This document shows positions 1 to 64,000 of a DNA stretch of 64,000 nucleotides, piece by piece. The position numbers and the translations under genes were made by a program. The DNA is from Deltaproteobacteria bacterium (GTDB lineage Bacteria; Desulfobacterota; DSM-4660; Desulfatiglandales; HGW-15), in the NCBI GenBank assembly GCA_020060215.1, contig JAGVAP010000143.1, positions 3,116 to 67,115 on the forward strand, given 5' to 3'. Under the pieces are notes generated by a model that worked only from the letters and a program-made list of their open reading frames with translations, was not told the origin of the DNA and did no database searches. Positions within the stretch are counted from its first letter, which is position 1; every line of letters begins with the position of its first letter.

Positions 1-1
1 C

Positions 2-1375
2 GGCGGCGAGTGCATTCCATCCATCCCAGGCCCTACACTGCGGGTGGACCCGGCAGATACCACGCTGACGGTCAACCTGAGAAACACGCTGGGTGAGCCG
101 GTCTCCCTGCAGATCCTCGGCCAGCAGCTCGCGGACAACGGCGGTCCTGTATGGGATAACGGCGCGGCTGGGATAAGGACTGACTTCACCCTCCGGGTGA
201 GATCGTTCAGCCATGAAGCGGCGCCAGGCGGATCGGCTACGTATACATGGGGGACTACAACCAACCCATTCAAGACCGGAACCTGGCAAATCCAGAGCGC
301 AACCGATGTCGCCAAGCAGGTACAGATGGGGCTTTCCGCACCCGTCATCAAAGATGCCGCCCTGGGAGTGGCTTACCCGGACAACCCCGCCACCCCTTTG
401 GACGAGAGCGTGCCATATGACCGGGAGGTGATCCTCGTATTCCAGGAGATCGATCCGGATATCCACGCAGCGGTGGCAGCCGGCACCTACGGCCCCGGCG
501 GAACGGTCACCAGCAACTCCCACCGGGATCCCGCGTATTTTCTGATCAACGGCATGGCGTATCCCAATCCGGGCCTCAATCCCCTCAATGCGGTGACGCC
601 GGTCAGTGTCGGGGAACGGGCCCTGATCCGTTTCATCAACGCCGGGGGAGAGAACCATGTGCCCCTGGTCCTGAACAACTACCTGCAGTGGGTGGCCGAA
701 GACGGAATCCCGTTGAAGTTCCCGCAGGAGCGCTACGGACTGGAGCTCAACCCCGGCAAGACGCTGGACGCCATTTTTGCACCGACCGACCCTGGAAAGG
801 TTGCTCTGCTGGACGGCAGGTTGAACCTGACCAACGCGGGCATCTCCCCCGGGGGCATGCTTGCCTATCTCAACGTGGGCAGCGCGCCGGGCTCGGACAT
901 CGTTACCCTGGGCAGCGTTGTCCATGATCCGGTGGCGCAAACCCTCATGGTGGTGGCCAACTCATCCAGCGAGCCCAATGTGCAGCTCACGGCCCAGGGT
1001 TACGGGCTGCTTAACTGGAGGTCATGGTTGAATCCGCCCATCTACCGAACCACGTTCTCAAACGTGCCGACCAGGCCGACCAGCGTCTTCGTAACGAGCA
1101 GCGGGGGCGGATCCGCCACCTACAACTTCCCGGTTGCGGACACGGTCACGATCCAGAACGTCTCTTACAGCACGGCCTCGGGAGGGACTCTGGCGATCGT
1201 GGCCACTTCCTCGAACCAACCGGCGGCCATCCTCACGGCCCCGGGGTATGGTGCCTTGGGGTGGAAATCGTGGCTGAACTTCTATCGCACCACCTTTACA
1301 GAGATCGGCGCCAAGCCGACCAGTGTGACCGTCGTCAGCAGCAGCGGCGGCTCGGATACGAAGACGGTGCCGTGA
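2..1375 (+). CDS. Multicopper-oxidase-like exported protein with degenerate copper sites and two C-terminal repeats (5' truncated)
   Basis: The frame is open to the left edge, so the start and any signal peptide lie outside the window. The first residues (PGPTLRV, then LTVNLRN and EPVSLQILGQ) match the first cupredoxin domain of multicopper oxidases; SATYTWG, GTWQIQSA and QVQMGL follow, and a second cupredoxin-like part contains GERALIRFINAG, AEDGIPL and LDGRLNLTNA. The usual copper ligands are missing: the HxHG position reads QILG (codons at 110-121) and the WYHSH position reads WQIQSA (about 285-302). Two ~80-residue repeats (896-1372) end the protein and match those of the protease at 2148. 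Electron transfer to oxygen therefore looks unlikely; a binding or structural role is inferred. The fold assignment is firm and the loss of function moderately so. Confidence 0.75.
   Translation, partial: GGECIPSIPGPTLRVDPADTTLTVNLRNTLGEPVSLQILGQQLADNGGPVWDNGAAGIRTDFTLRVRSFSHEAAPGGSATYTWGTTTNPFKTGTWQIQSATDVAKQVQMGLSAPVIKDAALGVAYPDNPATPLDESVPYDREVILVFQEIDPDIHAAVAAGTYGPGGTVTSNSHRDPAYFLINGMAYPNPGLNPLNAVTPVSVGERALIRFINAGGENHVPLVLNNYLQWVAEDGIPLKFPQERYGLELNPGKTLDAIFAPTDPGKVALLDGRLNLTNAGISPGGMLAYLNVGSAPGSDIVTLGSVVHDPVAQTLMVVANSSSEPNVQLTAQGYGLLNWRSWLNPPIYRTTFSNVPTRPTSVFVTSSGGGSATYNFPVADTVTIQNVSYSTASGGTLAIVATSSNQPAAILTAPGYGALGWKSWLNFYRTTFTEIGAKPTSVTVVSSSGGSDTKTVP
896..1372 (+). repeat. Two tandem ~80-residue C-terminal repeat units in the oxidase-like protein
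   Basis: Unit 1 covers 896-1138 (81 codons) and unit 2 covers 1139-1372 (78 codons). Each has the order TLxVVAxSS, LTAxGYGxLxWxSWL, YRTTF, PTSVxVxSSxGGS. The same module occurs four times at 3699-4649. The alternating pattern and Gly/Ser/Thr richness suggest a beta-rich extracellular module. Confidence 0.85.
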
Positions 1376-1386
1376 GTCCGGCTGCG

Positions 1387-1434
1387 GGCCGGAGATCGGG
1401 GGGCAGAGCGGGAGCACCCTGATCTCCGGTCTTT
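1387..1434 (+). terminator. Possible terminator hairpin after the oxidase-like gene
   Basis: GGCCGGAGATC at 1387-1397 pairs with GATCTCCGGTC at 1421-1431 (one G-T pair) around a 23-base loop. Only three T residues follow, so this is a weak terminator at best. The rest of the 1376-1634 gap shows nothing I recognise. Confidence 0.3.
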
Positions 1435-1634
1435 GCGGATCTTTTCCACATCTTCGGAACATTCCCCACAGCCAGAAACCTCTATTCGGCCCCTCCATTC
1501 AGAAAACTGGAGACCGGCGCTCGCCCTCAGGCTGGAAGATCGAGAGCCGCCGGGCTCAAAGCGGGAACGAAGCGGGATCCTTTGCGGACGGTATTTGCCA
1601 AAGAGACGAACTCACGAAATCCGGGGGTGGAATA

Positions 1635-2096
1635 ATGAAAAAGGCAAGACTGTTTTCCTTTTGGATAGCATTGATGACGATTTTCCTGTTCGTTGGTCTT
1701 CTGCTGCCCAGGGTCGGCGCTGCTGTGGAGGACAGGCAAGTCGAAACGGCCTCGGTGTATGACGAGGTGGAGAAAAAATGGGGAATAAAGCCTCTCCATA
1801 TCAGGCTGACCGGTGCGGAACACTTCCTCGATTTCCGCTACCTGGTCGTCGACGCGGAGAAGGCAAAACTCGTCACTCACAAGAAGAAGAAGGCCATCCT
1901 CATCGATGAGGAGACGGGCGAGAGATACCACGTGACCATGACCAAGATCGGCGCGATGAGGGGGACGACGACCGATCCCAAGCCCGATAAGCGATACTTC
2001 ATCCTGTTTACGAACACGGATCAGTGCATCAAGCGGGGCAAGACGGTTACGGTGATGATCGACGACTGCAAGGTTGAGAACCTGAAGGTGGAATAA
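1635..2096 (+). CDS. Small exported protein of unknown function
   Basis: 153 residues. The first ~30 form a typical signal peptide (MKKARLFSFW, a hydrophobic stretch, then a cleavage-like VGAA). The mature part is mixed alpha/beta and lysine-rich, with HIRLTGAEHFLDFRYLVVD near residues 55-73, a KKKK run near 84 and two cysteines (DQC and DDC) in the last 25 residues that could pair. I do not recognise the family. It lies between the copper-oxidase-like gene and the exported protease, so a periplasmic or cell-surface location is inferred. A GGGGTGG stretch sits just before the ATG. Confidence 0.7.
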   Translation: MKKARLFSFWIALMTIFLFVGLLLPRVGAAVEDRQVETASVYDEVEKKWGIKPLHIRLTGAEHFLDFRYLVVDAEKAKLVTHKKKKAILIDEETGERYHVTMTKIGAMRGTTTDPKPDKRYFILFTNTDQCIKRGKTVTVMIDDCKVENLKVE

Positions 2097-2147
2097 CCGG
2101 AAAGCGGAAGGCGGAAGGCGGAGTGAAGACGATAATCGGGGTGCGCC

Positions 2148-4652
2148 ATGCGAAATAAAAAGGTGCTAGGAATTCGGGAAATGGACGGCACGAATACGGG
2201 AGAAATGATAAAGAGGATAACATCCGGAATTCGGATTCTGCATTCGTGGATTAGGCTATTCTTTCACTCCGCATCCCGCACTCCCCACTCCGTGCTCTTC
2301 ATCTTGGCTCTTTCAGTGTTCTTGGTCGGAGGCCCGTCCCACGCGGGGGTGATCGAGCCGACGCTTGACCGCAAGCTGCAGACGGCCAGGCCTGATGAGA
2401 AGGTGCCGATCATCGTCACCTTCTCCGGTGAAGCGGATCTTTCAGGCTTCACGGCAAGGAACAGGGGCGTTCGCCGCTCACGCATGATCAGGGCACTCAA
2501 ATCGAGATACGAAACCAACCTTACCCGAAGCAGCGTCAAGGACCTGTTGCCAAGTACGCAGGTCGACCGACGAGAGGCAGGGGTCCGACCTTTATGGTTG
2601 ATCAACGGACTTGCGTTGAAGGCCGGGCCGCACTTGATCCGAAGAATCGCCGGAAAACCGTGGGTGGAATCGGTGCGCTTGGACCAGACGATCCAAGCCC
2701 CCCCTGTCGTCACGACATGGGACGCCGTTCCTGAATGGAACCTGGATGCGATCCGTGCCCGGGACCTCTGGAACATGGGATACACCGGGCAAGGGGTTGT
2801 CGTCGCATGTGTGGACACGGGGGTCGATGGGGATCACCCCGATCTCGTCGGCCGGTGGAGAGGAGGGACCAACAGCTGGTTCGACGCCAACGATCCCGAT
2901 TTCGACCCGGTCCTGGATAGCCAGCCGTACGATCCGATCGGACATGGGACCGGTGTCATGGGCATCATGGTAGGGGGAGATGCCGGCGGGACCAGCATCG
3001 GCGTGGCGCCGAACGCACAGTGGATCGCGGCCAAGATCTTCAACAGCCAAGGTGTGGCTCTGGAGAGTGAGATCCATGCGGCCCTGCAATGGCTCCTGGA
3101 TCCGGATGGGGACCCCGAAACGGACGACAGTCCGGAAATCGTAAACAACTCCTGGGGTTTCGGCAACAACCCGGACGTGTGCGTGGAGGAAGTGGGTGCG
3201 GTTTCGTTCCACACAGACGTCCGGATCCTGCGGCAGGCCGGGATAGCGGTCGTTTTCTCGGCCGGAAACAACGGACCATCCCCATATACCAGCCAGAGCC
3301 CTGCGAACTTCCCGGAGAGTTTCTCGGTAGGAGCTTCCAATGAACTCCTCGAGGTCGCCGATTTCAGCTCGAGAGGACCCTCAGCCTGCAGCGGGTCCGT
3401 TTACCCCCACGTGGTAGCCCCCGGAGAACGGGCCTCCTACCCGTACGGAATCAAGAGCGCCGACGTCTATCTCGGGGTCCCGAATCCCTACGCCTACTAT
3501 GCCGGTACCAGCTTTTCCGCCCCTCATGCCGCAGGCGCCATGGCGCTCCTCCTGAGTGCGTTCCCCAGCCTCACCCCCTATCAGTTGGAGACAGCCATCA
3601 CTTCATCTGCCGTGGACCTCGGCATAGCGGGTCCGGACAACGATTATGGGTACGGACATCTGGATGTCCTGGGGGCGCTTCAGGCCGTCCAAGGTTTCGA
3701 CGCCGTGAGCATCCAGGACCTGGTTCATGACCCCGGGCTGCAGACGCTGACCGTGGTGGCCACATCCACGGAGCAGCCGGGTGTGACACTTGCTGCGGAA
3801 GGGCTTGGGCCGCTGAACTGGAAGAGCTGGCTCAACTTTTACCGGAACACCTTCACAGGTGTGACCCTCCCGCCCCAATCGGTGACGGTGGTCAGCAGCG
3901 CCGGAGGTTCGGACACGAGGACATTGCCACCATCGGACACGGTGAGCATCGCGAGCGCAACGTACGATGCCGCTGCGCGGACGTTCACGGTGGTGGCCAC
4001 TTCATCGGATCAGCCTGATGTGAACTTGAACGCAGTAGGATTCGGGCCCCTGTACTGGAAGAGCTGGTTGGGTTTTTACCGGAGTACCTTTTCCGGGATC
4101 GAGAACCATCCCTCCTCGGTCACGGTTGCGAGCTCCGGCGGCGGGTCGGATACCCTGATGCTGCCGCCGCCCGATGCGGTGAGCATCGCGAGCGCGACGT
4201 ACGATGCCGCTGCGCGGACGTTCACGGTGGTGGCCACTTCATCGGATCAGCCTGATGTGACCTTGAGCGCAGTAGGATTCGGGCCGCTGAACTGGAAGAG
4301 CTGGTTGGGTTTTTACCGGAGTACCTTTTCCGGGATCGGTACCGCCCCAGCATCGGTGACCGTAGCGAGCTCCGGCGGCGGGTCGGATACCCTGATGCTG
4401 CCGCCGCCCGATGCGGTGAGCATAACGAGCGCCGCATACGATACCGCCGCGCAGACGCTCACCGTAATTGCCACCTCGTCGGATCAACCCGCGGTGACGT
4501 TGACCGCCGATGGTCTCGGCGCCCTGGAGTGGAAGAGCTGGAAGAATTTCTATCGTAAAACCTTTACGGGCATCGCAAGTCCGCCGGCGTCGGTGACGGT
4601 TGTAAGCAGCGGCGGAGGCATGGATGTCGAAGCAGTAGGGAGTATGCAGTAG
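2148..4652 (+). CDS. Exported subtilisin-family (S8) serine protease with four C-terminal repeats
   Basis: 834 residues from the first ATG. An inhibitor-type propeptide (KVPIIVTFSG to about residue 185) precedes the catalytic domain. The triad is visible: Asp in VDTGVDGDHPD (residue 223), His in GHGTGVMG (266) and Ser in GTSFSAPH (455), with the oxyanion Asn in SAGNNGPS. Four 79-residue repeats fill residues ~518-834. The start is uncertain: 2148-2290 contains spacer-like short repeats (CCGCATCCCGCACTCCCC type), and GTG 2292 or ATG 2202 would still give a hydrophobic export signal ending near PSHAG. It shares its repeat module with the oxidase-like protein at 2-1375, which suggests both are anchored to, or assembled with, the same partner. 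The type II secretion genes at 18-31 kb are a plausible export route. Confidence 0.9.
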   Translation: MRNKKVLGIREMDGTNTGEMIKRITSGIRILHSWIRLFFHSASRTPHSVLFILALSVFLVGGPSHAGVIEPTLDRKLQTARPDEKVPIIVTFSGEADLSGFTARNRGVRRSRMIRALKSRYETNLTRSSVKDLLPSTQVDRREAGVRPLWLINGLALKAGPHLIRRIAGKPWVESVRLDQTIQAPPVVTTWDAVPEWNLDAIRARDLWNMGYTGQGVVVACVDTGVDGDHPDLVGRWRGGTNSWFDANDPDFDPVLDSQPYDPIGHGTGVMGIMVGGDAGGTSIGVAPNAQWIAAKIFNSQGVALESEIHAALQWLLDPDGDPETDDSPEIVNNSWGFGNNPDVCVEEVGAVSFHTDVRILRQAGIAVVFSAGNNGPSPYTSQSPANFPESFSVGASNELLEVADFSSRGPSACSGSVYPHVVAPGERASYPYGIKSADVYLGVPNPYAYYAGTSFSAPHAAGAMALLLSAFPSLTPYQLETAITSSAVDLGIAGPDNDYGYGHLDVLGALQAVQGFDAVSIQDLVHDPGLQTLTVVATSTEQPGVTLAAEGLGPLNWKSWLNFYRNTFTGVTLPPQSVTVVSSAGGSDTRTLPPSDTVSIASATYDAAARTFTVVATSSDQPDVNLNAVGFGPLYWKSWLGFYRSTFSGIENHPSSVTVASSGGGSDTLMLPPPDAVSIASATYDAAARTFTVVATSSDQPDVTLSAVGFGPLNWKSWLGFYRSTFSGIGTAPASVTVASSGGGSDTLMLPPPDAVSITSAAYDTAAQTLTVIATSSDQPAVTLTADGLGALEWKSWKNFYRKTFTGIASPPASVTVVSSGGGMDVEAVGSMQ
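3699..4649 (+). repeat. Four tandem 79-codon repeats at the C-terminus of the protease
   Basis: Units start at 3699, 3936, 4173 and 4410, each 237 bp. Units 2 and 3 are almost identical at the DNA level for long stretches (for example around the shared GACGTTCACGGTGGTGGCC), which indicates a recent in-frame duplication. Units 1 and 4 are more diverged. The conserved core is TLTVVATSSxQPxVxL, LxWKSWLxFYRxTF and SVTVxSSxGGSDT. Confidence 0.9.
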
Positions 4653-4689
4653 GCGGTATGCAGCTAAAACCAAGAAAGGAGATGTGAGT

Positions 4690-5415
4690 ATGAAGGGAAA
4701 GAATCTGATCGTTGGAATGGCGGCCATGGTGTTCATTGCGGTGTACCCTGTTTCTGGTCCTGCTGCGGAACCCGATATCTCCACCCTTCCCAAACACAAG
4801 CAGGAGGAATGGAAGCGCGTCAAGAGCGGCATGGATCGGGAATACAATGTCTGCAGGGAGCACTGCGGCGGTGAAAAGAGCTGCCTGGACAAATGCACAC
4901 AGGCCTATGAAAGCAGGTTGCAGAAGGAGTTTCAGAAGCTCCAAACGGCGGAACCAAACCCTCCTGAAAATGACATCCAGAAGGCGGCTGCCTGTCCTTT
5001 CTGCGGTATGGACCGGCAGAAGTTCGCCCATTCCAGGGTTTTCATCCAGTACGATGACGGCTCGATCCTCGGGACCTGCTCCATCCATTGTGCGGCAGCC
5101 GACATGGCCGTGAACCTGGACAAGAGCCCGGCGGCGATCTGGGTGGGCGACTACAACAACCGCAAGCTGATCGATGCGGAGAAGGCATTCTGGGTCATGG
5201 GCGGAAAAAAGATGGGGGTCATGACCAAGAGGGCCAAATGGGCCTTCGGGAACGGGGATGCGGCCGAGCAGTTCATGCTCCTGGAAGGCGGGCAAGCTGT
5301 GACCTTCGACGAAGCGATGAGGGCGGCCTATGAAGACATGTACGAGGACACGAAGATGATCAGGGAGAGGCGGAAGGCCAAACGGATGCAGATGAAGGCG
5401 GGGAATCAGCATTGA
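4690..5415 (+). CDS. Exported NosL-like copper-binding protein with an N-terminal Cys-rich helix region
   Basis: 241 residues from ATG 4690, chosen over GTG 4684 because AAAGGAG lies 8-9 bases upstream of the ATG. After a signal peptide (to about PAAEP) comes a charged helical stretch with CREHCGG and CLDKC, a two-pair Cys pattern. A NosL-type domain follows, starting with CPFCGMDR and containing FIQYDDGSILGTCSIHC and a DYNNRKLIDAEKAFWVMGG segment. NosL proteins deliver Cu(I) to periplasmic targets and the CxxCGM motif is the expected metal site. The charged, Met-containing C-terminus (KRMQMKAGNQH) may also bind metal. A second NosL-like gene follows at 5680. Confidence 0.8.
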   Translation: MKGKNLIVGMAAMVFIAVYPVSGPAAEPDISTLPKHKQEEWKRVKSGMDREYNVCREHCGGEKSCLDKCTQAYESRLQKEFQKLQTAEPNPPENDIQKAAACPFCGMDRQKFAHSRVFIQYDDGSILGTCSIHCAAADMAVNLDKSPAAIWVGDYNNRKLIDAEKAFWVMGGKKMGVMTKRAKWAFGNGDAAEQFMLLEGGQAVTFDEAMRAAYEDMYEDTKMIRERRKAKRMQMKAGNQH

Positions 5416-5480
5416 TATGACCTCGAAACCTTGGCCCTCCGGAACGGTCAGAGACGATTGGCTCAACCGGTCCTGCAAAG

Positions 5481-5595
5481 TTGGAATGATGGAAGGGTGG
5501 AATGATGAGTTTCGAAGCCATCTCTTAACGCCCTCATCACCAGGCTTTTGATTGTTCTTCCACAATATTCCATTATTCCAACACTCCAATATTCC
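5481..5595 (+). repeat. Armed octamer repeat element (GGAAT family)
   Basis: The left arm at 5481-5507 is built from TTGGAATGATGGAAGGG-type units. The right arm at 5557-5595 is built from complementary ATTCCATTATTCCAACACTCC-type units. About 50 bases of loop separate them. It fills most of the 264-base gap between the two NosL-like genes. Confidence 0.7.
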
Positions 5596-5679
5596 GGTTT
5601 TTCCGCCCCATGGACTTCATCCTCCGGGGTGCGTCAAAAACGGCCACTACCCGGTCGATACCGTAAAAAGGAGGCGACC

Positions 5680-6180
5680 ATGTTCCTGAAAAAGACGACT
5701 CCGTTTCATATCGTTTCCTGCCTCACCGTCTTCATCCTGCTGCTGTCTCCTGATCTCTCCTGGGGAGCGGAAAAGGTGCCGACCAAACCCTCCAAACAGG
5801 ACAAGTGTCCGGTCTGCGGGATGTTCGTCTACAAGTACCCGGAGTGGGTAGGTCAGATCGTGTTCAAGGACGGCTCGTATGCCTTCTTCGACGGGGCCAA
5901 AGATCTGTTCAAGTACTATTTCAATTTGAAGAAGTACAACCCTCAGAAAACCCGGGCAGATATCGAGAGCATCAGCGTCACCGAATACTACGATATCCAA
6001 CCGGTCGCCGCCCAGTCAGCCTGGTTCGTCGTCGGGAGCGATGTATACGGGCCCATGGGAAAAGAGCTCATCCCGGTATCGAACGAGACCGGGGCCCGGG
6101 AATTTTTGAAAGATCACAAGGGCAAGCGGATCCTCAGGTTCAAGGAAATCACACCGAGCATCCTCGAAAAGCTCGACTGA
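5680..6180 (+). CDS. NosL family protein
   Basis: 166 residues from ATG 5680, preceded by AAAAAGGAGGCGACC. The open frame extends upstream to 5548, but that part is repeat spacer and is excluded. The signal peptide runs to about LSWGAEK. KCPVCGMFVYKYPEW carries the CxxCGM metal motif. The following QIVFKDGSYAFFDGAKDLFKYYF, YYDIQPVAAQSAWFVVGS and DVYGPMGKELIP segments are typical of NosL-like domains. Probable periplasmic Cu(I) chaperone for the ABC and RND systems downstream. The next gene starts 9 bases after its stop. Confidence 0.85.
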   Translation: MFLKKTTPFHIVSCLTVFILLLSPDLSWGAEKVPTKPSKQDKCPVCGMFVYKYPEWVGQIVFKDGSYAFFDGAKDLFKYYFNLKKYNPQKTRADIESISVTEYYDIQPVAAQSAWFVVGSDVYGPMGKELIPVSNETGAREFLKDHKGKRILRFKEITPSILEKLD

Positions 6181-6189
6181 GCGGGTGCT

Positions 6190-6594
6190 GTGCGTAAATC
6201 GACCATCTACTTCATGGCCCTGGGCATTTTGACGTTCCTGCTTGCAGCGGTGGTGGTCTTCTATCCTTTGACCCAAGCCGTTCGCTACCAAAGGGCTTTG
6301 CACGAGCAGAAAAACCTGGTTCATCATCTGATGCTTACGGATCTCTGCCTCTTTCCCGAAGCGAGATATGCGAGGCACCTGAGCCAGGCGGACCTCCACT
6401 CGGCCTTCCAGGATCACCCCAGAGCCATGGAGCACTTCCCGTCAGGCTCCCTGGTGCTCCCACCGCAACACCTGCTTGCAGCACGGCCAAGCGCAGTACA
6501 AGAAGGACGGACAGGATTAACGAGGATCTACAGGACGTCAAAAGACACAAAGCTCAAAGAAGCTACAGGTTTTCTTGATCAACCCGTATGGTAA
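6190..6594 (+). CDS. Small membrane-anchored protein of the NosL gene cluster, C-terminus overwritten by repeat DNA
   Basis: 134 residues from GTG 6190, 9 bases after the NosL stop. One transmembrane helix (residues ~7-27) is followed by a His-rich periplasmic stretch: LHEQKNLVHHL, then LFPEARYARHLSQADLHSAFQDHP and MEHFPSGSL. I recall similar short proteins beside NosL-type genes but know of no assigned function. From about residue 98 the coding sequence runs into repetitive DNA (GGACAGGATTAACGAGGAT at 6509-6527), so the last ~35 residues are probably not ancestral. A metal-sensing or metal-binding role is conceivable from the histidines. Confidence 0.6.
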   Translation: MRKSTIYFMALGILTFLLAAVVVFYPLTQAVRYQRALHEQKNLVHHLMLTDLCLFPEARYARHLSQADLHSAFQDHPRAMEHFPSGSLVLPPQHLLAARPSAVQEGRTGLTRIYRTSKDTKLKEATGFLDQPVW

Positions 6595-6661
6595 AGACCT
6601 CGTCCTTCCACTTTACGGCATAGGAACGAAATGGAAGCGTTCGAGTCTAAAACAAGATTGC

Positions 6662-6770
6662 TTCCCATCATTCCATCATTCCAATATTCCATTATTCCAA
6701 GGCCTATCCTGTCTATCCTGCCTGCCATGCCGAAGCCTGGGCGGAGGCAGGTTATCCTGTCTAAAAACTC
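6662..6770 (+). repeat. Repeat tract: solo ATTCC arm plus ATCCTGTC hairpin arms
   Basis: 6662-6699 consists of CCATCATTCCATCATTCCAA-type octamers with no clear partner arm nearby. 6704-6770 has ATCCTGTCTATCCTGCCTGCC on the left and GGCGGAGGCAGGTTATCCTG on the right. The ACAGGATT tract at 6511-6530, inside the preceding gene, is complementary to both. No promoter is evident in the 182-base gap. Confidence 0.6.
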
Positions 6771-6776
6771 TCTTCG

Positions 6777-7922
6777 GTGAAAGAAATGACGCGCTGGATC
6801 GAGCGCCAAAGATATTTCCTGGACTTCACCCTGTCTTCTCTCTGGAGGCGGAAGGGGAGAAATCTATCGCTGCTCATTGTATATACCCTGGTCGTCTTCA
6901 TGGTTGCATCCGTCATCTTTTTCACCAACGCGCTTCGCCGTCAGGCGTTGAGCATTCTGGAGGGATCTCCTGAAATGATCGTCCAGAGGCACGTCGGCGG
7001 AAGGCATGAGATGATTCCCGTCTCTTATGTCGAAGAGATCCGCAAGATCCGGGGCGCTGCATCGGCGCAACCCAGGCTCTGGGGCTACTACTATCATCCT
7101 GCGTCGCGGTCCAACTACACCATTATGGCGCCGGAAGAATTTCCGTTTTCAGTGGACGAAGTCAAGATTGGGGACGGGGTCCTGAGGACATGGGGGACGG
7201 CGAAGGGGAATGATCTCTATTTCAAGGAGTACAACGGTGAGCCTCTGGTCCTGAAGATCGCCGGTACGTTCAAGCAGACGACGGATCTGGTCTCATCCGA
7301 CCTCATCCTCATGTCCGAATCCGCGTTCAGGCGCATCGCGGGGGTGCCCGAAGGGTATGCAACGGATCTGACCGTGAAGATCAGGAACGGAAACGAGGCC
7401 CAAACCATTGCGGAAAAGCTCGTCCAGGCATTGCCGGACACACGACCGATCCTGAAGTCCGAGATCATCCGAACCTACAGCTCGGTTTTCGACTGGCGGA
7501 GCGGTTATGTCATCGTGCTCCTGACAGGCGCCTTTCTGGCTTTCTTCATTTTTACCTGGGACAAGGCCACCGGGTTGAGCGGAGAAGAAAAGGGGGAGAT
7601 CGGTATCCTCAAGGCGCTGGGCTGGGAGACCTCTGATGTCCTGATCATGAAGTTCTGGGAGGGAACCGCCGTCTCTCTTGCCGCGTTTCTGCTGGGTACG
7701 ATCACGGCCTTCATCCATGTCTTCCTTGCATCCGCCACCCTTTTTGAACACGCCTTGAAGGGATGGTCGGTCCTTTACCCGAAGTTCACGCTGACCCCCG
7801 CAGTGGATCTCTACCAGGTGGCGATCCTGTTTTTTCTCACGGTCGTCCCTTATACCTTCATGACCGTGATCCCGACGTGGAAGATCTCCATCATGGACCC
7901 GGATACGGTGATGAGAAATTGA
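6777..7922 (+). CDS. ABC transporter permease, FtsX/MacB family
   Basis: 381 residues from GTG 6777 (ATG 6786 is an alternative). The first transmembrane helix (residues ~30-50, SLLIVYTLVVFMVASVIFF) is followed by a ~190-residue periplasmic domain of MacB type. Three C-terminal helices come next, with FTWDKATGLSGEEKGEIGILKALGWET, the coupling-helix signature of FtsX permeases. It should pair with the ATPase at 8147. In NosL-containing clusters such ABC pairs are linked to copper or copper-protein maturation; that role is inferred from context. Its stop is followed directly by a repeat arm. Confidence 0.88.
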   Translation: MKEMTRWIERQRYFLDFTLSSLWRRKGRNLSLLIVYTLVVFMVASVIFFTNALRRQALSILEGSPEMIVQRHVGGRHEMIPVSYVEEIRKIRGAASAQPRLWGYYYHPASRSNYTIMAPEEFPFSVDEVKIGDGVLRTWGTAKGNDLYFKEYNGEPLVLKIAGTFKQTTDLVSSDLILMSESAFRRIAGVPEGYATDLTVKIRNGNEAQTIAEKLVQALPDTRPILKSEIIRTYSSVFDWRSGYVIVLLTGAFLAFFIFTWDKATGLSGEEKGEIGILKALGWETSDVLIMKFWEGTAVSLAAFLLGTITAFIHVFLASATLFEHALKGWSVLYPKFTLTPAVDLYQVAILFFLTVVPYTFMTVIPTWKISIMDPDTVMRN

Positions 7923-7925
7923 AAT

Positions 7926-8137
7926 CATGGAATGTTGGAATATTGGAATGATGGAATATTGGAACAGGCGAATGACGGGATCCATCTACCTCAATTTGAG
8001 AAGGCTGTTCCACCATTTGTATCGGCCGTCCTTCCCTCTCCTGTTTCTGCCGACTTTCGTTCCACCATTTCATTTTGCCGTTCCTCGTGTCGTATGATTC
8101 CACATTATTCCAACATTCCAACATTCCATTCTTCCGG
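7926..8137 (+). repeat. Armed octamer repeat element without a gene in its loop
   Basis: The left arm at 7926-7964 contains GGAATGTTGGAATATTGGAA units and the right arm at 8096-8137 contains CATTATTCCAACATTCCAAC units. About 130 bases of loop hold no gene I can recognise. The element fills the gap between the permease and its ATPase and ends 9 bases before the ATPase start codon. Confidence 0.75.
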
Positions 8138-8146
8138 TTCCTGGCC

Positions 8147-8827
8147 ATGATTGAGCTGAAGGGAATAAGCAAGACATACAACACCGGGAAGCCGACCGAA
8201 TATACGGCGCTCAAGGGAATCGACCTCAGCCTCGGCACTAGGACCGCCACCGTTTTCGTCGGACCGAGCGGGTCGGGCAAGACCTCCCTGCTGAGCATCA
8301 TCGGCTGCATGTGCAGGCCCACCTCAGGACGTATCTGGCTGGACGGCAGGGAGGTCACGAGCCTGCCCGAGAGGTTTGCGGCCGAGACGAGAAGGCGCAC
8401 CTTCGGTTTTGTATTCCAGAACTATCACCTGATCAAGGGATTGAGCGTTCTGGAAAACACGATGGTTCCTGCTTACCCGCGCGGAAGGACGCGCCGACTC
8501 GTAAAAGAAAGAGCCATGGCGCTGCTTGGGAAGATGAATCTTGCATCCAGGGCGGGGCAGAAGGTGGAACATCTCTCCGGAGGCGAGCAGCAGAGGACCG
8601 CGGTTGCCAGAGCACTGATCAATGATCCGGATGTGATCATCGCCGACGAGCCCACCGCGCACCTGGACTCCGAGCTGTCGAGGAGGTTGCTGGAAATGAT
8701 CTCCGGCCTCAAGAAGGAAGGCAAGACCATCCTCATGGCGAGTCATGATCCGCTGGTATACGAATCCTCCATCGTCGACAGAGTGATCACCATGCGCGAC
8801 GGCAGGATCGTTCACACTCCGGAATAA
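8147..8827 (+). CDS. ABC transporter ATP-binding protein (LolD/MacB type)
   Basis: 226 residues from ATG 8147; upstream in-frame codons belong to the repeat element. The Walker A is GPSGSGKTS, the Q-loop VFQNYHL, the signature LSGGEQQR, the Walker B VIIADEPTAHLD and the H-loop ASHDP. It is the partner of the FtsX-type permease at 6777. No strong Shine-Dalgarno is visible in front of the ATG because the repeat element occupies that position, so translation may be weak or depend on the upstream gene. The stop overlaps the left arm of the next repeat element. Confidence 0.92.
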   Translation: MIELKGISKTYNTGKPTEYTALKGIDLSLGTRTATVFVGPSGSGKTSLLSIIGCMCRPTSGRIWLDGREVTSLPERFAAETRRRTFGFVFQNYHLIKGLSVLENTMVPAYPRGRTRRLVKERAMALLGKMNLASRAGQKVEHLSGGEQQRTAVARALINDPDVIIADEPTAHLDSELSRRLLEMISGLKKEGKTILMASHDPLVYESSIVDRVITMRDGRIVHTPE

Positions 8828-9379
8828 TGGAATAATGGAATGGTGGAATGATGTGCTATACAGGGGTGTTCGAAGCAGTCCTCAGGCAGGCAGAAAGGTG
8901 TCTTTCCATCCTCTTTCTTTCTGTTGTCTCTGAAGTGACACTATTAGTTTTATCAATTCGTTTTCGACTTTGTAGTGAATCCTATCCAGTTGCTCATTTT
9001 CTTCATCAGTGATTTGACCAGCTTCCTTAAAACTTACATAACAAGAGTGAAATTCTCCGCATGAGCCCAGGGCAATGTTGAGATGGTTCAGGTACTCTTT
9101 CAGACTGCGCCGGCAGTAACCTTCTGCGATATTTCGCGATATGCTGTGTGCTGCGTCGATGGCATTAGAAGCCACTTTCTTTAGTTCAAATGGAAAAGGC
9201 ACAAGTATTCTGCTGGCCAATACATAAAGGGAGACCGAATCTTGCCAGACCCTCAGCTTCTTAAATCCTCTATTGACGTTTCTTAGCTCCATGATTGACT
9301 TATATAACGAAACGAGTTGCGCTTCAAGTTGGGTGGATTCTTCCCCATTATTCCAATATTCCATCATTCCATCATTCCT
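8821..9379. mobile_element. Intervening-sequence-like armed element carrying a four-helix-bundle gene
   Basis: The left arm at 8821-8853 reads GGAATAATGGAATAATGGAA and on. The right arm at 9343-9379 reads CCCCATTATTCCAATATTCC and on. The arms are complementary octamer arrays. Between them lies one minus-strand gene (8882-9292) encoding a four-helix-bundle protein of the 23S rRNA intervening-sequence family. The element interrupts an otherwise co-directional gene run. Its layout, an open reading frame in the loop of a long stem, matches rRNA intervening sequences as known in other bacteria, but this one is intergenic. Confidence 0.6.
8882..9292 (-). CDS. Four-helix-bundle protein (23S rRNA intervening-sequence / S23 family)
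   Basis: 136 residues from ATG 9292; further upstream codons read through the repeat arm and are excluded. Motifs are KKLRVWQDSVSLYV at the N-terminus, VASNAIDAAHSISRNIAEGY, SLKEYLNHLNIALGSCGEF and DRIHYKVENELIKLIVSLQR, which is the usual order of the four helices. The family includes proteins encoded by intervening sequences inside 23S rRNA genes and the accessory protein of diversity-generating retroelements. No reverse transcriptase or rRNA is nearby. It lies opposite to its neighbours and has lower GC than they do, which suggests transfer. Confidence 0.88.
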   Translation of the reverse strand: MELRNVNRGFKKLRVWQDSVSLYVLASRILVPFPFELKKVASNAIDAAHSISRNIAEGYCRRSLKEYLNHLNIALGSCGEFHSCYVSFKEAGQITDEENEQLDRIHYKVENELIKLIVSLQRQQKERGWKDTFLPA

Positions 9380-9384
9380 GTCTT

Positions 9385-10377
9385 TTGATTCTTAATCCTG
9401 CCATCATCGCACTTGTCGGCGGAGGGCTGCTCGTCAGCGCATTCGCGCTCTACGCCGCCTACAACGGCTACCTGATCATACGACACTGGGACCTCAACAG
9501 CGGCAGCGAGCTTCAGCTGGCGCTGGAGAGAAAGACCTACCTGGTCTCCACGATCTTCGGGGTTCTCCTGGCCTTCGAATTTGCCGGTCTCTTTCTCTTT
9601 GCCTATACGGCGGATCACATACACGATCTCTTTGTCGGCGCCATGTGTGCGGCCGGGTCGCTGAATGTGAACGATTACGGGTACTCCACGCTTGTGGTTA
9701 AGATCGTCAGTTTCATTCTTTGCGGGGTCTGGACCGTCGTGAATTACGCGGACAACCAGGCCGCCGACTATCCCATGACCAGGGCCAAGTACAAGCTGCT
9801 GTTTTATGTCACCGGTGCGCTCCTGCTGGAGACCTTTCTTCAGTGCCGCTATTTCCTGTCCCTTGAGGCGGACGTGATCACGTCCTGCTGCGGGACCCTG
9901 TTCAGCCTGGAATCGCAGACCGTGACCGGCGATCTGACAGCGCTCCCTCCGTATGGCACCATGGTCGTGTTCTGCGTAGGGGTGGCTCTGACCATAAGGG
10001 CGGGTGTGCATTTTCTGGTGACTGGGCGGGCGGCAGGGATGTTCTCGCTTTTTGCTTCAGCCGCCATGGTGATGGGGCTCCTGGCCGTGATCTCGGTGAT
10101 CTCGGTTTACTACTACGAGCTCCCCACCCATCACTGTCCGTTCTGTCTTCTGCAGAAGGAATACCACTACATCGGATACCCCTTGTATTTCTCACTCTTC
10201 CTTGCCGGGATCAGCGGGATAGGGGTGGGCGCCATCGAGCGTCACAAGGGTTCGTGGTCAGGAGAGGGATTTCCTCGAATACAGAGATCCCTGACCTCCC
10301 TCTCGCTCGGTTCCTATCTCGTCTTTACGGGAATAGCCGCTTACCCCATGATCTTCTCGGATTTCATCCTGGAGTGA
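9385..10377 (+). CDS. Polytopic membrane protein with a CPFC redox-type motif
   Basis: About 330 residues if TTG 9385 is used; the open frame begins earlier, but 9343-9379 is repeat DNA, so the native start may have been lost or moved. At least eight hydrophobic segments are visible. Between two late helices is HHCPFCLLQKEYHYIGYPLY, a CxxC motif like those of DsbB/VKOR-type membrane thiol oxidoreductases. Further Cys residues (AMCAAGS, QCRYF, SCCG) lie in loops. I do not recognise a named family. The location between ABC and Cus genes and near a DsbA-like gene suggests a redox or copper-protein assembly role. The TGA stop overlaps the first base pair of a hairpin repeat. Confidence 0.7.
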   Translation: MILNPAIIALVGGGLLVSAFALYAAYNGYLIIRHWDLNSGSELQLALERKTYLVSTIFGVLLAFEFAGLFLFAYTADHIHDLFVGAMCAAGSLNVNDYGYSTLVVKIVSFILCGVWTVVNYADNQAADYPMTRAKYKLLFYVTGALLLETFLQCRYFLSLEADVITSCCGTLFSLESQTVTGDLTALPPYGTMVVFCVGVALTIRAGVHFLVTGRAAGMFSLFASAAMVMGLLAVISVISVYYYELPTHHCPFCLLQKEYHYIGYPLYFSLFLAGISGIGVGAIERHKGSWSGEGFPRIQRSLTSLSLGSYLVFTGIAAYPMIFSDFILE

Positions 10378-10460
10378 AATCCCTCCTTCGTCGGGATTTC
10401 ATGCAACGCGGCTTCGCAACGAAATCTCTCCTTCATCGAGATTTCATGCAACGCGGCTTC
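10376..10460 (+). repeat. Two tandem hairpins with a conserved ATGCAACGCGGCT tail
   Basis: Unit 1 has GAAATCCC (10376) pairing with GGGATTTC (ends 10400), then ATGCAACGCGGCTTC. Unit 2 starts at 10421 with GAAATCTC pairing with GAGATTTC, followed by the same tail at 10446-10460. The period is 45 bases. Stem changes are compensated. A third member is at 23148-23196. Confidence 0.8.
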
Positions 10461-10534
10461 CCCGCTGAAAGAGATGTGGCACACGGCCGCCCTGCTAAAG
10501 GATCCTCTCTCTGCCGTTTCTGATCAAGTGGAGA

Positions 10535-12178
10535 ATGAAAATGGTAAACAACCCTCCCAGATTGAACAAGAAGGTGATCGTCGCCCTGGCTGCAACCGTC
10601 TTTGCTTTCATCTTGGGCTACGCGTTCAGCGGGAACGGGACAGGGTCTGCGGGCTCGGCCATCCCTCCGGCGGAGGAGGGTGCGAAAGGCGAGAAGGGGA
10701 TGATTTACGTCTGTCCCATGGTCTGCATCTCGCCCATGAAGTTGATGGGAAAATGCCCCATATGCGGGATGGACCTGGTCCCCGTCTACGCCGGAACAGA
10801 CGACGGGTCCGGGCCGCCGAGGATCAAGCTGTCCGCCGAGGCAGTAAAACTGGCAGAGGTCCAAACCGTACCGGTCGAGAGAAAGGCGACTTCTGCACGG
10901 ATTCGGCTGTTCGGGCAGATAGACTATGACCCGGCGCACATTGCTACGGTTTCGACTTTCATGCCCGGCGTGGTCGACCGGATCTATGTGAAGCGGCCGG
11001 GGATCTTCGTGCGGTGGGGACAGCCCCTCTTCGACATCTCCTCTCCTGACCTTCTCGAGACCCAGAAGGAGCTCATCGAGGCCATGAAAGTCGTCCCCAG
11101 CTTCTACGCCTTCCAGTCCGGACTGCCGCATGCGGCCAGGGATATGCCGGTCCAGGGACTGGCAGATGCGGAGGAGCGCGCTGACGGCTCACCGGAAAAG
11201 CAGGCCGCCTTGAGAAAGATCAGTGCTATTCGACACAAGTTTTCGCTGCTCGGCCTTCCCAAACGGGACATCGATGAGCTGATGACGAGAGGAGAGGCGA
11301 CAGGAATCGCCACCCTATACTCTTTCCTCTATGGACAGGTCATCGAGATAAACGCGAACGAGGGGTCATATGTGAACCGGGGGGCCACCGTTTTTACGAT
11401 CGGCGATCCCCGCCACATCTGGGCCAGGCTGGACGCCTACGAAGTGGACTACCCGTGGCTGAGATTGCACCAGGAGGTCACCTTCGAGGTCGATGCCTAT
11501 CCGGGGGAGACCTTTGCCGGCAAGGTCGTCTACATCGACCCGGTTTTCAATGCGAAGACCCGCACCTTCAGGGTAGGCGTGCTGTGCCCCGACATGGGCG
11601 GGCGACTGAAGGCGGGAATGCTGGTGAGGGGGTTTGTACATGCGCAGCTGAGTGAGGAGGGCAAGGTGGACAATGGACCCCCGGAGGGGAACCTACCGCT
11701 GGTCATCCCCTCGACGGCCCCTCTCATCACCGGCAAGAGAGCGGTGGTGTATGTGAAGGTGCCGAACCAGGAGGACATGTTCGAAGGACGGGAAGTCCAA
11801 CTCGGGCCAAAGTCCGAGTCCCACTATATCGTTCTCTCGGGGGTCGACGAGGGAGACCAGGTGGTGGAAAACGGCAGCTTCAAGATCGACAGCGCCGTTC
11901 AGATCCTGGCGAAGAGGAGCATGCTGGATATCGAGGGCAACCATTCCGCAATTGCCCACCATCATCACGGCGGCTCGGAGCTCATGGAACAGGATTATCA
12001 GGAAAGAAGACTGCAAAACCTCACCGCAGGCGAGTATGAACCCTACCAGGTAAAGAAACATACCGGTGAAGGCAAGAACCTGCAGGCGCTGGAGAACTTC
12101 CGTTCGACGATGGGTGGCGGGCAGCGCAAGACCATCACCCGTCGCAGGCCCGGGATGTACGGCGACAGCACACAATGA
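10535..12178 (+). CDS. cusB-like: RND efflux periplasmic adaptor (CusB/HlyD type) with N-terminal heavy-metal-binding domain
   Basis: 547 residues. An N-terminal membrane anchor (residues 13-31) is followed by a short metal-binding domain with C60, C64, C74 and C77 (YVCPMVC and KCPICGMDL). The adaptor part follows: barrel-sandwich halves (GVVDRIYVKRPGIFVRWGQPLF and GQVIEINANEGSYVNRGATVF) flank a helical hairpin, then a beta-barrel (HIWARLDAYEVD, KVVYIDPVFNAKTRTFRV). The C-terminal tail has a HHHHGG cluster. It is expected to join the inner-membrane pump at 12319 to an outer-membrane channel that is not in this window. The two ends rich in Cys and His suggest copper or silver as substrate. Confidence 0.92.
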   Translation: MKMVNNPPRLNKKVIVALAATVFAFILGYAFSGNGTGSAGSAIPPAEEGAKGEKGMIYVCPMVCISPMKLMGKCPICGMDLVPVYAGTDDGSGPPRIKLSAEAVKLAEVQTVPVERKATSARIRLFGQIDYDPAHIATVSTFMPGVVDRIYVKRPGIFVRWGQPLFDISSPDLLETQKELIEAMKVVPSFYAFQSGLPHAARDMPVQGLADAEERADGSPEKQAALRKISAIRHKFSLLGLPKRDIDELMTRGEATGIATLYSFLYGQVIEINANEGSYVNRGATVFTIGDPRHIWARLDAYEVDYPWLRLHQEVTFEVDAYPGETFAGKVVYIDPVFNAKTRTFRVGVLCPDMGGRLKAGMLVRGFVHAQLSEEGKVDNGPPEGNLPLVIPSTAPLITGKRAVVYVKVPNQEDMFEGREVQLGPKSESHYIVLSGVDEGDQVVENGSFKIDSAVQILAKRSMLDIEGNHSAIAHHHHGGSELMEQDYQERRLQNLTAGEYEPYQVKKHTGEGKNLQALENFRSTMGGGQRKTITRRRPGMYGDSTQ

Positions 12179-12189
12179 AGAAGGGGGGA

Positions 12190-12272
12190 TTGGAAAAATG
12201 GAATAATGGAAGAATGAAAGGTCTTCAAAGCGCTATTTGCATTTTCCATCATTCCATTATTCCACCCTTCCA
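12190..12272 (+). repeat. Armed octamer repeat element (short loop)
   Basis: The left arm at 12190-12219 (TTGGAAAAATGGAATAATGG) and the right arm at 12242-12272 (TTTTCCATCATTCCATTATT) are complementary, around a 22-base loop. It fills most of the gap between the adaptor and pump genes. Confidence 0.75.
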
Positions 12273-12318
12273 TACTTCACTTCCGGCGGTAATCCTTTAG
12301 ATACTCTTCTCCTCTTTT

Positions 12319-15300
12319 ATGACTTCCATCCAACCCAAATCGCTGATCGATAGGGTCATCTGGTTCTCGCTGACCAACAAGGTCCCCGTGCTTATGATGG
12401 CCTTGTTCTTTGCGGTCTGGGGGATCCTGGTCGCCCCTTTTGACTGGGGAATTGGCGGTCCGCTCAGGGACCCTGTCCCGATGGACGCGATCCCCGACAT
12501 CGGTGAAAGCCAGCAGATCGTATTTACGCAGTGGCAGGGCCGCTCTCCCCAGGACATAGAGGACCAGATCACCTATCCACTGACCACGATTCTCCTGGGC
12601 ATGCCGGGCGTGAAGGCCATTCGCAGTTTCTCCCAGTTCGGGTTCTCTTCGGTGTACGTCATCTTCGAGGAGGGAACGGATTTCTACTGGGCCCGCTCCC
12701 GTGTTCTCGAGAAGCTGAACAGCCTCTCCGATGTCTCGTTCCCGGCAGGTGTTCAACCGACCCTCGGGCCGGATGCCACGTCGCTGGGGCAGGTTTTCTG
12801 GTACACACTCGAGGGGAGGGACAAGGAAGGCAACCCGACCGGAGGGTGGGACCTTCACGAGCTGAGGACCATCCAAGACTATTACGTTCGCTACGCCTTG
12901 CTCGGGGTGGAGGGAGTGAGCGAGGTCGCTTCGGTGGGCGGTTTCGTCCAGGAGTATCAGGTGGACCTGGACCCGGACCGAATGAGGGTATACGGCGTGA
13001 GCCTCGACCAGGTGACTGCAGCGATTCGCGGTGCGAACCGCGACGTCGGCGCCCAGACCATAGAGGTCAACAAGGTGGAGTACCTGGTTCGCGGCATCGG
13101 GTTCATCAAGGGGCTGGAAGACCTGGAAAACGCGGTGATCAGGCTGGACGGCGCGGTTCCCCTGTTTGTCAGGCAGGTGGCTCATGTCTCCCTGGGCCCC
13201 GCTACCCGGGAGGGCGCCCTGGACAAGGGGGGCGCCGAGGCGGTGGGCGGAGTGGTCCTCGTACGTTTCGGGGCGAATCCCCTGGAGGTCATCAAGGAGG
13301 TCTGGAAAAAAATCAGCGAAACCGGCCCCGGGATGCCCACGAAGACGCTCCCCGACGGGACGGTCAGCCAGGTTCAGATTATCCCATTCTATGACCGCAC
13401 GCAGCTCATCCACGAGAGCCTCGATACGCTGAGGCAAGCGCTCTCACAGGAGACGGTGATCACCATCGTGGTGACACTCGCCCTCCTCGGACACCTCGGG
13501 AGCTCTGTGCTCATCTCCGGCCTGCTGCCCCTGTCGGTGTTGATCTGCTTTATCCTGATGAAGATCTCCGGGGTGGAGGCCAATATCGTGGCCCTCTCCG
13601 GTATCGGCATCGCCATTGGAACCATGGTGGACATGGGGATCATCATTGCGGAGAACATCATCCGCCATCTTCAAAAAAATGATCCCGGCGCCAATACCCT
13701 TCATGTGGTCTTCCGTGCCTGTCAGGAGGTTGGCAGGGCGGTCGTCTCGGCGGTGACAACCACCATCATCAGCTTTCTTCCGGTGCTGACCATGGAGGCG
13801 GCCGAGGGAAAGCTCTTCAAACCGCTGGCCTTCACCAAGACCATCGCCCTGGTTGCATCCCTTGTGGTCGCCGTCGTGCTGATCCCGCCTCTGGTCCACC
13901 TGTTGTTCAGTTCAAGGTTGAGGGAACGACCCCGGGGATGGATCCTGTTCGAAGGCATGATCTATCTGGGAGGGCTCGTGGCCTTCCTTTGGAGCTGGAA
14001 AGCGGGCCTGGTCATGGCCCTGATCGGCGCTTACAACCTGGTTCTTCCAAAACTCTCGGAGAACGGCGCAAGGTGGACGAGATCCCTGATGAACGGCGTG
14101 ATTGCCCTCGTCGTCTCCCTGGCTCTTGCAGCCGACTGGATGCCCCTCGGCCTGGACAAGGGATTCTTCAAGAATGCGGTCTTTGTGGTGCTCACCATCG
14201 GCCTGCTGCTCAGTGGGTACATCGTGTACGATCGCAAGTACAAGTACGTGCTCGCGTGGTGCCTGGAGCACAAAAAGAGCTTCCTCTCTCTTCCCGCGGC
14301 CCTGGTTCTGGTTGGATGGATGATCTGGCAAGGGGCCGACACCCTTCTCGGGAAACTTCCGGCACTGCTGCGGAATTCCGCACCTGTGACCTACATGATG
14401 AAGAAGTTTCCAGGCCTCGGCAAGGAGTTCATGCCGCCTCTTGACGAAGGCTCCTTTCTCTTCATGCCGAGCACCATGTCCCATGCCTCTATCGGAGAGG
14501 CGCTCGATATCGTGCAGAAGCAGGACAGGGCCATCCGCGCCCTGCCCGAGGTCGAGATGGTTGTAGGAAAGGTGGGCCGCGTTCAGAGCGCCATGGACCC
14601 GGCCCCCGTATCCATGGTGGAGACCCTCGTCACGTACCGTCATGAGTACCTGCAGAGCGCGGAAGGGGAAATCCGGAGGTTCAAGTTCTTTCCCCGCGAG
14701 TGGGACCTGTTCCGGGACCCTGACGGGAATCCCGTGAATGCACCCGACCACAAACCGTACCTCGTTCAGGGGCGCTTCGCCCGGGACGAGCAGGGCCGGT
14801 TGATCCCGGATCGACTGGGGAAACCTTTCCGGGTATGGCGGACGGGGCTGGACCCTGCCCTCAACCCGGGCAGAAAACGATGGAACGGAATCAAGAAGCC
14901 GGATGACATCTGGAACGAGATCACCCGCGCCGCAGAGATTCCGGGGACGACCTCCGCGCCAAAGCTTCAGCCCATCTCGGCCAGGATGGTCATGCTCCAG
15001 AGCGGCATTCGGGCGAGTACTGGGATCAGGGTCACCGGGCCGGACCTGGAAACCATTCAGAAGGTCTGCATGGGGATAGAGGCCATTCTCAGAGAGGTCC
15101 CTTCCATTTCCCCGTCGACCGTCATCGGAGATCGCGTTATAGGCAAGCCGTACCTGGAGATCAACATGGATCGCGAAGCCATCGGACAGTATGGGATCAG
15201 TGTGGATAAGGTCCTCGAGGTCATCGAGTACGCCATCGGCGGAACGCGTGTGAGCACTACGGTGGAAGGAAGGGAGCGATATCCTGTCCGAGTCCGCTAT

Positions 15301-16224
15301 CAGCGTGAAATGAGGGACGACCTGGAGAGCATAGGGAAGGTCCTGGTCCCCACGCCGAGTGGAATCCAGGTCCCCCTGATGCAGCTTGCCGATATCGTAT
15401 ATGTTCGCGGCCCCATGAGCATCAGAGGGGAAAACAGCTTCCTGGCAGGGTATGTGCTCTTTGACAAGAAAGAGGGCCATGCCGAGGTGGATGTGGTGAA
15501 TCAGGCAAGGGAGACGCTGGAGGAGAAGGTCGCTTTCGGCGAGTTCGAGGTGCCGCCCGGGGTGATGTACAGCTTCATCGGGACTTACGAAGGCCATCTC
15601 AGAAGTCAGAAGCGGTTGATGATCATTCTTCCCCTGGCGCTCTTTCTCATCTACATGATCCTCTACCTCGAATTCAGATCCGTACTCAATAGCGCCCTGG
15701 TCTTCTCCGGAATCCCGGTCGCCTGGGCAGGCGGATTTATCATGCTGTGGCTCTACGGCCAACCCTGGTTCCTGGATTTCTCCGTATTCGGGGTCTCCAT
15801 GAGAGAGCTGTTTCAGGTCCATCCCGTCAACATGAGTGTCGCCGTGTGGGTAGGTTTTCTTGCCGTCTTCGGGATCGCGGAGGATGACGGCGTGGTCATG
15901 GCCACCTACCTGGAGCTCACTTTCAAGGACCGGCAGGTCCGAAATGTGGCCGAGATCCGTGCAACCGTGGTCGAAGCGGCCCTTCGCCGGATCCGACCCT
16001 GCATGATGACGACGGCAACGACCCTTCTGGCCCTGATCCCGATCTTCTCCTCTGGAGGAAAAGGGTCAGACATCATGGTACCCATGGCCATACCCTCCTT
16101 CGGTGGCATGGCGGTGGAGATGCTGGCGAGCCTGATGGTCCCGGTGCTCTATTGCGCGGTTAAGGAGCACAGGCTTAAAGCGCAGAAGCAGCAGGGAAAC
16201 GGTTCGGATTCTGGCTTGCCGTAG
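12319..16224 (+). CDS. cusA-like: Heavy-metal RND efflux pump (CusA/CzcA family), unusually long
   Basis: 1301 residues, against about 1040-1050 for typical CusA or CzcA. The N-terminus has the family PDIGESQQIVFTQWQGRSPQDIEDQITYPL. TM4 has GIGIAIGTMVDMGIIIAEN with the conserved Asp, and the late helices contain GIAEDDGVVMATYLE. Extra length comes from an added membrane region around 13940-14360 (about four hydrophobic stretches) and an insertion in the second periplasmic domain at about 14680-14960. Of the CusA methionine relay, MLQSGI and VCMGIEAI look conserved, whereas the GGAMVGETVEG position reads GGTRVSTTVEG; RVRPKAMT reads RIRPCMMT. The substrate is probably a soft metal. The stop codon TAG is the start of a REP-like element. 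Confidence 0.9.
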   Translation: MTSIQPKSLIDRVIWFSLTNKVPVLMMALFFAVWGILVAPFDWGIGGPLRDPVPMDAIPDIGESQQIVFTQWQGRSPQDIEDQITYPLTTILLGMPGVKAIRSFSQFGFSSVYVIFEEGTDFYWARSRVLEKLNSLSDVSFPAGVQPTLGPDATSLGQVFWYTLEGRDKEGNPTGGWDLHELRTIQDYYVRYALLGVEGVSEVASVGGFVQEYQVDLDPDRMRVYGVSLDQVTAAIRGANRDVGAQTIEVNKVEYLVRGIGFIKGLEDLENAVIRLDGAVPLFVRQVAHVSLGPATREGALDKGGAEAVGGVVLVRFGANPLEVIKEVWKKISETGPGMPTKTLPDGTVSQVQIIPFYDRTQLIHESLDTLRQALSQETVITIVVTLALLGHLGSSVLISGLLPLSVLICFILMKISGVEANIVALSGIGIAIGTMVDMGIIIAENIIRHLQKNDPGANTLHVVFRACQEVGRAVVSAVTTTIISFLPVLTMEAAEGKLFKPLAFTKTIALVASLVVAVVLIPPLVHLLFSSRLRERPRGWILFEGMIYLGGLVAFLWSWKAGLVMALIGAYNLVLPKLSENGARWTRSLMNGVIALVVSLALAADWMPLGLDKGFFKNAVFVVLTIGLLLSGYIVYDRKYKYVLAWCLEHKKSFLSLPAALVLVGWMIWQGADTLLGKLPALLRNSAPVTYMMKKFPGLGKEFMPPLDEGSFLFMPSTMSHASIGEALDIVQKQDRAIRALPEVEMVVGKVGRVQSAMDPAPVSMVETLVTYRHEYLQSAEGEIRRFKFFPREWDLFRDPDGNPVNAPDHKPYLVQGRFARDEQGRLIPDRLGKPFRVWRTGLDPALNPGRKRWNGIKKPDDIWNEITRAAEIPGTTSAPKLQPISARMVMLQSGIRASTGIRVTGPDLETIQKVCMGIEAILREVPSISPSTVIGDRVIGKPYLEINMDREAIGQYGISVDKVLEVIEYAIGGTRVSTTVEGRERYPVRVRYQREMRDDLESIGKVLVPTPSGIQVPLMQLADIVYVRGPMSIRGENSFLAGYVLFDKKEGHAEVDVVNQARETLEEKVAFGEFEVPPGVMYSFIGTYEGHLRSQKRLMIILPLALFLIYMILYLEFRSVLNSALVFSGIPVAWAGGFIMLWLYGQPWFLDFSVFGVSMRELFQVHPVNMSVAVWVGFLAVFGIAEDDGVVMATYLELTFKDRQVRNVAEIRATVVEAALRRIRPCMMTTATTLLALIPIFSSGGKGSDIMVPMAIPSFGGMAVEMLASLMVPVLYCAVKEHRLKAQKQQGNGSDSGLP

Positions 16225-16292
16225 AAGCAAGCTCCTGCTTTCGATTCATTCGGTTTCGAAAAGATCGCAAGCGGGAGCTTGCTCCTACAGGT
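16221..16292 (+). repeat. REP-like palindrome overlapping the pump stop codon
   Basis: GTAGAAGCAAGCTCCTGCTT at 16221-16240 pairs with AAGCGGGAGCTTGCTCCTAC at 16270-16289 around a loop running ATTCATTCGG to GAAAAGATCG. It has the same architecture as the copies at 28280, 36112 and 63892. Confidence 0.85.
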
Positions 16293-16352
16293 GATGAAGT
16301 TGCAAACAGAGGAGTTGGTGAAATTCGTTACACATCTTCCGGAGGACGAATA

Positions 16353-17039
16353 ATGGCAAACCGATGCGTGCTGTTGGTCTTAACGGCGGTGCTCTCAATC
16401 GCTCTCCTGGGTCGTTCGGCATCCGCGGAGCCAAACGGCGGACCGGTTCCAAATGGGGCCGTTTCGGAAGAGGATGCGAAAACGCCAAGCGCAGGTCCGG
16501 CAAGACAGCCGGTACAGGCACACGTGCAGGAAAAAGGATCGATCGAGACCGAGAATAGCGGCGTGAGCCCTCATGCTGTGAACAGTCAGAAGAGAAAGCC
16601 GTTGCTGGATCGGCGGTGGATCATCAAGATGAACGATGAAAAGGGAAAGAAATTCGCTCCCGCAACTCCTGTGCCCATCGCGTGGGCAAACCCTGAGCAG
16701 AAAACCCGGTGTGAATCCCACCTCCCGGCACTTCGGGAGGCGTTCGGGAAGACGAGGCAGTTTTCAATTAGCGGCGACTCGTGCAGCACCGCCCGGTACG
16801 CAAAGACCTTTCTGGATCGCGTCAAGGATTGCTCGAGAGACTGCCCGAAGGGATATCTCGAGTCCAAAGGCTATTCCGAGCAGATCGTTCGGAACGTGGG
16901 CGTTCTCCTTGAACTGGGTCGGAAGCGTTGCCTCCAGCCGGTCTCGGAAAAGGCGGTCGGTAGAGCCGAATCGACGCGGGATCGTGCTGAGAAGCGGACG
17001 ACCAGGCGGAAGAAACTCCAAGAGGAACAAAAGAATTGA
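16353..17039 (+). CDS. Exported protein of unknown function with conserved-looking cysteines
   Basis: 228 residues with a signal peptide ending near SASAEPN. A low-complexity Pro/Glu/Gln stretch runs to about residue 85. A compact C-terminal part follows with five Cys: TRCESHLPALREAFG, SGDSCSTARYAKTFLD, VKDCSRDCPKGYL and RKRCLQP. The tail is basic and probably helical (RAEKRTTRRKKLQEEQKN). The family is not recognised. GGAGGACGAATA precedes the ATG. It lies between the metal pump and a DsbA-like protein, which could supply disulfides for it. Confidence 0.65.
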   Translation: MANRCVLLVLTAVLSIALLGRSASAEPNGGPVPNGAVSEEDAKTPSAGPARQPVQAHVQEKGSIETENSGVSPHAVNSQKRKPLLDRRWIIKMNDEKGKKFAPATPVPIAWANPEQKTRCESHLPALREAFGKTRQFSISGDSCSTARYAKTFLDRVKDCSRDCPKGYLESKGYSEQIVRNVGVLLELGRKRCLQPVSEKAVGRAESTRDRAEKRTTRRKKLQEEQKN

Positions 17040-17109
17040 TCCCCCAAGGCTGCATGAAGAGATGTGACAGCAAACGAAGGTACTCACAGGAACAGGAGGC
17101 TCCAACAGC

Positions 17110-17997
17110 ATGACGGGAAAAGCGTTCTGTCTTGTCGTTATCGGGTTGGCGCTGGGGCTCCATGTGCAGGCGATGGCCGATTCGGAGATCCGGCTTTCCG
17201 GCGAAAGGACCATACCCTTAAACCGTCCTCCCACTGACGCAGCGGTCTCCGCGAACGGAAAATGGATCTACGCCCTCACTCCCGAAGGAGAACTTCTCAT
17301 CTATTCCGCAGATGGGACTTTGGCCGGTCGACTGCCGGTAGGGGAGCCGAAGAGCAGGATCCGGGTCGGCCCGAAAGAAGACGTGCTCCTGCTCATGAAC
17401 CCGGAAAAGAGCTTCCTGAGGGTTGTGACCCTGGACTTCGTGAAGAGAATCCGCTCAGAGGGATCGCCTTTCAAAGGCCCCCGAGACGCGACGGTCGTCA
17501 TCACCGAGTTTACAGAGTTTCAATGCCCACACTGTGCGGCGTTCGCCCCGGTGCTCAGACAGGTACAGGAGAAGTACCCGGAGCAGGTCAAGATCGTATT
17601 CAAGAACTACCCGCTGAAGAGTCACCAGTTCTCCGTGATCGCCGCAGCCGCTGCCCTGGCCGCTGAACGTCAGGGCGCCTTCTGGCGCTTTCACGACAAA
17701 CTGTTCGAAAACCGCAACAGCCTGAGCCAGGAAAGGATCCGGAAGATCTCTGTGGAACTGGGGCTCGATCAGGAAAAATTCATGAGAGACCTTCGCGACG
17801 GCGACATCATGAGACAGATCCGCGAAGATGTCGAGGACGCACAGAGTGCCGGGGTCACGGGTGTTCCCGCCGCCTTCGTCAACGGCCGGCCCGTGAGGGA
17901 CCGCAGTCTGCATGCGGTCCTCTCCCTTGTCGAAGAGGAACTCCGAAGGGCATCCAACAAGGAAGAAGAGTGCCTGGAGTGTACGGATGCTCACTGA
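17110..17997 (+). CDS. Exported DsbA-family thiol oxidoreductase with an N-terminal propeller-like segment
   Basis: 295 residues with a signal peptide to about AMADSE. Residues ~30-110 look like one or two beta-propeller blades (NGKWIYALTPEGELLIYSADG). A thioredoxin/DsbA domain follows from ~118 with the active site CPHC at 139-142, IVFKNYPLKSHQFS, and the cis-Pro loop VTGVPAAFVNG. The C-terminus has EECLECTDAH, an extra CxxC. Likely role: disulfide formation or isomerisation, or thiol delivery, for secreted or copper proteins encoded nearby. The AGGAACAGGAGG tract before the ATG is a good ribosome site. Confidence 0.88.
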   Translation: MTGKAFCLVVIGLALGLHVQAMADSEIRLSGERTIPLNRPPTDAAVSANGKWIYALTPEGELLIYSADGTLAGRLPVGEPKSRIRVGPKEDVLLLMNPEKSFLRVVTLDFVKRIRSEGSPFKGPRDATVVITEFTEFQCPHCAAFAPVLRQVQEKYPEQVKIVFKNYPLKSHQFSVIAAAAALAAERQGAFWRFHDKLFENRNSLSQERIRKISVELGLDQEKFMRDLRDGDIMRQIREDVEDAQSAGVTGVPAAFVNGRPVRDRSLHAVLSLVEEELRRASNKEEECLECTDAH

Positions 17998-18011
17998 ACA
18001 GATAAAGAATT

Positions 18012-18212
18012 CTTTGACAGGATAACAGGATGAACAGGATTGAATGTAAGGAAAAAGGGAGAACCGATACACGACGTCACTTCAGGGTGGATTCGCGACT
18101 TCCCTTCGTTGTTCTGCTCGCTCCACGCTGGAGCGTAGGAACGATAAAAAGCGCTGCCATATTACCTTCCGACTCTCAACCGCTATCCTGTTGATCCTGT
18201 AATCCTGCAGGG
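18012..18212 (+). repeat. Armed repeat element of the ACAGGAT family
   Basis: The left arm at 18012-18036 contains TTGACAGGATAACAGGATGA and the right arm at 18182-18210 contains GCTATCCTGTTGATCCTGTA. The ~145-base loop includes a small GCTCCACGCTGGAGC hairpin near 18119. No gene is recognisable in the 259-base gap. Confidence 0.65.
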
Positions 18213-18256
18213 AATTTCTCCTTCATCCCATTCACTCTCCCCGCACTTGGAGACCC

Positions 18257-18892
18257 ATGAAGATGCGAAGGTACTTGATCCTGATCAATATCGTATTCAC
18301 TGCGCTCATCGGCTGGACCGCTTACGAAGCGTACATCACCTGGAGCGCTGAAAGGAAAGGAGGAGCGGTGACCGCCGATGCAGGGGTTGCGCAAGCTGCA
18401 AGGGAAAACCCGGTGGAGAGGTCGACCGGTTTTCCCTATTACCAGGCCATTATCGCACAGGATCTTTTCGGCACAACCGTTCAAAAGCAGCAGGTGAGAA
18501 AGGTGGAAAAACCCAGGGTCGAGGAGATCCCTGTAAGCCGTCGCAGTCTGCATCTGAAGGGGACGGTAGTCGGTCGGGAAAACAACTCCTATGCCGTGAT
18601 CGTGGACGGTAGAAACCCGGAAGGGGAGGTATTCCGGGTGAACGATATGCTCCACAATGCGCGCATCCTGGAAATCCTGCCCGACAGGGTCATCCTCGAG
18701 TCGGAAGGCAAGCAGGAAGCCCTGGTTCTCACTTATGAATTGGACATGGTGGGGAAAGAGGTACATGAAGTGGAGAGGCCGGAGAGAGTCTCCGGTAAAG
18801 CGGACAGAAGCCATCCTCCTGGGACGAAACGTCTGCCAGGTGCAGGTGGCAACCCTCGGATCGGAAATCTTCCCGAAAGGAAACTGAACTGA
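18257..18892 (+). CDS. gspC: Type II secretion system protein GspC-like
   Basis: 211 residues. One N-terminal transmembrane helix (residues 5-25) is followed by FPYYQAIIAQDLFG, a common motif of GspC. The homology-region domain follows (LHLKGTVVGRENNSYAVIVDG, GEVFRVNDMLHNARILEILPDRVILES). The PDZ domain of classical GspC is absent; the tail is short, basic and Pro-rich. It opens the gsp operon and its stop overlaps the gspD start by one base. GspC links the inner-membrane platform to the secretin. Confidence 0.85.
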   Translation: MKMRRYLILINIVFTALIGWTAYEAYITWSAERKGGAVTADAGVAQAARENPVERSTGFPYYQAIIAQDLFGTTVQKQQVRKVEKPRVEEIPVSRRSLHLKGTVVGRENNSYAVIVDGRNPEGEVFRVNDMLHNARILEILPDRVILESEGKQEALVLTYELDMVGKEVHEVERPERVSGKADRSHPPGTKRLPGAGGNPRIGNLPERKLN

Positions 18893-21066
18893 TGAGCCTT
18901 TACGGAAACTGTTCGAGATGGGGCGTTGGATTTCTGGTATCCCTCGTGATCTCTATCCTGCCGTTTCCATGCACGGGGGCGGAGCAGTCCCCCGGCAGAG
19001 CTCCTTCCAGACAGCCCCTTCAGGAGCGGCGGTCGGAGATGTCAAAGAGGCTGGAGGCGCTGAAGAAAGGCCGGCCTGTCTCTCCTCCACTGCAGGATGG
19101 GGAAGGGAGAATCGCACCGGAGGAGCACGCCGCCCCGGAAGAGACTCCCTTTGTGAAGACCCCCGCGCCGGAAAGGGGGGGACGAGGGGTGCAGGAAAGG
19201 AAACCGCCGGCGAACAGGGAGCGGCCCAAGTATGTGACCATGAACTTCAAGAACGTGGAGCTGCAGAGCCTGGTCAAATTGATGAGCGACCTGACAGGGC
19301 GGAACTTCATCGTGGATCCGGGTCTCAGGGGGCAGATGACGATCATCTCACCCAACGAGATCTCCGTGGATGAAGCCTACCAGGTTTTCCTTTCCGTCCT
19401 GGAAGTGCATGGGTTTACGGTGGTCGAGTCAGGAGACGTGGTGAAGGTGATCCAGGCCGTGGAGGCGAAGGGAAAAGGACTGGAGACCAGGGCGGAGCGA
19501 GTCCATGCAAGGGTCGAAGACCGCATGATCACCCAGTTGGTACCGCTGACGCACGGGGATGCCGCCGATTTCGCAAAGTTCCTCGGTCCGCTGATCCCCA
19601 AGACCGGACTCCTGGTCCCCTACCCGGATACCAACACCCTCATTGTCATCGACACCGTCTCCAACATCGATCGGCTGCTCAAGATCGTTCTCGAGCTGGA
19701 TGTCCCGGGGGCCAGGGACCAGATCGTCATCCTGCCGCTGGAGAGTGCGAACGCGGAGAAGCTGGCATCCAAGCTGACCAGCCTCTTTCAGCGGAAGGAC
19801 GCCGGGGGAAGGGGAGTGAAGGATCACGTCCGAATCGTATCGGATGACACGACAAACTCCCTCATCGTCGTGGCATCTCCCCTCATGATCTCTGAGATAC
19901 GGGAGATGATTGCACAACTGGATCAGAAGAAACTCCGAAAACGCGGGGTCCGTATCTATCCGCTCCAGCACGCTGTGGCGGAAGATGTCGCGAAGGTGCT
20001 TGGACACCTTTCAGGCAAAGGGGGTGGCGATCCCAAGGAGCCGAAGGCCCACCAGCCTGTCATCTCCAGGGATGCTCAGATCTCTCCGGACAAGGCCACG
20101 AACAGCCTGGTGATCATAGCGGAGCCCGACGAACATCAGACCCTCGAGGACATCATCAGGGATCTGGATCAACCGAGAACCATGGTCTATGTGGAGGCAT
20201 TGATCGTAGAGGTCTCCGCGTCGAAATCCCTCGATCTCGGGGTGGAGTGGAGGGCTGCCGATACCTTTGACGGTGGATTCAGAGAGGGGAGCAGCGGCGG
20301 TGTCGTGCTGGGAGGCTCTCCGGGGGCTGCGGCGGTCGATGCCCTGGCCAGGGGTGCACTGCCCACCGGCCTGTCGGTCGGCGTGATCGGCCGGGCCATC
20401 ACCCTGGGGGATGTGGTCTTTCCGTCCTTTGGGGCATTTGTCAGGGCCATACGCTCTGACACCGACTTCAACGTCCTCTCAACGCCTCAGATCCTGACCC
20501 TGGACAATGCGGAGGCCCTGATCGAGGTGGGACAGAATATACCATTCGTGACGAGGGTCGATCAGCCCAGCCAGGTATTCGAACGAGCCATCCAGACTTT
20601 TGAATACCGCGACATCGGGGTGACTTTGAAGGTGACCCCTCAGATCAACAACGAGCGCACGGTGCGACTGGCGATCGAGCAGAGCGTGAAATCGGTTCTC
20701 GAGAGGACCGCGCTCGGCGGAACCGTCCTCGCCCCCACCACTACCTTCCGGAGGGCCAAGACGGCGATTACGGTAAATGACGGAGAGACCGCAGTGATCG
20801 GCGGGCTGATTGAAAATCGATTGGATCGGGGGGTCACGGAGACCCCCTGCCTGGGCGCTATCCCGGGTCTGGGGTGGCTGTTCAAGAACACTACCGACCG
20901 CGATGAGAAGACCAACCTGCTGGTGTTTCTGTCCCCCCACATCGTGGAAAACCCTGAGGACAATCAGAGGTTGTACAAGGAGAAGAGAAATCACGCAGAC
21001 GGGGAGATGGGGAGAGCCCGGGAGAAACTCAAGGAAGAGCCCGTCAGGCAGAGATTGATGGAATGA
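18892..21066 (+). CDS. gspD: Type II secretion outer-membrane secretin GspD
   Basis: 724 residues with a signal peptide followed by a charged linker. The N0/N1 domains start near KYVTMNFKNVELQSLVKLMSDLTGRNFIVDP, and further N domains include TNTLIVIDTVSNIDRLLKIV and TNSLIVVASPLMISEIREMIAQLD. The secretin core has MVYVEALIVEVSA, FNVLSTPQILTLDNAEA, VGQNIPFVTR and NDGETAVIGGLIENR, and ends with LLVFLSPHIV. It forms the outer-membrane channel. Translational coupling to gspC is implied by the TGATG overlap. Confidence 0.95.
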   Translation: MSLYGNCSRWGVGFLVSLVISILPFPCTGAEQSPGRAPSRQPLQERRSEMSKRLEALKKGRPVSPPLQDGEGRIAPEEHAAPEETPFVKTPAPERGGRGVQERKPPANRERPKYVTMNFKNVELQSLVKLMSDLTGRNFIVDPGLRGQMTIISPNEISVDEAYQVFLSVLEVHGFTVVESGDVVKVIQAVEAKGKGLETRAERVHARVEDRMITQLVPLTHGDAADFAKFLGPLIPKTGLLVPYPDTNTLIVIDTVSNIDRLLKIVLELDVPGARDQIVILPLESANAEKLASKLTSLFQRKDAGGRGVKDHVRIVSDDTTNSLIVVASPLMISEIREMIAQLDQKKLRKRGVRIYPLQHAVAEDVAKVLGHLSGKGGGDPKEPKAHQPVISRDAQISPDKATNSLVIIAEPDEHQTLEDIIRDLDQPRTMVYVEALIVEVSASKSLDLGVEWRAADTFDGGFREGSSGGVVLGGSPGAAAVDALARGALPTGLSVGVIGRAITLGDVVFPSFGAFVRAIRSDTDFNVLSTPQILTLDNAEALIEVGQNIPFVTRVDQPSQVFERAIQTFEYRDIGVTLKVTPQINNERTVRLAIEQSVKSVLERTALGGTVLAPTTTFRRAKTAITVNDGETAVIGGLIENRLDRGVTETPCLGAIPGLGWLFKNTTDRDEKTNLLVFLSPHIVENPEDNQRLYKEKRNHADGEMGRAREKLKEEPVRQRLME

Positions 21067-21502
21067 GAATGCCGGAGGCCGGAGCTCAGAGGTCGGCACG
21101 ACCGGTGGCTGGTGCCAGGTCGATCGAACAGGAGACTCTACATGGTGTCAGGTTTCCGGTTTCAGGTCTCACCCGGGTGATCCATCCATTCCCTGACACC
21201 TGAACACTGAAACCTGAAACCTTTACTTGACGGGGTTTCATACAGTCAATGTTTTCCTCACAGCTGCATAAAACAAGGGCAATGTCGTCTTCGCAAATGG
21301 GGAGGCCACATGAGTTGTGGAGGAATGTTGTCAGTCATGGACAGCGAGCATTGCCCCACTCGATCTCACTGCCGGTGAATTCCTGGTACCCGAATTGGTG
21401 GAACGCTAGGTTTTTTCTGATCCTGTTGGTCCTGCCCGCCTTGCAGGGGCATGGGCGGAGGCAGGTAATCCTGACCGGGAGAGATCCCTTTTCGGAGGCT
21501 TC
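21067..21502. other. 436-base spacer between gspD and gspE
   Basis: No gene is recognisable. It contains the ~120-base dispersed element at 21126-21246 and an ATCCTG-type hairpin at 21418-21478 (GATCCTGTTGGTCCTGCCCG against GGCGGAGGCAGGTAATCCTG). The ribosome site for gspE (GGAGGCTTC) comes right after. Confidence 0.6.
21126..21246 (+). repeat. ~120-base dispersed inverted-arm element, copy 1
   Basis: It runs from GAACAGGAGACTCTACA to GTTTCATACAG. The left arm GGTGTCAGGTTTCCGGTTTC pairs with the right arm ACACTGAAACCTGAAACC. A second copy lies at 35827-35948. Confidence 0.85.
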
Positions 21503-23149
21503 ATGTCGTTTTTCCATGTATTGAGAGAGAAGCTGAACCGGTTCAACCCTTCTCCAGCGCCACAGGAGAAGGAATCCCCGGTATCGCAGGGGGCCGATGT
21601 GGGGGAGGAGGAGCGGCTTTCGGACATCTCCAGGAGGCTCGGGATCCCCTATCGGAAGCATATTATCGACGAGGTGGAGTCGAACGGGGTGCTGGAAGCG
21701 CCGATACAATATTTCAAGCGCATGGGTTTTGTCCCTCTGAGGAGGGAAAACGGCCTGCTCACGGTTGCCGTCCACAACCCCCTCGGCTTTCAGGCGGTGG
21801 ACGACTTCGCACGAATGACCGGATTTCGGAAGCTGCAGATGGTCCTGAGCCCCCTGAAAGAGATCCACTCCGCAATCCATATCCTCTTTGATCGGAACGG
21901 GGAAGATGCGGAGAAGATGGTGCAGGATCTTGAAGAGAGCGATCTGGACACCCGGGTGACCGAACTGGACGAACTGGAGGATCTCCTGGACATCACCCAC
22001 GAGGCCCCGATCATCCGCCTCGTAAACGTCATCCTCACCCAGGCCATCCGGCGAAAGGCAAGCGACATCCATATCGAGCCTTATGAGAAGGATATCCAGG
22101 TGAGATTTCGCATCGACGGAATCCTCTACGAGATCTTCTCCCTCCCCAAGCGTTTCCACGCGCACGTCGTCTCGCGCTTGAAGGTGATGGCCAATCTCGA
22201 CATCGCCGAAAAGCGGCTTCCTCAGGACGGCCGCATGAAGATCAAGGCGGCGGAAAGGACCGTGGATGTGAGGGTGAGTATCATTCCCATGTCGTTCGGC
22301 GAGAGGATCGTGCTTCGACTACTGGACAAAGGGGTATCGCTCCTGGGGCTGGGCGAGATGGGTTTGACGCCGAGGGGACTGGCGGTGTTCGAGAGGCTCC
22401 TTTCCAGGAGCAACGGGATCCTGCTGGTCACCGGTCCTACCGGGAGCGGAAAGACCACCACGCTTTACGCTACCCTCAATAAGATCAACTCCTCAGAAAA
22501 GAACATCATCACCATCGAAGACCCGATCGAATACCAGCTCAAGGGGGTGGGTCAGATCCAGGTGAATCCGAAAACCGAGCTTACTTTCGCAAGGGGGCTC
22601 CGTTCCATACTGAGACACGACCCCGACGTCATCATGATCGGGGAGATTCGCGACCTGGAGACCGCGGAGATTGCCATACAGGCCTCGCTGACCGGACATC
22701 TCGTCTTCAGCACCCTTCACACCAATGATGCTGCCGGCGCCCTCACCAGGCTGGTGGATATGGGAGTGGAGCCCTTTCTCATTGCCTCCTCCCTTCAGGC
22801 CGTCATCGCCCAGCGGCTGGTTCGGACCCTGTGTCCGGATTGCAGGGAGCCCGCTGAGATCGATCCCGCGACGGCCGAGGAGCTGGGTTTGCTCAACGAG
22901 CCGGTGCTCTATAGAGGCAGGGGGTGCAGCGGCTGCATGGAGAGCGGCTATCGGGGCCGCACCGGGATCTTTGAAATCCTCGAGATGGACAACGACATCC
23001 GGCGGCTGGTGACCTCGGGGGCCGACGCCATCGCGATCAAGGAGACCGCCGTAAGGGGCGGCATGTGCACGCTCTTCGAGGACGGAATCCACAAGGTGAA
23101 GGCGGGCATGACGACCCTGGACGAGGTGGTGCGGGTGACGCAAAAATAA
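21503..23149 (+). CDS. gspE: Type II secretion ATPase GspE
   Basis: 548 residues. An N-terminal MshEN-type domain (LGIPYRKHIIDEVESNGV, then LRRENGLLTVAVHNPL) binds the inner-membrane platform protein. The ATPase core has GPTGSGKTTTLYA (Walker A), IITIEDPIEY (Asp box), DVIMIGEIRDLETAEIA (Walker B) and TGHLVFSTLHTND (His box). CPDC and CSGC form the four-Cys zinc site. A cytoplasmic hexamer that powers pseudopilus assembly. The stop is immediately followed by a perfect 13-bp hairpin. Confidence 0.96.
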   Translation: MSFFHVLREKLNRFNPSPAPQEKESPVSQGADVGEEERLSDISRRLGIPYRKHIIDEVESNGVLEAPIQYFKRMGFVPLRRENGLLTVAVHNPLGFQAVDDFARMTGFRKLQMVLSPLKEIHSAIHILFDRNGEDAEKMVQDLEESDLDTRVTELDELEDLLDITHEAPIIRLVNVILTQAIRRKASDIHIEPYEKDIQVRFRIDGILYEIFSLPKRFHAHVVSRLKVMANLDIAEKRLPQDGRMKIKAAERTVDVRVSIIPMSFGERIVLRLLDKGVSLLGLGEMGLTPRGLAVFERLLSRSNGILLVTGPTGSGKTTTLYATLNKINSSEKNIITIEDPIEYQLKGVGQIQVNPKTELTFARGLRSILRHDPDVIMIGEIRDLETAEIAIQASLTGHLVFSTLHTNDAAGALTRLVDMGVEPFLIASSLQAVIAQRLVRTLCPDCREPAEIDPATAEELGLLNEPVLYRGRGCSGCMESGYRGRTGIFEILEMDNDIRRLVTSGADAIAIKETAVRGGMCTLFEDGIHKVKAGMTTLDEVVRVTQK

Positions 23150-23196
23150 AATCGTTTCACCAAGAGATGTGAAACGATTTTATGCAACGCGGCTCC
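23148..23196 (+). terminator. Perfect hairpin with ATGCAACGCGGCT tail after gspE
   Basis: AAAATCGTTTCAC (23148-23160) pairs perfectly with GTGAAACGATTTT (23169-23181) around CAAGAGAT. ATGCAACGCGGCTCC follows at 23182-23196. The stem overlaps the gspE stop codon. Four T residues close the stem, so it could act as a terminator or attenuator, but it belongs to the repeat family seen at 10376-10460. Confidence 0.6.
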
Positions 23197-23351
23197 GCCG
23201 CTTCAATTGGTGCAATTACCCTTGTCTTTCCCCGTCCCGCATTCGGAACGCAGGCGGTAAGCCCAGCGTGTGATCTAATCGATCTCAATCTGTTTTAATC
23301 CTGTTCATCCTGTTCATCCTGTCTAAAACTCTTTTTCTTCCCCTCATCCAA

Positions 23352-24581
23352 ATGCCTGTTTACGAATACAAGGCACTGAATCGCAAAGGCAGGAACGTCC
23401 ACGGCCTCATTACGGCCGAAGGACCTGCAGCGGCCAGACTCAAGCTGAGCCAGACCATGATTTTTCCCACCATGGTGCGGGAGGTGCAGGGGGGTGAGAA
23501 GGAGAGCGGTCTGACATCCCGCCTCTCGTTCATCCCCTCTCTCCGCTCGATCAGGTCCATCGAGGTGACCATTGCCCTCAGACAGCTGGCCACGCTCCTC
23601 TCTTCGGGTCTTCAGCTGGTGGATTGCCTGGACGGTGTCATCGAGCAGACCGAACAGGGGGCCTTGAGGAAGGTCCTCATCCAGGTCAGGGAAAAGGTGG
23701 TGGAGGGGGTCTCCCTCTCGTCCGCCATGGCCGATCATCCCTCCGTGTTCAACCCGATCTTTGTCAGCATGGTAAAGGCGGGGGAGGCAGGAGGGGCACT
23801 GGATATCATTCTCCTCAGGCTGGCGGACTTCTCGGAAAAGAGGATGAAGCTCAAGAAAAGGATCGAGGCGGCCCTGGCCTATCCCTTGTTCCTGGTCATG
23901 CTGAGCAGCATCATCCTGGTATTTCTCCTCTCGTTCGTGATGCCGAAGGTGATCGGGATCTTCCAGGGAATGAAACTCGCCCTGCCGTGGTCCACCCTGC
24001 TGCTCATCCACAGCACTCAATTCATGAAGAACTACTGGTGGCTGGTGGTGACAGGCACTGTGGCATGCGTGATCGGGTTTACCCTGTATGTCAAGACCGA
24101 AAAAGGGAGGCGGATTTGGGACCGGGTGCGGCTCCGAGTTCCCCTGTTTGGGAAACTCCATAACAAGGCGGTGGTCGCCCGCTTTACCAGAACGCTCTCC
24201 ACGCTTCTCAAGAGCGGCATTATCCTGGTGGATGCGCTCGAGATCGCCAAGCTCTCCATGGGGAACCGTATCATGGAGGATGCGGTTCGGGAGACCGGAA
24301 GGCTGGTGAGCGAAGGACAGGAGTTCGGGACTCTGCTCCGGAAGAGCAAGCGCTTCCCGCCCCTGGTGGTGCAGCTGGTTTCGGCCGGCGAAAGGGGCGG
24401 TGAACTGGACGAGATGCTCGCCAAGGCCGCCGAGGTGTACGAAGAGGATGTGGAGACCGCCATATCCTCGCTCACCTCCCTGATGGAGCCCGTGGTGATC
24501 CTGCTGATGGGCGGAATGGTCGGGTTCATCGTCATGGCCGTACTGCTGCCGATATTCGACATGACGGGAAGCATCAAATAG
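23352..24581 (+). CDS. gspF: Type II secretion inner-membrane platform protein GspF
   Basis: 409 residues starting MPVYEYKALNRKGRNVHG, the standard GspF/PilC N-terminus. Two T2SSF domains each have the AxxxRxLxTLLxSGxxLxxAL pattern (IALRQLATLLSSGLQLVDCL and FTRTLSTLLKSGIILVDAL). Three transmembrane segments lie near residues 176-200, 225-245 and 380-402. It recruits GspE. An ATCCTGTTCATCCTG repeat tract (23297-23325) lies just upstream and no strong ribosome site is evident. Confidence 0.95.
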   Translation: MPVYEYKALNRKGRNVHGLITAEGPAAARLKLSQTMIFPTMVREVQGGEKESGLTSRLSFIPSLRSIRSIEVTIALRQLATLLSSGLQLVDCLDGVIEQTEQGALRKVLIQVREKVVEGVSLSSAMADHPSVFNPIFVSMVKAGEAGGALDIILLRLADFSEKRMKLKKRIEAALAYPLFLVMLSSIILVFLLSFVMPKVIGIFQGMKLALPWSTLLLIHSTQFMKNYWWLVVTGTVACVIGFTLYVKTEKGRRIWDRVRLRVPLFGKLHNKAVVARFTRTLSTLLKSGIILVDALEIAKLSMGNRIMEDAVRETGRLVSEGQEFGTLLRKSKRFPPLVVQLVSAGERGGELDEMLAKAAEVYEEDVETAISSLTSLMEPVVILLMGGMVGFIVMAVLLPIFDMTGSIK

Positions 24582-24585
24582 AGAT

Positions 24586-24711
24586 GGGGTACTGGAATGG
24601 TGGATTATTGGGGGTAATGGTGAAAAGGGAAAACCAGTAGTCCATCACAACCATAAGGTTCGCTCCTCCACATCATTCCAATATTCCATCATTCCATCAT
24701 TCCAATCTTTC
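24586..24711 (+). repeat. Armed octamer repeat element (GGAAT family) between gspF and gspG
   Basis: The left arm at 24586-24622 (ACTGGAATGGTGGATTATTG) is complementary to the right arm at 24667-24711 (ATCATTCCAATATTCCATCA). It fills the gspF-gspG gap. Confidence 0.7.
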
Positions 24712-24735
24712 CACTTTCACCCTTAAGGAGGACAT

Positions 24736-25206
24736 ATGATCTCGGATGAAAAGACCACGGCACCTGGACTCCGTACGGCGGGCTTCACGCTCCTGGAGAT
24801 TCTCATCGTGATCACCATCCTCGGCATCCTGGCGAGCCTTATCGCTGTCCGAATGATGGACAGACCGGCCGAGGCCAGGATAATGAAGAGCCAGCTCGAC
24901 ATCAAGACCCTGGAAAACGCCTTGAAGCTTTTCAAACTGGACAACGGCTTCTATCCGTCCACGGACCAGGGACTGAAGGCCCTGGTCTCCAGGCCCACCA
25001 TCGGCCGAAACGTTGTGCGCTGGAGGGAGGGCGGATACCTGGAGAAGGGGGTCTTGCCTCAGGATCCATGGGGGCGGGACTACCTTTACATGAGTCCGGG
25101 GGTCCACAACACGGATTTCGATATGTGGTCCTACGGGGGAGACGGCGAGGAAGGGGGAGAAGGGGAGGATCAGGACATCGTCAACTGGGTGGTGCAGAAG
25201 CAATAG
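24736..25206 (+). CDS. gspG: Major pseudopilin GspG
   Basis: 156 residues with a good ribosome site (AAGGAGGACAT). The class III leader ends at G before FTLLEILIVITILGILASL; Glu at +5 is present. The GspG hallmarks follow: DIKTLENALKLFKLDNGFYPSTDQGLKALV, KGVLPQDPWGRDYLY and a C-terminal DFDMWSYGGDGEEGGEGEDQD acidic loop where calcium usually binds. It is assembled into the periplasmic pseudopilus after cleavage by a prepilin peptidase not seen here. Confidence 0.96.
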   Translation: MISDEKTTAPGLRTAGFTLLEILIVITILGILASLIAVRMMDRPAEARIMKSQLDIKTLENALKLFKLDNGFYPSTDQGLKALVSRPTIGRNVVRWREGGYLEKGVLPQDPWGRDYLYMSPGVHNTDFDMWSYGGDGEEGGEGEDQDIVNWVVQKQ

Positions 25207-25353
25207 CGACGCCTCTAGATGGATTGAATTCTCCAGGATGTCACCGGACATAGAGTAAATCTAACGCTTGGCCCTACACCGCCACCGACACCGACGCGGA
25301 AATTCGAAATTCGAATATCGAAGCACGAAACAAATACAAATGACCAAATTCGG

Positions 25354-25899
25354 ATGGATCCCCAAGGTAAAGGACAGAATTTGAGTCAGCTCACCAGGAA
25401 ATGCGGATTCACACTGTTTGAACTACTGATTGTCATAATTCTTTTCAGCCTCTTCGGGTCCCTTCTCTTCACACGCCTTGGCGACTTTCTGACGGAGGGG
25501 GACTTGAGGGCCGCATACAGGACAGTGACGAACGAGATCCATCGATACCGGGGGATGGCCGCATACTCGCGCTCGGATCAATTCATGGCGTTCGATATGG
25601 AAAGGAACAGCCTTTATCGCGTGGACTCCAGAGGAGAGCCCTTGTCCCTTGCGGACGGGAACACGGCTACAAGGGAAAGAGTGCTTCCCTCCGGGGTGCG
25701 CCTGGAAGACGTCGTGATCCATCCACGCGGGAAGGTCCGGGAAGGGGTGGCCGTGCTCCGGTTCTTCGCCGATGGGTCCGTGGAAAGGGCGCTCATCCAC
25801 TTGAAGAGTGAAGACGATAGAACCTACACACTTCAACTGAACCCGCTGACCGGCAGCGTGAGAGTCCATGAAACATATGTGGATGAAAAGACGGACTAG
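25354..25899 (+). CDS. gspH: Minor pseudopilin GspH
   Basis: 181 residues. An 18-residue leader (MDPQGKGQNLSQLTRKCG) precedes FTLFELLIVIILFSLFGSLL with Glu at +5. The globular domain is beta-rich (RERVLPSGVRLEDVVIHP, AVLRFFADGSVERALIHLK) as in GspH/FimT proteins. The 147-base gap before it contains AAATTCGAAATTCGAATATC repeats and no clear ribosome site. It overlaps gspI by 32 bases. Confidence 0.85.
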   Translation: MDPQGKGQNLSQLTRKCGFTLFELLIVIILFSLFGSLLFTRLGDFLTEGDLRAAYRTVTNEIHRYRGMAAYSRSDQFMAFDMERNSLYRVDSRGEPLSLADGNTATRERVLPSGVRLEDVVIHPRGKVREGVAVLRFFADGSVERALIHLKSEDDRTYTLQLNPLTGSVRVHETYVDEKTD

Positions 25900-26374
25900 C
25901 GCTTCGCGGTTGGCGGTTGGAGGTTGGAGGTTGGAAGCTGCAGGCAAGAGGCAGTTGCCTCGAACCTCGAGTGGAGCGAAGCGGAACGCTCCTCCAACCT
26001 CAAACCAAAATGGCTTTACCCTCCTTGAAGTCATGGTCTCCATGGCCCTCATTGCAACGGCCCTCCTGGCAATCATGCAGCTGCTAGCCCAGAGCCTGGA
26101 TCTTCAATCCGAGGCCGGGTTCATCACCGCGGCAAGGCTCCTGGCCCAGGAGAGGATTGCAGGGATAGCCGCAAACCCGGAGGAACTCAGGGAAGGGAGC
26201 GCTGAAGGGGGCTTTGGGGAAGACCATCCCGGGTTCCGCTATACCCAGGAAATCAGTCGGACGGGCTCAAACGGGGAGTTGTACCGTGTGAGCCTCACTG
26301 TCTTCATGGATGAGGAAAAGACCCTGCAGCGATCCTTCCCGGTAGAGACGTTGCTGTACAGGAGACCGCAATGA
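25868..26374 (+). CDS. gspI: Minor pseudopilin GspI with repeat-derived leader
   Basis: 168 residues. NGFTLLEVMVSMALIATALL gives the cleavage site and helix, Glu at +5 included. The leader is unusually long (about 48 residues) because 25910-26005 is a GGTTGGA heptamer tract and its partner, read in frame. AARLLAQERIAGIA is the typical GspI motif. The N-terminus starts within gspH, so coupling is likely; the true start within the leader cannot be fixed. The stop overlaps the next gene by four bases (ATGA). Confidence 0.88.
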   Translation: MKHMWMKRRTSASRLAVGGWRLEAAGKRQLPRTSSGAKRNAPPTSNQNGFTLLEVMVSMALIATALLAIMQLLAQSLDLQSEAGFITAARLLAQERIAGIAANPEELREGSAEGGFGEDHPGFRYTQEISRTGSNGELYRVSLTVFMDEEKTLQRSFPVETLLYRRPQ

Positions 26375-27438
26375 TCCACCCCTCAACCCCTGCCATGACA
26401 ACCTCGGAGACTCGGTCACGGAGAACGCCAATGTATGATTCCGACAGATTGTTGATCACGGGGGGATGCGGATTCATCGGAACACGGCTCATCGCATACC
26501 TGATCCAAAACCGCCCGGAGACAAAGATTCGTGTACTGGACAATCTTTCCACCGGGTCCCGCAACGACCTATCGAAGGTCACCCCTTTCCTGGAATGCAG
26601 GGGGCCGAACGGGGAAGCGTGGCATCGTCAGGTCCATCTGATCGTCGGCGACATCGTGAATGCCGAGGTGGCCAGGCTGGCATGCTCCGATGTCGATCGT
26701 GTCGTCCACCTCGCTGCGAACAGCGGAGTTCCCTCCTCGGTTGAGGATCCGGGGCTCGATCTGCGGTCGAACGTCATTGGAACGTTCAACATGCTTGAAG
26801 CCTCCCTGAAGAGCGGAGTAAAGCGGTTTGTCTTCGCTTCCTCCGGGGCTCCCATCGGGCAATGCGAACCGCCGATCCATGAGGAAATGGCCTGTCATCC
26901 CGTCTCCCCTTACGGCGCAAGCAAGCTGGCTGGAGAAGGATACTGCTCTGCATTCTACCACACCTATGGGCTGGAAACGGTCATCCTCCGCTTCTCCAAC
27001 GTCTACGGCCCGGGTTCCCGCCACAAGAGCAGCGTGGTCGCGAAATTCATCAATCAGGCCATCAAAGGTGAACCCATCGAGGTTTTTGGGAGCGGAGAGC
27101 AGACCCGCGATTTTGTCTATGTCCAGGACCTGGTCCGGGCGATCTGCCTGGCATTGAGGAAGGAAGGGATAGGAGGCGAGATCTTTCAGATTGCGACCAA
27201 TACGGAGACGACCATATCGGATATCCTCGATGGTCTCAGGGTCCATTTCAGAAAGGCAGGTCTGGACGGGATCAGGATCATTGGAAAGGACGAGAGAATA
27301 GGCGACGTAAGAAGGAATTGTTCCGATATCACCAAGGCCGGGGACATGCTGGGGTGGAAACCCGAGATCCGGATCGAAGAAGGACTGGAAAAGACCTTCA
27401 AATGGTTTGAGAAACCGGAAACAAGGGATGCGACCTGA
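26371..27438 (+). CDS. NAD-dependent sugar-nucleotide epimerase/dehydratase inside the gsp operon
   Basis: 355 residues from ATG 26371; ATG 26431 (20 codons on) also has a ribosome site (CACGGAG) and starts closer to the fold. Rossmann motif LLITGGCGFIGTRL, then VDRVVHLAANSGVPSSVEDP, FVFASSGAPIG, catalytic PYGASKLAGEGY, and RFSNVYGPGS. This is the extended SDR family of UDP-glucose 4-epimerase and dTDP-glucose 4,6-dehydratase. The usual aromatic residue in SSxxVYG is replaced (SSGAPIG). It overlaps gspI by four bases and gspJ at its end, so it is co-translated with pseudopilins. The substrate cannot be read from sequence. Confidence 0.9.
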   Translation: MIHPSTPAMTTSETRSRRTPMYDSDRLLITGGCGFIGTRLIAYLIQNRPETKIRVLDNLSTGSRNDLSKVTPFLECRGPNGEAWHRQVHLIVGDIVNAEVARLACSDVDRVVHLAANSGVPSSVEDPGLDLRSNVIGTFNMLEASLKSGVKRFVFASSGAPIGQCEPPIHEEMACHPVSPYGASKLAGEGYCSAFYHTYGLETVILRFSNVYGPGSRHKSSVVAKFINQAIKGEPIEVFGSGEQTRDFVYVQDLVRAICLALRKEGIGGEIFQIATNTETTISDILDGLRVHFRKAGLDGIRIIGKDERIGDVRRNCSDITKAGDMLGWKPEIRIEEGLEKTFKWFEKPETRDAT

Positions 27439-28105
27439 AACGGAAGGCGGGGGTTTCTCCGGAGAGAGGTTCTCAGCAGGGACCCGCACGGACGGCATGA
27501 CTCTCCTGGAGGTGACGATTTCGGTATTCGTCCTGGTGATGATCATGGGGGTGCTCTACGGGGCCTATAACTCCTGTGCGGAATCCGTTCGGATTGCCCG
27601 TGACGGAGGGGAGATCAGGCAAACGGCCAGGATGATCCTGGAACGGATGAGCGTGGAACTTGAGTGCGCAGTGGCAGGTGGGGGACTGTCCATGGTTGGA
27701 GAAGAAGCGGAAATGGATGGTCACCCGGCCGACCGGATCCGGTTCTACAGCGTGGGCGGGGCGAGCCGGGAGGCGGGAGTGGATCTCGTCCGTCTGAGTT
27801 ATGCACTGACGAGAGACCCGGAAGGGGGCGGGCTGATCCTCGCCCGCACCGAGGAAGGGGTGGTCGGGCCAGGGAACACCATGGTCAGCCACTCCTTTGA
27901 GCTCGCGCGCAAGGTGAGGGGCTTCGATATCGTCTACCATGACACGGAGGGGAAGAGATTCGAACAATGGAACACCGGCTCCGGAGAGCACGCGGATATG
28001 CTTCCCTCGTTCATCCTGATCCGGTTGGCCCTGGGGGGAACTGAAGGGAAACCTCAGATCTTCACCACGGGCGTGCACCCCGAACTGTCAGAGGTCCGAC
28101 GCTGA
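27428..28105 (+). CDS. gspJ: Minor pseudopilin GspJ
   Basis: 225 residues from ATG 27428 (TTG 27407 would add seven). The start lies inside the epimerase gene. The leader ends DG before MTLLEVTISVFVLVMIMGVLYG, with Glu at +5. The GspJ features QTARMILERMSVELECA and a beta-rich C-terminal domain (DRIRFYSVGGAS, VDLVRLSYAL) follow. With GspI and GspK it should form the pseudopilus tip complex. The end of the protein is next to a 564-base repeat-rich gap. Confidence 0.88.
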   Translation: MRPETEGGGFSGERFSAGTRTDGMTLLEVTISVFVLVMIMGVLYGAYNSCAESVRIARDGGEIRQTARMILERMSVELECAVAGGGLSMVGEEAEMDGHPADRIRFYSVGGASREAGVDLVRLSYALTRDPEGGGLILARTEEGVVGPGNTMVSHSFELARKVRGFDIVYHDTEGKRFEQWNTGSGEHADMLPSFILIRLALGGTEGKPQIFTTGVHPELSEVRR

Positions 28106-28669
28106 TCCGAAAATCCCCCTAGATGAAGGAATGATTTACTGGCATGCCAGTGGTACGAACAATGGCTGTGCCGGTGATTCGTGCCGGGAACAGAAAAATC
28201 TTTCTCAATGGAGCGCCAAATGGATCAAAGGGGAACCCTCACCACGGGCCAAGAACCGGCGGACAAGCTTCAATAGGAATGAATATCGTTGGAGCCCTAT
28301 TCCTGTGGGAGCAAGCTCCTGCTTCCCGATTCTTTCAGTTCCGAGAAGATCGGGAATCAGGAGCTTGCTCCCACAGAAGACCACCAGGACTCACTGTTCG
28401 ATCATTCTTGCCACCTCCGCGGGCAAGCGAGCGGGGCTGACCTGTCGTCCCTAGTCCCGCGGTTATCTCCCCATTCGACTTTGCGCGTTGAGCGTTCAAC
28501 GTTCGTTATCACCTGAGATCGGTTCACTTCCCTTTGAAACCTCCACCTCTGGTTACCCTCATAGTCGCATAAAACAATTTCGAGGGGGTCTCCTGAGGCC
28601 ACCCGCTCTGCGGGTGGAGTGTCACTGAACTTCCCCCTTTTCCAAAGGGGGACCGAGGGGGATTTGGGC
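28106..28669. other. 564-base repeat-rich spacer between gspJ and gspK
   Basis: No gene is recognisable. It holds the REP-like element 28280-28390, a CCACCCGCTCTGCGGGTGG hairpin at 28602-28620 and a CCCCCTTTTCCAAAGGGGG hairpin near 28631-28649, the latter within 25 bases of the gspK start codon. Confidence 0.6.
28280..28390 (+). repeat. REP-like element, copy with loop in orientation A
   Basis: Stem arms GAGCAAGCTCCTGCTT and AATCAGGAGCTTGCTC surround a 26-base loop (28327-28352) that starts CGATTCTTTCAG. The flanks (TGAATATCG on the left, AGAAGACCACCAGGAC on the right) match the copy at 63892-64000, whose loop is inverted. Confidence 0.9.
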
Positions 28670-29593
28670 ATGGAACGTCGCGGTTCGGTCCTGATCATTA
28701 CATTGATGATCATCATGAGCCTTGCGGGTTTGACGCTGGATCTTTCAGACCAGTCGACCATATCCCTCTCCCTTTGCGGCTTTTCGCGAGACTCCTTTCT
28801 CGCCCGCCAGGCGGCCCGGTCGGGGGTGCAGGTCGCACTGGAGCGCATCGCGTCGGATCCCGACCAGGAGGTGGACAGCCTGCAGGAGGAGTGGGCCGCT
28901 TTCAGCTCCGTGCCTTTGCCGGAGACCCTTCCCGAAGAGCTGGTCGTGTCAGGCCGGATTGTCGACGAGAGCGGGAAACTCAACCTGAACACCCTGCTGA
29001 ATCCAAAAGGAGAGATCGAGGAGAAAGACCAACGGCTGCTGATCCGTCTTTTTCGGGCGTTGGGTATTGAGGAGGAAAAGGCGGCCCCTCTGCTGGACTG
29101 GCTGGACAAGGATGAAATCGAGCGAATGGGCGGCGCCGAGTCCTATTACTACCAGGACCTCCAAGTGCCTTATGCCTCCGCCAACGGCCCATTGATGACG
29201 CTCGATCAGATTGCCCTGGTCAAAGGGGTTGCAGAGTCCTTTCAAGGCAAAGACCTGCGGGACTATGTGACCCTGTATTCCGACGGGAAAGTCAACATCA
29301 ACACGGCTCCCGTGGAGGTGCTTCAAGCACTGAGTGACAAGTTCGACCGTTCCGTTGCCGAGGCCATCGTCGACTACCGCAAGACCGACGTCTTCCGCAA
29401 AACGGAGGATCTGAGGAAGATCCATGGAATGGACGAAAACCTGTTGAGCGGTGTCAGCGAGTGGGTCACGGTCAAGAGCTCGGCCTTCTCTATCGAAGCA
29501 GTGGGCAGCTATTCGGGAGTATCTTCGGCGGTTCGTGCGGTGGCCAGGAAGGAAAAGGATGGAATGAAGCTCATCTACTGGAGGACGCAATAG
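28670..29593 (+). CDS. gspK: Minor pseudopilin GspK
   Basis: 307 residues from ATG 28670; upstream in-frame codons read a common palindrome repeat. The leader is short (MERRG), then SVLIITLMIIMSLAGLTLD without Glu at +5, as expected for GspK. ARSGVQVALERI, LNLNTLL, LLDWLDKDE, and two helix-hairpin-helix-like segments (GKVNINTAPVEVLQALSD and EDLRKIHGMDENLL) follow. The large insertion typical of GspK is present. It caps the pseudopilus. Confidence 0.92.
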   Translation: MERRGSVLIITLMIIMSLAGLTLDLSDQSTISLSLCGFSRDSFLARQAARSGVQVALERIASDPDQEVDSLQEEWAAFSSVPLPETLPEELVVSGRIVDESGKLNLNTLLNPKGEIEEKDQRLLIRLFRALGIEEEKAAPLLDWLDKDEIERMGGAESYYYQDLQVPYASANGPLMTLDQIALVKGVAESFQGKDLRDYVTLYSDGKVNINTAPVEVLQALSDKFDRSVAEAIVDYRKTDVFRKTEDLRKIHGMDENLLSGVSEWVTVKSSAFSIEAVGSYSGVSSAVRAVARKEKDGMKLIYWRTQ

Positions 29594-29598
29594 GAACG

Positions 29599-31023
29599 AT
29601 GGAATTCCTGCGAGATCTCTTCCTGCCCAGGAGCGTGGTCGGGCTGCACTTGGATCATCGGACCGTCAGGGCCGTGCAGGTCTCCAACCCCTTCCGGTCT
29701 CCGGTGATCGATCGCATGGTGGTTCAGGACCTGGGGGATCTCGAGAACGGCTGCAGTATCGGGGAGCTGCTCAAGATGCAGAAGATGTCCCCGGAGCTGG
29801 TGATTACGGGGCTCCCCTCTTCAGCAGCATCGATCCGGGAGCTCTCCATCGCCTTTGACCATCCCAGGAAAGTGGGCCGGATCATCAAGTACCAGATGGA
29901 GCCCCTGGTCCCCTATCCGGTAGAGGATATGATCGTGGACTACCTGCCTGCAGCACCAGGGGAGCCCCTCACGGCGATCGGGGTAAGAAAAGAGATGATC
30001 TCGGCCCGGATCGAAGATCTCCGAAGAGCGAAAATCGAACCCGGGGTGGTGACCCTGGATAGTCTCGCCCTGTTCGGACTCTACCTCCGGCTTCACGAGG
30101 AGGAGATCTCGAGTGGAGTGTCCATTGTTCACAGAGAAAAAGATGAAACGCTCCTGATTGTCGTAGATAAGAGCAGGCCGGCCCTCATCCGGGTCCTGCA
30201 GGGGGGGCATGTCTCGGAGATCAAGCACAGCCTGGATCTCTACCAATTGAAAAACCCATCCTGCACGATGGAGAGGATCCTTTTGACAGGGCCGGCAGCG
30301 GAAGAGACACTCGCAATGGAGCTAGGCCGGGAAACGGGGATCGATGTGACCCCCTGGCGTCCTTTCGACCACCTCAGGCACGGGCTTGGGGAGATCGACA
30401 TCGCGACCCAGTCCCTCTTTGCCGTTCCCCTTGGGCTTGCCATCGGGTGCTTTGCGGCGCCCCTGAGAGGGTTCAATCTCAGACGCGAAGAGTTCGCACT
30501 CATGAGCTCCGCGAATCTGAAGAGGCCTCTTGCGTACATGGCGGCCGCCATCCTGATCCTCGGAACGCTCGTCACCTTCACGACCTACCATGGGCTCCAC
30601 CGGTCCGAAAGAGAATACGCGGACTTGAGATCTGAGATCCATACGGTTTTCAAGGCTGCATCTCCGGATGTCCCCAACATCCTCAAGGGCATGGAATTGG
30701 AGCAGATGAGGCAGAGGATCAATGAGGGCATGAGGGACCACAGGTGGGTGGCAGGGCTCACGGAGGGAGGGCTTACGATCGACGTGCTGCTCATACTCAC
30801 GCGAAACCTCACCGGACTCAAGGACGTAAAGCTGGACAATGTCTCGATCGAAGGCAAAAGGGTGGACCTCGACGGTCGCGCATCATCATTCCAGAGTGTG
30901 GATAACATGAAGGCCGTTCTTGAGCGTACCGGCTTTTTCACGCAGGTCAGGCTGGTTGGAGCGAAGATGGACAACAGGGACAAGATGGTACGGTTCAACT
31001 TTGTGATGGAGCGTCAGCCATGA
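29599..31023 (+). CDS. gspL: Type II secretion protein GspL
   Basis: 474 residues from ATG 29599, five bases after gspK. The cytoplasmic actin-like (PilM-type) domain begins VVGLHLDHRTVRAVQVSNP and includes KYQMEPLVPYPVEDMIVDYL and LDSLALFGLYLRL. A transmembrane helix is at ~340-360 (YMAAAILILGTLVTFTTY) and a ferredoxin-like periplasmic domain closes it (VDLDGRASSFQSVDNMKAVLE). It links GspE to GspM. The last four bases overlap gspM (ATGA). Confidence 0.9.
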   Translation: MEFLRDLFLPRSVVGLHLDHRTVRAVQVSNPFRSPVIDRMVVQDLGDLENGCSIGELLKMQKMSPELVITGLPSSAASIRELSIAFDHPRKVGRIIKYQMEPLVPYPVEDMIVDYLPAAPGEPLTAIGVRKEMISARIEDLRRAKIEPGVVTLDSLALFGLYLRLHEEEISSGVSIVHREKDETLLIVVDKSRPALIRVLQGGHVSEIKHSLDLYQLKNPSCTMERILLTGPAAEETLAMELGRETGIDVTPWRPFDHLRHGLGEIDIATQSLFAVPLGLAIGCFAAPLRGFNLRREEFALMSSANLKRPLAYMAAAILILGTLVTFTTYHGLHRSEREYADLRSEIHTVFKAASPDVPNILKGMELEQMRQRINEGMRDHRWVAGLTEGGLTIDVLLILTRNLTGLKDVKLDNVSIEGKRVDLDGRASSFQSVDNMKAVLERTGFFTQVRLVGAKMDNRDKMVRFNFVMERQP

Positions 31024-31541
31024 AGCCGGGGTTGAGGATCCTGGCCGCAACCGCTGCAGCAGGAATTCTTCTGTTGGGCCTTTTGTACTACCTCCTCCTT
31101 CTTTCGCCCGCCCAGGCAAAGCGGAAGTCGCTGGACAGGTCCGTGGCCAAAATGAGGAGCGACCTCTCGCAGATGATCCTCCTCAAGTCCCGATGGGAGG
31201 CCTTTGTAAAGTCCAGGGCGGAGGCAGAGAAGATGCTGCAGCAGCGGGGAAAGGACTTCACACTTCTGACGTACCTTGAAGGCGTGTGCCGCCAGGCGGG
31301 GATCGATCAGAAGATCCAGTACATGAAACCCCTGGATCTGCCGGAGCAGGAAGGTCCGGTCAAGCCCGTGGGGATCGAGATGCGTCTTTCCGAACTGGAC
31401 ATCCGCAACCTGGTTCAGCTCTTGTACCAGATCGAACATTCCCGCCAGCTCCTGAGCATCACCAGGATCAAGATCCGCCCGTCTGCGGAGGAAGGAAAGA
31501 GGTCCCTGGAAGTCATCCTGCAGATCGGTACATGCATGTGA
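31020..31541 (+). CDS. gspM: Type II secretion protein GspM
   Basis: 173 residues. An N-terminal helix (ILAATAAAGILLLGLLYYLLLLS) is followed by a coiled-coil region (SLDRSVAKMRSDLSQMILLKSRWEAF) and a ferredoxin-like domain (LSELDIRNLVQLLYQIEHS, LLSITRIKIRPS). It overlaps gspL by four bases and ends the gsp run; no gspN or prepilin peptidase gene follows. The 244 bases to the next gene show no clear structure beyond short hairpins. Confidence 0.88.
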   Translation: MKPGLRILAATAAAGILLLGLLYYLLLLSPAQAKRKSLDRSVAKMRSDLSQMILLKSRWEAFVKSRAEAEKMLQQRGKDFTLLTYLEGVCRQAGIDQKIQYMKPLDLPEQEGPVKPVGIEMRLSELDIRNLVQLLYQIEHSRQLLSITRIKIRPSAEEGKRSLEVILQIGTCM

Positions 31542-31785
31542 CGGATGAACAGCCGGGAACGTAGAGAAACATACCTATCAAACGACATCTGCGCCGAGGG
31601 CCGCATGGTTGTTGCCACCGTGTGATCTGACCTGAGGAGGTTGCTCTCAGGCTTCTATCCATTGAAACCATGCCGTCGGAGAAAGGAGGTGGAGAGAGGC
31701 AGCAATGGTGCACGCGGTGAGTCGCCGGCAAGGGAGATGGTTAAAGGACAGAAACTGTATCCGAGAGGATGGGAAGGAGATGGAG

Positions 31786-32484
31786 ATGAAAAAGAAGACG
31801 GTTTTGCTGACGATTTCAATGTGGATCTGTTTCGGTTTGTTCGCAGGGGCACACGCTTCGACACTTTCGTTCCACACGGGCATCGATGTGCTGTTGAACA
31901 GCGGCGGAGGACCGGACACGGGCCAGCCATGGCTGTTTGCAGGTCAGAACACAACTGTCAGACTCAAGTACGACTCCCTGCTGAAGTTCAACGATCTCTT
32001 CGGCGCCGATCCGGGCCAGATCCCGGCCGGAAGCACGGTCACGTCGGCCACACTCCACCTGTATATGTTCTATGATGCTGCGGGCTATGAGCGCCGGTTG
32101 TATCAGATGGTGGAGTCCTGGAATGAAAGTACGCGATGGAACACCCTTCCGGGCGGCGGCGGTATCGTCCCGGGGGTCAACACGGAAACCTCTCCAGTCG
32201 CAACCTGGGCCGGCGGAACCACGGGATGGAAGGACATCGATGTGACCGACTCTCTCCTGGGATGGATGGCGGGGGAAGACCAGTACGGATGGGGTATCTG
32301 GGGAGAGAAGGCGGGGTCCTTTTCAGTCGCGTACGTCAATTCCTTCAACAACAGCTCCAACCGTCCCTGGCTGGAGGTGGACTACCAGGAATACCAGCCT
32401 CCTTCGGTGCCTGAGCCCGGCACCATGCTCCTGCTCCTGATCGGGGTGGGAGGGTTGGCGGTTACACGGATGAGAACACACTGA
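31786..32484 (+). CDS. Exported DNRLRE-domain protein with PEP-CTERM anchor
   Basis: 232 residues from ATG 31786, which follows GGGAAGGAGATGG. The signal peptide ends near GAHAS. A single DNRLRE-like beta-sandwich domain follows (LLKFNDLFG, VTSATLHLYMFYDAAGYERRLYQMVESWNESTRWNTLPG, DVTDSLLGWMAG, NRPWLEVDYQE). The C-terminus VPEPGTMLLLLIGVGGLAVTRMR is a PEP-CTERM signal for exosortase processing. Such proteins are usually surface or exopolysaccharide associated. No exosortase is in the window. It forms its own transcription unit with a terminator right after it. Confidence 0.9.
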   Translation: MKKKTVLLTISMWICFGLFAGAHASTLSFHTGIDVLLNSGGGPDTGQPWLFAGQNTTVRLKYDSLLKFNDLFGADPGQIPAGSTVTSATLHLYMFYDAAGYERRLYQMVESWNESTRWNTLPGGGGIVPGVNTETSPVATWAGGTTGWKDIDVTDSLLGWMAGEDQYGWGIWGEKAGSFSVAYVNSFNNSSNRPWLEVDYQEYQPPSVPEPGTMLLLLIGVGGLAVTRMRTH

Positions 32485-32515
32485 CCGTCCACAGCCGATG
32501 TGGCAAGAAGGAGAG

Positions 32516-32545
32516 GGGCCAGGCGAGTTCGCCTGGCCCTTTTTT
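32516..32545 (+). terminator. Rho-independent terminator after the PEP-CTERM gene
   Basis: GGGCCAGGCGA (32516) pairs with the segment ending GCCTGGCCC (32539) around GTTC, followed by six T residues. It is perfect and strong. Confidence 0.95.
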
Positions 32546-32600
32546 CGGGTTCACATGCCGTCTTTGATTAATGAAAACGATTCGGGAAAGGGGTTGGAAA

Positions 32601-32618
32601 GCAGGAGCGAACTCCTGC
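32601..32618 (+). repeat. Short hairpin
   Basis: GCAGGAG, CGAA, CTCCTGC. It lies in the 329-base gap before the BKACE gene. Nothing else in that gap is recognisable. Confidence 0.5.
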
Positions 32619-32813
32619 GGAAGATCTTTTCCATGATCCGTCTAGAGCCAGCGGGGCTCGTCAGAGCGAGAACAGTCGGGAGCGCATGGATTCCGTCTCA
32701 GGCGATCGCCTTGACATAGAGAACGGGGTGTGCAAATAGAAACTCAATCGAATCCTTTTTGGTCCCACCGGTTGAATCTCCTTCTGTAAAATGTTTTCGC
32801 CTGGGGTGGCGCC

Positions 32814-33689
32814 ATGCAGAACCAAAAGGTGATTGTCACAGTGGCCGTTACCGGCGGAATCGGTGACAAGTCCAGACATCCGCAGCTTCCTGTCACGCCG
32901 AAAGAGATCGCCGATAGTGCGTTGGAGGCCCACTCGGCAGGGGCTGCCGTCGCACACATCCACGTCCGGCATCCCGAAACCGCGGAACCATCCATGGCGT
33001 TCGAGTATTACGCGGAGGTGGTGGATCGCATTCGAGAGAAATCGAACCTGATCATCAACCTGACCACCGGAGCCGGGGCAAGGATCATCCCCGATGATTC
33101 CGACGAGGTCGGGCTGGGAGCCGGCACCACGTGGCGCTCCCCTATGAGGCGGGTCGAACATGTACTCCGACTGAAGCCCGAGCTGTGCTCGCTCGACGTG
33201 GGTTCGATGAATTTCGGGCCGCGGGTATTCGCCAATGTCCTCCCCCATGTGGAAGAGATGGCCACGCTCATCACGGAGGCCGGCGTAAAGCCCGAACTCG
33301 AGGTCTTCGATATGGGACATGTCGAGATCGCCATCCACCTGGTCCGCAAGGGCTTGGTAAGGGAGCCTGCAATCTTTCAACTGTGCCTGGGGATAGCGTG
33401 GGGGATGCCTGCTTCTGCCAGGAATATGATGATCATGAAAGAAGCCCTGCCTGCGAACGGCATCTGGTGCGGTTTCGGGGTGGGGGCCTGGAGTTTCCCC
33501 ATGGTTGCACAGGCGGCTCTCCTGGGAGGCAATGTCCGGGTGGGATTCGAGGATAATTTCTTTCTCAAGCCCGGGGTAGAGGCACGGACGAACGCTCAGC
33601 TGGTCGAAAAGACCGTACGCATATTGTCCGCCCTGGACAAGGAGCCGGCCACGCCACCGGAGGCCCGCAGGATGCTGCACCTGGGATAG
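32814..33689 (+). CDS. BKACE family (DUF849) beta-keto acid cleavage enzyme
   Basis: 291 residues. It opens KVIVTVAVTGGIGDKSRHPQLPVTPKEIADSALEAHSAGAAVAHIHVR, the family signature with the two zinc-binding His of HIHVR. LIINLTTGAG, LCSLDVGSMNFG, ELEVFDMGHVEIA and GVGAWSFPMVAQAALLGGNVRVGFEDNFFLKPG follow, with the catalytic Glu in the GFEDN segment. These enzymes condense a 3-keto acid with acetyl-CoA to give acetoacetate and a new acyl-CoA. The substrate is set by pocket residues I cannot assign. It lies just upstream of hydratase and dehydrogenase genes, which suggests beta-oxidation-like catabolism. Confidence 0.92.
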   Translation: MQNQKVIVTVAVTGGIGDKSRHPQLPVTPKEIADSALEAHSAGAAVAHIHVRHPETAEPSMAFEYYAEVVDRIREKSNLIINLTTGAGARIIPDDSDEVGLGAGTTWRSPMRRVEHVLRLKPELCSLDVGSMNFGPRVFANVLPHVEEMATLITEAGVKPELEVFDMGHVEIAIHLVRKGLVREPAIFQLCLGIAWGMPASARNMMIMKEALPANGIWCGFGVGAWSFPMVAQAALLGGNVRVGFEDNFFLKPGVEARTNAQLVEKTVRILSALDKEPATPPEARRMLHLG

Positions 33690-33692
33690 ATC

Positions 33693-33858
33693 CAGATGCA
33701 GGATGCAGGAGGCGGCAGGTTGCAACCGGTCGGCTGCAGGTTGCCTGGGCCCCGTGGTCATTTGTCATCGTCAGTGGAGCCGGGACCGCCGAGACAGACC
33801 CTGATCGCACGATCCTGGTCCCTGGACCTGGACCCTGCATCCTGAATCTTGCATCTTT
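33693..33858 (+). repeat. Armed repeat element of the GATGCAG family
   Basis: The left arm near 33693-33712 (AGATGCAGGATGCAGG) is complementary to the right arm at 33832-33858 (CCTGCATCCTGAATCTTGCATC). The loop contains further GGTTGCA and GGACCTGGACC short repeats. It spans the gap before the enoyl-CoA hydratase gene. Confidence 0.7.
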
Positions 33859-33875
33859 TTGAAGAAGGAGACGCT

Positions 33876-34655
33876 ATGGACTACAAAACGCTTGCCGTGG
33901 AGATCAAGGGGCCGGTTTGTATTCTTTCCCTGAACCGTCCTGAAACGCTCAATGCCCTGTGCCCTGAAATGAGGGATGATCTGATGCACTTCTTCGACTG
34001 GGCCGCCAGGGACGAGGATCTGCGGGTGCTGATCCTGACCGGCAAGGGGCGGGCCTTTTCCGCCGGGGGAGACCTGAACATGTTCAAGGCCGCCCACGAG
34101 AACCATCGAAAGACGGGGCAACGTACGGGTTTCAGCGAAGTCCCTCTGCAGAGGGCCATCGTCGACTTCCCCAAGCCGATGATCGCGGCCGTCAACGGGT
34201 TGGCTATCGGTTTCGGGCTCACGGTCACGCTGCCCTGCGACATCCGTATTGCATCCGATCAGGCTCAATTCAGCTGCGCATTTGTGCGCATCGGCGTTAC
34301 ACCGGAATTCGGGAGCTCCTATTTCCTGCCCAGGTTGATCGGGTACGGCAAGGCGGCGGAACTGGCCTTTACCGCAAGGATGTTCGATGCGCGGGAGGCG
34401 GAACGGCTCGGCCTGGTCGATCGTGTCGTAGAACAGGGACGTCTCCTGGAGGAGGCCGAGGAGCTGGCCCGGACCATCTGTCAATGGCCGGCGGATGCCG
34501 TGCGCATGACCAAGCGGGTCCTGCGCCACGGCATGCAATCGACGCTGGATCAGACGCTTCTCTATGAGGCCATGGTGTTTCAGGACTGCACACACAGCAG
34601 CGAACACTATGATGCGGTATGTGGAGTGTTGAAGCAGATCAGGACGACCCCTTGA
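33876..34655 (+). CDS. Enoyl-CoA hydratase/isomerase
   Basis: 259 residues from ATG 33876 after AAGAAGGAGACGCT. Crotonase motifs are AFSAGGDLNMF (first oxyanion-hole loop), AAVNGLAIGFGLTVTLPCDIRIAS (second) and FVRIGVTPEFGSSYFLPRLIG with a Glu at the position often catalytic. ARMFDAREAERLGLVDRVV follows. Typical length. It adds water to, or isomerises, an enoyl-CoA. It precedes a 3-hydroxyacyl-CoA dehydrogenase gene, separated only by a dispersed repeat pair. Confidence 0.92.
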   Translation: MDYKTLAVEIKGPVCILSLNRPETLNALCPEMRDDLMHFFDWAARDEDLRVLILTGKGRAFSAGGDLNMFKAAHENHRKTGQRTGFSEVPLQRAIVDFPKPMIAAVNGLAIGFGLTVTLPCDIRIASDQAQFSCAFVRIGVTPEFGSSYFLPRLIGYGKAAELAFTARMFDAREAERLGLVDRVVEQGRLLEEAEELARTICQWPADAVRMTKRVLRHGMQSTLDQTLLYEAMVFQDCTHSSEHYDAVCGVLKQIRTTP

Positions 34656-34661
34656 CCTGTT

Positions 34662-34803
34662 TGAATCGATGGGTTTCGCTGCGCTCCACCCATCCTGCGC
34701 CTGAAGGTGAAGAGGGGTCCGGGGGTGGGGGTACACAAGAGAGGCGGGTGAGGCAGTTGGCGGTTTGTCCCTGTAGGATGGGTGGAGCGAAGCGAAACCC
34801 ATC
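34662..34803 (+). repeat. Inverted pair of GATGGGTTTCGC repeats
   Basis: GATGGGTTTCGCTGCGCTCC at 34669-34688 faces its inverted partner, AGGATGGGTGGAGCGAAGCG at 34776-34795 and on to AAACCCATC. The ~80-base loop differs from the loop of the related pair at 57763-57854. Confidence 0.85.
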
Positions 34804-34807
34804 TATT

Positions 34808-35725
34808 TTGAGAAAAGTCGCAGTCATAGGCGCGGGCACCATGGGGCATTCCCTGGCCCAGGTCTTTGCCCAGGGGGGATACGAGGTCTCGCTGAGCGAT
34901 ATCAGGGAAGAGGTCCTGAATCAGGCGCTCACCCTCATCGCCGCGAACCTGGAGACCCTCGTCGAGATGGGCCTTGAGGAAACAAGAGGCATACCGTCGG
35001 TGCTTGGCCGTATCCGGACGACGACCGGTCTTGCAGAGGCCGCCGCGGGGGCGGACCTGGTCATCGAGGCCATCGTCGAAAACCCGCACGCCAAGAAAGA
35101 CCTGTTCTCGGATCTGGACCGGTTCGCGCCTCCCCATGCGATCCTGACGAGCAATACCTCTTTCCTGGACATCTATCGATTTGTCGAGACGAGCCGCCCT
35201 GAAAGGGTGATCATCGTCCACTGGTTCGCGCCCCCGCATATCGTCCCTCTGGTCGAGATCGTACCCGGTCCCCGAACCTCCCCCGAGACCGTTTCGTCCA
35301 TAAAGGAGATCGTCGAAGGGCTGGGCAAGCAGACGATCGTCCTGAAGAGATTCCTCCCCGGGTTCATCGTCAACAGACTCCAGTCCGCTCTCACAAAGGA
35401 GGTATTGTTCCTGCTCGAAAACGGGTATGCGGATCCACAGGACATCGACAAAGCGACCAGGGCGGGCTTCGGGCTTCGAATCCCGATCCTCGGACTCGTG
35501 CAGCGAATGGACTTCACGGGGCTGGATCTCATGCAAAGCGTCCTGGAGAACAGCGGCAAACGCTCACCCGTGATAGACAGGCTGGTTTCAGAGGGAAAAC
35601 TGGGGGTGAAGAGCGGGCAGGGGTTCTACGACTACGGTGAGAGGAGCGTGGAGGAGGTCCTCCGGGAGAGGGACCGCAAGCTGTTGAAGCTGAAGGAGTT
35701 CCTGAAAGGGCTGGGAGAGATCTGA
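34808..35725 (+). CDS. 3-hydroxyacyl-CoA dehydrogenase
   Basis: 305 residues if TTG 34808 is the start (MRKVAVIGAGTMGHSLAQVF); earlier in-frame codons are repeat DNA. NAD-binding GAGTMG, then TTGLAEAAAGADLVIEAIVEN, SNTSFLDI, and VHWFAPPHIVPLVEIVPGPRTS with the catalytic His-containing motif (usually HFFNP, here HWFAPP). FLPGFIVNRLQSALTKEVLFLLENG is the C-terminal helical domain. The HWFAPP variation suggests a non-standard substrate. It oxidises 3-hydroxyacyl-CoA to 3-ketoacyl-CoA, consistent with the hydratase just upstream. Confidence 0.9.
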   Translation: MRKVAVIGAGTMGHSLAQVFAQGGYEVSLSDIREEVLNQALTLIAANLETLVEMGLEETRGIPSVLGRIRTTTGLAEAAAGADLVIEAIVENPHAKKDLFSDLDRFAPPHAILTSNTSFLDIYRFVETSRPERVIIVHWFAPPHIVPLVEIVPGPRTSPETVSSIKEIVEGLGKQTIVLKRFLPGFIVNRLQSALTKEVLFLLENGYADPQDIDKATRAGFGLRIPILGLVQRMDFTGLDLMQSVLENSGKRSPVIDRLVSEGKLGVKSGQGFYDYGERSVEEVLRERDRKLLKLKEFLKGLGEI

Positions 35726-35826
35726 AGAGAAACAGAGGGACGAAGGACGGCCGCTGCGCTAGGACGAGGGACGAAGAAGATGCCTGGCTAGAGGTAAGCC
35801 CAGCCGCTGGCCGAGGCCAGTTTGAT

Positions 35827-35948
35827 TGAACAGGAAGCTCTACAGGGTGTCAGGTCTCAGGTTTCGGGTGTCAGCCCGCTTATCGATCAATTTCCTGACA
35901 CCTGAACACTGAAACCTGAAACCTCTAACTTGACGAAGTTTCATATAA
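35827..35948 (+). repeat. ~120-base dispersed inverted-arm element, copy 2
   Basis: GAACAGGAAGCTCTACA to GTTTCATATAA, with the arms GGTGTCAGGTCTCAGGTTTC and ACACTGAAACCTGAAACC. It is very similar to 21126-21246, with a diverged loop. Confidence 0.85.
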
Positions 35949-35951
35949 GAG

Positions 35952-35985
35952 ATCAGAGGTCAGAGGTCAGAGGTCAGAGGTCAGA
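35952..35985 (+). repeat. Heptamer tandem array GAGGTCA
   Basis: Four to five consecutive copies of GAGGTCA directly follow the dispersed element. Confidence 0.85.
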
Positions 35986-36111
35986 AAGAACAGAGGGACG
36001 AAGGACGACCGCTGCGCTAGGACGAGGGACCAAGAAGAGGGCAGCCTGGGCGCTTGCCGCCGAGCCGGCAAGACTGATCGCGGAGGAAACTTCTTCTGGT
36101 TTTTTCTTCTG

Positions 36112-36181
36112 TAGGAGCAAGCTCCTGCTTTCGATCTTCTCGGGTCTGAATGAATCGTCCCGTTTACGGTGCTCCTACAGG
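36112..36181 (+). repeat. REP-like element, loop in orientation B
   Basis: GTAGGAGCAAGCTCCTGCTT opens the element and GGTGCTCCTACAGG closes it. The loop starts CGATCTTCTCGG, the orientation of the 63892 copy. The right arm is degenerate. Confidence 0.8.
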
Positions 36182-36311
36182 CGGTGAAGTTTGACATCAC
36201 GATGAGCATTTCAGTTTCCCAAATCCTGTTGATCCTGTAATCCTGTCTGGACTCTTGTTTCATGCCAACGAACAACCAGCCACCCGCAACTTACCACCCC
36301 CCACGAACGAC

Positions 36312-37625
36312 CTACAAAATCCGGTAGAACCCCTCATCGAACTCCGGCTGCCCCTGGAGACGCGACAGCAGCATGGCCGGAAATCGGCCCGGGTCTTCCA
36401 GAAGGGAGCGCTCGACCGGTATCCCGGCCCGGTGAAGGGCGTCGGCGACGTCCTTCATCCGCGGAGGGCATCCTTTCACCGCGATCATCTCCTTGATGTC
36501 CGGGTTCTCCCGGTGGGCTTGGACCATGCACTTGCCCAGGAGGATCGTCTTCTTCTTCCCGGGCGAGGGCGACATGAGCTTCCCGGTCAAGATCTCGACG
36601 TCGTCCCAGGGCGAGCGCTTCCAGGCGGATGCAACGGCCGTGAGAATGGGGCTGCTGATCATCGAACAGTAGGTGCACACGGAATGGTCGTATTTCCGGA
36701 AGGAGAGGCCCCGGATGCCCATTTTGGCCAGCGGCAGAGGAAGGGTGCCGTCTTCATTGAAGAGGAAACGGTGTTCGTGGAAAGAGGCTACGGTCTCGAT
36801 GCGCTCTCCTGCAGCTTCCACGTCCGAACCATCCGTCGGCCGCCCGCGATTCCGGGCCGCAAAGGCAAGATAACCCACGTCGGCCGGGTCGTGGCCCAAG
36901 ACCCTTGCGCCGACCAGATCCGCGGACAGGATGTCCCGGGAACCGATGAGGACATTGCTTCGACGCGACCGCCCGTCGTAACCCGGTCCACGCTCCAGGG
37001 AGAATATACCGTCGATCAAGGTAAGGAGGGGAGGCATCCTGTCGGCCAGTCTGGAAATCATGAAGTGGAGCTCACGCTCGGAAGTGGCGGCGTGGCACTT
37101 CTTGCGGGAAGCCATATCGATGGTTCCCTTGAGGTTCTTGATTCCGAGGCTCACCCGGGCTTGCGAATGGGTTTTCAGGACAGGCAGGTTCACCACAAAA
37201 TCGCTCTCCAGGATGTCGCTGTTGAAGCGGAATCTTACACCCTCCCCAAGATCCACGGACTGGAAGGTCCTCTGATGAAGATCCAGAACTTTGACGCCAT
37301 AGCGCTGATTCAGATGTTCGTACCCCAGCAGTCGAAAGGCCTGAGCAGGGATCTTTCGATCCCCCGATACAATGCCCTCCCCCAGTATGATCTCCTTGAC
37401 GCCGCAATCCTTGAGCAGGATCACCATGTCCTCGACCACCCGCGAGGTGGTGATGACCCCCCACTTCGGGAAGCGGCCCCCTTCCACCCAGAAGACGACG
37501 TTGGGTTTGAGAAAGACCCGGGCATGGGGCGGCAGATGATCCAGGCCGCCGCAGAGCGCTACGGCTTCTCTCACCGACACGAACGGTTCTTTGTAGCGGG
37601 TAATGGAAACGACGAAGGGCTTCAT
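36312..37625 (-). CDS. DUF362 protein, paralogue 1
   Basis: 437 residues from ATG 37625. Conserved segments are ARVFLKPNVVFW, FPKWGVITTSRVVEDMVILL, LGEGIVSGDRK, NSDILESDFVVNLPVLKTHSQ, SLGIKNLKGTIDMASRKKCH and LIDGIFSLERGPG. The C-terminal part has CTYC, GKCM and VKGCPP, four Cys that could bind a metal or Fe-S cluster. DUF362 proteins are of unresolved function; many have ferredoxin domains, but here only these Cys are present. Two close paralogues (48560 and 59471) lie in the same window, all beside acyl-CoA genes. It follows the oxidoreductase gene on the same strand. Confidence 0.85.
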   Translation of the reverse strand: MKPFVVSITRYKEPFVSVREAVALCGGLDHLPPHARVFLKPNVVFWVEGGRFPKWGVITTSRVVEDMVILLKDCGVKEIILGEGIVSGDRKIPAQAFRLLGYEHLNQRYGVKVLDLHQRTFQSVDLGEGVRFRFNSDILESDFVVNLPVLKTHSQARVSLGIKNLKGTIDMASRKKCHAATSERELHFMISRLADRMPPLLTLIDGIFSLERGPGYDGRSRRSNVLIGSRDILSADLVGARVLGHDPADVGYLAFAARNRGRPTDGSDVEAAGERIETVASFHEHRFLFNEDGTLPLPLAKMGIRGLSFRKYDHSVCTYCSMISSPILTAVASAWKRSPWDDVEILTGKLMSPSPGKKKTILLGKCMVQAHRENPDIKEMIAVKGCPPRMKDVADALHRAGIPVERSLLEDPGRFPAMLLSRLQGQPEFDEGFYRIL

Positions 37626-37698
37626 AGGACCAGCTCTACTCCTGTTTCGGATTTCGGGCTCTGGATTTCGGATTTGTTCGAAGCCCTGCGCAAGGGGA

Positions 37699-38817
37699 TC
37701 ACCCGGGGCCTTTCCCCCCATGTCCTGGACCGTAGCACGCCAGGGGCTTGCCCTCAAGGAGTGCCTCCATGCATCGATTGCACGACACGCAGGTGGATGG
37801 ACCTCGGTCGCCCCTCTGCCATCTCGCGATGAGGTCCGGCTCCCGTATGAGCGGCCGGCTCAGGGAGACCATGTCCGCCTCCTCCCTCTGAACAAGGTCC
37901 TCGGCCGTCTCAAATGACCTCACACCGCCCACCGAGACGACCGGGACATTCACCCTCTGCCTGATCTCACGGCACCATCGCCTGTAATAGGCCTCCCGGT
38001 CCGGCCGGGTGATCCCGGCACGGAACTCGGACTCATCATAGAGTCTTCCCCGCAAGCCCAGGCTGACTTCGATCGCGTCCACTCCGTCGGCGGCCAGGAT
38101 CTCCGCGGCAGCGAGTCCATCCCCGAAATGCAGGCCTCCTGAAAAGCCGTCCTCGACCCCGAGCTTGATCAGGAGGGGAAAGTCCTTGCCCACCTCTGCA
38201 CGAAGGGCGCGCACGATCTCACGATGCAGCCGCAGCCTTTTCTCCAGGCTTCCTCCCCATTGGTCCTCACGACGATTTGTGAAGGGGGACAGAAACTGGC
38301 TCAGCAGATAGGCATGGGCGCCGTGGATCTGAACGGCGTCGAATCCGGCCTCTCTGGCCCTTCCAGCCCCCCTGGCGAATGCCGCGATGGTCTCACGGAT
38401 CTCCGTCTCCTCCATCTCCCGGTGCGGGTGGGAGAAATGAGGATCATCAGAGACAAAGGATGGGGCGAGACCCGGCCGCTTCCGGTAGATCCTGCCCTTT
38501 TCCCGGCCCGCGTGAAAGAGCTGAATGGCGATCCTGGCCCCCAGGCGGTGGACGGTTCGGGCCAGCCGGGCGAGAGAAGGGATGTCCTCGTCCTTTACGA
38601 TAGAGTTCTGATAAGGGGAGATGCGGCCTTCAGGATGCACAAACACGATGCCGGTGACGATCAGACCCGTTCCGCCCCGTGCGAGCCCCTCGTACAGTGC
38701 GATCTGGCGGTCGGACACGGAGCCGTCCCTTTCAGCGCACCCGTCGAACGTGGCCGACCGGACGAAGCGGTTGGGAATCGTCATGCCCTTGATTCGAAAC
38801 GGCTCGAAAAGCATCAT
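37699..38817 (-). CDS. Old-yellow-enzyme family NADH:flavin oxidoreductase
   Basis: 372 residues. FMN-binding TIM-barrel motifs are FEPFRIKGMTIPNRFVRSAT, IAIQLFHAGREKG, AGFDAVQIHGAHAYLLSQFLSPFTNRR, and VNVPVVSVGGVRS with ADMVSLSRPLIREPDL. The end has CVSCNRCMEALL, the start of the Fe-S motif seen in 2,4-dienoyl-CoA reductases, but the second FAD/NAD domain is absent, so it is a single-domain form. It probably reduces an enoyl or dienoyl substrate. It lies between a thiolase and a DUF362 gene in one minus-strand run. Confidence 0.9.
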   Translation of the reverse strand: MMLFEPFRIKGMTIPNRFVRSATFDGCAERDGSVSDRQIALYEGLARGGTGLIVTGIVFVHPEGRISPYQNSIVKDEDIPSLARLARTVHRLGARIAIQLFHAGREKGRIYRKRPGLAPSFVSDDPHFSHPHREMEETEIRETIAAFARGAGRAREAGFDAVQIHGAHAYLLSQFLSPFTNRREDQWGGSLEKRLRLHREIVRALRAEVGKDFPLLIKLGVEDGFSGGLHFGDGLAAAEILAADGVDAIEVSLGLRGRLYDESEFRAGITRPDREAYYRRWCREIRQRVNVPVVSVGGVRSFETAEDLVQREEADMVSLSRPLIREPDLIARWQRGDRGPSTCVSCNRCMEALLEGKPLACYGPGHGGKGPG

Positions 38818-38865
38818 GCGCTCCCTCCCGGTTGCGATTTCTTTGGGGATCGGCGGGGCGCCCGT

Positions 38866-38893
38866 GATCGCAAGCAGGAGCTTGCTCCTACAT
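38866..38893 (-). repeat. REP half-element supplying the thiolase stop codon
   Basis: On the minus strand TGTAGGAGCAAGCTCCTGCT begins within the last codons of the thiolase; the TAG is the stop codon at 38890-38888. Confidence 0.8.
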
Positions 38894-40084
38894 GGACCGC
38901 ATCAGGTTTTCCCAGATCATCGAATATCCCTGCCCCCGTCCCACGCACATCGTGGTCAGGCCGTAGCGCGCCTTCGGATTCTCCTTGCACCTTCCCATGA
39001 TAAAACAGACCAGCCTGGGACCTGAAGCCGCCAGCGGATGCCCATAGGCCAAGGCCCCGCCCCAGCCATTCACCCGCGGGTCGTCAACCTTGACGCCCAA
39101 TCGATCCAGACAATATAGAGCCTGGACGGCAAAGGCCTCATTCAGCTCGATGATATCCATGTCATCCATGGTCAGTCCTGCCCTGGCCAATGCCTTCCTG
39201 GTTGCCGGTACGGGCGCAATCCCCATGATCCGCGGATCCACTGCCGCGAAACCGGTGCTCACCCAGCGCAGTCTCGGCTTCAAGCCGAGGCTGCGCGCCT
39301 TTTCCATGCTCATCATCAGCACCGCCCCGGCCCCATCGTTCAGCCCCGACGCATTCCCGGCCGTGACGCGGCCGCCCTTCTCGCGAAAGATCGTCTTCAG
39401 CCCGGCGAGGCCATCCATGGTGGTCCCGGGCCGAGGCTGCTGATCCCTGTCTGCGATCATCCGCGTTCCGTCCTGCATATCCACTTCGACGGGGATGATC
39501 ATCTCCTTCATCTTGCCGGCCCGGATGGCAAGATCGGCCTTTCTCTGGCATTCCACGGCGTAACCATCCGCCATCTCCCGGGTGAACTCGGGGAAACGAT
39601 CATGTATATTTTCGGCCGTCTGCCCCATCACGAAGGCCGATTCGTCCCCCATGACCTCCGCCGCCCTCGGGTGGGGATCGCGCATGTATCCCATGGGCAC
39701 ATGGCCCATGTGCTCCACGCCCCCTGCAATCAGACCATCGGCCATGCCGGTTGCGATCATGGCCACTGCGAACCCCATGGCCGTCAGCCCGCTGGCGCAC
39801 ATGCGGTCGATGGAGCACCCGGGGATCTCCCATCCCCACTCCGCAAGCATGGGGACCATGCGGCCGAGGGTCCCTCCCTGTTCCTTGATCTGGTTGGTCA
39901 CCCCCCAGATGCAATCGTCGATCATGTCCGGCCTGACGCTCGGATTGCGCTCCAGCAGCGCCTTCAGCACCGCGACAGCGAGATCCTCCGCCCTGGTCTT
40001 CCAGAAGAGCCCCTTCTCACCGGCCCTTCCAAAGGCGGTTCTTACCGCATCCACCACGACCACTTCATGCAGCTGCCTGCTCAT
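38888..40084 (-). CDS. Thiolase (acetyl-CoA acyltransferase), minus-strand cluster
   Basis: 398 residues. The nucleophile Cys is at 96 (SIDRMCASGLTA). ASGLNDGAGAV, ELNEAFAVQAL and GWGGALAYGHPLAASG carry the other thiolase motifs. The C-terminal acid/base motif, normally CxGGGxG, reads CVGRGQG. The protein ends soon after (WENLMRSM) because the stop codon is part of a REP-like element. It cleaves 3-ketoacyl-CoA with CoA, or condenses two acyl-CoAs. It is likely transcribed with the transporter and ligase genes upstream of it. Confidence 0.93.
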   Translation of the reverse strand: MSRQLHEVVVVDAVRTAFGRAGEKGLFWKTRAEDLAVAVLKALLERNPSVRPDMIDDCIWGVTNQIKEQGGTLGRMVPMLAEWGWEIPGCSIDRMCASGLTAMGFAVAMIATGMADGLIAGGVEHMGHVPMGYMRDPHPRAAEVMGDESAFVMGQTAENIHDRFPEFTREMADGYAVECQRKADLAIRAGKMKEMIIPVEVDMQDGTRMIADRDQQPRPGTTMDGLAGLKTIFREKGGRVTAGNASGLNDGAGAVLMMSMEKARSLGLKPRLRWVSTGFAAVDPRIMGIAPVPATRKALARAGLTMDDMDIIELNEAFAVQALYCLDRLGVKVDDPRVNGWGGALAYGHPLAASGPRLVCFIMGRCKENPKARYGLTTMCVGRGQGYSMIWENLMRSM

Positions 40085-40504
40085 GAATTTCCCCCGACCC
40101 CCTCTTGACCTGGGCGCTCATCCGGAAATGACCCTTCCGGATCCGCGCGTTTTTCCCCAAAGCACCTGACCCGTATCTGCAGGAGCAACCCCCGCCGGTT
40201 GTGACTCATCAAGGATCCGGCGCCTGTGATCGCAAGCAGGAGCTTGCTCCAGAGTCTTGGTCCCGCGTCCCTCGTTTCTTCATTCGATGCGGAATCGCAA
40301 GCAGAGCTTGCTCCTGCAACCGATGTTCCACGTTCGTCAGGTCTTCATTTCCTTTTTCATTCGACGTTCGATATCGGATGTTCGATGTCGGACGTTCATC
40401 ACTTCATAGGATTCCAAATGACCAGGGACCGATGGCCCAAGGACAAATCGCGATCTCCATGTTTTGTGAGAAGGGGTCCGGCGTGTCCTGCAACGGCGGT
40501 CTGG
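40085..40504. other. 420-base spacer with several REP fragments
   Basis: Partial REP-like sequences: GCAGGAGCAACCCCCGCCGG at 40180-40199, GCAAGCAGGAGCTTGCTCC at 40232-40250 and GCAAGCAGAGCTTGCTCCTG at 40297-40316. Around 40370-40402 are TTCGATATCGGATGTTCGAT short repeats. No gene is recognised between the thiolase and livF. Confidence 0.6.
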
Positions 40505-41254
40505 TCACAGCCCCAGGTAGGTCTTGCGGATCACCTCGTTCTGAAGCAATTCCCGGCCGGAGCCCTGGGCGATGATCTTGCCCGAAGAGAGCACGTAGTT
40601 CCGAGAGGCCATCTTGAAGACGGTGCTGACCTCCTGCTCCACCAGGAGCACCGTGATGCCGAGCCCGCTGACCTCTCTGATCTTCGCGAAGACCTCGGAG
40701 CGGAGCCTTGGGGCCAGTCCGGTCGAGGGCTCGTCGATGCACAGGAGTTTGGGGACGGACATGATGGCCCGTCCGATGGCGAGCATCTGCTGCTCCCCGC
40801 CGGAGAGGGTCCCGGAGATCTGTCCGGAACGGGCCTTCAGGATCGGGAACAGCTCATAGACCGTCCTCAGGTTTTCTTCCGTTTTCGCTCGGTCGGGTAC
40901 GAGATAGGCCCCCGCCCTCAGGTTGTCGACCACGGTCATCTCCCGGAAGGGCCTCCTCCTTTCCGGACAGTGGATCAAACCCCTCTTCACGATCAGGTGG
41001 GCGGGGATCTGGTCGATTCTCTCGCCCTCGAAGGTCACCTCACCCTTGATGGTAATGTCTCCTTTTGCGGAGCGCCTCTTGATCCGCTTTTCCCAGGAGA
41101 CCAGTCCGGTGATCGCCCGCAGGGTGGTCGACTTGCCGGCGCCGTTGGGGCCGACGAGGCTGACCAGTTCGCCCTTGTCTACGGCCAGGCTGATATCGTT
41201 GAGCAGCATGGCCTTGTCGTAACTGACGGTCAGATGGGAAACTTCCAGCAGCAA
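40505..41254 (-). CDS. livF: Branched-chain amino acid-type ABC transporter ATPase LivF
   Basis: 249 residues from TTG 41254, preceded by GAAGAGGAGAAA on the minus strand. GPNGAGKSTTLRAITG is Walker A, TLSGGEQQMLAIGRA the signature and LLCIDEPSTGLAPRL Walker B. KTYLGL at the end is a usual LivF C-terminus. A ~15-residue insertion (SWEKRIKRRSAKGDI) follows Walker A. With a ligase gene inside the operon, the substrate may be an organic acid rather than an amino acid. Confidence 0.92.
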   Translation of the reverse strand: MLLEVSHLTVSYDKAMLLNDISLAVDKGELVSLVGPNGAGKSTTLRAITGLVSWEKRIKRRSAKGDITIKGEVTFEGERIDQIPAHLIVKRGLIHCPERRRPFREMTVVDNLRAGAYLVPDRAKTEENLRTVYELFPILKARSGQISGTLSGGEQQMLAIGRAIMSVPKLLCIDEPSTGLAPRLRSEVFAKIREVSGLGITVLLVEQEVSTVFKMASRNYVLSSGKIIAQGSGRELLQNEVIRKTYLGL

Positions 41255-41255
41255 T

Positions 41256-42029
41256 TCATTTCTCCTCTTCGCCCAGGTAGGCCTCGATGACGGTCGGATC
41301 GGCGACGATCTCCTCGGGTTTGCCGTCGGCTATGATGGTGCCGAAATTGAGCACGATGATACGGTCCACGATCTTCATCAGCTGCTGCAGCTTGTGCTCC
41401 ACGATGATCATGGCAGGGCCCTCGGAATGGAGCCTTCCGAAACGCCCGCCCTTGTGGAGCCTCTTGATGGACTTGGCCATCAAGTCGGTCTCTGCCGGGC
41501 TCAAGCCGCCGAAAGGCTCATCCAGGAGCAGAAGCTCCGGCTCGGTTGCGATGGCCCTGGCCACCTCCAGTCTCTTCAGGTCCCCCTGGGAAAGGGTGGA
41601 TGCCTTTTCCAGCGCCACGTCGGAGATCCCCGCGAACTCGAGTGCATCCATCGCCTTGGCCTCGATCTTCTTCACCCATTCGCCTCTCTTCATGGCCCGG
41701 GGGCACAGGCATGAAACCATGACATTGGCGACGATGGGGAGCCGCCTGAAAGGCCGCATGTTCTGGAAAGTGCAGGCAATCCCCAGGTTCACAATGTCCC
41801 AGGTCTTCATCCCGACGATGTTCTTGCCCTTGAAGGCGACATAGCCGGTGTCCGGCTTCAGGATGGATGTGATCAGGCGCAGCAGGGTGCTCTTGCCCGC
41901 GCCGTTCGGCCCGATCAGACCGAGGATCTCGTCACGCCCCATGGTAAAGCTCACGTTGTGGATGGCGCTGAGTCCACCGAATCGCTTCCTAAGCTTCTCT
42001 ACGACCAGGAAGGGCTGGCTCATCATCAT
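41256..42029 (-). CDS. livG: Branched-chain amino acid-type ABC transporter ATPase LivG
   Basis: 257 residues. VEKLRKRFGGLSAIHNVSFTM, GPNGAGKSTLLRLITSI (Walker A), STLSQGDLKRLEVARAI (signature LSQGD) and LLLLDEPFGGLSPAE (Walker B). It overlaps the acyl-CoA ligase stop by four bases, so the two are translationally coupled. It pairs with LivF at 40505. An insertion (KGGRFGRLHSEGPAMIIVEH) precedes the H-loop region. Confidence 0.92.
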   Translation of the reverse strand: MMMSQPFLVVEKLRKRFGGLSAIHNVSFTMGRDEILGLIGPNGAGKSTLLRLITSILKPDTGYVAFKGKNIVGMKTWDIVNLGIACTFQNMRPFRRLPIVANVMVSCLCPRAMKRGEWVKKIEAKAMDALEFAGISDVALEKASTLSQGDLKRLEVARAIATEPELLLLDEPFGGLSPAETDLMAKSIKRLHKGGRFGRLHSEGPAMIIVEHKLQQLMKIVDRIIVLNFGTIIADGKPEEIVADPTVIEAYLGEEEK

Positions 42030-43735
42030 GCTTCCTCGTGCTCTTCCCTGAGTTCGCGTCTGGAGACCTTCCCCACATCCGTCTTGGGCAACTCCCCCCG
42101 GAACTCGATGATCTTCGGGACCTTGTAATGGGCCAGGTTTTGCCGGCAGAACTCGATGATCTCCTCCTCGGAGATCTTTCCCCTGGCCTCGCTCTGAAGC
42201 ACCACGTAGGCCTTGATCAGTTGTCCGACCGAAGGATCGGGGACGCCGACCACGCCGGCCGCCTTGATCTGAGGATGGCTGAAGAGCACCTCCTCCACGT
42301 GCCGCGCAAAGACCGAATAGCCCTTGTATTTGATGAGGTCCCGTTTGCGATCGAAGAAATGAAAATAACCTTCTTCATCCATCTTGACCAGGTCTCCCGT
42401 GCGAAGCCACTTCTCCCCGTCCATCTCGATGATGGATTCTCCGGTCTCCTCCGGCCGCTTCCAGTACCCCTGCATGATGTTGGGCCCGGTGATCACCAGT
42501 TCCCCCACCTCTCCCGGGGGGACGAAATCCGTGCTGCTCACATCCATGATGGCCGCAGTCACACAGGGCACGGGGATACCGAAGGAGCCCGCCTTGGGTC
42601 TGTTGAAGGGCGTGGCGTGACTGACCGCGGTGGTCTCGGTCATACCGTACCCCTCCAGGATCCTCGAACCGGTCCTCCTTTCCCACTCCTTGACGGTGGA
42701 ATCATGGAGGGTGTCTGCGCCGCAGGCGATCAACTTCAGCCTTTTCCAGTTCACGCGATCCGTCTTCTCATACTCCTTGAGGTATTCAAAAAGTGTGGGC
42801 ACCCCGTAGAACCCCGAGGCCTGATATCGCTCCATGGCGGAAAGGATCTCATCCATATCCGGGGTCGTAAAGAGCACCAGCGTGGCGCCCATGGCGAGGC
42901 CGCTGAGCATGACCACGACCTGCCCGTAGATATGGAAGAACGGGAGGAAGGCGATGCCGGTCTCTTTCCCTTCCTCGTAAATCGGCCAGAACGCCAGGAT
43001 CTGCGCCTGCAGGGCCACCATGTTGCGGTGGGTCAGGATGGCCGCCTTGGGAAGTCCGGTCGTTCCTCCCGTGTAGGGAAGCGCGGCGATGTCCTTGGCA
43101 GGATCGATCGACACCTGGGGCGGCTCAGGAGGAGAGTGCCTGATCATTTCCTGAAAGCTGTGCAGGCCCAGCTTCCTGATCTGTGCAAGAGACGGGGCGG
43201 ACATCCCTTCGTAGGCCTTCGCAAGGGCGCGCTTGCCGAAGATGCGCTTGATGGGCGGGAGATAATCGCCGATGCTGGTGAGGATGACATGATCGAGGGG
43301 CACCCCCGACTTTTCCACGTTATCGTAAAGGATGTCTTCGCACACGATGGTCCTGGACTCGCTGTCCTCGAGCTGGTGCCTGATCTCCTTGCTTGTATAA
43401 ACAGGGCTGATCGGCGTGACCTTCGCCCCCAGCCTCAGGGATGCAAAGTACGCGATCACATATTGGGGGCAGTTGAGGAGGTACAGGGATACCGTGTCTC
43501 CCTTTTTCACGCCGACCCCGGCCAGGGCCGTGGCAAAGCGGTCCACCAGCTCCTTGAGTTTCTCGTAGCTGATCTTGTTCCCATAAAAGATCAGTGCGGT
43601 TCTTCGGCCGTACCTGGCGCTCACCTTTTCGAACAACTGGGGGATGGAGAGATGGGGGATCTCCACCTCCGCCGGCACGCCATCGGGATAAAATTTCAGC
43701 CAGGGCTTGGACAAATAGACGTCTTTCGGATTCAT
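42026..43735 (-). CDS. AMP-forming acyl-CoA ligase within the liv operon
   Basis: 569 residues. The AMP-binding motif is LPYTGGTTGLPKAAILTHRN; GYGMTETTAVSHATP, GEVGELVITGPNIMQGYWKRP, WLRTGDLVKMDEEGYFHFFDRKRDLIKYKG and the C-terminal ELPKTDVGKVSRRELRE with its catalytic Lys are all present. It is of the long-chain or aromatic acid CoA ligase type. Its position between livM and livG suggests that uptake of an organic acid is tied to its activation. It activates a carboxylic acid to the acyl-CoA, using ATP. Length is normal. Confidence 0.93.
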   Translation of the reverse strand: MNPKDVYLSKPWLKFYPDGVPAEVEIPHLSIPQLFEKVSARYGRRTALIFYGNKISYEKLKELVDRFATALAGVGVKKGDTVSLYLLNCPQYVIAYFASLRLGAKVTPISPVYTSKEIRHQLEDSESRTIVCEDILYDNVEKSGVPLDHVILTSIGDYLPPIKRIFGKRALAKAYEGMSAPSLAQIRKLGLHSFQEMIRHSPPEPPQVSIDPAKDIAALPYTGGTTGLPKAAILTHRNMVALQAQILAFWPIYEEGKETGIAFLPFFHIYGQVVVMLSGLAMGATLVLFTTPDMDEILSAMERYQASGFYGVPTLFEYLKEYEKTDRVNWKRLKLIACGADTLHDSTVKEWERRTGSRILEGYGMTETTAVSHATPFNRPKAGSFGIPVPCVTAAIMDVSSTDFVPPGEVGELVITGPNIMQGYWKRPEETGESIIEMDGEKWLRTGDLVKMDEEGYFHFFDRKRDLIKYKGYSVFARHVEEVLFSHPQIKAAGVVGVPDPSVGQLIKAYVVLQSEARGKISEEEIIEFCRQNLAHYKVPKIIEFRGELPKTDVGKVSRRELREEHEEA

Positions 43736-43824
43736 GGCTACCTCGTGCGGGTTTCAGTTTATCTAGTTTGTCTGGTTTGTCTGGTTGAACCAAAGAAACC
43801 ACACAAACAAGATGAACTGCACAA
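43736..43824 (-). repeat. Short tandem repeats GTTTGTCTG between livM and the ligase
   Basis: TTTGTCTGGTTTGTCTGGTT near 43767-43786 faces AAACCACACAAACAAG at 43797-43812, an armed element in miniature. Confidence 0.6.
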
Positions 43825-44865
43825 CTAATTCAAAGACGCCGTGCAGATCCGGCATGTCTTTCGGGTCGCGATGTTGCGGATCTTGCACCTGGGGCATTCC
43901 GTCTCGATCTTGTCGCGAACCCAGGGGAAGAGCCCCTCGGGCATGTAAAGCAGAATGAGCAGGATCACTGCGGCAAACATCAGGGTCCGATACTCCGGCC
44001 AGAAGCGGAAGAATTCCAGGAGCGGAAAGAGGACGAAGACGGCTCCCACCGGCCCGTAGATCGTGACCACGCCGCCGAATATGGCCCAGATCACCACGGT
44101 GAACGACATGGAGACCTCGAGGGTGGACGGGCCGGCGATCCTCATGAAGTGGGCGTAAAGTCCACCGGAAATCCCGGCAAAAAAACCGCTGAGGGTGAAG
44201 GCCAGGAGCTTGTAGCGGGTGGTGTTGATGCCCGCCGCCCTCACGGCCAGCTCGTCCTCTCGGATCGCATGGAAGATGATGCCGGTGTTGGAATCGGTAA
44301 TCTTCCACATGACGGTGCAGAGAACGAGCATCAGTATGGTGGTGATGTAGTAATCATGGATCCGCGAGTTCGAGAGTCGCTGCAGCCCCGAGACGCCCAG
44401 TTCCCCTCCGGTGAAGCTCGGAAGCGCGAAGATGATCCCCATGAGGATGATGGGAAAGGCCAGGGTGGTCAGGGCGAGATAGGTGCCTCTGAGCCTGAGG
44501 CAGGGGATCCCGATGATCAGGCCGGTCAGGACCGCGGCCAGCGCCCCCAGGGGAATGCTGCCCCACGGCGGAATATGCGCGTAGAGGTTCAGCATGGCCG
44601 CTGAATAGGCGCCGACACCGAAAAAGAGCGCGTGTCCGAAATTGAGCTGCCCGGTGTACCCTGAGAGAAGGTCCCAGCTGGCGGCCAGGATCGCAAAAAT
44701 GCTGGTCAGGATCATGATTCGAAGGAGATAGGGATTCGATGTCCAGAGGGGCATCGTCAGCAGCCCGACGACGAAGAGGGAAAGGATGACCCGGCTGGGC
44801 AGAACGAGGATCTCTTTGATGAGGACCGTGTATCCTTTTCGGACATAGTACGTTGCCAGAGCCAT
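43825..44865 (-). CDS. livM: LivM-type permease with a C-terminal zinc-ribbon-like motif
   Basis: 346 residues from ATG 44865, preceded by GAGGAGGAGAG. About nine to ten hydrophobic segments with SWDLLSGYTGQLNFGHALFFGVGAY and IVHAIREDELAVRAAGINTTRYKL-like permease loop motifs (here IIFHAIREDE). After the last helix the protein ends RDKIETECPRCKIRNIATRKTCRIC, giving CxxC-x10-CxxC, which is not normal for LivM and looks like a zinc ribbon on the cytoplasmic side. The motif is clear; its function is unknown. The gene starts four bases after livH. Confidence 0.9.
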   Translation of the reverse strand: MALATYYVRKGYTVLIKEILVLPSRVILSLFVVGLLTMPLWTSNPYLLRIMILTSIFAILAASWDLLSGYTGQLNFGHALFFGVGAYSAAMLNLYAHIPPWGSIPLGALAAVLTGLIIGIPCLRLRGTYLALTTLAFPIILMGIIFALPSFTGGELGVSGLQRLSNSRIHDYYITTILMLVLCTVMWKITDSNTGIIFHAIREDELAVRAAGINTTRYKLLAFTLSGFFAGISGGLYAHFMRIAGPSTLEVSMSFTVVIWAIFGGVVTIYGPVGAVFVLFPLLEFFRFWPEYRTLMFAAVILLILLYMPEGLFPWVRDKIETECPRCKIRNIATRKTCRICTASLN

Positions 44866-44869
44866 ATTG

Positions 44870-45739
44870 CTATCTCTCCTCCTCAAAAGAGACGCCGAAG
44901 AGGCCCTCCGGCCGGATCAGGAGCACGAGGATCATGATGGTCAAGGCCACCGAGCCTTTCAGAAAAGCTCCTTTGGGGATCAGGAAGACCACCATCGACT
45001 CCGCAAAGCCGAGGATGTATGCGCCCACAAAGCTCCCCTTGATGCTTCCCATGCCTCCAAGGACCACCACGGCCATCATCATGATGAGCGGGTGCATCCA
45101 CATGAAAGGGGTAAGGATGGTCAGAGGAACGATCACAGCGCCCGTGATGGCGGCCAGACCCACGGAGATGCCCATGCTGATCATGGCTACCCGGCTCTCG
45201 TTCATGCCCATCAGATTGGCCACCTCCCTGTCCTCGGCGGTGGAACGGATCGCCAGCCCGAGACGGGTCTTCATGAGCAGGTACCAGAGCGCAAAGAGGA
45301 CGACCAGGACCATGCCGAAGGTCAGCAGCTGCTGGTAGAAGATCTTGACGCCGCCCAGAGAGAAGAACCCCCCGACCAGGGAGGGCACACTCAGGTAGTC
45401 GCCTGAGAAGACGAGGAGCATGACCTCCTGCATGGCGATCGCAAGGGCAATGGTGCCGATCAGGACCGCCGCTTCGTGCTCCCGTATGGGATCCACGAAG
45501 ATCTTGTAGGTGATCAGCCCCAGGAGGGTGATCAGGATGCAGGCTGCAATCATGCCGTACGCGGGGTGAAGACCGAGCTTCTGGGTAACGAAATAGATGC
45601 AGTAGGCGGCCAACATGTAAAAACCGGTGTGGGCGATGTTTACGATGCGGGCGACGCCGAAGATCATGGAGAAGCCGATCGCCAGGAGGGCATAGACGCT
45701 TCCGCTGATCAGACCGCTGATGATGATATCAAGGATCAT
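44870..45739 (-). CDS. livH: LivH-type permease
   Basis: 289 residues, about eight transmembrane segments. It starts MILDIIISGLISGSVYALLAIGFSMIFGVARIVNIAHTGFYMLAAY, the family N-terminus. The loop STAEDREVANLMGMNESRVAMISMGISVGLAAITG is the coupling region for the ATPases. It ends with RPEGLFGVSFEEER. Forms the channel with LivM. Confidence 0.93.
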   Translation of the reverse strand: MILDIIISGLISGSVYALLAIGFSMIFGVARIVNIAHTGFYMLAAYCIYFVTQKLGLHPAYGMIAACILITLLGLITYKIFVDPIREHEAAVLIGTIALAIAMQEVMLLVFSGDYLSVPSLVGGFFSLGGVKIFYQQLLTFGMVLVVLFALWYLLMKTRLGLAIRSTAEDREVANLMGMNESRVAMISMGISVGLAAITGAVIVPLTILTPFMWMHPLIMMMAVVVLGGMGSIKGSFVGAYILGFAESMVVFLIPKGAFLKGSVALTIMILVLLIRPEGLFGVSFEEER

Positions 45740-45751
45740 ACAGCCTCGTCA

Positions 45752-45863
45752 TTGAAGGTCCCAGGGTCCAGGGTCCAAGGTCCAAGAGTCCAAGGTCCAA
45801 AGTCAAGGCCGGGAGGCTATCCATGGATTTGACCGGGGACCCGGGACCCGGGACCTCTTCGAC
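45752..45863 (-). repeat. Armed repeat element of the GGTCCA family
   Basis: 45752-45803 consists of GGTCCAAGGTCCAAGAGTCC-type heptamers, and 45833-45858 reads GGGGACCCGGGACCCGGGAC, largely complementary to the left arm. A 30-base loop separates them. It occupies the livK-livH gap. Confidence 0.75.
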
Positions 45864-45864
45864 C

Positions 45865-47181
45865 TTACTTCTTGTACTTCTCCACGATCCAGGGGGCGAT
45901 CTTGTAAGGGACAATCCCCTTGTACGTGATCTCAGGCGCGCCCTCGGCGGGTTTCCACTTGTTCGGCCACACGCCCACCAGCTTGCCGTCCTGCCACTGC
46001 ACCCCGAGGCTGGTCAGGAGACCGGGGCCCCATCCCAGGTCGTGCAGATGACGGCCTTTCTCGTCTTTGATATAGACGGCCTTGCCCGAAGGCGTTTTAT
46101 GCTCATAGACCTCCAGGGCGGCGACGACCTTGTCCGAATCGAGGCTCCCCACCTTCTCCACCACCGGGACGATGGCATCCTTGATGGCGGTGTAGGTGTC
46201 CGCTGTGTAGGTGGGCACCTCCCCGTATCTCTTGATGTAGGTCTCTACGAAAGGCTTGGTCAGCTCGTTATACTCCACGTCCCTGGCATAGGTGTTCATG
46301 GTCATCACGTAATTGCCCATGCCCTGGGTCGCCTTCCAGAACCCGTCTTTCTGGGCTTCCACGTTGATCCCCACCTGTGCGGCGGGGATCTTCAGCTCCC
46401 CCGCCTGCCTGGCAAAGGTGATCCCGACCGACGCCGAGAAGATGGTGAAGATGACGTGCGCGCCCGAGCTTTCTATGGCCGAGAGCTCGGCCGTGACATC
46501 CGTGGCCGTTTGGGACGGCCTCCAGACGCCCGCCTCCTCCATCCCGAGGCTCGGCAGGGTCTTCTGGGTCGCCGCCACCATAGGGTCGGCCCAAACCTGC
46601 TTTTCAGCGACCACCGCGACCTTGACCTTGGGGATGCCGAGGGCGTGCTTCATGATGCCTCCCACGGTGGCCATCTGGATGAAGCAGGTCTTGACCAGGA
46701 ACATGGAATTGAACGGGGTGCCGCGGAAAAAGTACTTGTAGCGGTTGTAATCGTTGGCGACGCGCGTGCAGAGCTCGGGGTGGGCCGCGCCGCAGCCGAT
46801 GAAGACCTTCTTGTAGTCCATGGCGATGTCCTGCATGGCCAGGACCGCCTCGGTCCTGAACCCGCCCACGATGAAATCCACCTTGTCGCGGGTCAGGAGG
46901 AGCTCCATGGCGTTGGTGGCGTCCGTGATGTTGAGAAACTCGTTGGAGTCCGCCTTCACCAGCTCGATCTTCATCTTCTTCTTGCCGACCTGGACGCCCC
47001 CCTTGGCATTGATCTCTTCGGCCGCCATGGTGGCGCCGTTCCAGTGGTCTTTGCCCTGGACGAAATTCATCGGACCGATCACGCCGATCTTGATCACGTC
47101 TGCAGCCTGGGCAGGGAGAACCATGCCGATGGCCAGGCAGAAAGCCGCCAGACACATCCATCCAGCCTTCGTTCTCTTCAT
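45865..47181 (-). CDS. livK: Branched-chain amino acid-type substrate-binding protein LivK
   Basis: 438 residues from ATG 47181 (ATG 47190 is nearer to AAAGGAG and is less likely). The signal peptide is cut near MVLPAQAADVIKIG. The type I periplasmic binding fold is seen in VIKIGVIGPMNFVQGKDHWNGATMAAEEINAKGG, VDFIVGGFRTEAVLAMQDIAMDYKKVFIGCGAAHPEL and VTAELSAIESSGAHVIFTIFSASVG. It supplies substrate to LivHM. The presence of a CoA ligase in the same operon makes an aromatic or fatty acid a better guess than leucine. Order livK-H-M-ligase-G-F on the minus strand. Confidence 0.92.
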   Translation of the reverse strand: MKRTKAGWMCLAAFCLAIGMVLPAQAADVIKIGVIGPMNFVQGKDHWNGATMAAEEINAKGGVQVGKKKMKIELVKADSNEFLNITDATNAMELLLTRDKVDFIVGGFRTEAVLAMQDIAMDYKKVFIGCGAAHPELCTRVANDYNRYKYFFRGTPFNSMFLVKTCFIQMATVGGIMKHALGIPKVKVAVVAEKQVWADPMVAATQKTLPSLGMEEAGVWRPSQTATDVTAELSAIESSGAHVIFTIFSASVGITFARQAGELKIPAAQVGINVEAQKDGFWKATQGMGNYVMTMNTYARDVEYNELTKPFVETYIKRYGEVPTYTADTYTAIKDAIVPVVEKVGSLDSDKVVAALEVYEHKTPSGKAVYIKDEKGRHLHDLGWGPGLLTSLGVQWQDGKLVGVWPNKWKPAEGAPEITYKGIVPYKIAPWIVEKYKK

Positions 47182-47461
47182 CACCTTCATCTCCTTTCGT
47201 CGGGTTAGGGTTTTGAGATGAGATACCAAGCAGACAAGGTCTAAACCAGTTTCGTCTCCGCCCTTTGCGCACAGGGCACGCAGACGAATGATGGCCCGCA
47301 AAAAGAGACTGCATGTTTGAATCGGGATAGTGAAAGAATCACGGCTTCGGAGGAGTTGATTTCCATCATCCGCTCTCTCTTGTCAGCAGAAGGGATAGCC
47401 CGGATTTGGAGAAAGAACCGGTTCGTCGGCAGGATGAACGGACAAGCCGTTCAATCTCCTT

Positions 47462-47488
47462 ACTATAGGTCCGCTCCGGAGATGTCAA
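47462..47488 (-). promoter_or_regulatory. Candidate promoter for the livK operon
   Basis: On the minus strand TTGACA (47488-47483) is followed 15 bases later by TATAGT (47467-47462); the spacer contains the dyad CTCCGGAG. The spacing is shorter than ideal. It would give a ~270-base leader. The remainder of 47182-47509 shows no gene. Confidence 0.35.
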
Positions 47489-47509
47489 TCTTCTTTTGTG
47501 ATCCCCCGT

Positions 47510-48298
47510 TCAGACCTTCATCCCGGGTAGATTCAGGGAGGCCGTGTTGCCTCCGTCCACGGGCAGCACCTGTCCGGTGACATAACTTGCCTCGTCGCTC
47601 GCCAGGAAGAGTATGGCGGCTGCCACCTCCACGGGCGTGCCGACCCTGCGCAACTCACACCGTCCACCCAGCTTCGATTCCTTCCCCAGATGGCGGGCGT
47701 GGTCGAAGATCGGTTTGGTCATCCCGGTTTCGATCAGCCCGGGGCATACGGCATTGACCCGGACATTGTACCCGCCGAGGTCGCACGCGGAGGTCATCGT
47801 GAAATTGATCAGTGCAGCCTTGCTGGCGCTGTAAGCATTTCCTCCCGCACCGGAGCGAATGCCACCCACGGAACTGACATTGACGATGGCGCCGCGTCTT
47901 CTTTCCTGCATGGGTGCGGCTACATACTTAATCCCATAAACGGCGCCCATGACATTGACCTGAAACACCCTGCTCCAGTCCTCGGCGTCCTGATCCTCCA
48001 GAGCACGGATGGCCCCCGGAGTGCCGGCATTGTTGCAAAGGATATCGACCCGGGCGTACTCCCGGATGGCCGCGTCCACGAGTTCCTTCACCTCCCGTTC
48101 CACGGATACGTCGGTCCTTCTTGCCAGGGCGCGGCCTCCTTCGGAGAGGATCGGCCTGAGCGTCTCCTTCAGCCCTTCCTCGTGGATGTCGGCGAGGACG
48201 AGGTCGGCCCCTTCGCGGGCAAAGAGGGTGGCCGTCGCCCGCCCGATTCCGCTTCCCGCACCCGTGATGATGGCGACTTTGTCCTTTAGTCTTCCCAT
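47510..48298 (-). CDS. Short-chain dehydrogenase/reductase
   Basis: 262 residues from ATG 48298. KVAIITGAGSGIGRATATLFAREGA (NAD(P) site), DILCNNAGTPG (NNAG), GAIVNVSSVGGIRSGAGGNAYSASKAALINFT (catalytic Ser, Tyr, Lys in YxxxK) and VNAVCPGLIETGM. Classical SDR of typical length. It is most likely a 3-hydroxyacyl-CoA or alcohol dehydrogenase given the surroundings, but the substrate is not readable. It precedes livK on the same strand and the gap holds a possible promoter, so it may be a separate unit. Confidence 0.92.
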   Translation of the reverse strand: MGRLKDKVAIITGAGSGIGRATATLFAREGADLVLADIHEEGLKETLRPILSEGGRALARRTDVSVEREVKELVDAAIREYARVDILCNNAGTPGAIRALEDQDAEDWSRVFQVNVMGAVYGIKYVAAPMQERRRGAIVNVSSVGGIRSGAGGNAYSASKAALINFTMTSACDLGGYNVRVNAVCPGLIETGMTKPIFDHARHLGKESKLGGRCELRRVGTPVEVAAAILFLASDEASYVTGQVLPVDGGNTASLNLPGMKV

Positions 48299-48391
48299 AA
48301 GCTCCCACACCCTTTCCCACGATCCGGAGAGGAAAGATTGGTTTCTTCCCGGAGCCAAGGACAAGCTTTTGCCTGTCCGTGCGGGTCCCCC

Positions 48392-48523
48392 GGATTTCGC
48401 AAGCGGAGCTTGCTCCTACAGAAGAAGAGCGCACGTGGTTCTGCAGGAGCAACCTCCTGGTTGCGATTCCTCTGACGATTCGCCGGCGCCGCTATCGCAA
48501 GCGGAACTTGCTCCTACAGGAGA
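48392..48523. repeat. Cluster of three partial REP-like palindromes
   Basis: TCGCAAGCGGAGCTTGCTCC (48396-48415), GCAGGAGCAACCTCCTGGTT (48442-48461) and CGCAAGCGGAACTTGCTCCT (48496-48515). They fill the SDR-DUF362 gap (48299-48559), in which no gene is recognised. Confidence 0.8.
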
Positions 48524-48559
48524 AAAGAGCAGGGGCTTCAGCGCAACGGCATGCTTTCT

Positions 48560-49888
48560 CTAACACGTGCTCACCCTGAAGAACGACTCATCGAATTCCG
48601 GTTTCCCCAGGTATCTCTTCCTATGGAATTCCTGCATCTTCTCGGGATGGTCGAACCACTCCCGATCGACGTCGATGCCTGCCCGGGTCAGCGCCATGAA
48701 CGCGCTCCTGGGGTCGGGCGGGCATCCCTTGATGGGAATCAACTCCGCCGCTCCATCGTGTTCCCTGTTTCGCTGATAGATGCAGTTGCCGAGGAGGATG
48801 GTCTTTCTCATCCCTGGTGACGGTCTCATCACCTTGCCGGTAAGCACTTCCACATCGGGGTAGGGGTCTCCCTTCCATGCCGCTGCGAGGGCCGTCAGCA
48901 TCAGTCGGTTCAGGTTCGAACAGAAGGTGCATATCGTCAGGTCGTATTTCCGGTAGGTGAGCCCCCTTATGCCCATTCGTTCCATGGAGAGTGGCAGCGT
49001 GTCGCTTTCATTGTAGGGGAAGGCGCTGTGATGGAGGGCCGCCACATCCTCTATGGGCATGCCGACGATTCGGATGTCGGAGAGGTCCAGGCCCCGCTTC
49101 ATCTCCCGGGCGGCATGTACGATGTAGGGGACATCGCCGGGGGGATGGCCGAGGATCGCTGCACCGACCATGTCGGCCGACAGGATGTCCCAGGAAGCGA
49201 CCAGGAGGTTGCTCCTCCTTGCCCTTCCATCCGTGTTCGGGCCCCTCTCATGGGTGTAGATCCCGTCCAGGAGGGTGAGCGTGGGAGGCATCGGGCGGAA
49301 GAGCTTCGAGACCATGTAGTGCAGATCGCGATCGGGATCGGGGCTGTGGCACTTCTTCCTGGACTCGAAGTCGATCATTCCCTTGAGGTTCTTGATCCCC
49401 AGGCTCACGACCGTCTGCACATGGGTCTTGAGGACCGGGAGGTTCACCACGTAGTCGCTCCTGAGGATATCGCTGTTGAAATCCAGCGTGATGCGGTCGC
49501 CGAGATCGACTCTCTCAAACGGCTGTTCGAATACGTTGACGATCCGCACACCATAGCGGCTCTTCAGTTCATAGTAACCGAGGGTCCTGAAGGCATGGGC
49601 AGGGGTTTCCAGGTCGTTGGGTCTTGGAAGGGCGGTTCCTTCTCCAATGGTGATGTCGCGGACCCCATGCTCCTTGAGGAGAAGGACCATATCCTCGACC
49701 ACCCGGCTGGTGGTCAGCACACCCCACTTCGGAAAATCCCCATGACGAGTCCAGAACACGACGTTCGGTTTGATGAAGACCCTGGAGCCGGCGGAAAGCC
49801 GACCCAGCCCGCCCGCCAGCTCCACGGCCTCTCGGACCGAATCCCGGGGTGTTCGATATCGCACGACAGAGACGATCGACTTGCTCAA
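48560..49888 (-). CDS. DUF362 protein, paralogue 2
   Basis: 442 residues from TTG 49888, which has AGGAGGAG six bases upstream; the frame is open further but without homology. It contains SRVFIKPNVVFW, FPKWGVLTTSRVVEDMVLLL, IGEGTALPRP, NSDILRSDYVVNLPVLKTHVQ, SLGIKNLKGMIDFESRKKCH and LLDGIYTHERGPN. The C-terminal four-Cys set is present as CTFC, GNCI and IKGCPP. It is the most diverged of the three copies. It is next to the MerR-type regulator gene and transcribed with it. Confidence 0.85.
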   Translation of the reverse strand: MSKSIVSVVRYRTPRDSVREAVELAGGLGRLSAGSRVFIKPNVVFWTRHGDFPKWGVLTTSRVVEDMVLLLKEHGVRDITIGEGTALPRPNDLETPAHAFRTLGYYELKSRYGVRIVNVFEQPFERVDLGDRITLDFNSDILRSDYVVNLPVLKTHVQTVVSLGIKNLKGMIDFESRKKCHSPDPDRDLHYMVSKLFRPMPPTLTLLDGIYTHERGPNTDGRARRSNLLVASWDILSADMVGAAILGHPPGDVPYIVHAAREMKRGLDLSDIRIVGMPIEDVAALHHSAFPYNESDTLPLSMERMGIRGLTYRKYDLTICTFCSNLNRLMLTALAAAWKGDPYPDVEVLTGKVMRPSPGMRKTILLGNCIYQRNREHDGAAELIPIKGCPPDPRSAFMALTRAGIDVDREWFDHPEKMQEFHRKRYLGKPEFDESFFRVSTC

Positions 49889-50049
49889 CCGCTCCTCCTG
49901 CCAACGCGAGGGTTCATGAGAACTCGCGGGCCTTGCCTCCTCACCCCTTCTTCCCCCGGAATTGGCTACAGACCGGGGAAAGGGGCGGATATCCGGCACC
50001 GATTGGATCGAGGATCCGGCATCGAGCATCCGGCATCGAGCATCCAGGA

Positions 50050-50760
50050 TCAACGACCGGAAGTTCCCCCGCCCTTCTTCTTCTGGTCTTCCACTTCCCG
50101 GGCCAGCTTGCGGTACAGATGATAGAAGAAAACGCCCATCAGCTCCCTGCCGCGGATACTCTTGGCCAGGGTTTCTTCGGGCGTGAGCTGGTCCGGATGG
50201 GTGGCCAGAAAGCTCTGATGGGCCATTTTCACGATCTGCTTGTAGATCTTGATATAGTCCTTGACCACCGAAGGGTCGACCCCGTCTTTGGGTCCGAACC
50301 CGGCGCGATCCAGGTCGACGAGGAGCCTGCCGAGGATCACATCATCCTCGGAATAGATATCCTTGCCGTTCCTGGATTCCGGGGTGATGATCCCCCACTT
50401 GATGAATTTGGCGATCCATTTCCTCCCCATGCCGGTGGCCTCTGCAAAGGCTTCCTCTCCAATGACCTGCTTCTCGATGAGTTGATCGAGGGGACTGAAG
50501 TAACCCATTCGAAGCTTGAGCAGGGCCTTCAGCTCGGGGGACTTGTAATGCCGCTTGACGATTCCCTTGATGAGGGACAAGGGGAGGAAGAAGTGATCCT
50601 GGATCTCCTTGATCAACTGGATCCGCTCGATGTAGCTCTCATCATAATCCGCGACGTTCTTCCCCATCTTCCTGGGTCTTGGGATGAGACCTTCCCGGAC
50701 ATAGTAATGGATGGTTTCTTTCGGCACGCGGGTACGGCTTGAGAGGACGCTGATCTTCAT
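50050..50760 (-). CDS. MerR-type transcriptional regulator with two HTH-like halves
   Basis: 236 residues. A first winged HTH at 3-40 (VLSSRTRVPKETIHYYVREGLIPRP) is followed by the MerR helix (YIERIQLIKEIQDHFFLPLSLIKGIV). A second similar half lies at ~103-150 (FAEATGMGRKWIAKFIKWGIITPESR, then IYSEDDVILGRLLVDLD). A helical C-terminal half with no Cys metal site follows, so an acyl-CoA or organic ligand is more likely than a metal. It is divergent from the fadJ-like gene at 51079 and probably controls both directions. Confidence 0.88.
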   Translation of the reverse strand: MKISVLSSRTRVPKETIHYYVREGLIPRPRKMGKNVADYDESYIERIQLIKEIQDHFFLPLSLIKGIVKRHYKSPELKALLKLRMGYFSPLDQLIEKQVIGEEAFAEATGMGRKWIAKFIKWGIITPESRNGKDIYSEDDVILGRLLVDLDRAGFGPKDGVDPSVVKDYIKIYKQIVKMAHQSFLATHPDQLTPEETLAKSIRGRELMGVFFYHLYRKLAREVEDQKKKGGGTSGR

Positions 50761-50819
50761 CCGTTTTCATCTGCCTGTGGGAGGGAAAACTGGAGGTCGA
50801 CTGAATTCCGTTCATCTCA

Positions 50820-50848
50820 TCTATAGGAGAGGCTTTTTGTTCTGTCAA
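50820..50848 (-). promoter_or_regulatory. Sigma-70 type promoter for the MerR-type gene
   Basis: On the minus strand TTGACA (50848-50843), 17 bases, TATAGA (50825-50820). The start codon is ~50 bases beyond the expected transcription start. Near-consensus. Confidence 0.75.
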
Positions 50849-50868
50849 GGGAAAAAACTTGAATTTTC

Positions 50869-50899
50869 TTGACTTACGTATGGAGTATGGAGTAAAGCT
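50869..50899 (+). promoter_or_regulatory. Candidate operator/promoter for the acyl-CoA operon
   Basis: TTGACT (50869-50874) is followed by a TTAC-N14-GTAA dyad (50874-50895) whose interior is TATGGAGTATGGAG. A -10-like TAAAGC starts at 50893. MerR regulators bind dyads placed between -35 and -10 elements, and the position fits. It is weaker than the opposite-strand promoter. Confidence 0.4.
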
Positions 50900-50973
50900 C
50901 AACATAAATCAAAGGAATTCGCGAACGTATCCATTCCAGCCAGTCACGGGCAGTCATTCGAAAACCAGGTCTG

Positions 50974-51038
50974 CCACGAAGAGACCAAGGCGCCAAGAAG
51001 GGCACTGACTTCCTTCGTGTCTTCGTGACTTGGTGGCG
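50974..51038 (+). repeat. Armed repeat of the CACGAAG family
   Basis: CCACGAAGAGACCAAGGCG on the left and CTTCGTGTCTTCGTGACTTG on the right are complementary. It lies in the leader of the fadJ-like gene. A related CCACGAAGGCACGAA tract is at 63710. Confidence 0.6.
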
Positions 51039-51078
51039 ATCCTTTCATTCGTCATCGGAACCAAAAGGAGATGGGGCC

Positions 51079-53211
51079 ATGAAGACAGAGTACCGGACCA
51101 TCAGGGTGGATCTGAGAGACGGCGTCGCCGTGCTCACCATCGACAATCCACCGGTGAACCAGATGTCGCCTCCACTGATGCAGGACTTCTCCGAAGCCGT
51201 CAGGGAGGCCTGGGAGGACGGCGGTGTGAAGGCCGTAGTGGTGACGGGGACCGGAAAGAACTTCATCGCCGGCGCCGACATCACCCAGCTCAAGCTGGTC
51301 AAGGAGCGGGAAGAGATCTACCGCAAGGTCCTCACCGGGACCCGGTTTCTCAACAGCATCGAGGCCGGTCCGAAGCCGTTCATTGCGGCCATCAACGGCA
51401 ACTGCCTGGGAGGAGGACTGGAGACGGCCATGGCCTGCCATTACCGTGTTGCGGTCGAGGGAGTCAGCCTCGGGCAGCCGGAGGTCCAGATCGGGGTCAT
51501 CCCGGGCGCGGGCGGCACCCAGCGACTGCCGAGGCTCATCGGTCTTCCCAATGCGCTGGAGATGATCACCACGGGCAAGCCCATCAGGGCCGAAAAGGCC
51601 CTTCAGCGGGCACTCGTGGATGAGGTGGTCCCGCAGGACAAGCTCCTGGACGCGGCATTGAACGCGGCCCGGCGGTTCATCAAGGGGGAGCTGAATCTCC
51701 GGTTGCGGATGACCCGCAACGTCATCCACCGGTTGCCGAGCGGTGCGGAGAAGACGGCCCTGCTCGGGTACGCGAAATACATGGCCTATCAGAAGGCCAA
51801 GGGCTACATCGCGCCGTTCAAGGCCATCGATGCCTTTGAGCAGGGTCTTGGATTCGACATCGAGGCGGACATCGAGAAGGAGGCGGGGCTCTTCGCCGAC
51901 TGCGCGGTCTCGGATGTGGCCAAGAACCTGATCAACATCTTTCTCAATACCCGGGCCGCAGGAAGGGTGAAGCGGATCGAGGGGATACCCCCGGCCAAGA
52001 TCAGGAAGGTGGCGATGCTGGGCGGAGGGGTGATGGGGTCCGGCATCGTGAACCTGCTTCTCCAGAACGGTTTCGAGGCCATCCTCTGGGACATCGACGG
52101 AGGGGCCGTTCAGAAGGGCGTGAGCGCAGTCCGCAAGACGTTCGACTACCCCATCAAGAAAAAGAAGATGACGGCGGCGGATCTGGACAAGCTCATCCAG
52201 GGAAGGCTCAGGACGACGACCTCCCTGGAGGACCTCAAGGACGTGGACCTGGTCATCGAGGCCGTTCTCGAAGACATGAAGATCAAGCAGGAGATCTGGA
52301 AGCGGCTGGAGGCGATATGCCCCTCCCATACCCTCTTCGGGACCAACACCTCGGCCCTGCCCATCACGGTCATGGCCGAGGTGCTGCAGGACCCCGGCCG
52401 GATGATCGGACTCCATTTCTTCAACCCCGCCCACCGGATGCAGCTCCTCGAGGTCATCTGCGCGAAGAAGACCTCGGATCAGACCCTGGCCAGCAGCGTT
52501 TCCTTCGCAAGGGCCATCAAGAAGATCCCGATCGTGGTCAATGACGGACCGGGGTTTTATGTCTCACGGCAGTTGGGCGGCCTCATGGGCGGGGCGGTCT
52601 TCCTGACCGCCGACGGGGTGGACGGCGCGTTCATCGAAGAGGCCATGGTCGATTTCGGCATGCCCATGGGCCCTGCGACCCTGGCCGACCTGACCGGGAT
52701 CGACATCAACTACCGTGTGGGCAAGACGTTCGAAAAGAGGCTGGGCGAGCGCTACAGGATCCACCCGCTTACCGAGGTGGTGTACAACACCGGGTGCTAT
52801 GGACGTAAAACGGGCGCCGGCTACTTCGATTACAGCGGTGAGAAACCGGTTCCCAACCCAAAGGTCATGGACGCCGTTCAGGCGTATCTGAAGGAGCACC
52901 ATGTCTCCCCCAAGGCCGTGTCCAAGCAGGAGGTGGTGGACCTGATGCTGGCCAACGGCATCAACGAGGCCGCTTATATGATCCAGGAGGGGATCTGCGA
53001 CCGGCCGCAGGACATGGACCTGGCCATGATCTACGGCACGGGATTCCCCCCTTACCGCGGCGGCATCCTCCGGTATGCGGACCAGTGGGGGCTGAAGAAC
53101 GTCCACGACAAACTCCTGGAGCTGGAGAAGCAGTATGGGATCCGATTCCGGCCGGCCGATCTGATCAGGGACATGGCCCGTTCAGGCAAAACCTTTTACC
53201 CCGAGGAGTGA
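51079..53211 (+). CDS. fadJ-like: Fused enoyl-CoA hydratase / 3-hydroxyacyl-CoA dehydrogenase (FadB/FadJ type)
   Basis: 710 residues from ATG 51079 after AAAAGGAGATGG. The N-terminal crotonase domain has [27 protein letters not shown] and [21 protein letters not shown], with both catalytic Glu. The dehydrogenase domain begins [21 protein letters not shown] at ~residue 312 and has [22 protein letters not shown] and [16 protein letters not shown] with the catalytic His. The C-terminal helical domains end with [15 protein letters not shown]. It converts enoyl-CoA to 3-ketoacyl-CoA. First gene of the plus-strand operon, opposite the MerR-type gene. Confidence 0.95.
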
Positions 53212-53231
53212 CCATTCAAGGAGGTTCGACC

Positions 53232-54434
53232 ATGAGAGAAGTAGTCATTGCAGGATATCTGAGGACGGCACAATCGCGCTCCAGGCCGAACGATCCGGCC
53301 AGGGACTGGTACTGCAGGATGCGGGGGGACGAGCTCCTGGCGAAGCTGCTTCCCGAGGTGATTCAACGGACCGGCATCGATGCCAAGGAGATCGACGATT
53401 TCATCGTGGGCTGCTCGACCGCGGTCGGCGAGCAGTGGGCCTACGGGGGCCGGACCCCGCTCTTCCTGGCCAACCTGCCGGAGACGATCCCCTCCAAGTT
53501 CATGGATCAGCAGTGCGGGTCTTCCATGGCCTGCATCCATACCGGTTTTATGGAGATCGCCATGGGGTTCTCCGATATCGTGTTGGCCGGCGGCTATGAG
53601 CACATGACGCGCATCCCCATGGGTGCGTACAACTCGGACAAGGGCCTCATCGCCCTCAACATGACCCTATTCCTTTACCCCTCCTACAAGCATTGGGACA
53701 TGATGACGTCCATCAACATGGGTCTCACCGCGGAGAAGCTCTTCTCGCAGACGAAATTCACCAAGGAGGAGATGGACCGCTGGGGGGTGCGGTCCCACCA
53801 GAGGGCGGCCAAGGCCATGGCCGATGGGTTCTTTGCAGGGGAGATCCTGCCTATCGAGGCGGAGCAGGCGGACGGGACCGTCCTGAAGGTGGACCAAGAC
53901 CAGGCCATCCGCACCGATGCGACCCTGGAGTCCATGGCCGGGCTGAAGCCTTCGTTCAAGAAAGACGGGGTCATCACCCCGGGAAACTCCTCTCCCCTGA
54001 ACGCCGCCGCCTCCTCGATGATCCTCATGTCCAAGGAGACGGCGAAGAAGAAGGGCATCCAGCCGCTCGCAACCATCCGATCCATCGGGTTCGCGGGGGT
54101 GGATCCCACCGTCATGGGGATAGGTCCTGTTCCGGCCAGCAGGAAGGCCCTCGAAAACATCGGCCTGAAACCCTCCGACATCGATTTCTGGGAGATCAAC
54201 GAAGCCTTTTCCATCGTGGCCCTGAACTGCATCAGGGAGCTCGGGCTCGACTCGGAAAAGGTGAATGTGATGGGCGGCGGCATTGCCATCGGCCATGCGC
54301 TCGGAGCCACGGGGATCCGGCTGGTGGGGACCCTCGCCCGCATCCTGAATGAGAAGAAGGGTCGATATGGATGCGCGAACGCCTGTGTCGGCGGGGGGCA
54401 GGGGGTGGCGACCATCATCGAGAGAGAGGAGTGA
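53232..54434 (+). CDS. fadA-like: Thiolase (acetyl-CoA acyltransferase), plus-strand operon
   Basis: 400 residues from ATG 53232 after AAGGAGG, 20 bases behind the fadJ-like stop. Nucleophile Cys in MDQQCGSSMACIHTG; GNSSPLNAAASSMI, EINEAFSIVALN, GGIAIGHALGATG (here HALG for the usual HPxG) and CANACVGGGQGVATIIE with the second Cys. It should complete beta-oxidation with the preceding enzyme. It is clearly different from the minus-strand thiolase, which lacks this CVGGGQG form. Confidence 0.94.
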   Translation: MREVVIAGYLRTAQSRSRPNDPARDWYCRMRGDELLAKLLPEVIQRTGIDAKEIDDFIVGCSTAVGEQWAYGGRTPLFLANLPETIPSKFMDQQCGSSMACIHTGFMEIAMGFSDIVLAGGYEHMTRIPMGAYNSDKGLIALNMTLFLYPSYKHWDMMTSINMGLTAEKLFSQTKFTKEEMDRWGVRSHQRAAKAMADGFFAGEILPIEAEQADGTVLKVDQDQAIRTDATLESMAGLKPSFKKDGVITPGNSSPLNAAASSMILMSKETAKKKGIQPLATIRSIGFAGVDPTVMGIGPVPASRKALENIGLKPSDIDFWEINEAFSIVALNCIRELGLDSEKVNVMGGGIAIGHALGATGIRLVGTLARILNEKKGRYGCANACVGGGQGVATIIEREE

Positions 54435-54437
54435 AGT

Positions 54438-54590
54438 AGGAAGGCGGAAAGCGGAAGGCGGAAAAAGAGAAAGTCACGGCCTCCAAATTCCGACTCTGCA
54501 CTTCCGCCTTTCTTCACGGCCCTGGACCTTTGGACCCGGGACCTATTTGACCTTTGAACCTCTGAACCTCTGAACCTCTGAACCTCTAAG
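54438..54590 (+). repeat. Short tandem repeats: GGCGGAA heptamers and TGAACCTC octamers
   Basis: 54438-54462 has AAGGCGGAAAGCGGAAGGCG with a CTTCCGCCTTTC partner near 54501. 54553-54588 is four to five copies of TGAACCTC. The array ends nine bases before the next gene and forms its AAGGAG ribosome site at 54588-54593. Confidence 0.8.
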
Positions 54591-54599
54591 GAGTGATTG

Positions 54600-56414
54600 A
54601 TGGCACAGTTGCTGGCGGAAAAAAGAGATCAGGACTTTGTGATCTGGGAGCAGATGAACGGGGAGGCGTATCTGAAGGCGGGGCCTTACAGCGGATATGA
54701 CCGAAAGATGTGCGACATGATCATTACGGAAGCCAGGACCCTGGCCGTCAAAGAGGTGCTTCCGACCCTCGCCGAAGGGGACAGGATCGGACTCCGCTAC
54801 GAGAACGGGGCGGTCAGGGTGCCCGAGTGCTTCCGTCGCGCCTTCGACCTCATCCTGGAAGGGGGATGGAACAATCTGGGCGTCATCGAGGCCATGGGGG
54901 GGCAGGGTGCGCCCCCCTTTATCGCTGCGACGGCCGCAGAATACTTCATGGCCGCAAACTACGGCCTTTTCGTATACACGACCATGGGCAACGGCACGGC
55001 CGATATGATCCACAAGTTCGGGACATTGGAGCAGAAAACGTTGTACGTGGAAAAGCTGACCTCGGCCGAGTGGGGAGGGACCATGCTGCTCACGGAACCG
55101 GATGCCGGATCCGATGTCGGGGCCCTGACCACGAAAGCGGTGAAGAACCCGGACGGCACCTACACGATCACCGGCAATAAGATCTTCATCACCAACGGCG
55201 AGTTCGACCTTGTGGAGAACATCATCCATCCGGTGCTGGCCCGCATCGAAGGGGACCCTCCCGGGACCAAGGGGATCTCCATCTTCATCGTGCCGAAGTT
55301 CTTCGTCAACCCCGACGGGACTCTGGGCGAGCGGAACGACATCACGTGCGAAGGGATCGAGCACAAACACGGGATCACGTCGAGCGCCACCTGCAGTATG
55401 ACCCTGGGCGCCAAGGGCAAGTGCATCGGCTTCCTGCTGGGGCAGGAGCGCAAGGGCATGAACATCATGTTCCACATGATCAACGGCGCCCGCATGAGTG
55501 TGAGCCTGCAGGCGCTCTCCTACGCGTCGGCAGCCTATCTCCTTGCCCTGGACTATGCCCGCAAGCGCGTCCAGGGGAGGACCCTGGAGAATTTCGCCAA
55601 CGCCGCCGCCCCTTCGGTCCCCATCATCCAGCATCCCGACGTGCGCAGGAACCTCCTCTGGATGAAGGCCCAGGTAGAGGCGATGCGCAGCTTCTATCAG
55701 TGGACCATGATGTGCGGGATCCAGGCGGCACACGCGAAGGATGAGAAGGAGCGCCTCTTTTACGAAGACCTCTACGGCATGATGACGCCGATCGCCAAGG
55801 ACTACATCGGCACCCGCGGCCACGAGGTCTGCAACCAGGCGATCCAGGTCTTCGGCGGGGCGGGGTACACCAAGGAGTACCTGGTCGAGCAGTATACGAG
55901 GGACTGCAGGATCACGACCATCTATGAAGGCACGAGCGGGATACAGGCAATGGACCTGCTGGCGCGGAAACTGGGGAGACAGAACGGGGCGGTCTTCATG
56001 CACCTGCTCGGGCAGATGAACCAGACGGTCGCAAGGGCCAAGAAGATCCCCGGGATGGAAACCATGGCCGCCAAATTCGAGAAGTCGGCCGAGATGCTCG
56101 GGGATACCGCCATGAAGATCGGGGGCCTTGCCATGTCTCCGGATTTCAAGACGGCGTTCGCCCATTCCCTTCCTTTCCTCCACTCCATGGGCGATGTCAT
56201 CATGGGTTGGATGCTCCTGTGGCGCGCCGAAGTGGCCGCTCCAAAGATCGAAGACGCCAAGGGCAGGGACGCGGCCTTCTACAAGGGACAACTCAAGAGC
56301 GCGCAGTTCTACATGGACACCGTCCTCCCCGTGGTCAACGGGAGGATGCAGTCCATCCGGGACGCGAGCCCGGCGGCCATCGAGATCGATGAGGAGGAGT
56401 TCGGGGGAATGTGA
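54600..56414 (+). CDS. Acyl-CoA dehydrogenase with C-terminal extension
   Basis: 604 residues, longer than the ~380-residue core because of a C-terminal domain, as in DmdC/AidB-like subfamilies. FAD and substrate motifs are MLLTEPDAGSDVGALTTKA, YTITGNKIFITNG, GTKGISIFIVPKFF and VFGGAGYTKEYLVEQYTRDCRITTIYEGTSGIQ with a Glu at the catalytic position. The extension after ~residue 450 is helical (KKIPGMETMAAKFEKSAEMLG). It introduces the double bond into an acyl-CoA and passes electrons to ETF; no etf genes are here. Confidence 0.93.
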   Translation: MAQLLAEKRDQDFVIWEQMNGEAYLKAGPYSGYDRKMCDMIITEARTLAVKEVLPTLAEGDRIGLRYENGAVRVPECFRRAFDLILEGGWNNLGVIEAMGGQGAPPFIAATAAEYFMAANYGLFVYTTMGNGTADMIHKFGTLEQKTLYVEKLTSAEWGGTMLLTEPDAGSDVGALTTKAVKNPDGTYTITGNKIFITNGEFDLVENIIHPVLARIEGDPPGTKGISIFIVPKFFVNPDGTLGERNDITCEGIEHKHGITSSATCSMTLGAKGKCIGFLLGQERKGMNIMFHMINGARMSVSLQALSYASAAYLLALDYARKRVQGRTLENFANAAAPSVPIIQHPDVRRNLLWMKAQVEAMRSFYQWTMMCGIQAAHAKDEKERLFYEDLYGMMTPIAKDYIGTRGHEVCNQAIQVFGGAGYTKEYLVEQYTRDCRITTIYEGTSGIQAMDLLARKLGRQNGAVFMHLLGQMNQTVARAKKIPGMETMAAKFEKSAEMLGDTAMKIGGLAMSPDFKTAFAHSLPFLHSMGDVIMGWMLLWRAEVAAPKIEDAKGRDAAFYKGQLKSAQFYMDTVLPVVNGRMQSIRDASPAAIEIDEEEFGGM

Positions 56415-56429
56415 TCATGGACCATCGGT

Positions 56430-56582
56430 CATTGACCATTTGGCATTTATCATGGAAGATCGATCACGGGTCAGCAGTCCCACGTCATCAGGTTCCGATG
56501 TTCGCCGTTCAGGGTCCATGGTTGGAGCTTCAACACTGAACCTCTGAACCATGAACCCTGAACCCTGAACCCTGAACCCCAA
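56430..56582 (+). repeat. Spacer with CTGAACC heptamer array
   Basis: 56430-56580 contains CATTGACCATTTGGCA-type short repeats on the left and CTGAACCCTGAACCCTGAAC heptamers at about 56549-56578. No gene is recognised. Confidence 0.7.
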
Positions 56583-56599
56583 AACCGGAGGACACCGCC

Positions 56600-57673
56600 A
56601 TGTCGAACGTGTATGACCGGCTGCGGGAGCGGCTGGACGATCTTTCCACCGGCTACCCCTCCACGCCGAGCGGCGTGGAGATGCGTATCCTGAGGCGGCT
56701 CTTCACAGAGGAGGAGGCGGAGCTCTTCCTGGCGCTCTCTCCCTTGCCCGAGGCGCCGGATCAGGTGGCGGTCAGGCTCGGCCGGGATGCCCGGCAGACG
56801 GAGAACCTGATGGAGAGGATGGCCTTGAAGGGACTCCTCTTCCGGCTCCGAAAAGAAGACACGGTCCGCTACGGGGCCATACCCTTTCTGGTCGGGATCC
56901 TGGAGCACCAGGTCAAGAGACTCGATCCGGAACTGGCCCTCGAGATGAACGAATATTTTGAGAGCGGCTTCGGCAGGACGATTCAGTCCTTCAACACCCC
57001 GCTCATGCGCACCATCCCGATCAACCGGGAGGTCGCGGTCAAGTGGCCCATCGCGCCCTATGAAGATGTGCCGGAGATCATCCGCTCCCAGAAGATCATC
57101 GCCCTGGCACCCTGCATCTGCCGCACCTGGATGAAGACGGTGGACAAGGGATGCGGCAAACCCCTGGAGACCTGCTTCATCTTCGGTCAGTACGGACGCT
57201 ATTACGTGGAGAACCACATGGCTCGCTTCATCTCCCAAGAAGAGGCCATGGAGGTTCTGAAGCGTAACGATGAAGCGGGTCTGGTCATGCAGCCTTTCAA
57301 CTCCCAGAAGGTGGGAGGCATGTGCAGCTGCTGCGGGGACTGCTGCGGGATGTTGAAGTCGTTGAAAAAGCAACCCTCGCCCGCGAAGTCGGTCCAGAGC
57401 AACTATTTTGCGGAGGTGGACGGGTCTCAATGCTCCGGCTGCGAAACCTGCCTGGAGCGCTGCCAGATGGATGCCGTCCGGGTGGTGGAAGGCCAGGCCC
57501 GGGTCGATCGAAATCGGTGTATCGGCTGCGGTCTGTGCGTGACCACATGCGCCACGGGCGCCCTGCAACTGAGGAAGAAGCCGGAACCCGAGCTTTATCT
57601 GCCGCCGGAGACGGGGGCGGAGACTTACATGCGGCTTGCGATGGAGAGAGGGAAGAACCTGCTGCCGCACTAG
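56600..57673 (+). CDS. Multi-cluster Fe-S protein with C-terminal 2x[4Fe-4S] ferredoxin domain
   Basis: 357 residues. The N-terminal ~90 residues resemble a winged-helix fold (LFLALSPLPEAPDQVAVRLGRDARQTENLMERMALKGLLFRL). A Cys-rich middle has APCICRTW (C172, C174), C185 and C192, then MCSCCGDCCGM (C242, 244, 245, 248, 249). Two ferredoxin motifs follow: CSGCETCLERC (278-288) and CIGCGLCVTTC (307-317). Possible electron carrier for the dehydrogenase or activator of the radical dehydratase downstream. The gene starts after GGAGGACACCGCC. The family is seen in anaerobes; its function is unassigned. Confidence 0.88.
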   Translation: MSNVYDRLRERLDDLSTGYPSTPSGVEMRILRRLFTEEEAELFLALSPLPEAPDQVAVRLGRDARQTENLMERMALKGLLFRLRKEDTVRYGAIPFLVGILEHQVKRLDPELALEMNEYFESGFGRTIQSFNTPLMRTIPINREVAVKWPIAPYEDVPEIIRSQKIIALAPCICRTWMKTVDKGCGKPLETCFIFGQYGRYYVENHMARFISQEEAMEVLKRNDEAGLVMQPFNSQKVGGMCSCCGDCCGMLKSLKKQPSPAKSVQSNYFAEVDGSQCSGCETCLERCQMDAVRVVEGQARVDRNRCIGCGLCVTTCATGALQLRKKPEPELYLPPETGAETYMRLAMERGKNLLPH

Positions 57674-57762
57674 TCGACCCCAAGACCGTTCAGCTCTGGT
57701 GGAGGACCCGCGCAGGTGATACGAAACAAGTGAAACTCGCGTCAGGAAATGGTCTCCGGAGC

Positions 57763-57854
57763 GGCGTAGGGTGGGTGAAGCGAAGCGAAACCCATCATCC
57801 GAGCGCGACGAGCTGAAAACCGATGGGTTTCGCTTCGCTCCACCCATCCTACAA
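57763..57854 (+). repeat. Inverted pair of GATGGGTTTCGC repeats, second copy
   Basis: GTAGGGTGGGTGAAGCGAAG (57767-57786) and its partner CTTCGCTCCACCCATCCTAC (57834-57853) bracket a ~30-base loop (CATCCGAGCGCGACGAGCTG). Related to 34662-34803, but here the arms are in the opposite order. Confidence 0.85.
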
Positions 57855-57910
57855 ACCCGACTCTTCGGAGAACCCGCCCAAGGGAACCCGTCAAGTGGAG
57901 GAGGCTGCCC

Positions 57911-59389
57911 ATGAGAACCAAGGCACAGTACGTCGAAGGCTTGAGGAAGATGCGGAACAACATCTACTTCAACGGCGCCAAGATCAACCGGGCCGACGAG
58001 GTCCAGATGGACTGCATCAATACGATCGGCACCACGTTCGATGAAGCGGCCAAGCCGGAAAACGCGGAGCTCATGACGGCCAAGTCCCACCTGACCGGAG
58101 AGACCATCAACCGTTTTACCCATATCCACCAGAACACGCAGGACCTCCACAGAAAACAGGATATGACGAGGTTCCTCTGCCGGAAGGTGGGCGGCTGTAT
58201 CCAGCGCTGCATGGGGATCGACGCTGTAAACGCCATCTACACGGTCTCCTATGAGGCGGACAGGAGGAACCAGGGGGCTACCCGGTACCACGACCATTTC
58301 AAGAAGTGGCTGGCCCGCTTCCAGGGTGAAGACCTCGTGGGATGCTGCGCTCAGACCGACGTCAAAGGGGACCGGATGCTGAGGCCTGCGGAGCAGCCGG
58401 ACCCTGAGGCGTATCTGCGCGTCGTGGAGAAGGGGAAAGAAGGGATCGTGGTCTCCGGCTGCAAACTGCACATCTCGGAGGCGTCCGTCGCCGACGAGAT
58501 CCTGGTCGTCCCGACCAGGGCCCTGCGGAAGGAAGACAAGGATTATGCCGTCTCCTTTGCGGTTCCCGGCGACTACGAGGGGGTGAAGCAGGTCGTCACC
58601 ATCCATAATCTGCGCCCGCGCAAGATCTACAAGCGCGGGGTCGTCATCGGCCTGACGGACTCCTACGTCATCTTCGAAAAATGTTTCGTCCCCTGGGAGC
58701 GGGTCTTCCTGTGCAACGAGTACGATCAGGGCGGCATCCTGGCATTGCTCTTTGCGTTGTTCCACCGCCACAGTTACTCGGGATGCAAACCCGCCATCGG
58801 CGACCTTATCCTGGGTACCGCGGCGCTCGCCGCGGAGATGAACAACATCCACAAGACGAGCCACGTGCGGGAAAAGCTGGCCGAGATCATCCTGACCACC
58901 GAACTGGGATACGCCGCCGGCTACACGGCCTCGGATCTCGGAAAGCCCTCCGTTTTCATTCCGGGGCTCGGATTGGTCCCTTACGGCCCGGGCAACTATA
59001 TACCGAACTCCATCTACTGTAATGTGGGGCGATGCCTGACCGGCGAGGCCGTCTACAGGGAGGCCGAGATCCTGTGTGACATCGCAGGCGGCATTCCCGC
59101 CACCTTCCCGCACGAGGAGGATTTCGCCAATCCCGAGACGGGGGATCTGCTCCTGAAGTACACCAAACGCAATCCCGAGATCCCTGCCGAAGAGCAGGCG
59201 CAATTCTGGAGATATGTGGGCGACATCCTCTGCTCCGCGTCGGGGGGCATCTCCAATGTGGGAAACTACCACGGCGGCGGTTCGCCGATCATGGAGCAGA
59301 TCGCCATCACCAGCCAGTACGACATCGAGGAGCGCAAGGATCTGATCCGCAGGATCGCCGGTCTGCCGGTCAGAGGAAAGCATCCCTAG
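57911..59389 (+). CDS. abfD-like: 4-hydroxybutyryl-CoA dehydratase / vinylacetyl-CoA isomerase family protein
   Basis: 492 residues. It belongs to the HpaB/4-hydroxybutyryl-CoA dehydratase superfamily (YVEGLRKMRNNIYFNGAKI, VSYEADRRNQGATRYHDHF). The four [4Fe-4S] ligands of the dehydratase appear present: C96 and C100 in GGCIQRC, and H285 and C292 in FHRHSYSGC (the known enzyme uses Cys, Cys, His, Cys with the same +4 and +7 spacing). That separates it from flavin-only HpaB hydroxylases. The predicted reaction is 4-hydroxybutyryl-CoA to crotonyl-CoA by a ketyl-radical route, oxygen-sensitive. The operon's hydratase/dehydrogenase and thiolase would finish crotonyl-CoA to acetyl-CoA. A homologue acting on another gamma-hydroxyacyl-CoA is possible. 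Confidence 0.88.
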   Translation: MRTKAQYVEGLRKMRNNIYFNGAKINRADEVQMDCINTIGTTFDEAAKPENAELMTAKSHLTGETINRFTHIHQNTQDLHRKQDMTRFLCRKVGGCIQRCMGIDAVNAIYTVSYEADRRNQGATRYHDHFKKWLARFQGEDLVGCCAQTDVKGDRMLRPAEQPDPEAYLRVVEKGKEGIVVSGCKLHISEASVADEILVVPTRALRKEDKDYAVSFAVPGDYEGVKQVVTIHNLRPRKIYKRGVVIGLTDSYVIFEKCFVPWERVFLCNEYDQGGILALLFALFHRHSYSGCKPAIGDLILGTAALAAEMNNIHKTSHVREKLAEIILTTELGYAAGYTASDLGKPSVFIPGLGLVPYGPGNYIPNSIYCNVGRCLTGEAVYREAEILCDIAGGIPATFPHEEDFANPETGDLLLKYTKRNPEIPAEEQAQFWRYVGDILCSASGGISNVGNYHGGGSPIMEQIAITSQYDIEERKDLIRRIAGLPVRGKHP

Positions 59390-59470
59390 ACCCTCCTTTT
59401 CCGGGTGACAGAAGATGGATGTTCCGAAGACCGATCGCTCGTCATAGAACCGAACCTTCAAGGAGGGGTC

Positions 59471-60802
59471 ATGGAAAAATCCCTGGTTTCCATTGTACGC
59501 TACGAACGTCCTCTCGACTCGGTACGCAGGGCGGTAGAGCTTTCCCTCGGTTTCGACCGCCTCCCCTCGAGGGCCAGGGTATTCATCAAACCCAATATCG
59601 TCTTCTGGACCAAGGCCGTACCCTTTCCGAAATGGGGTGTGCTGACCACCTCGCGGGTCGTCGAGGACGTCGTGGTGCTGCTGAAGGAGCGCGGCATCGA
59701 CGACATCGTGATCGGTGAAGGGATCGTCACCTACGATGCCAAGGACAAGGAGACTCCCGTCCACGCGTTCGAGACCCTCGGCTACAATGTCCTGAAGAAG
59801 CGCTACGGGGTGAGGTACGTGAATGTACTGGAACGGCCTTTCGAGAAGGTCGACCTGGGCGAAGGATTGGAATTGAATTTCAACCAGGACATCCTGCACA
59901 GCGACTTTGTCGTGGACATCCCGGTGATGAAGGCGCATAACCAGTCCGTGGTCAGCCTGGGTTTCAAGAACCTGAAAGGTACGCTCGACGTCGCATCGCG
60001 GAAGAAATGCCACAGCGCGGACATCGAGAAGGATCTCAACTACATCATTGCCCGCCTTCCCGACAGGATGCCCCCTGTGTTTGCGCTCCTGGACGGGATC
60101 TATTCCAACGAGAGGGGCCCGTTCGTCGACGGCAGGATTCGAAGAAGCAATCTGCTGGTGGCCTCTGCGGACCTGCTCTCCGCAGATCTGGTCGGGGCGA
60201 GGGTGCTGGGGTATGACCCCGTCCAGGTCCCCTACCTGGTTCATGCCGCCGGGAATCGCAACCGGCCGCTCGATCTCTCCGATGTGGACGTCGTCGGCGA
60301 GAAGATCGAGGATGTCGCGGCCTTCCACGAGCATGATTACACCTACGTGGAGAACGAGGACGGGGTTTTACCTCTGCCCATGGCCAAGCAGGGGATCAAG
60401 GGATTGTATTATCGGAAATACGATCTCTCCATGTGCACCTACTGTTCCGGGATGAACGGTTTGATCCTGAATGCCATCCGGTATGCGTGGGAAGGAAAAC
60501 CCTTCGATGACGTGGAAGTCCTTACCGGCAAGATCATGAAACCGACTCCGGGACACAAAAAGACCGTCCTGATGGGCAAGTGCATGTACCTGGCGCACAG
60601 AAACCATCCGGACATCAAAGAGATGATCCCCGTAAAGGGATGCCCCCCCAAACCCGACGAGATCGTTCGGGCCCTGCACAAGGCCGGCATACCGGTGAAC
60701 CCGCAGATTTTCGAAAAGAGGTTGGAACTCCCCGGCATGTTCATGAGCCTCTACGAGGGGCGGCCGGAATTCGATGAGGCCTTTTTCAGGGTGGAACCGT
60801 GA
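59471..60802 (+). CDS. DUF362 protein, paralogue 3
   Basis: 443 residues from ATG 59471, behind AAGGAGGGGTC. It has ARVFIKPNIVFW, FPKWGVLTTSRVVEDVVVLL, IGEGIVTYDAKDK, NQDILHSDFVVDIPVMKAHNQ, SLGFKNLKGTLDVASRKKCH and LLDGIYSNERGP. C-terminal Cys: CTYC, GKCM and VKGCPP. Closest to paralogue 1 (36312), for example in HRNHPDIKEMIPVKGCPP against HRENPDIKEMIAVKGCPP. It lies 81 bases behind the dehydratase gene, probably in one operon. Confidence 0.88.
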   Translation: MEKSLVSIVRYERPLDSVRRAVELSLGFDRLPSRARVFIKPNIVFWTKAVPFPKWGVLTTSRVVEDVVVLLKERGIDDIVIGEGIVTYDAKDKETPVHAFETLGYNVLKKRYGVRYVNVLERPFEKVDLGEGLELNFNQDILHSDFVVDIPVMKAHNQSVVSLGFKNLKGTLDVASRKKCHSADIEKDLNYIIARLPDRMPPVFALLDGIYSNERGPFVDGRIRRSNLLVASADLLSADLVGARVLGYDPVQVPYLVHAAGNRNRPLDLSDVDVVGEKIEDVAAFHEHDYTYVENEDGVLPLPMAKQGIKGLYYRKYDLSMCTYCSGMNGLILNAIRYAWEGKPFDDVEVLTGKIMKPTPGHKKTVLMGKCMYLAHRNHPDIKEMIPVKGCPPKPDEIVRALHKAGIPVNPQIFEKRLELPGMFMSLYEGRPEFDEAFFRVEP

Positions 60803-61054
60803 GGTGAGCCAAGTCCGGCCGACAACCTGCATCGGCAAGATTGCTCCAATCATCGGCCGCACTTCCGCAGGCACAGCTCGCTCCTACAATACAGAGGGGA
60901 GCCGCCGTTCAAGGGGAAACCCGCAGGCGCGCCTTCCATCTGAAAAATCAGTGCCAAATCTCAAAAATCTACAGCGGTTTCCTACCTACATCTCCCCGCC
61001 TGTCGAGCTAAGGTACTTCGGTCTGCCCGTTCCATCCCGGGAAGGAGTCGACCC
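60803..61054. other. Spacer with REP fragment
   Basis: Contains TTCCGCAGGCACAGCTCGCT at 60864-60883, a diverged REP half (GCACAGCTCGCTCCTAC). No gene recognised. GGGAAGGAGTCG before 61055 is the ribosome site of the next gene. Confidence 0.5.
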
Positions 61055-63694
61055 ATGCCCGTGCCTCGAGCGACCTACAGGATTCAGTTCCATCCAGGGT
61101 TCACCTTTGACCATGCCGCGGCGGTCGCAGACTATCTGGCCGACCTCGGCGTCAGTCACCTGTACGCCTCCCCGTACCTCCAGGCGGCCCCCGGCAGTAC
61201 GCACGGCTACGACGTGGTCGACCCCGGCCGGGTCAACGACGAGCTCGGCGGAGCGGAAGGGCATGAGCGGCTGTGCCGTGCGCTGAACCGGGCGGGCCTC
61301 GGGCAGGTCCTGGATATCGTGCCCAACCACATGGCGATCACCGGGCGTCAGAACAGGTGGTGGTGGGACGTCCTCGAAAACGGACCCGCAAGCGTTTATG
61401 CCACGTACTTCGATGTGGAGTGGAAGTCGCCCGAAGAACGGTTGAGCAACAAGATCCTCCTGCCCATTCTGGAAGACCACTACGGCTGCGTCCTCGACGC
61501 GGGCAAGATCAGGCTGCAGCGGCGGTCGGCCGCTTTCACGATCCGATACCATGATCATGTGTTTCCGGTCTCCCCCCGCTCCCTCGACGATCTCCTGGAG
61601 CGCTCGGCGGCAAGGGCCTTGTCCGAACCCCTGGCCTTCATTTCCGAGTCCCTCGGCCGTCTTCCGCTGCCGACGGTGACCGATCGGGAGAAGGTCCAAA
61701 AAGGGGACCGGAACAAGCGGGTGCTTCTCCTGCAGTTGAAGCGATGGATGGAGGAGGATCCCCAGATCGCCGAGGCCGTGGACCGGACCGTCGACGAGAT
61801 CAACGCCAACAGCGACCTCCTGGATGAGCTTCTGGAGCGGCAGAACTACCGGCTGGCCTACTGGCGGGCCGCAGCGAGGGATCTCGGGTACCGTCGCTTC
61901 TTCGACATCAATACCCTGATCGGCCTTCGGGCCGAAGACGAGACCGTTTTCAGGGATACGCACCGGCTGGTGTTGACCTGGGTCCAGGAAGGTGTCGTGG
62001 ACGGCTTGAGGATCGATCATCCGGACGGGCTGCGCGACCCGGAGGGTTATCTGAGGCAATTGCGTGAGGCCGCTCCCCGGGCATGGATTGTCGTGGAGAA
62101 GATCCTGCACCCAGGAGAGCTGCTTCCGGTGACGTGGCCCGTCGAGGGCACCACGGGGTACGATTTCCTGAACCTGGTGGCAGGCGTCTTCGTGGATCCT
62201 TCGGGCGAGAAGCCCCTGACCGATTTCTACGCCGAGTTCACGGGCGAAGAGACCGACTACCCCCGTGTGGCACGGCAAAAGAAGCACCTCGTCATCCACG
62301 AGCTGCTCGCCAGCGATATCAACCGGCTGACCGAGCTCATGATCCAGGTCTGCGAGCGGCATCGCAGCTACCGCGACTATACCCGGTACGAGGTCAACGA
62401 GGCCATTCGGGAGGTCATGGCCTGTTTCCCGGTCTACCGGAGTTATGTCAGGGCGGAGGAGGGGGTGATCCGAGAGGAAGATCGAGCGGTGATCCGCAAG
62501 GCCATGGATGCCGCGAAATCCTACAGACCCGAAATCGACCCCGAGCTCTTCGATTTCATGGAGTCGCTGCTGGTGCTGGAGCGCACAGGAGATCCGGAGA
62601 CCGAGTTCGTCATGCGCTTTCAGCAGATGACCGGTCCCATTACGGCCAAGGGAATAGAGGACACGGCGTTCTACTGTTTCAACCGGTTCATGGCCTTGAA
62701 TGAAGTCGGAGGAGACCCCGGGGTCTTCGGCATCCCGGTGGAGTCCTTTCACCGGGCCATGGCGCAGGCGGCGGTGCTCCATCCCCATACCATGCTGGCC
62801 AGCTCGACACACGACACCAAACGGAGCGAAGACGTTCGAGCCAGGCTCCACCTCCTTTCGGAGATCCCCGGCCGATGGTCGGATGCCGTGAAACGGTGGG
62901 CAGCGCACAACGAACGCCACCGGAAGAACGGCGTCCCGGACAGGAACATGGAGTACCTCATCTACCAGACCCTGTTCGGGGCATGGCCCATCCAAAGGGA
63001 CCGGCTCTCACGGTTCCTGGAAAAGGCGATGCGGGAGGCCAAGGTCCATACGTCGTGGACAAGACCGAACATCGCTTATGAGGAAGGGGTGCAGGAGTTC
63101 GGCTCCCGAATCCTGGAAGATGAGGACTTCCGGAAAGACCTGGAGGATTTTACCGGACCCCTCATCGGCCCCGGCCGGATCTATTCCCTCGCGCAGCTCC
63201 TGGTCAAGCTCACCGCCCCGGGAGTGCCCGACATCTACCAGGGCATGGAGACCTGGAACCTGAGCCTGGTCGATCCCGACAACCGAAGGCCCGTGGACTT
63301 TGCCGATCTGCGCCGCATGCTGGGAGGATTGGATCGACTCACCCTGGAGGAGGTCCTCGAGGGGATGGAGGAGGGAGTGCCGAAGCTATGGGTGCTGCGA
63401 AAGGGTCTGGAGCTTAGAAAGGAGCGCTCCCCGATCTTCGACGGGGGCGCTTATCAGCCCCTGCAGCCCCATGGGGATGAAGAAGACCGGGTACTCGCCT
63501 TTGCCCGTGGAGAGGAGGTTGTGACCCTCGTCCCGCGCCTCCTCCTTGGTTCACGGGGCTGGGAAAACACCCGGCTCGACCTCCCGAAGGGGCGCTGGCG
63601 GAATCGCCTGACCGGAGAGCTTTTCCAGGGAGAGACATCCCTCAGGCAGATCTGGGCCCGGTTTCCTGTGGCCCTGCTGGCAAGGGAAGAATAG
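61055..63694 (+). CDS. treY: Maltooligosyl trehalose synthase
   Basis: 879 residues. GH13 family: ATYRIQFHPGFTFDHAAAVADYLADLGVSHLYASPYLQAAPGSTHGYDVVDP, DIVPNHMAI, GLRIDHPDGLRDPEGYLRQL (nucleophile Asp), WIVVEKILHPGE (acid/base Glu) and SSTHDTKRSEDVRARL (third Asp). DIYQGMETWNLSLVDPDNRRPVDF closes the barrel. It turns the reducing end of a maltooligosaccharide into a trehalose unit. Its usual partner TreZ and a glycogen-debranching gene are not in the window; they may be downstream. Length matches the family. Confidence 0.95.
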   Translation: MPVPRATYRIQFHPGFTFDHAAAVADYLADLGVSHLYASPYLQAAPGSTHGYDVVDPGRVNDELGGAEGHERLCRALNRAGLGQVLDIVPNHMAITGRQNRWWWDVLENGPASVYATYFDVEWKSPEERLSNKILLPILEDHYGCVLDAGKIRLQRRSAAFTIRYHDHVFPVSPRSLDDLLERSAARALSEPLAFISESLGRLPLPTVTDREKVQKGDRNKRVLLLQLKRWMEEDPQIAEAVDRTVDEINANSDLLDELLERQNYRLAYWRAAARDLGYRRFFDINTLIGLRAEDETVFRDTHRLVLTWVQEGVVDGLRIDHPDGLRDPEGYLRQLREAAPRAWIVVEKILHPGELLPVTWPVEGTTGYDFLNLVAGVFVDPSGEKPLTDFYAEFTGEETDYPRVARQKKHLVIHELLASDINRLTELMIQVCERHRSYRDYTRYEVNEAIREVMACFPVYRSYVRAEEGVIREEDRAVIRKAMDAAKSYRPEIDPELFDFMESLLVLERTGDPETEFVMRFQQMTGPITAKGIEDTAFYCFNRFMALNEVGGDPGVFGIPVESFHRAMAQAAVLHPHTMLASSTHDTKRSEDVRARLHLLSEIPGRWSDAVKRWAAHNERHRKNGVPDRNMEYLIYQTLFGAWPIQRDRLSRFLEKAMREAKVHTSWTRPNIAYEEGVQEFGSRILEDEDFRKDLEDFTGPLIGPGRIYSLAQLLVKLTAPGVPDIYQGMETWNLSLVDPDNRRPVDFADLRRMLGGLDRLTLEEVLEGMEEGVPKLWVLRKGLELRKERSPIFDGGAYQPLQPHGDEEDRVLAFARGEEVVTLVPRLLLGSRGWENTRLDLPKGRWRNRLTGELFQGETSLRQIWARFPVALLAREE

Positions 63695-63891
63695 GAGGAA
63701 AAGATCTGCCACGAAGGCACGAATGAGAATGTCCAATGTCCAAATACGATTCCACCACCGTGGAGTGGTAAGCAAGTTAACGTCATAGTTGCATATAAAG
63801 GACCCGGAGAGGTTCTACCGACCCGGGATGAAAAAGGACCGCTTGAAATCCAAGTGTCCCAGCTCAAATGACCCCATCAAGCTCAGATGTT

Positions 63892-64000
63892 TGAATATCG
63901 CTGGAGCTCTATTCTTGTAGGAGCAAGCTCCTGCTTGCGATCTTCTCGGAACTGAAAGAATCGCAAGCAGGAGCTTGCTCCTACAGAAGACCACCAGGAC
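63892..64000 (+). repeat. REP-like element, copy with loop in orientation B
   Basis: GAGCAAGCTCCTGCTT and AAGCAGGAGCTTGCTC arms bracket a 26-base loop at 63938-63963 that is the reverse complement of the loop at 28327-28352, while the outer flanks are the same in both copies (TGAATATCG, AGAAGACCACCAGGAC). The element reaches the window edge. 63695-63891 shows no gene; it has a CCACGAAGGCACGAA tract at 63710. Confidence 0.9.

Follow-up and report, generated by a model that had tools for sequence, protein, structure and literature searches.

A four-helix-bundle gene between inverted octamer arrays

The window, that is, the whole stretch of 64,000 nucleotides analysed here, carries on its minus strand a gene (8882-9292) for a protein of 136 residues whose sole Pfam match is PF05635 (63 bits, cut-off 33.8) and whose second profile match is TIGR02436, 'four helix bundle protein'. 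As the first-pass annotation had stated, the gene is bracketed by inverted octamer arrays; the two arms are 33 nt long each, 85% complementary to one another, and contain four GGAAT units per arm at a spacing of exactly 8 nt. The element lies outside rRNA genes, with an ABC-transporter gene on one side and the next reading frame on the other. The ABC-transporter gene ends at 8827, its stop codon (8825-8827) being supplied by the first octamer of the left arm, and the four-helix reading frame stays open back to an ATG at 9367, within the right arm. Eight arrays of at least two GGAAT units, six of them with four units, are present in the window, compared with 1.6 expected from a first-order Markov simulation. 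The element, its arms and the other arrays are as follows.

5483-5595, no strand: gene-less copy; 55-nt loop between two inward arms; fold z -4.5
6670-6698, minus strand: lone array of four octamers; partner arm not recognised
7929-8127, no strand: gene-less copy; a long loop separates arms 7929-7957 and 8097-8127
8821-8853, plus strand: left arm; four GGAATNNT octamers, with the stop codon of the ABC-transporter gene inside
8882-9292, minus strand: PF05635 / TIGR02436 gene
9346-9378, minus strand: right arm; four inverse octamers, 5' of the gene on the gene strand
12192-12271, no strand: gene-less copy; two inward arms with a short loop; fold z -4.6
24594-24703, no strand: decayed copy; right arm 24675-24703 strong, left arm 24594-24611 weak

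Gene-less arms had previously been noted at four sites. Two of these (5483-5595 and 12192-12271) are clear and a third (7929-8127) is a long-loop pair, but at the fourth, given as 24586-24711, only the right arm is strong; the lone array at 6670-6698 was absent from that list. Genes near the gene-less, decayed and lone arrays encode NosL, FtsX, ABC-transporter, HlyD/CusB, AcrB and type II secretion domains. Frequent variants of the octamer (GGA[AGT]TNAT) include a stop and a start codon that overlap (TAATG, TGATG), and an upstream gene can end within an array, as it does at 8825-8827; such codons may allow harmless landing in operons.

The predicted structure of the window protein (mean pLDDT 93) matches 2gsc best, followed by 2rld and, more weakly, by Avd of diversity-generating retroelements. 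The structure 2gsc is a ring of five (PMC4990558). For Avd, the query-normalised TM values are about 0.70 to 4dwl and 0.73 to 8ub7, at a sequence identity of about 10%. We know of no catalytic site in the PF05635 family.

Arms of tandem units around PF05635 genes in other genomes

Relatives of the window protein were collected in a scan of species genomes, from which the best 80 of 155 candidates, corresponding to 79 loci, were taken. Their hosts belong to the Desulfobacterota, Bacteroidota, Verrucomicrobiota, Lentisphaerota, Nitrospinota and others, and the flanks of these best 80 of 155 show the same arm type as the window, with some loci lacking it. A second set was obtained by searching 148 genomes of one phylum for PF05635, which is matched in 85 of them; from the matches listed it comprises 30 loci and 80 further regions, and it excludes all three close relatives of the window protein in those genomes. 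Inverted arrays were found at these loci too, built from very different units such as GGGGTCA, TTAGCTG, ATCGTAA, AGTGAAT, GGGTTCAA and AGTCAGG.

Cognate arms were scored by aligning the 300 nt before each gene to the reverse complement of the 300 nt after it, with a score of at least 14 taken as a pass; ten loci with short flanks or runs of N were left out. An earlier version of the test that started from the ends of the reading frames was weaker (about 58/101 loci at a score of at least 14) and was replaced because frames can run through arms. Among the matches listed, 85/107 one-phylum loci passed (25/28 in one part and 60/79 in the other), as did 50/74 window-like loci from the best 80 of 155 candidates and 6/16 divergent PF05635 members, leaving 22, 24 and 10 loci, respectively, below the threshold. 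The divergent set initially held 30 loci, of which 17 entered the test and, after L182 had been dropped, 16 were scored; the other 13 are contig-end pieces, overlapping pieces or weak matches, including L189, at which arms are visible by eye. The excess at four-helix genes for which the first-pass annotation had proposed a test is pronounced, with arms at 75/102 PF05635 loci compared with 15/263 other genes in those loci. No random interval passed (0/221), and mispaired flanks did so in 28/1000 cases, or in 112/510 in a set where many loci have one unit in common. Among 141 arm pairs, the best period was 8 nt (52 pairs), 7 nt (49), 9 nt (five) or 5 nt (one), and 34 pairs had no clear period. 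Inverted arrays of 7-9-nt units around PF05635 genes are a real and general arrangement.

Several further observations were made at individual loci. The proteins of L256, L265 and L274 are 90-99% identical and have arms of nearly palindromic 9-mers. By eye, elements of different species adjoin the same neighbour gene within each of three groups (L034, L045, L046, L047 and L052; L067, L068 and L078; L016-L019), which reflects either old insertions that were kept or a preferred site. At L175, L176, L186 and L187, weak PF05635 matches lie within proteins of 250-300 residues, and tandem GTGGACNNN-type 9-mers surround L175, L176 and L187; these proteins perhaps form a related but distinct family with its own arms. 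Genome G043 has 14 PF05635 matches, most of which are short or interrupted by stops, a picture that would fit spread of the family followed by decay in this genome. At L190, the region downstream of the four-helix gene shows expansion of part of the element into tandem repeats of roughly 94-nt period.

The arm unit follows the protein lineage

Arm similarity was analysed for the 85 one-phylum loci with arms, drawn from the matches listed. For the 106 between-genome pairs with at least 60% protein identity, the mean arm similarity is 0.475 and 30% of the pairs reach 0.6. Pairs of less alike proteins have means of 0.17-0.20, and pairs of PF05635 genes within one genome that are less than 60% identical have means of 0.13-0.18, with none of 41 reaching 0.6. 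The arm unit tracks the protein lineage, not the host.

Within the window subfamily, the same relation was followed at a single base. A tree was built from 75 of the 80 proteins (those of at least 120 residues, from the best 80 of 155 candidates), and it mixes host phyla. Unit position 4 (GGA[A/G/T]T) requires 5 changes on this tree, compared with 25 with shuffled labels, and none of 200 shuffles was as low. Both arms have the same base at this position in 60/66 loci typed on both sides; in 14/80 loci it could be typed on one side only. Genes of two types occur together in a single bin, Bacteroidetes 4572_114: L025, which is A-type in gene and arms and has a stop in its frame, and L040, which is G-type in both.

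Residue 6 of the protein covaries with this base. It is Lys or Arg in 24/24 G-type, 2/44 A-type and 0/5 T-type proteins, two A-type rows having a gap at this residue. The tree implies at least two origins of G at unit position 4. In a column table read by eye, residue 6 is the column in which the second G group agrees completely with the first; for residue 12 the agreement is partial. In new loci from sets of 296 and 288 genomes plus L215, with unit types read by eye, 11/12 agree with the rule (p 0.018); L393, L414 and L417 were untypable, and L387 and L407-L410 repeat known loci. The exceptions to the residue-6 rule are L014, L026 and L392, the last of these being the new locus that disagrees.

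Whole elements present and absent in close relatives

A search of 72,556 plasmid records with the window protein gave three matches, all in Nostoc; no relative was found in the viral contigs searched. The four-helix genes of these plasmids sit between inverted heptamers (GGGAACA or GGGGAAA-like), the element stretches match 29 and 11 plasmid records, and 13 regions were compared. L401 has 419 nt, consisting of the gene and AGTCAGG-type arms, where L385 has 2 nt, and the flanks of the two are 92.4% identical over 979 nt and 99.7% identical over 292 nt. The same site is also filled in L400 and L402 and empty in L397, L398, L399 and L404. L385 in turn carries a 503-nt element of another type that is missing from L401 and L397. 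At a third site, an element is present in L383 and L384, gaps of 52 and 51 nt are found in L395 and L406, and other inserts occupy L394 and L396; the insert of L396, which has inverted heptamers without a four-helix gene, is missing from L406 and is accompanied by an 8-nt near-duplication. Gene-less pairs behave similarly: L400 and L398 carry one of the AGTCAGG type that L397 and L399 lack, and a pair of this type splits the four-helix gene itself in L402. One element protein, WP_114080759.1, is a single record found on plasmids of two strains. Junction overlaps of 3-8 nt with mismatches occur at some Nostoc sites and none at others, and target-site duplications are not uniform.

These comparisons show whole elements present or absent at otherwise matching sites in close relatives, and the empty sites called for by the first-pass annotation exist alongside filled ones on related Nostoc plasmids. 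Because several different elements lie at neighbouring sites with tight empty states, the differences may well be gains rather than losses. At one site in a Pedobacter-type genus, that of the genome containing L024, the four-helix gene occurs intact, shortened, as a remnant, or gone with its arms left behind; traces rather than a clean ancestral empty site were found there. From reading the sequence, we take the genes flanking this site to be a nucleotidyl-transferase-like gene and, presumably, gmd.

Gene-less copies and arrays

A pattern of three GGANT units was found in 39/41 genomes with window-like genes, compared with 1/41 for the same pattern written backwards. Within the one phylum it occurs in 20/148 genomes, a few of which may be due to chance, since the backwards pattern also matches (4/148) and some genomes have a single match. 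All 20 array-positive genomes fall among the 85 of 148 that are PF05635-positive (p 9e-6). Chance repeats as an explanation of the arrays are ruled out by the Markov expectation in the window, the control genes and intervals, and the backwards-pattern control. A close relative of the window protein (E below 1e-30) is encoded by 3/148 genomes, all three of which have arrays, and was not found in 17 of the 20 array-positive genomes, including the array-richest, G150. A one-to-one link between GGA[AGT]T arrays and a close window-protein relative within the phylum is rejected on account of these 17 genomes, in which the arrays may have outlived the gene, may be those of another subfamily, or may belong to a gene missing from the assembly.

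Arrays of at least three units lying at most 60 nt apart in 80 regions are oriented inward in 51 cases, outward in two and in the same direction in four. Together with the window, the 80 regions gave 65 inward pairs, of which a length filter kept 52. These gene-less pairs, which bear out the gene-less derivatives suggested earlier, are 50-128 nt long and have mostly 3-5 units per arm. At unit positions 1, 2, 3, 5 and 8 the main base is found in 85-99% of units, a range partly imposed by the scanner, and positions 6 and 7 vary without a match across arms. By eye, many copies of both kinds, with and without the gene, have a TGGGTTT-like inner end in common, as internal deletion would produce. 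The neighbouring genes of the 52 pairs are in tandem in 27 cases, convergent in 13 and divergent in 11, and one pair has no frames beside it. At L011 and in other Desulfobacterota, arrays often start a few nt from an upstream stop codon, with 23/32 at 30 nt or less or overlapping it. Insertion into pre-existing hairpins, as in rRNA helices, was considered as a rule and rejected, the outer flanks being no more complementary than mispaired ones (2/52 pairs at a score of at least 9, 0.8 expected).

A proposed minimal mobile element and its alternatives

We consider it likely that PF05635 genes are the coding part of widespread minimal mobile elements, whose protein binds its own arms and directs insertion. 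Based on the sequence comparisons above, we propose a hypothetical scheme in which (i) the element consists of one PF05635 gene between two inverted arms of a few tandem 7-9-nt units; (ii) the protein probably assembles into a pentameric ring like its relative 2gsc; (iii) the ring would bind the units of its own arms sequence-specifically through its N-terminal segment, with residue 6 reading unit position 4; (iv) by holding both element ends together it would direct insertion; (v) cutting and joining would be left to host enzymes or to an unrecognised activity of the ring, since the element encodes no recognised nuclease, recombinase or reverse transcriptase; and (vi) the matching protein would act in trans to mobilise gene-less copies. 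Inserted into an rRNA gene, such an element would be what is known as an intervening sequence. Arm binding is inferred here from the covariation between protein and unit. Against the scheme stand the loci that fall short of the arm threshold, the 17 array-positive genomes without a close window-protein relative, the three exceptions at residue 6, the uneven target-site duplications and the mere traces at the Pedobacter-type site. We favour recognition of the arms as DNA rather than RNA, without decisive evidence.

In a different reading, the arms form a stem in the transcript, and the protein binds or shields this stem or the purine-rich 5' arm and controls processing, the element spreading by rare reverse transcription or recombination. 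We give this possibility some, though limited, weight. Folding bears on it in both directions: 5/5 gene-less copies fold better than all of their shuffles, the fixed unit positions pairing with each other, whereas the whole window stretch that includes the gene shows no advantage over its shuffles (z -1.08). Pairing as a selected feature of the arms fails at positions 6 and 7, which are variable and, in each of five registers, lack complementarity from one arm to the other. The conserved arm feature is the unit sequence rather than full pairing. The idea of the octamer arms as a stem is retained in part: the arms are inverted and matched, but their unit varies by protein lineage and is conserved as a sequence. 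A role in RNA would suit the base composition of the arm 5' of the gene, where G exceeds C in 126/141 loci and C exceeds G in 12, the cleavage of the Coxiella rRNA element by RNase III in its stem (PMC4990558), and the resemblance of the fold to Avd, which is part of an RNA-protein complex of retroelements. It is less easily reconciled with gene-less copies that occur in tandem, convergent and divergent gaps alike, or with the 7/20 array-rich genomes in which a whole-genome search of the incomplete assemblies gave no PF00078 match; on the latter result a dedicated reverse transcriptase as the mover appears less likely.

Passive elements moved by the transposase of another element, in the manner of MITEs, with the four-helix gene as cargo, would account for the commonness of gene-less copies and for the lack of a recognised transposase among the encoded products. 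Such elements would leave unexplained why the arm unit tracks the lineage of the cargo protein and why residue 6 is linked to the unit, and we think this reading unlikely.

A host regulon, in which the arrays are regulatory sites, the PF05635 protein regulates itself and presence or absence is ordinary gain and loss, appears very unlikely to us. The protein would be a sequence-specific binder here too, and gene-less arrays do lie near gene ends in operons. Regulatory sites would, however, hardly come as units of gene plus arms that are whole in some plasmids and missing in relatives, lie as a gene-less pair within a four-helix gene, or exist as several unrelated units within one genome.

Simple slippage producing functionless arrays, although some arrays are long and regular (e.g. 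L039 and L060) and L190 has its tandem array of roughly 94-nt period, is hardly tenable, being already contradicted by the covariation: slippage gives neither inverted matching arms at one gene family, nor a unit that follows the protein, nor fixed positions that are kept while neighbouring ones vary.

Returning to the mobile element as we propose it, the main interpretation of the first-pass annotation, an element resembling intervening sequences that spreads between genes, is supported, and the phenomenon is much larger than the window. A wider hypothesis, on which we are evenly divided, is that PF05635 proteins are the missing partners of many intergenic 7-9-mer arrays, including cyanobacterial STRRs, the TAACTGA and GGGAATC repeats and rRNA intervening sequences. 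These would then constitute one pan-bacterial class of mobile elements that lack a nuclease gene, each ring protein coevolving with a tandem unit of its own through a protein-to-base code that can be read. If true, this would provide a partner and a role for a large family of undefined function, explain heptamer repeats that have been described for decades without a known function as well as the occurrence of PF05635-family genes within cas loci and in rRNA genes, and supply many natural pairs of a small protein and its own short recognition unit. A further question that it raises is how an element encoding only a four-helix protein moves.

Relation to known systems

Short intergenic heptamers have been described repeatedly. 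Cyanobacterial STRRs are intergenic heptamers, often in hairpins, whose function was called unknown (PMC2670836), and the Nostoc four-helix genes found here likewise have heptamer arms. The GGGAATC repeats of Xanthomonas usually have four units, and their convergent pairs number 70 and 75 (PMC4692102). In the available parts of the descriptions of cyanobacterial, Beggiatoaceae and Xanthomonas heptamers (PMC2670836, PMC4679880, PMC4692102), a PF05635 partner is not named, and the text of the TAACTGA repeat paper contains no mention of 'four helix' or 'S23'. A general link between PF05635 and flanking short tandem repeats was not found in the open-access literature, outside which lie most subscription journals and all preprints. 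Earlier reports place genes of the family in cas loci, one example lying between cmr3 and cmr2 (PMC3936711), and in insertions within the 16S and 23S rRNA genes of CPR bacteria (PMC11270868), and the family is named in a figure legend of a 2023 CRISPR survey (PMC10910872).

Like REPIN/RAYT systems, in which an autonomous gene with short inverted repeats is accompanied by many small intergenic gene-less copies, the present elements have small, dispersed, gene-less copies of their flanking repeats. They differ in encoding a four-helix bundle instead of a tyrosine (HUH) transposase, no match to which was found in the window gene, PF05635 being its sole Pfam match, and in having arms of tandem 7-9-mers. 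The resemblance of PF05635 to Avd has been remarked on before (PMC10053308). Avd has a similar fold, but it is a weaker match than 2gsc and 2rld, has a sequence identity of about 10%, and belongs to retroelements, whereas the elements seen here have no reverse transcriptase as a part.

A close parallel is provided by 23S rRNA intervening sequences, which, like the window element, have a gene of the same family between terminal inverted repeats. The tie to them drawn by the first-pass annotation gains support from the rRNA element of Coxiella, where tandem heptamers precede the S23 frame and the terminal stem measures 28 bp, the number of heptamers varying between strains (PMC4990558). Unlike these intervening sequences, the elements described here lie between protein genes, their unit depends on the lineage and many of their copies are gene-less; the 23S rRNA intervening sequences appear to be members inserted into rRNA. 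Because we neither know nor found a described system in which a matching arm of tandem units goes with a protein that lacks a recognised nuclease, we rate these elements as a new kind; their rRNA-located relatives being known, they could also be counted as a variety of those.
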